This document shows, one piece after another, positions 1 through 11,864 of a stretch of 11,864 nt of DNA; position 1 is the first letter of the stretch, and each line of letters starts with the position of its first letter. Under the pieces are notes generated by a model. It did no database searches. It was not told the origin of the DNA and saw only the letters and a program-made list of their open reading frames with translations. The position numbers and the translations under genes were made by a program. The stretch comes from Nanobdellota archaeon (lineage in GTDB: Archaea > Nanobdellota > Nanobdellia > Pacearchaeales > GW2011-AR1), in contig JAHIWJ010000154.1 in the NCBI GenBank assembly GCA_018816205.1, positions 1 to 11,864 on the forward strand, read 5' to 3'.

Positions 1-106
1 AAAGATAGTATGAGACAAAAAGAATTGGGCTGGCATGTCGCGTTGTATAATCTTAAACGGACAATTAAAACTTCAAACGAAAAAGAGATTCAGCTTTTTT
101 TATTTT

Positions 107-596
107 TCAAAATTGAAATGGTTTCATTTGGGACAACGCCTGCTTTACCAGAACATAACAGGGTTTGCCTTCTTTTTGATAACTTCCAATACTCCTAAAT
201 CCATTATTTTCATAAAACCTCAAAACCTTCTACCTACAGTCCAACCAAAGACCTTTTTTATTCCCCATCCTTGCATAATCTTCGGCTTTCTTTAAAAGTT
301 TAGAACCAATATGTTTTTCCCGAAAATCCGGATGAACAGCAATCCAACAGACACAAGAGTAATCCCCAATATCCAAAAACCTTGAAGCATTCTCGTCTTC
401 TTCATTAAGTGTAAAAAGCAAGTATCCAACAGTCTTATTTTTTCAACTGCTAATATAAAGAATCCTCTTTGAGGATTAATAAATTTCTTAACTTTTTTGA
501 TGCAACTTCTTCGGTTCTGTTATCAGCCAACCGGATTAGTCGAATTAACTCGTTTACATCCTCCAGCTTTGCTTTCTTAATTTTCACCAAGTTCAC
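107..596 (-). pseudogene. Decayed GNAT-family N-acetyltransferase
   Basis: Translated in pieces, the minus strand gives a full GNAT layout. The N-terminal piece has KAKLEDVNELIRLI. Next comes FILAVE, then KTVGYLLFTLNEEDE, then the acetyl-CoA-binding region WIAVHPDFREKHIGSKLLKKA, then GLWLDCR and FYENNGF near the end. The reading frame is broken: the frame changes near 462-475, changes again at an A run near 437-443, and an in-frame TAG lies at 230-232 between LDCR and KVLRFYE. A GTG at 594-596 overlaps the stop of the upstream membrane-protein gene as GTGA, so the intact ancestor was probably translationally coupled to it. The terminal stop is TGA at 107-109. GNAT enzymes move an acetyl group from acetyl-CoA to an amine; the ancestral substrate cannot be read. 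Two frame changes plus a stop make decay likelier than a single sequencing error. Confidence 0.8.
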
Positions 597-1171
597 TTGC
601 CCAATTTCAACTTCTTCAAAGCCAAATAAAGCGCCGCCACAATAAGCAGTCCAAAAATAATTATGACAAATAATTTATCATCAAAATTCCTCGTGGCTGA
701 TTCTATAACCAAAAACGCTCCAGCCGGCAGAGAAACTATCTGCAGCAGCAAGGTCTGAATGAACAACCCAAGCACTATCAAGATAAATCCAACGACGGCA
801 AAAACAAAAAAAGTCACTCGGTTATAGGCCTTCTGCGCATCTTCAAACTGCTGATTACAAAGGTCACACTCTTTCAAACTCTTCGTACAGCCATAATTAT
901 CATACTCATAAATCGGATTGCCTCTCTGCGCATAACATGCATCAGTCTGTTCCTGCAGGCCCTTTGAGAACGTGCAATTCTGACAGCTCTGCGTGTCAAC
1001 CCAGTATTTGATAGGATAAACCCCTCCAAATCGGTCAATGCAATAATCTTCGTACAAAGGCCCTTCGTAAATATAACTAACAACCAAATTCACAAAAATC
1101 GTCAACATCACCGCCACAAAAACCCCCAGTATTATCGTGAGCGCCAGCGTTTTCCCCTTTTTTCCTTTCAA
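593..1171 (-). CDS. Cys-rich multi-pass membrane protein, unknown function
   Basis: This 192-residue protein has a basic N-terminus (MKGKKGK) and a strong membrane segment at about residues 9-33. A loop at about 34-117, probably outside the cell, holds seven cysteines (44, 63, 66, 79, 95, 102, 105), including two CxxC pairs (63/66 and 102/105). Two or three more hydrophobic segments span about 119-157 and 167-185, and the tail is basic (LKKLKLGK). The start is TTG, because an in-frame TAG lies directly upstream and only this start keeps the whole first membrane segment. A TATA-like element centred about 30 nt upstream supports it. The cysteines could form disulfides or bind metal. I do not recognise the family. 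The decayed acetyltransferase overlaps its stop, so the two were once an operon. Confidence 0.75.
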   Translation of the reverse strand: MKGKKGKTLALTIILGVFVAVMLTIFVNLVVSYIYEGPLYEDYCIDRFGGVYPIKYWVDTQSCQNCTFSKGLQEQTDACYAQRGNPIYEYDNYGCTKSLKECDLCNQQFEDAQKAYNRVTFFVFAVVGFILIVLGLFIQTLLLQIVSLPAGAFLVIESATRNFDDKLFVIIIFGLLIVAALYLALKKLKLGK

Positions 1172-1194
1172 CTATTGAAAAACCAATCGAACAC

Positions 1195-1208
1195 AATATT
1201 TAAGTATT
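1195..1208. promoter_or_regulatory. Near-palindromic TATA element shared by two divergent genes
   Basis: The element aatatttaagtatt reads almost the same on both strands (aatacttaaatatt). It is centred about 30 nt from the TTG of the membrane protein on one side and about 35 nt from the ATG of the fibre-like protein on the other. Archaeal transcription starts about 25 nt from the TATA centre, so both transcripts would have very short leaders. Its first 13 bases recur exactly at 3782-3794, before the second fibre-like gene. Promoter activity is inferred from position and base content only. Confidence 0.6.
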
Positions 1209-1236
1209 CTCATTACCACTAATTTGGCAAGAGAGG

Positions 1237-2409
1237 ATGACATACAAAACAGTTTCTGTTCTTGCATTTCTTGCAATATTCTTAATTCCATTTGCGAATG
1301 CAGTTGTTTCTCATGGTGCAAATCAAGTCTTTTTCTCAGACTCAGAAAGCTTGCAGTCAAAATTCACTTCAGGCGCGCTTGGCAAATGGCAGGGTACCAC
1401 CGATATTTACTACAACGGGGGAAATGTTGGGATTGGCACTGCGAGTCCTGCTGCAAAACTCGACGTAGACGGAGACACAGCAATTAGCAACGGCTACCTA
1501 ACTGTAACAAGATCTTCTGTAGGCAACAACGCGGCCCTTAATGTTCGCCAAACAGGCACGGGATTAATCGCAGAATTTGGAACACCTACTAATAATAATC
1601 TTGTTAACATCGATGCCAATGGCAACGTCGGCATTGGAACATCCGCTCCAGGGGCAAAACTAGAAGTCGCCGGACAAATTAAAATAACCGGGGGAAGTCC
1701 AGGAATTGGAAAAGTCTTAACATCTGATGCAAACGGTCTGGCGATGTGGCAAACTCTTTCTTCTGGAGGTTGGACAATTAACGGAAACAATATGTATTCA
1801 GCAGTCACGGGAAACGTCGGCATTGGAACGACGAATCCAGGGCAGAAGTTAGAGGTCGCTGGCTCAATCAAAGCCAAAGAATTAATAGACAGCGATGATT
1901 CAGCTTATTATGTCAACCCTAGCGGTGATTCGCTCTTTTCTGGCAGTATAGGAATCGGGACAACAGCCCCTCAAAAAAAATTACATGTGGTCGGAAACGC
2001 AGGGATAATTCGTATTGAAGGTAGCACGCATGCGTATATGGAATACTATCCATGGGGTAGCACAACCCGGGGGGCATATACCGGATTTCCAAGCAGTGGT
2101 AGCATCGACTTTAACATAGGTAATGAAGCTTATGAAGGGGATATTATTTTGACTCCTGGCGATAGTGCTGGTCCTGGCTCGCCAGTCGGAAGTGTAAAGA
2201 TTGAAAGGGGCTCATTATACCTCCCTAAAAGCGCTTCCAGTCCTTTTGCTTGTACATCCACAACTAAAGGAGCAATGTATTTTGATACCAGCGCAGGTTA
2301 TAACTCTGCTTGCACATGTATCCACGACGATTTCGTTAACGACTGGATATGGGCTTCTACCCAAAGGGAGGCCGGTACAGGTGTTGTTCATATACTTCAA
2401 TGTAATTAA
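1237..2409 (+). CDS. Secreted tail-fibre-like repeat protein (fibre protein A)
   Basis: This 390-residue protein has a signal peptide (hydrophobic core about 5-19, likely cleavage after ANA at residue 22). The mature chain begins VVSHGANQVFFSDSESL. Four copies of a G-N/S-V/I-GIGT-x-x-P-x-x-KL-x-V-x-G unit lie at residues 62-79, 129-146, 192-209 and 236-253. This unit is familiar from phage tail-fibre and other trimeric beta-fibre proteins. After the third copy comes DSDDSAYYVNPSGDS, another fibre-type motif. The last 60 residues are a different module with Cys339, Cys359, Cys361 and Cys389, matched by the gene at 3826. No virion, integrase or terminase genes lie nearby, so a cell-surface fibre or adhesin is likelier than a virus part. 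The ATG follows gagagg with no spacer, so translation may be effectively leaderless. Family assignment rests on repeats, not on a known homologue. Confidence 0.8.
   Translation: MTYKTVSVLAFLAIFLIPFANAVVSHGANQVFFSDSESLQSKFTSGALGKWQGTTDIYYNGGNVGIGTASPAAKLDVDGDTAISNGYLTVTRSSVGNNAALNVRQTGTGLIAEFGTPTNNNLVNIDANGNVGIGTSAPGAKLEVAGQIKITGGSPGIGKVLTSDANGLAMWQTLSSGGWTINGNNMYSAVTGNVGIGTTNPGQKLEVAGSIKAKELIDSDDSAYYVNPSGDSLFSGSIGIGTTAPQKKLHVVGNAGIIRIEGSTHAYMEYYPWGSTTRGAYTGFPSSGSIDFNIGNEAYEGDIILTPGDSAGPGSPVGSVKIERGSLYLPKSASSPFACTSTTKGAMYFDTSAGYNSACTCIHDDFVNDWIWASTQREAGTGVVHILQCN
1420..1995 (+). repeat. Four GNVGIGT-x-x-P-x-x-KL repeats inside fibre protein A
   Basis: The protein-level repeat units are encoded at about 1420-1473, 1621-1674, 1810-1863 and 1942-1995. 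Copies two and three are close in DNA (both contain aacgtcggcattggaac). Copies one and four have drifted in codon use. Spacing between copies shrinks from about 200 to 190 to 130 bases. The pattern suggests internal duplication of a fibre building block. Confidence 0.8.
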
Positions 2410-2420
2410 ATCTTCATAAA

Positions 2421-2442
2421 CCTCAGAACTTTAGTCTGAAGG
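2421..2442 (+). terminator. Possible stem-loop after fibre protein A
   Basis: Twelve bases after the stop codon, cctcaga pairs with tctgaagg around a seven-base loop, with one bulged A. There is no T run directly after it, so it may protect or process the 3' end of the mRNA rather than end transcription. The stem is short and could be chance. Confidence 0.3.
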
Positions 2443-2482
2443 GGATGCTGTTATCTAAATCTTTACTGACTGAAGTTAACTT

Positions 2483-2616
2483 TTAATCTGCCTTTACCTG
2501 TTGTCCCTGCAAACCCACATTTCCTATCTCATCGCCGACGTAAAACGACAGCTCACTGCATCATTCTCCATCTGGACAATAATCCTCTCGTAATCTGCCT
2601 GAACACCCTGCTGAAA
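2483..2616 (-). pseudogene. Probable remnant of a lost minus-strand gene
   Basis: The 321-base gap between fibre protein A and aIF2-beta has no intact gene. On the minus strand, one frame reads FQQGVQADYERIIVQMENDA with a stop just before it. A second frame continues SELSFYVGDEIGNVGLQGQ and then QVKAD and a stop at 2483-2485. Joined by one frame change near 2550, they give about 45 residues of protein-like sequence with a plausible beta-rich end. I do not recognise a family. It may be the C-terminus of a surface protein; chance is not excluded. Confidence 0.35.
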
Positions 2617-2701
2617 TCAACGACCCAGCCGCAGCACGCTGCAAAATAAAACAACTTAAGATAACATTCTATAATTCCAGCACCCCGACCTCGGCTAAAA
2701 C

Positions 2702-2710
2702 CTTATAAAC
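2702..2710 (+). promoter_or_regulatory. TATA box for aIF2-beta, leaderless start
   Basis: The box cttataaac is centred 25 nt upstream of the ATG at 2731, and no Shine-Dalgarno sequence lies between. This is the classic arrangement for an archaeal leaderless mRNA. Confidence 0.6.
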
Positions 2711-2730
2711 TCCAGTTTTATCCTCCTTCT

Positions 2731-3141
2731 ATGGAATCCTACGAACAACTCCTCGACAAAGCATACTCTCAAGTCAAAGTCGTAGAAGGTTCTTCCGAAA
2801 GATGCGAAATCCCGAAGGTAGAAGGCAATGTTACCGGGAACAACACATTCATCACAAACTTCGCCCAAATTGCAGATTGTCTGAGGAGGGACCCGCAGCA
2901 TCTGGCAAAATTCCTCCAAAAAGAACTCGCAGTTTCAGGCAGAGTCGACGGTGGAAGACTAATCCTAAAAACAAAACTCAACTCCTCAAAAGTAAACGAA
3001 AAAATAGAAAAATATTCCCATGAATTCGTCATCTGCCCGGTCTGCGGCAAACCCGACACCGAAGTCATTTCAGAAAAAGGAATTAAATACAAACACTGCC
3101 TTGCATGCGGCGCAAAAAGCCCGATAAAATACCATCTTTGA
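2731..3141 (+). CDS. Translation initiation factor 2 subunit beta (aIF2-beta)
   Basis: aIF2 brings methionyl initiator tRNA to the small ribosomal subunit as a GTP-dependent alpha-beta-gamma trimer; this is the beta subunit. The protein is 136 residues, normal for archaeal aIF2-beta. The N-terminal helix (MESYEQLLDKAYSQV) is the part that binds the gamma subunit in this family. The central alpha-beta core includes the family motif NFAQIADCLRRDPQHLAKFLQKEL (about 43-66) and GRLILKTKL. The C-terminal zinc ribbon has Cys102, Cys105, Cys123 and Cys126 (CPVC and CLAC), followed by GAKSPIKYHL. The start is supported by a TATA box 25 nt upstream. A DUF424 gene lies about 340 bases downstream on the same strand, separated by a broken ORF. 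Confidence 0.97.
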   Translation: MESYEQLLDKAYSQVKVVEGSSERCEIPKVEGNVTGNNTFITNFAQIADCLRRDPQHLAKFLQKELAVSGRVDGGRLILKTKLNSSKVNEKIEKYSHEFVICPVCGKPDTEVISEKGIKYKHCLACGAKSPIKYHL

Positions 3142-3191
3142 AACGCTTTCTGTAAAACAATCTTTGAATATTCCATTTGTCCAATAAGAAC

Positions 3192-3434
3192 ATGGCCGGG
3201 TATGCTGATGCAATTCAAGTTTTGAGACGTTTTGGTAGGGAACCAGAAAATTCCGCGAGATTTTTGTATGGTTCATATATTGCGCGACATGGGTGACAGG
3301 CCGACAGTGGTTATTCTTCCTCTCGTGGCAACTCTGAACAGCAGACCAATCGTATGGTGTCCTGTGAAAAAACGCCCTTAGACTTAGACATAACACATCT
3401 TCGTGGACTTACAATTCAAGATATGCTTCAATAA
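3192..3434 (+). pseudogene. Broken ORF of about 80 codons
   Basis: The 336-base gap between aIF2-beta and the DUF424 gene is not empty. From an ATG at 3192 the plus strand reads MAGYADAIQVLRRFGREPEN and then SARFLYGSYIARHG, to a TGA at 3294-3296. The same frame ends naturally at TAA 3432-3434 after LRGLTIQDMLQ. Between about 3289 and 3365 another frame carries MGDRPTVVILPLVATLNSRP and IVWCPVKKRP. A single protein could be restored by two compensating frame changes. I do not recognise the family. Either a small gene is decaying or the assembly has two indels. The in-frame TGA is not taken as recoded, because TGA is used as a normal stop by intact genes here. Confidence 0.45.
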
Positions 3435-3477
3435 GTTCCTGACCTAAAGATTTTTTAATCTGATTTTTATAATAAAT

Positions 3478-3777
3478 ATGATGTACCTAAAAGTCCACGA
3501 ATCCTACCGAAAAGTCGTTGCCCTCGCCGACTCAGAACTAATCGGAAAAACTTTCGAAGAAGGAAAGAAGCAGCTGTCCATAACAGAAAACTTCTACAAA
3601 GGCGACCTAATGGAAGAAGAAAAAGTTATAGAAGCCCTCAAGGACCTTGCGCTAGACGACGCAACTTTTAATATCGTAGGCAAAAAGTCGATAAATACTG
3701 CACTCAAGGCAGAAATCATAGCAAAAGAAATGATAGCAAAAGTCCAAGGCATCCCCTTTGCACTGGTTTTGTTATAA
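3478..3777 (+). CDS. DUF424 family protein
   Basis: This 99-residue protein fits the archaeal DUF424 pattern. LADSELIGKTFEEG (about 16-29) matches the family's CD-x-ELLGK-x-F-x-EG. ITENFYKGDLM (35-45) matches its FY-G segment. FNIVGKKSI (64-72) matches NLVGE-x-AV, and GIPFA (91-95) sits where the family has G-x-PHA. The two start codons are adjacent; the second ATG (3481) gives the usual family start MYLKVH. An A/T-rich box at 3451-3459 is 23-26 nt upstream, so the mRNA is probably leaderless. The molecular function is not established. Nearness to aIF2-beta hints at a translation link, but this is context only. Confidence 0.85.
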   Translation: MMYLKVHESYRKVVALADSELIGKTFEEGKKQLSITENFYKGDLMEEEKVIEALKDLALDDATFNIVGKKSINTALKAEIIAKEMIAKVQGIPFALVLL

Positions 3778-3780
3778 AAG

Positions 3781-3794
3781 AAATATTTAAGTAT
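3781..3794 (+). promoter_or_regulatory. Promoter of fibre protein B, matching that of fibre protein A
   Basis: The stretch aatatttaagtat at 3782-3794 is identical to 1195-1207 before the other fibre-like gene. The distance to the ATG is also alike (31 and 29 nt between). A shared TATA plus flanking bases suggests joint control by the same factors. Part of the match is simply the TATA consensus. Confidence 0.6.
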
Positions 3795-3825
3795 CCTAAA
3801 ATTCTTACTCTTTTGATAAAAAGAG

Positions 3826-4794
3826 ATGGACATTCATATACACATTGAAAAAAAACATTTTGTAGGTTTCTTAGTGATATTGGGATTGATACTTGGAACT
3901 GGTGTAACTTACGCCGTTGTTTCTCATGGGGCCGATCAAGTATTTTTTTCAGACGGAAGCAGCCTTGCGGGCCTTGTAGCCGGCGGAGCACAAATCTGCA
4001 CCAGTGCACTTTCCGGAGACACTAATTGCATTGATGCAGTAGGAATTACCACAGAGACTGATCCCACAGTTCCAGCAGGAATCAAAGACGGAATTACTTG
4101 GACAGAGGTCTCCAATAGGCCTGCCGGATTGGATGATGGAGATCAAGTCGGAATTACTTCAGAAACAGATCCGCAGGTAGATTCAGTCGTAAACGCAAGA
4201 ATTTGCCAAGGAGATGCCAATGGATATGTTGACTGCAATCTTGTTCAAGACGCCAGCGGAGACTGCGGTGCAGGATATGTCTGCATAGGGGGCCATGATC
4301 ATGATTCAAGATATTACACAGAGGCCGAGTCTAACACAAATTACGTCAACGCCGTAGGAGACACAATGACCGGAGGTTTGCTAATATCCGGCGGCAGCTT
4401 CGAAGTAGCAGGCGGCAATACTCGCTTAGACAATTATGTTTACATTACTGACTACGATGGCGAAAGCGCAAGCGAAGACGTTAGCATGATTGCAAGAGAC
4501 GGTAACTTACAACACCGGAGCGGTGGGGTTGTAATAGGTTCATATGCCAACGGAGATGCGACAGTTGGAGCATTAGACACCGGAGATTTATTAGTAAAAG
4601 ACTCACTCATAGCCCAAGGATACTTCAGACTGCCTGTGCGTTCAGGCAACCCATTCAATTGTAACATGAACACTGTGGGTTATGCCTACGTGGACACAAC
4701 AAGCGTAGACACAATCTGCTTATGCGCGGATATAGCCGGAGGAGGATGGGCCTGGATAGACATAAGCAACCCGAGCGGCCCTGCTTGTACATAA
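3826..4794 (+). CDS. Secreted tail-fibre-like protein (fibre protein B)
   Basis: This 322-residue protein starts with a charged stretch (MDIHIHIEKKH), then a hydrophobic core at 13-28 and a likely cleavage after TYA at residue 30. The mature chain begins VVSHGADQVFFSDGSSL, nearly the same as fibre protein A. Two GIT-T/S-ETDP units lie at 73-80 and 109-116, around WTEVSNRPAGLDDGDQVG, a motif seen in bacterial and phage fibre proteins. HDHDSRYYTEAESN at 157-170 followed by AVGDTMTGGLL (176-186) is typical of phage tail-fibre shafts. The C-terminal module (about 270-322) has Cys279, Cys298, Cys300 and Cys321, with the CxC spacing found in fibre protein A, and a Trp-rich WAWID. Probably a trimeric fibre exposed outside the cell. 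It could serve adhesion to a host or neighbour cell; that role is inferred. Confidence 0.8.
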   Translation: MDIHIHIEKKHFVGFLVILGLILGTGVTYAVVSHGADQVFFSDGSSLAGLVAGGAQICTSALSGDTNCIDAVGITTETDPTVPAGIKDGITWTEVSNRPAGLDDGDQVGITSETDPQVDSVVNARICQGDANGYVDCNLVQDASGDCGAGYVCIGGHDHDSRYYTEAESNTNYVNAVGDTMTGGLLISGGSFEVAGGNTRLDNYVYITDYDGESASEDVSMIARDGNLQHRSGGVVIGSYANGDATVGALDTGDLLVKDSLIAQGYFRLPVRSGNPFNCNMNTVGYAYVDTTSVDTICLCADIAGGGWAWIDISNPSGPACT

Positions 4795-4853
4795 CTATTT
4801 TTATAAACTACTTTCTGTTCTCAATCTCCAGGTAATCCAGGCCAAAGCAACAA

Positions 4854-4862
4854 CTTAAAAAA
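4854..4862 (+). promoter_or_regulatory. TATA-like box for the KH protein
   Basis: The box cttaaaaaa is centred 26 nt upstream of the ATG at 4884, which selects that ATG over the TTG at 4878. A second box, ttataaact near 4801, is stronger in sequence but would give a leader of about 55 nt. Confidence 0.45.
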
Positions 4863-4883
4863 CATCTACTTCTTTAATTGTTT

Positions 4884-5429
4884 ATGGAAAATTTCTACAT
4901 AAAAAGAATCCAAGATGTCAAAAAAAACCTAAAAGAACTAAAAGAAAAACTGAACGTAAAAGTAACAATTCAAAAAAACCAACTAACCATTGAAGGCGGA
5001 ACAATAGAAGAATTCGACGCCTCGCGAGTTTTCGAAGCAATTGCCTTCGGTTTCTCGGTAAAAAAAGCTCTCCCCTTAAAAGATGAAGACTATCAATTCA
5101 GAACTGTCCACATAAAAGACCACACACGAAGAAACCTCGCAGACATAAAGTCCCGACTAATCGGAAAGAAAGGCAAAACCCGAAGAGTTTTCGCTGACAC
5201 CTCTGGTTGCGAAATCCTCATCACCGAGACAGAAGTTGGAATAATCGGCCTAGTTGAAGACGTCGAAAACGCAGAAACCGCAATCATCCACCTCATCAAA
5301 GGCTCAAAGCAAACAAACATGTACCGATTTCTAGAAAAACAAAACGCAATAAAAAAAGAAAACACCTCTTTTCCAGACTTAAATCAAGTCTCGCACAGTC
5401 AAACCGTGCACGAAAAAGAAAAGAAGTAA
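4884..5429 (+). CDS. KH-domain RNA-binding protein, archaeal Dim2/Krr1 (Pno1) type
   Basis: This 181-residue protein has two KH-like domains. The first (about 4-65) is degenerate and lacks a clear GxxG loop; it includes VKVTIQKNQLTIEGG. The second (about 70-140) has the RNA-binding loop in IKSRLIGKKGKTRRVFADT, with GKKG at 94-97, followed by CEILI and the helix AETAIIHLIKG. The segment KQTNMYRFLEK after it matches the HxxVYxFLE end of archaeal Dim2 proteins. The family binds the 3' part of 16S rRNA during small-subunit maturation, and the archaeal member is reported to work with aIF2-alpha. A polar tail from about 150 is likely disordered. ATG at 4884 is chosen over TTG 4878 because of the TATA spacing. 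Confidence 0.88.
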   Translation: MENFYIKRIQDVKKNLKELKEKLNVKVTIQKNQLTIEGGTIEEFDASRVFEAIAFGFSVKKALPLKDEDYQFRTVHIKDHTRRNLADIKSRLIGKKGKTRRVFADTSGCEILITETEVGIIGLVEDVENAETAIIHLIKGSKQTNMYRFLEKQNAIKKENTSFPDLNQVSHSQTVHEKEKK

Positions 5430-5451
5430 GAATAAACTAACTTGCGTTAGA

Positions 5452-5544
5452 TTACTTTCTTTTCTTCTTAGCAGCTTTCGTTGTTCGCTTAGCTGCCTTC
5501 TTGACAGCCTTCTTAGCTGCCTTTCTTGTTGTTTTCTTTGGCAT
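5452..5544 (-). CDS. Tiny Lys/Ala-rich basic peptide, possible DNA-binding
   Basis: From the ATG at 5544 the peptide is 30 residues: MPKKTTRKAAKKAVKKAAKR and then TTKAAKKKRK. Half the residues are Lys or Arg and nearly all the rest are Ala or Thr, the composition of histone H1 tails and of bacterial H1-like proteins. It is too short for a folded domain and would bind DNA or RNA by charge. A TATA-like element (ttttatac, minus strand, 5593-5600) would give a leader of about 27 nt with no obvious Shine-Dalgarno. The frame stays open upstream to a TTG at 5635-5637 (61 residues), but that start lies upstream of the predicted promoter. Its stop is 22 bases from that of the convergent KH gene. Whether it is expressed cannot be judged from sequence. 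Confidence 0.6.
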   Translation of the reverse strand: MPKKTTRKAAKKAVKKAAKRTTKAAKKKRK

Positions 5545-5698
5545 TTTGCGTTCAACTCTTTTCTGTTTTGATAGATTTACACACAGTCTTGCGTATAAAA
5601 AGCTTTCGAAAATTTCGCCTCCGCGCAACTCCAGCAAAAACAGACAAAAAATTTATCGTCGGCAAATTCTAAAGCACAAATCCAACAAACACAACAAG

Positions 5699-5706
5699 TT
5701 TTAAAA
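5699..5706 (+). promoter_or_regulatory. TATA box of the tRNA-Asn gene
   Basis: The box ttttaaaa is centred about 28 nt upstream of the first tRNA base, as expected for an archaeal tRNA promoter. Confidence 0.55.
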
Positions 5707-5730
5707 AGAGTTTTTCTCTCAACAGTTTAG

Positions 5731-5882
5731 GTCCCCGTAGCTCAGCGGTTAGAGCGCACGGCTGTTAGTGCGAGAAAACATAATCGAGCGCGTTGGCAAT
5801 GTCAAAGTACGCAAACGTTCGTTCGAGCGTATGAAACGTAACAGCGACCGTGAGGTCGCAGGTCCGAATCCTGTCGGGGACG
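5731..5882 (+). tRNA. tRNA-Asn (anticodon GTT) with a 79-nt intron
   Basis: The acceptor arms gtccccg (5731-5737) and cggggac (5875-5881) pair fully. The D arm is gctc-agcggtta-gagc (5740-5755). The anticodon stem cacgg (5757-5761) pairs with ccgtg (5848-5852) across an insertion. The loop is ctgtta plus a, with anticodon gtt at 5764-5766. The variable loop is aggtc, and the T arm is gcagg-tccgaat-cctgt (5858-5874). The discriminator is G at 5882, as usual for tRNA-Asn; CCA is not encoded. A T run (5883-5887) follows directly and probably ends transcription. The T loop has C at position 55, where U (pseudouridine) is nearly universal, giving gtccg instead of gttcg. All stems pair, so the gene looks functional. 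Confidence 0.93.
5768..5846 (+). other. Intron of tRNA-Asn, archaeal bulge-helix-bulge type
   Basis: The insertion lies at the canonical place, after position 37. At the junctions ctgtt (5762-5766) pairs with aacag (5840-5844), leaving three-base bulges on each side (agt and cga). This is the bulge-helix-bulge form cut by archaeal tRNA endonuclease. The exact cut could shift by one base. Inside are two hairpins: gcgttggc-aat-gtcaa plus agtacgc at about 5798-5813, and acgttcg with cgagcgt at about 5814-5830. Archaeal tRNA introns are often shorter than this. Confidence 0.8.
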
Positions 5883-5887
5883 TTTTT
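5883..5887 (+). terminator. T-run terminator of tRNA-Asn
   Basis: Five T's directly follow the discriminator base, the usual archaeal signal for the end of a tRNA transcript. Confidence 0.5.
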
Positions 5888-5978
5888 CTAATCGTTCTGC
5901 ATTAACAAACAAAAGCCCAAATCGGTCTGGTGGGTGTTGGTTACATAATTCGCGAGCGCGAGCGAGCTCCGGCCCATC

Positions 5979-6197
5979 TTACTTCCTAGTAAACCACCAA
6001 ATCCCCAGCGCCGCCAAAATCAAGATTATAACTACAATCCAAACAATTGCACGATTCCGACGCTCTTTCGCTTTGCGAATCCGAGCCCGATCATAAGCCT
6101 CCTCAATCTCAATCGTAAATTCTTTTGTAGGCTTCGGTCTATGTCCTTTCTGATATTGAAACTCCATAGTCCCACCTGTTGAAACTCTCTCTGCCAT
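5979..6197 (-). CDS. Small tail-anchored membrane protein, unknown
   Basis: From the ATG at 6197 the protein is 72 residues. A polar N-terminal half (with YQKGHRPKPTKEF and a charged helix EIEEAYDRARIRKAKERRNR at about 30-49) is followed by one membrane helix at 51-69 (IVWIVVIILILAALGIWWF) and a TRK end. The basic residues before the helix predict that the N-terminal half stays in the cytoplasm. A TTG at 6212 would add five residues, but the TATA box centred at about 6222 sits 25 nt from the ATG, favouring a leaderless ATG start. It is divergent from mnmA and shares that box. No family recognised. Confidence 0.7.
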   Translation of the reverse strand: MAERVSTGGTMEFQYQKGHRPKPTKEFTIEIEEAYDRARIRKAKERRNRAIVWIVVIILILAALGIWWFTRK

Positions 6198-6216
6198 GAT
6201 TTCCTGTAACAAAAGG

Positions 6217-6226
6217 AATATAAAAC
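6217..6226. promoter_or_regulatory. TATA box apparently shared by mnmA and the small membrane protein
   Basis: The element aatataaaac is centred near 6221.5. The ATG of mnmA (6246) and the ATG of the divergent gene (6197) are each about 25 nt away, exactly the TATA-to-start distance. Only 48 bases separate the two start codons, so there is little room for a second core promoter. Both mRNAs would be leaderless. Confidence 0.6.
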
Positions 6227-6245
6227 GTTTTCGCCCCTTAAAAAA

Positions 6246-7325
6246 ATGAAACCCAAAGTAATCCTCGGAATGTCCGGTGGCGTAGACTCAAGTGTAGCCG
6301 CACTTCTCCTGCAAAAGCAAGGCTACGAAGTCATCGGCTTCTTTATGAACGCATCCCCTTCGGGCAAACCCCCCTGGCCCTCAACAATTTCCTGGAAAGA
6401 CGAAGAATCCACATTAAAAAAAATCTGCGACAAACTAAAGATCCGACTGATAGTAAAAAACTGTGAACAAAGCTATGAAAAAAATGTTATCCAGCCAATG
6501 TTCAAGGATTACTCTTGTGGACTAACTCCTAACCCAGACATTTTCTGCAACAACGTCGGCAAATTTCCCTCATTATTAAAAATCGCAAAGCAAGAACACG
6601 CGGATTACATTGCAACAGGACATTATGCGCGCGTTAGGAGAAGCAGAAAAGGATTTGAGTTGCTGCGAGGGAAAGACAAAGAGAAAGACCAGTCTTACTT
6701 CCTCATAGGTTTAAACCAGAAAACTCTTTCCAAAACTCTCTTCCCCCTCGGAGATTTCACAAAAACCCAAGTTAGAGAAATAGCGAAAAAAGCAGACTTC
6801 CCAAATTTCGACAAACGCTCAAGCCGCGGCATCTGTTACCTCGGCAAAATCGACATGAAAGCCTTCCTCAAACAAAGAATAAAACTTAAACAAGGCAATA
6901 TTCTCTCGCCAGAAAGAGAAGTCATCGGCTCTCACCCCGGAACAATGTTCTTCACCATCGGCGAACGCATCAGAGAAAACAAAGGCCTCGTTCTCAACAA
7001 AAGCTTCAAAAAACCATTCTCCCAAAAAAAATTCTACATTGCAAAGAAAACAAAAAACAACGGATTAGTTATCGCTCCAGAATCTCATCCCCTACTAAAA
7101 ACAAAATCTGTTAAAATCAAAAAATTCAAGTTGATAAACAAAAAAGACTTCCCCAAATCTGGATTAACAGCCAGAATCCGGCATCTTGGCCAGCTCATTC
7201 CTGGAAAATTTGCTAAAAATCAATTTATCTTCTCAAAACCGCAAGAGGGCGTAGCTGAAGGTCAATTCATCGCCCTTTATCAAAAAGAAAAACTCATAGG
7301 CGGAGGCGAAATCAGGCTGTATTAA
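6246..7325 (+). CDS. mnmA: tRNA-specific 2-thiouridylase MnmA
   Basis: MnmA thiolates U34 of tRNA-Lys, tRNA-Glu and tRNA-Gln, using ATP to adenylate the base and a cysteine persulfide as sulfur source. The protein is 359 residues, near the usual length. The PP-loop SGGVDSS is at 10-16. The first catalytic cysteine, Cys101, lies in NPDIFCNNVGKF, the counterpart of the E. coli NPDILCNKEIKF. GHYAR is at 125-129 and DQSYFL at 148-153. The second catalytic cysteine, Cys197, lies in RGICYLGK (usually GICFIGER). FTIGERIRENKGLVL (236-250) starts the central domain, and a beta-barrel follows to the end. The protein is Lys-rich. MnmA is chiefly bacterial and organellar; most archaea use other U34 thiolation enzymes, so old transfer from bacteria is likely. 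The TATA box 25 nt upstream supports this ATG. Confidence 0.95.
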   Translation: MKPKVILGMSGGVDSSVAALLLQKQGYEVIGFFMNASPSGKPPWPSTISWKDEESTLKKICDKLKIRLIVKNCEQSYEKNVIQPMFKDYSCGLTPNPDIFCNNVGKFPSLLKIAKQEHADYIATGHYARVRRSRKGFELLRGKDKEKDQSYFLIGLNQKTLSKTLFPLGDFTKTQVREIAKKADFPNFDKRSSRGICYLGKIDMKAFLKQRIKLKQGNILSPEREVIGSHPGTMFFTIGERIRENKGLVLNKSFKKPFSQKKFYIAKKTKNNGLVIAPESHPLLKTKSVKIKKFKLINKKDFPKSGLTARIRHLGQLIPGKFAKNQFIFSKPQEGVAEGQFIALYQKEKLIGGGEIRLY

Positions 7326-7330
7326 CAAAG

Positions 7331-7341
7331 CTTTTATATCT
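7331..7341 (+). promoter_or_regulatory. TATA box of the nitroreductase gene
   Basis: The box cttttatatct is centred 24 nt upstream of the ATG at 7360 and lies just after the mnmA stop, so the nitroreductase can be transcribed on its own as a leaderless mRNA. Confidence 0.55.
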
Positions 7342-7359
7342 CTTTTTCCTAAAAATCTA

Positions 7360-7938
7360 ATGAAATTCGAAGAAATAATCAAAAAAAGGAAATCTGTAAG
7401 AAAATTCAAGTCAAAAACTCCCTCTTGGAAAGACATTCTCTACGCGATTGACCTGGCAAATCAAGGTCCGTTCGCTGGCAATCAAAACCATCTTCATTAC
7501 ATAATAGTCGAAGACCACAATACAATAAAGGCTCTTGCTCAACTCTGTGAGCAGCACTGGGTAGCCGACGCCAAAATAATCATAGTTGCATGCTCTGATG
7601 ACACCCACCTAGAAAACCTCTACGGAGAACGCGGCAGAATCTACTCAAGGCAACAAGCCGGAGCCGCGATTCACACACTAACGCTCGCCCTAACTGAAAG
7701 AAGAATCGACTCCTGCTGGGTGGGCTCATATTCTGACGAATTAGTAAGGGAAAAACTAAAAATCCCTCAACACATTCAGGTAGAAGCAATTATCCCGATA
7801 GGATTCGAAGCCGGTAAATCAAAAAAGCCTGCAAAAAAATCCCTAGAGCGGTGTCTCAGCTGGGAAACCTGGACACAAACACGCCGCCCAACTATGTTCG
7901 AAGAAGGCCACGAAGATTACCCTCCATTCCGAGGTTAA
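7360..7938 (+). CDS. Nitroreductase-family FMN oxidoreductase
   Basis: This 192-residue protein has the nitroreductase fold markers. KRKSVRKF at 9-16 is the phosphate-binding start of FMN recognition (family R-x-S-x-R). PFAGNQNHLHYIIV at 37-50 matches the PSxxNxQPW strand. QQAGAAIHTLTLALTERRID at 98-117 is the dimer-interface helix, followed by SCWVGSYSDELVREKLKIP. VEAIIPIGFEAGKSKKPAKKS at 141-161 is the usual nucleotide-binding end. The family uses NAD(P)H and FMN to reduce nitro compounds, quinones or flavins; the substrate here is unknown. The C-terminal 30 residues (WTQTRRPTMFEEGHEDYPPF) form an extra tail of aromatic and acidic residues. Its stop is 74 bases from that of the convergent ftsZ gene. 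Confidence 0.9.
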   Translation: MKFEEIIKKRKSVRKFKSKTPSWKDILYAIDLANQGPFAGNQNHLHYIIVEDHNTIKALAQLCEQHWVADAKIIIVACSDDTHLENLYGERGRIYSRQQAGAAIHTLTLALTERRIDSCWVGSYSDELVREKLKIPQHIQVEAIIPIGFEAGKSKKPAKKSLERCLSWETWTQTRRPTMFEEGHEDYPPFRG

Positions 7939-7944
7939 CATCTA

Positions 7945-8012
7945 AAAAAAGATAATTCTACAATATAACAAAAATAAAAAATAAAGAAGAAGAAATAAAA
8001 AATTAAACCAAG
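7945..8012 (-). terminator. T-rich tract after ftsZ
   Basis: Read on the minus strand, the 68 bases after the ftsZ stop are a series of T runs (complement of aaaaataaaaaataaag). Archaeal RNA polymerase stops at such oligo-T tracts, so this probably ends the ftsZ mRNA. The same stretch has only a short poly-A tract for the plus-strand gene. Confidence 0.5.
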
Positions 8013-9095
8013 TTATCTGAAGACCTCTATGCCAAGATCGGACATTTCTGGCTTAACGCCTTTTTCCTCTTGTCTGAAAGCTTCTCGCCCAAGAACGTAA
8101 GGAGACTTAACGCCAGTCATGATGGTTATCACTCTAACTTTATTAGCAAAGTCTTTGTTAACTCTCGCGCCGATAATAACCTGAGCATCGTTACTGATAT
8201 TCTCAGTTACCAGCTCTCCTACCCCTGCGAACTCTTCAAGTTTGAAATCTGGCCCACAGGTAATATGCACGAGAGCACCGGTTGCGCCGCGATAGTCAAC
8301 ATCCAACAAAGGCTGTGTCAGCGCCTGTCGAACTGCTTCACCAACTCTATCAGTTGTGTCAGCTTCGCCAACACCGATAACAGCAACATCTCCATTCTTC
8401 ATAATGGCTGAAACGTCGGCATAGTCAAGGTTAATCAGCGACGGCAAGGTAATCGTCTCAACAATTCCCTTAATCATCGTAGAAACAAGTTCGTTCGCAA
8501 CTGCAAACGCCTGTTCCATTGGCAAGTTCCCTGCAATATCAACAAGTCGATTGTTATCAATTAAGATTGCTGTGTCAGCAACCTCGCTGAGCTCCTGAAG
8601 GCCAAATTCAGCCTTGTCTTGTCTAACTTTCTCGCAGTCAAAAGGCATCGTAGCAACAGCAATAACTACTGCACCAGATTCCTTAGCCAACTGTGCGATG
8701 ATAGGCGAAGCTCCGGTTCCTGTTCCTCCACCGAGACCGACCAGAACGAACACCATGTCCGCGCCACCAGTGGCTCTTTTCAACTCAGACAAAGATTCTT
8801 TAGCAGCCTCCATACCAATTTTTGGCTTTCCGCCTGCTCCAAGACCTCGAGTCAACTCTTTACCAATTAATATCTTCTCATCAGATTTGGTTATCGATAA
8901 ATGCAGCGCATCAGTGTTAACCCCGTAAATAGTTGCCCCAGAAATACCTTTATTGAACAGCCATGTTACCGCATTACACCCTGCGCCACCGACACCAAAA
9001 ACTTTGATGTTTGCTTTTCCAGCTCTCAATTCATCAAAATTGATGCTGTGCTTCTCCGCATTGGCGATGGCTTCTTTTGCAAAATCAAGTACCAC
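8013..9095 (-). CDS. ftsZ: Cell-division GTPase FtsZ
   Basis: FtsZ is a tubulin-like GTPase that forms the division ring at mid-cell. The protein is 360 residues. The GTP-binding G1 segment VFGVGGAGCNAV is at 32-43, and the tubulin signature GGGTGTGASP at 122-131. The catalytic T7 loop NLDYADVSAIM is at 222-232 with both acidic residues, supplied to the next subunit in the filament. The C-terminal peptide DLGIEVFR resembles that of other archaeal FtsZ proteins. The start is GTG at 9095, preceded by a perfect ggaggt Shine-Dalgarno ten bases upstream; no other in-frame start fits. A TATA box at about 9160-9170 predicts a leader of about 45 nt, unlike the leaderless genes around it. Which archaeal paralogue (FtsZ1 or FtsZ2) it is cannot be settled by eye. 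Confidence 0.97.
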   Translation of the reverse strand: MVLDFAKEAIANAEKHSINFDELRAGKANIKVFGVGGAGCNAVTWLFNKGISGATIYGVNTDALHLSITKSDEKILIGKELTRGLGAGGKPKIGMEAAKESLSELKRATGGADMVFVLVGLGGGTGTGASPIIAQLAKESGAVVIAVATMPFDCEKVRQDKAEFGLQELSEVADTAILIDNNRLVDIAGNLPMEQAFAVANELVSTMIKGIVETITLPSLINLDYADVSAIMKNGDVAVIGVGEADTTDRVGEAVRQALTQPLLDVDYRGATGALVHITCGPDFKLEEFAGVGELVTENISNDAQVIIGARVNKDFANKVRVITIMTGVKSPYVLGREAFRQEEKGVKPEMSDLGIEVFR

Positions 9096-9105
9096 TCTTT
9101 TGTGT

Positions 9106-9114
9106 ACCTCCTTT
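9106..9114 (-). promoter_or_regulatory. Strong Shine-Dalgarno for ftsZ
   Basis: On the minus strand the sequence is aaaggaggt, complementary to the 16S rRNA 3' end, ten bases before the GTG at 9095. It decides that GTG as the start. It stands out because most other genes here have no such site. Confidence 0.7.
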
Positions 9115-9159
9115 CATTTAATTAAATATGATGAAAGTTGCCAAAACACAGTAGATTCT

Positions 9160-9170
9160 CTTTAAATATT
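9160..9170 (-). promoter_or_regulatory. TATA box of ftsZ
   Basis: On the minus strand the box reads aatatttaaag. It would start transcription near 9139, leaving a leader of about 45 nt that carries the Shine-Dalgarno. A T run at 9192-9198 upstream probably ends the preceding mRNA, so ftsZ appears to have its own transcript. Confidence 0.5.
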
Positions 9171-9191
9171 TGATTGTTATCAACCAAATAA

Positions 9192-9198
9192 GAAAAAA
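9192..9198 (-). terminator. T-run after the DHH phosphoesterase gene
   Basis: Seven A's on the plus strand give a T run on the transcribed minus strand, seven bases beyond the stop codon. It is a plausible archaeal terminator for the two-gene operon upstream. Confidence 0.45.
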
Positions 9199-9204
9199 AG
9201 ACAG

Positions 9205-10203
9205 TTAACTCCTGAAAGTTGATGAAATTTTATCAAGCACAACTCGCTCTGCCTCTTCAAGAGGCATCTTTTTTAACCTAAACGCCGCAGCACCCTTGTG
9301 CCCGCCACCACCCAAGACCTTCGCAATCCCTGAAATATCAAGCTTTCTAGATCTAAAACTCCCCTTAATGATTTCTTCCATCTCAGAAAGCGTAAAAACA
9401 ATGTCCAAGCCGCCAACCTCCTGAAGGTCATTAATGCCGCCCCTCACTTCAGACAGATTCAACCCAAGTTTCTTAATCTCCTCAAGCGAAATCGAACTAT
9501 GTCCAACCCTCAGCCCATTAACTTCTATAATCTTAAAACGGTCGTAAAGAAAAGCATAATACTTCTTAATTCTCAGCGGATAATTATATTTAATTGGGTT
9601 AACAATCTCATTCAGATAGTCAACACCAAAATCCAACAAAAACGCAGCATCCCTTATCGAACCGCCATTGTCATGTGAAAAGTACCCCGAATCTGTATAA
9701 ATTCCCAGCAACAAACGAGTAGCGAGTTCTTTATCAAAATTAACTCCCCGGTCCCGAAACAGATCAAGCAAAACCGAACAAGCACTTGGCCTTTTAGCGT
9801 CTACATAATTCATCCCCCCAAAATGTTCATTAGTCTCGTGATGGTCTATGTTGATAATCAAAAGATTTTTCGGAGCAACAAAATCTTTCTCTCTCCCAGC
9901 AAACTGTTTCAACGAACCAGAATCCATTGCCAACATTAAATCAAACTTTTCAAGCTCTTGATCTTCGATGCCTTCGCCCAAAACAACTTCTTTAGAAAAC
10001 CTAACCGCTCTTAAAATCTCATCGAGATTGTCCTTACCAACAAGCTTCACATTACACTTAAAATCTCTCTTGAGAACATACTTCATCGCTGTACAGCACC
10101 CAAGAGAATCACCATCCGGGCCATAATGCAAACTAATCAAAACATCTCTGCTTGTCTTAATTCGATTCCAAATTTCCTCAAAAGAATTATTTTTCACATT
10201 CAT
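9205..10203 (-). CDS. DHH/DHHA1 phosphoesterase, NrnA/RecJ-like
   Basis: This 332-residue protein has the DHH metal-centre motifs in order. LHYGPDGDSLG contains His26, Asp30 and Asp32. Asp94 lies in LAMDSGS. IDHHETN carries the DHH at 120-122. Asp171 lies in YTDSGYF. These bind two Mn2+ or Mg2+ ions. The DHHA1 substrate domain ends in GGGGHKGAAAF at 298-308, the usual glycine-rich loop preceded by SRKLDISGIAKVL. The architecture matches NrnA-type enzymes, which degrade 2-5 nt oligoribonucleotides and may hydrolyse pAp or cyclic dinucleotides; the exact substrate is not known. Its ATG overlaps the upstream hydrolase stop as ATGA, so the two are cotranslated. Confidence 0.93.
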   Translation of the reverse strand: MNVKNNSFEEIWNRIKTSRDVLISLHYGPDGDSLGCCTAMKYVLKRDFKCNVKLVGKDNLDEILRAVRFSKEVVLGEGIEDQELEKFDLMLAMDSGSLKQFAGREKDFVAPKNLLIINIDHHETNEHFGGMNYVDAKRPSACSVLLDLFRDRGVNFDKELATRLLLGIYTDSGYFSHDNGGSIRDAAFLLDFGVDYLNEIVNPIKYNYPLRIKKYYAFLYDRFKIIEVNGLRVGHSSISLEEIKKLGLNLSEVRGGINDLQEVGGLDIVFTLSEMEEIIKGSFRSRKLDISGIAKVLGGGGHKGAAAFRLKKMPLEEAERVVLDKISSTFRS

Positions 10204-10865
10204 ATCTTATCCAAAATCTCTGCCTTTAAACCTTTTTCCTTGCACAACTTAACAAATTTTTCTGCATCCTCCCGAGTGCCTGCAACCCCTGCCCCGTAAT
10301 GCATAGGAATCACCAGGTCTGGCGAAATGATAGAAGCAACCTCAGCTGCCTCCTCTGCATCCATCACATACTTCCCAGAAACCGGAAGCAAAGCGACAAA
10401 TTCATTTCCATGTTTCCCATATCCTGTCAAATTGCGCATCTCAGGAATTTTATCACTGTCCCCTGCATGATAAATAATCACTCCCCCGAGTTTTATAATA
10501 AAACCCATCCAACCCTCGCGTTTAGGATGAAAATCCTTGTTAACATTGTATGCTGGAACAGCAGTCACCTTAACGTTCCCAAAAGTCAACTCATCGCCCG
10601 GTTCAATAATCTGCATATCAACTCCGCTAATCCTTGTAATTTTAGACTGCGCATCAGCAGGTATCACAACAACAGTACCTTCCTTCTTAACCAATTCAAT
10701 ATCTTTGATTGAACAATGATCAAAATGACTATGGGTAATCAAAACAAGGTCCGCTTTAGGACCCTGGTTCGACAAGTTATAAGGATCTACAACAATAGAC
10801 TTCCCATTGCTAAAGTGAAACCCCGAATGCCCAAGATATTCTATTTTAATGCCTTTTATCTCCAT
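10200..10865 (-). CDS. UPF0173-type metal-dependent hydrolase, metallo-beta-lactamase fold
   Basis: This 221-residue protein has the metallo-beta-lactamase fold. LGHSG is at 11-15 (His13) and HSHFDH, the main metal site, at 45-50. YNVNKDFHPKREGWMGFII (107-124) gives an extra His113, typical of the UlaG/UPF0173 branch. HAGDSD is at 133-138 with the bridging Asp, and PMHYG at 187-191 gives the last His. The related UlaG is a lactonase of ascorbate-6-phosphate; the role of UPF0173 proteins is unknown. The ATG is 26 nt from a TATA box (gttataagtt on the plus strand), so it is leaderless. Its stop overlaps the start of the DHH phosphoesterase, which suggests a common task, perhaps phosphoester or nucleotide turnover. 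Confidence 0.92.
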   Translation of the reverse strand: MEIKGIKIEYLGHSGFHFSNGKSIVVDPYNLSNQGPKADLVLITHSHFDHCSIKDIELVKKEGTVVVIPADAQSKITRISGVDMQIIEPGDELTFGNVKVTAVPAYNVNKDFHPKREGWMGFIIKLGGVIIYHAGDSDKIPEMRNLTGYGKHGNEFVALLPVSGKYVMDAEEAAEVASIISPDLVIPMHYGAGVAGTREDAEKFVKLCKEKGLKAEILDKI

Positions 10866-10886
10866 TCAAATAAAAACAAAGACTGA

Positions 10887-10896
10887 GTTATAAGTT
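10887..10896 (-). promoter_or_regulatory. TATA box of the hydrolase-phosphoesterase operon
   Basis: On the minus strand the box reads aacttataac and is centred 26 nt from the ATG at 10865. Confidence 0.55.
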
Positions 10897-10917
10897 TAAT
10901 TGTTCTCTAAAGAGTTA

Positions 10918-11346
10918 CTAAAAAGCTATATTTCCCAATCGTTGAGTCACTCTAATGAAAGCAACATCGTAAATGATCCCTGACTTAAAGATTACATGAT
11001 CCTCGCAAACCCAATGGGTGTTTTCAGGCCACCTACCGTGTGCAGTACCAACTATCTTAAACCCCTCGGCGGCAATTCGATGAACCAACCGCTCAGAGCT
11101 AAGACCTTTAATGCCCCGCCCGTCCCAAACGTAAATGCCTGCTTCATTCTGCTCACCAGTAACGCAATACTCCCCTCGAATAATTCGTCCCGATACATAG
11201 GGGTTTTGCACGTCCTCAAGAATTTCTAACACCTTTTCAAACCCTCTAAGATTCTTGCTGCTGAACCTATTAGCAAGCTCGCCAATCTCATAAGTCTCCC
11301 TACCAATTAACTTACAAAAATCCTGAACAGACAGCCCATCATCCAT
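10918..11346 (-). CDS. Hypothetical protein, 142 residues
   Basis: A soluble protein with no signal peptide or membrane segment. The first 45 residues look helical (MDDGLSVQDFCKLIGRETYE, then GELANRFSSKNLRGFEKVLEILEDV). The rest alternates short beta-like stretches, with GEYCVTGEQNEAGIYVWDG (58-76), LVHRIAAEGFKIVGTAHGRW (87-106) and HWVCEDHVIFKSGIIYDVAFIRV (111-133). Cys61, Cys114, His104, His111 and His117 could form a metal site, but no known motif is clear. The ATG follows a 24-codon ORF that overlaps it by eight bases. The A/T box at 11351-11361 is too close to the ATG to be its TATA. I do not recognise the family. It is stop-terminated, of normal composition, and probably real. Confidence 0.65.
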   Translation of the reverse strand: MDDGLSVQDFCKLIGRETYEIGELANRFSSKNLRGFEKVLEILEDVQNPYVSGRIIRGEYCVTGEQNEAGIYVWDGRGIKGLSSERLVHRIAAEGFKIVGTAHGRWPENTHWVCEDHVIFKSGIIYDVAFIRVTQRLGNIAF

Positions 11347-11429
11347 ACTTAATTATAAAAATCAGTTCCTCTCGGAAACCAACCCATCCATAGACTCTTC
11401 TAATCTCGCTCATTTTTAAAGATTTATGT

Positions 11430-11460
11430 AAAATAAAAAAATAAAAATAAAAAACAAATT
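11430..11460 (-). terminator. T-rich tract after the acidic protein gene
   Basis: The plus strand is almost all A with single T's (aaaataaaaaaataaaaata), giving repeated T runs on the minus strand directly after the stop at 11461. A good candidate for an archaeal oligo-T terminator. Confidence 0.55.
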
Positions 11461-11864
11461 TTACTCTATCTCGGCAAAAAAGTAGTACGTCGTGCTACCT
11501 CCGTCTCCGCTGTGGCCGTCTTCCAGTACAAGCATTTCAAAGTCGTGCGGATTGCTGTCAAAACCACTTGCATCACTTTCAAGCAAAGCTGTGAAAACAA
11601 CGCTCGCAGTTGTAGGCTCGTACAACAGAACTTCCTCAAAAGTCCCGTCAGTGCCTTCTCCAGAGCTGTCAAAGACATCTGTGCTTAGACATTCGCCGAC
11701 GGTAAAGTTCAGATTAGCAGTGAAAAACTCTGCATGACTGTTTGCGTCAGTGAAAGTTATATCAACACCGTCACCGTCGTCATCAGCAATGTTGAACGCG
11801 TCCTCAAGCTGAGTCAAGTTCATACCAGCAACATTAGTTGCTCCTGCAGACTCTCCACTCGTCG
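11461..11864 (-). CDS. Partial acidic, probably extracellular protein (C-terminal part)
   Basis: The frame is open to the window edge, so the N-terminus is missing; 133 residues plus the stop are visible. An ATG at 11823 exists, but the codons before it (TSGESAGATNVAG) continue the same style, so the true start is outside. The protein is strongly acidic and rich in Asp, Glu, Thr and Ser. FNIADDDGDGVDITFTDANS resembles a calcium-binding DxDGDG loop. The rest suggests beta strands (ITFTDANSHAEFFTANLNFT, ASVVFTALLESDASGFDSN, DFEMLVLED), ending STTYYFFAEIE. There is one Cys in GECLSTDVF. Composition fits an S-layer or other surface protein; no family identified. Confidence 0.7.
   Translation of the reverse strand, partial: TSGESAGATNVAGMNLTQLEDAFNIADDDGDGVDITFTDANSHAEFFTANLNFTVGECLSTDVFDSSGEGTDGTFEEVLLYEPTTASVVFTALLESDASGFDSNPHDFEMLVLEDGHSGDGGSTTYYFFAEIE

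What the first reader, a model, noticed from the sequence alone, without database searches (positions are those of the whole stretch)
1237..4794. A pair of tail-fibre-like secreted proteins with a shared plan among translation genes
Fibre proteins A (1237-2409) and B (3826-4794) share the mature N-terminus VVSHGA-x-QVFFSD, a C-terminal module with four matching Cys (spacings 20/2/28 and 19/2/21) and a 13-nt identical promoter core. Their middle parts differ: four GNVGIGT repeats in A, and GIT-ETDP plus HDHDSRYYTEAE motifs in B. A common end-cap with exchangeable shafts suggests a modular surface fibre system, perhaps for attachment to a host or partner cell in a reduced archaeon. No phage genes accompany them.
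Basis: partly seen in the sequence, partly recalled or inferred. Interest (0 to 1): 0.75.

Follow-up and report, generated by a model that had tools for sequence, protein, structure and literature searches.

The report
Mosaic surface fibres in a Pacearchaeote
A small archaeon carries two genes for secreted, phage-tail-fibre-like proteins that keep the same front end but have different shafts, and close relatives carry rearranged versions of them, so they look like swappable hooks for touching other cells.

Summary
Both genes are real. A (390 aa) and B (322 aa) are exported, repeat-built fibre proteins with the same 5' module (promoter core, signal segment, N-cap; N-cap DNA 37/45 identical), unrelated shafts and a distantly related four-Cys tip. 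A's shaft matches Bdellovibrio mosaic adhesive trimers (MATs) by sequence (8ond, E 2e-7) and, weakly, by fold (first 15 of 22 PDB matches). B's shaft joins a bacterial secreted-protein module to a T4-type long-tail-fibre piece. Neither has S74, the MAT N-domain or recognised phage neighbours.

New here: in a named same-genus Pacearchaeote one fibre, at B's exact position, joins an A-like shaft to the same N-cap and tip. In G170 the N-cap carries another C-terminus. In G164 contigs of two fibre loci share 24-mers at both sides of a gap, as expected for a collapsed shared segment with different tips. The N-cap is one form of an uncatalogued module found in 19 of 279 genomes of the phylum.

Best reading: trimeric cell-surface adhesive fibres diversified by module exchange; they work like MATs but are not members. 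Trimerization, display and binding are inferred. The site is not a family-wide fibre hotspot.

The parts
1195..1207 (+). 13-nt promoter core AATATTTAAGTAT (TATA-like) before A
   Evidence: identical at 3782; longer form also before the fibre genes of G169 and G164-C13
1237..2409 (+). fibre protein A, 390 aa: signal segment ~1-22, N-cap ~23-49, shaft ~57-320, four-Cys tip 324-390 (boundaries by eye)
   Evidence: Bdellovibrio MAT matches
1300..1383 (+). N-cap of A (instance of the SH/GH...LQxAI module)
   Evidence: (E 5e-11; its own sequence is a row of the profile)
1420..1962 (+). span of the four shaft motifs GNVGIGT x3 and GSIGIGT of A
   Evidence: residues 62, 129, 192, 236
2206..2406 (+). 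four-Cys tip of A
   Evidence: alignment with B and G169; Cys 339, 359, 361, 389
3782..3794 (+). 13-nt promoter core before B
3826..4794 (+). fibre protein B, 322 aa: N-terminal signal or anchor ~1-29, N-cap, ETDP/IKDGI module, T4-like long-tail-fibre piece, four-Cys tip
3913..3996 (+). N-cap of B
   Evidence: (E 8.6e-9; its own sequence is a row of the profile)
4036..4158 (+). GITxETDP...IKDGITWTEVSNRPAGLDDGDQVGIT module of B, shared with bacterial secreted proteins
   Evidence: local identities up to 74%
4207..4410 (+). long-tail-fibre distal-subunit-like piece of B (HDHDSRYYTEAE...VGDTMTGG)
   Evidence: PHROG 21722 E 2.1e-9; Vibrio phage long tail fibres
4612..4791 (+). four-Cys tip of B
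2731..3141 (+). aIF2-beta (flank of A; not part of the fibre system)
   Evidence: TIGR00311
3478..3777 (+). DUF424 gene, upstream flank of the B site
   Evidence: PF04242 E 1.4e-19
4884..5429 (+). arCOG04150 KH protein, downstream flank of the B site
   Evidence: TIGR03665 E 4.7e-32, 111.1 bits, just under its cut-off of 114.2

Best explanation
A and B are exported trimeric fibres that a Pacearchaeote shows on its surface to bind a partner or host cell (or a substratum). A constant 5' module gives expression, export and seating at the cell surface. Behind it sit interchangeable beta-rich shafts and a C-terminal tip that does the binding. Variety arises when recombination between fibre loci, and import of shaft modules from bacteria or phages, makes new combinations. 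Shown: the ORFs, shared ends, different middles, shaft similarity to MAT and phage fibres, the same genomic position holding different fibres in two congeners, and conflicting relationships of N-cap and shaft. Inferred: trimerization, cell-surface retention, tip-forward orientation, binding, the direction of module transfer, and the identity of any partner.
For: N-terminal hydrophobic segments followed by the conserved N-cap. A's shaft vs Bdellovibrio MAT fibres: 8ond E 2e-7, 8ojn 0.0035, 8oml 0.019; the G169 fibre also hits 8ol4, E 3.6e-6 (Bd2439). Foldseek of the weak A model: ranks 1-15 of 22 PDB matches are Bdellovibrio MAT chains, best E 0.0023. PHROG tail-fibre hits for both; phage tblastn matches in 10 records for A and 47 for B. 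G169 fibre at the DUF424-KH position with the same promoter, an N-cap, an A-like first shaft segment (29/35 aa, 79/105 nt) and the four-Cys tip. Conflict: A's N-cap is nearer to B's (37/45 nt) than to G169's (25/45), while A's shaft start is nearer to G169's. G164: contigs C5 (after DUF424) and C13 (after aRF1) end in the same 24-mer inside the N-cap; C6 and reverse C15 begin with the same 24-mer and then differ in shaft and tip. Another C-terminus behind the N-cap in G170.
Against: No model of good confidence: A monomer pLDDT 57, pTM 0.26; tip pLDDT 62, no fold match at E <= 0.001. The G164 repeat itself is not in the assembly, so its length and identity are inferred; G164 could also mix strains. 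Of 9 genus genomes with DUF424, 6 have nothing in the DUF424-KH gap, so a fibre there is dispensable. 20 of the 38 wide family gaps were read and none holds a fibre. The four-Cys tip with the N-cap was found together only in the own genome and G169. No expression or binding data.
Confidence: 0.6

Rival explanations
1. They are tail or receptor fibres of an archaeal virus or a decayed provirus in the chromosome.
For: Shafts resemble phage tail fibres.
Against: Both have N-terminal export-type segments and sit among conserved translation genes; the genes around the B site keep their order in G169. No virion gene was recognised among the window genes scanned. N-cap and tip patterns matched 4 and 26 stretches in the viral contigs and none was confirmed.
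Confidence: 0.08
2. They are not cell-cell adhesins but structural or housekeeping surface proteins: S-layer appendages, matrix, or anchors to mineral surfaces.
For: The same shaft type occurs in many bacteria and in 68 of 181 genomes of this family. The N-cap module also heads non-fibre secreted proteins.
Against: C-termini differ between close relatives while the N-cap stays, expected of recognition proteins rather than structural ones. Among the closest solved relatives, the MAT Bd2439 binds glycans of a prey (PMC10769870).
Confidence: 0.24
3. A and B are ordinary recent duplicates that diverged in the middle, with no module exchange.
For: Same promoter, N-cap and tip family within one contig.
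Against: The middles have unrelated homologues (bacterial ETDP module and T4 long-tail-fibre piece against MAT-like repeats). A's first shaft segment is like that of G169, and B has no counterpart. N-caps (13/15 aa) are far more alike than tips (14/40 aa).
Confidence: 0.08

Closest known systems
Mosaic adhesive trimers (MATs) of Bdellovibrio bacteriovorus (Bd2133, Bd3182, Bd2439; PDB 8ond, 8onc, 8ol4; PMC10769870)
   Same: Secreted fibres; GNVGIGT/PxxKLxVxG shaft repeats of A and G169 alignable to MAT fibres; constant N-end and variable C-termini; more than one per genome
   Different: Archaeal; 322-538 aa for the five read here rather than ~1000; no ~130-aa N-terminal beta domain (first A shaft motif at residue 62, about 40 aa after the signal); no S74; four-Cys tip without a PDB sequence match; two N-capped fibres plus one uncapped shaft protein found in this genome rather than 21
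Caudoviral tail fibres (beta-helix fibres with endosialidase chaperone; T4-type long tail fibre distal subunit)
   Same: A's shaft (cyanophage, Thermus phage and other records) and B's HDSRYYTEAE...GDTMTGG piece (Vibrio phages)
   Different: N-terminal export-type segment; no virion genes recognised; no S74 chaperone; chromosomal setting
Bacterial secreted proteins with the ETDP/IKDGI module, 'tail fiber domain' or Shufflon_N
   Same: ETDPxVPxxIKDGIxW module of B; the G170 fibre has a weak Shufflon_N match (E 7.9e-6, 26 bits, below its cut-off of 27.5)
   Different: No curated family above cut-off in A or B; I saw no recombinase gene next to A or B among the named neighbours, without a dedicated search
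Secreted proteins of this archaeal phylum with the GH...LQxAI module (uncatalogued; e.g. loci L108, L109, L116, L126)
   Same: N-caps of A, B, G169 and G170 align with it
   Different: There it is often in 2-3 copies on non-fibre proteins; in A and B a single copy before a fibre shaft

Membership tests
MAT (mosaic adhesive trimer) | shaft of MAT beta-helix repeats | tested here: met
   A: 8ond E 2e-7; G169 fibre: 8ond 9.1e-8, 8ol4 3.6e-6. Not met for B: no MAT match at E <= 1.
MAT (mosaic adhesive trimer) | conserved ~130-aa beta-rich domain straight after the signal peptide (all 21 MATs, PMC10769870 section 10) | tested here: not met
   Tested by length only: about 40 residues lie between the signal segment and the first A shaft motif; a ~28-31-aa module sits there. 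No MAT N-domain sequence was compared.
MAT (mosaic adhesive trimer) | C-terminal S74 domain (13 of 21) or another tip (8 of 21) | tested here: inconclusive
   No PF13884 in A or B at E <= 1; the four-Cys tip has no PDB sequence match at E <= 10 and no fold match at E <= 0.001.
MAT (mosaic adhesive trimer) | trimeric, on the cell surface | not testable with these tools
   only monomer prediction available; pLDDT 57
Caudoviral tail fibre | encoded with virion genes | tested here: not met
   window neighbours scanned are cellular; caps not confirmed in viral contigs
Caudoviral tail fibre | fibre-shaft sequence similarity | tested here: met
   PHROG 9942 E 1.6e-14 (A), 21722 E 2.1e-9 (B)
GH...LQxAI module of this archaeal phylum | [SG]HxAxx[VI]...LQxAIxxG after an N-terminal hydrophobic segment | tested here: met
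   own sequences are rows of the profile, so their own scores are not independent; B's copy reads SLAGLV, so LQxAI is degenerate there
Pfam or NCBIfam family | any curated model above cut-off for A or B | tested here: not met

The most novel reading that the evidence does not exclude
Pacearchaeota have a host-recognition system built like a recombining cassette set: a widespread N-terminal display module seats fibres at the cell surface, a few loci near the aRF1/MCM/aIF2-beta/DUF424/KH cluster hold them, and recombination between loci keeps the display end alike within a genome while shuffling shafts and tips, so that lineages switch partners. This would be the archaeal counterpart of Bdellovibrio MATs and of phage host-range switching.
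Probability: 0.3. Interest if true: 0.8.

Novelty: new variant of a known kind. Interest (0 to 1): 0.56.

Why it matters
How DPANN archaea recognise their hosts is largely open. These genes give specific, expressible candidates with a solved bacterial analogue that binds prey glycans, and a testable rule: constant display end, exchangeable shaft and tip. They also expose an uncatalogued surface-protein module that could be used to list candidate contact proteins across the phylum.

Tried and rejected
Family-wide hotspot: rejected. From the capped listings I entered 148 DUF424 and 150 KH genomes, one place each (second copies in G171 and G128 dropped; G171's second set on C37, L064, shows no fibre). 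131 have both, 119 on one contig: median gap 550 bp, 38 of 119 at 900 bp or more, own and G169 among them. I fetched 20 of the other 36; a motif scan found no fibre ORF (one chance motif, L138); an aIF1A-like gene is there in many (named by eye). In the genus, DUF424 is in 9 of 10 genomes (not G165), on one contig with KH in 8, and the gap is 34-270 bp in 6 of those 8.

Virus origin: weakened and the neighbours. Foreign composition: GC of A 45.0%, B 47.2% against 39.0-46.0% for nine neighbours; GC3 36.3 and 40.2 against 38.3-48.7: slight, not used.

Structure: models of A and of the tip are weak; the tip fold search gave nothing at E <= 0.001 in PDB or BFVD. My first tip expression was wrong and was redone (4 of 137 hit proteins; P0001 and P0018 are B and A themselves, P0041 contains the G169 fibre; only P0016 is other). 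The nt comparison of the G164 24-mer with A, B and G169 was out of frame and is not used. The pattern search for the collapsed G164 block found only the two contig ends.
Full report
WHAT IS THERE. The window is contig C141 of a 1.08-Mb, 72%-complete genome. The contig of one congener, G169, is identical to a record named Candidatus Pacearchaeota archaeon RIFCSPHIGHO2_01_FULL_39_44. Genes A and B lie among aIF2-beta, DUF424, an arCOG04150 KH protein, MnmA, a nitroreductase and FtsZ, with a long tRNA gene. A and B share a promoter core, an N-terminal hydrophobic segment and an N-cap, and, more distantly, a four-Cys tip; their middles do not match.

SHAFTS. A's middle is a beta-fibre repeat (GNVGIGTxxPxxKLxVxG). 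Its only PDB sequence relatives at E <= 0.1 are three Bdellovibrio MAT sequences. A low-confidence model gives MAT chains as the first 15 of 22 PDB matches, none at E <= 0.001. 3842 of 7818 scored candidates match A at E <= 0.001; of the 120 listed, most align over well under 60% of A. B's middle has two parts: an ETDP/IKDGI module of bacterial secreted proteins (17 hits, one of them B itself) and a piece like T4-type long tail fibre distal subunits. In the archaeal family 68 of 181 genomes have an A-type match at E <= 0.01 but only 8 of 181 a B-type match at E <= 0.1, five of them no better than 0.009; both counts include the own genome. The own genome has a third GNVGIGT protein, without these caps by eye, on contig C10.

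THE ENDS. G169 has one fibre with N-cap, A-like shaft and four-Cys tip. The N-cap profile (rows: A, B, G169, G170) hit 32 of 200 genomes of the order at E <= 0.01; beyond its own rows the best are G068 (2.5e-6), G180 (1.2e-5) and G164 (1.4e-5), and many of the rest are near 1e-3 and not checked one by one. The tip profile (rows: A, B, G169) hit 8 of 200, with G038, G057 and G029 at about 1e-4. The N-cap hits lead to a broader module, [SG]H-x-A...LQ-x-AI, one to three copies after an export-type segment. A 13-row profile found it in 19 of 279 genomes drawn from the phylum, in six families; own, G169 and G068 had rows in that profile, so 16 are independent. G164 was among the 260 without a match; its N-cap is cut by the contig end. 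Four proteins with the module have no Pfam or NCBIfam family above cut-off. A last protein search with three copies gave 14 hits; the two with an organism label are 'archaeon'.

EXCHANGE. (1) Position: the DUF424-KH gap holds B in the own genome, a different fibre in G169, and in G164 a fibre start 33 bp after DUF424 that runs into the contig end; the gap is 34-270 bp in 6 of 8 same-contig genomes of the genus. (2) A second site lies between aRF1 and MCM: fibres in G170 and, without a match to the N-cap profile, in G171; none in G166 and G172 (G172 genes named by eye); G164-C13 shows an N-cap after aRF1 at a contig end. A itself sits before aIF2-beta; in the seven congeners where aIF2-beta was seen (G164, G166-G168, G170-G172) no fibre lies directly upstream, though in G168 a run of N/Y-rich repeat proteins lies nearby. 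(3) Conflict: N-cap A-B 37/45 nt against A-G169 25/45, but first shaft segment A-G169 79/105 nt and 29/35 aa. (4) G164: two contigs end in one 24-mer, two begin with another, differing beyond. The simplest reading is one block shared by two fibre loci with different 5' ends and different tips. The block is absent from the assembly, so this is an inference.

MECHANISM. Export by the signal segment; seating by the N-cap; a trimeric beta shaft; a tip that binds. Trimerization is inferred from the MAT and phage relatives only. In MATs the N-domain is constant, tips are swapped, and one tip binds glycans of a prey (PMC10769870: abstract, passages and sections 10, 12 and 16 seen).

LITERATURE. 'Pacearchaeota' with 'tail fiber' gave one paper, PMC11329633, which reports tail-fibre-like 'antennae' on AS-7 (host) cells (passages seen). 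'DPANN' with 'tail fiber' gave 6 papers (listing only). 'GNVGIGT' gave none. Searches pairing 'mosaic adhesive trimer' with archaea, DPANN or symbiosis terms showed 10 of 764 and 5 of 188 papers, none of those shown holding the MAT term. I therefore found no report of MAT-like fibres in DPANN in this open-licence library; subscription papers were not searched.

VERDICT. Real and coherent; a new archaeal variant of mosaic fibre adhesins. Function is inferred from homology and pattern, not shown. On rechecking I lowered confidence slightly (0.62 to 0.60) because G171 lacks the N-cap by profile, and raised the structural-role rival to 0.24.

Noticed in passing
window 5731-5882: tRNA gene of 152 bp by Rfam (52.6 bits) that ARAGORN does not report; the extra length looks like a long intron in the anticodon arm.
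   Followed up: partly
L061 1722-11090 (G168): Run of N/Y-rich repeat proteins (YNQT/YNET repeats) and further long ORFs upstream of aIF2-beta, apparently another surface protein family near the place where A sits in the window.
   Followed up: no
L057 14055-15569 and L059 7653-9179: aRF1 of G171 and G166 is about 140 aa longer than in G164 and G170 and matches the family in two stretches, so it may hold a small insertion or mini-intein; the G171 MCM (1127 aa) carries an intein-like insert.
   Followed up: no
L011 4779-7836 (own contig C10): Third GNVGIGT protein (332 aa) directly downstream of a 688-aa putative matrixin-like metalloprotease (Peptidase_M10 E 4.5e-4, below cut-off).
   Followed up: partly
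L050 7306-7809 and L057 13153-13650: Similar small membrane-protein genes (167 and 165 aa, likeness by eye) divergent from the fibre gene in both G170 and G171.
   Followed up: no
G032:C1 about 82-94 kb and 156 kb (L054): A single-contig 0.5-Mb genome with 15 matches to A at E <= 0.01, many in one cluster: a possible large fibre repertoire.
   Followed up: no
L116, L118, L121, L123, L126: Proteins with tandem GH...LQxAI-like modules, several followed by varied Cys-rich or repeat ends, from different genomes of the phylum.
   Followed up: partly
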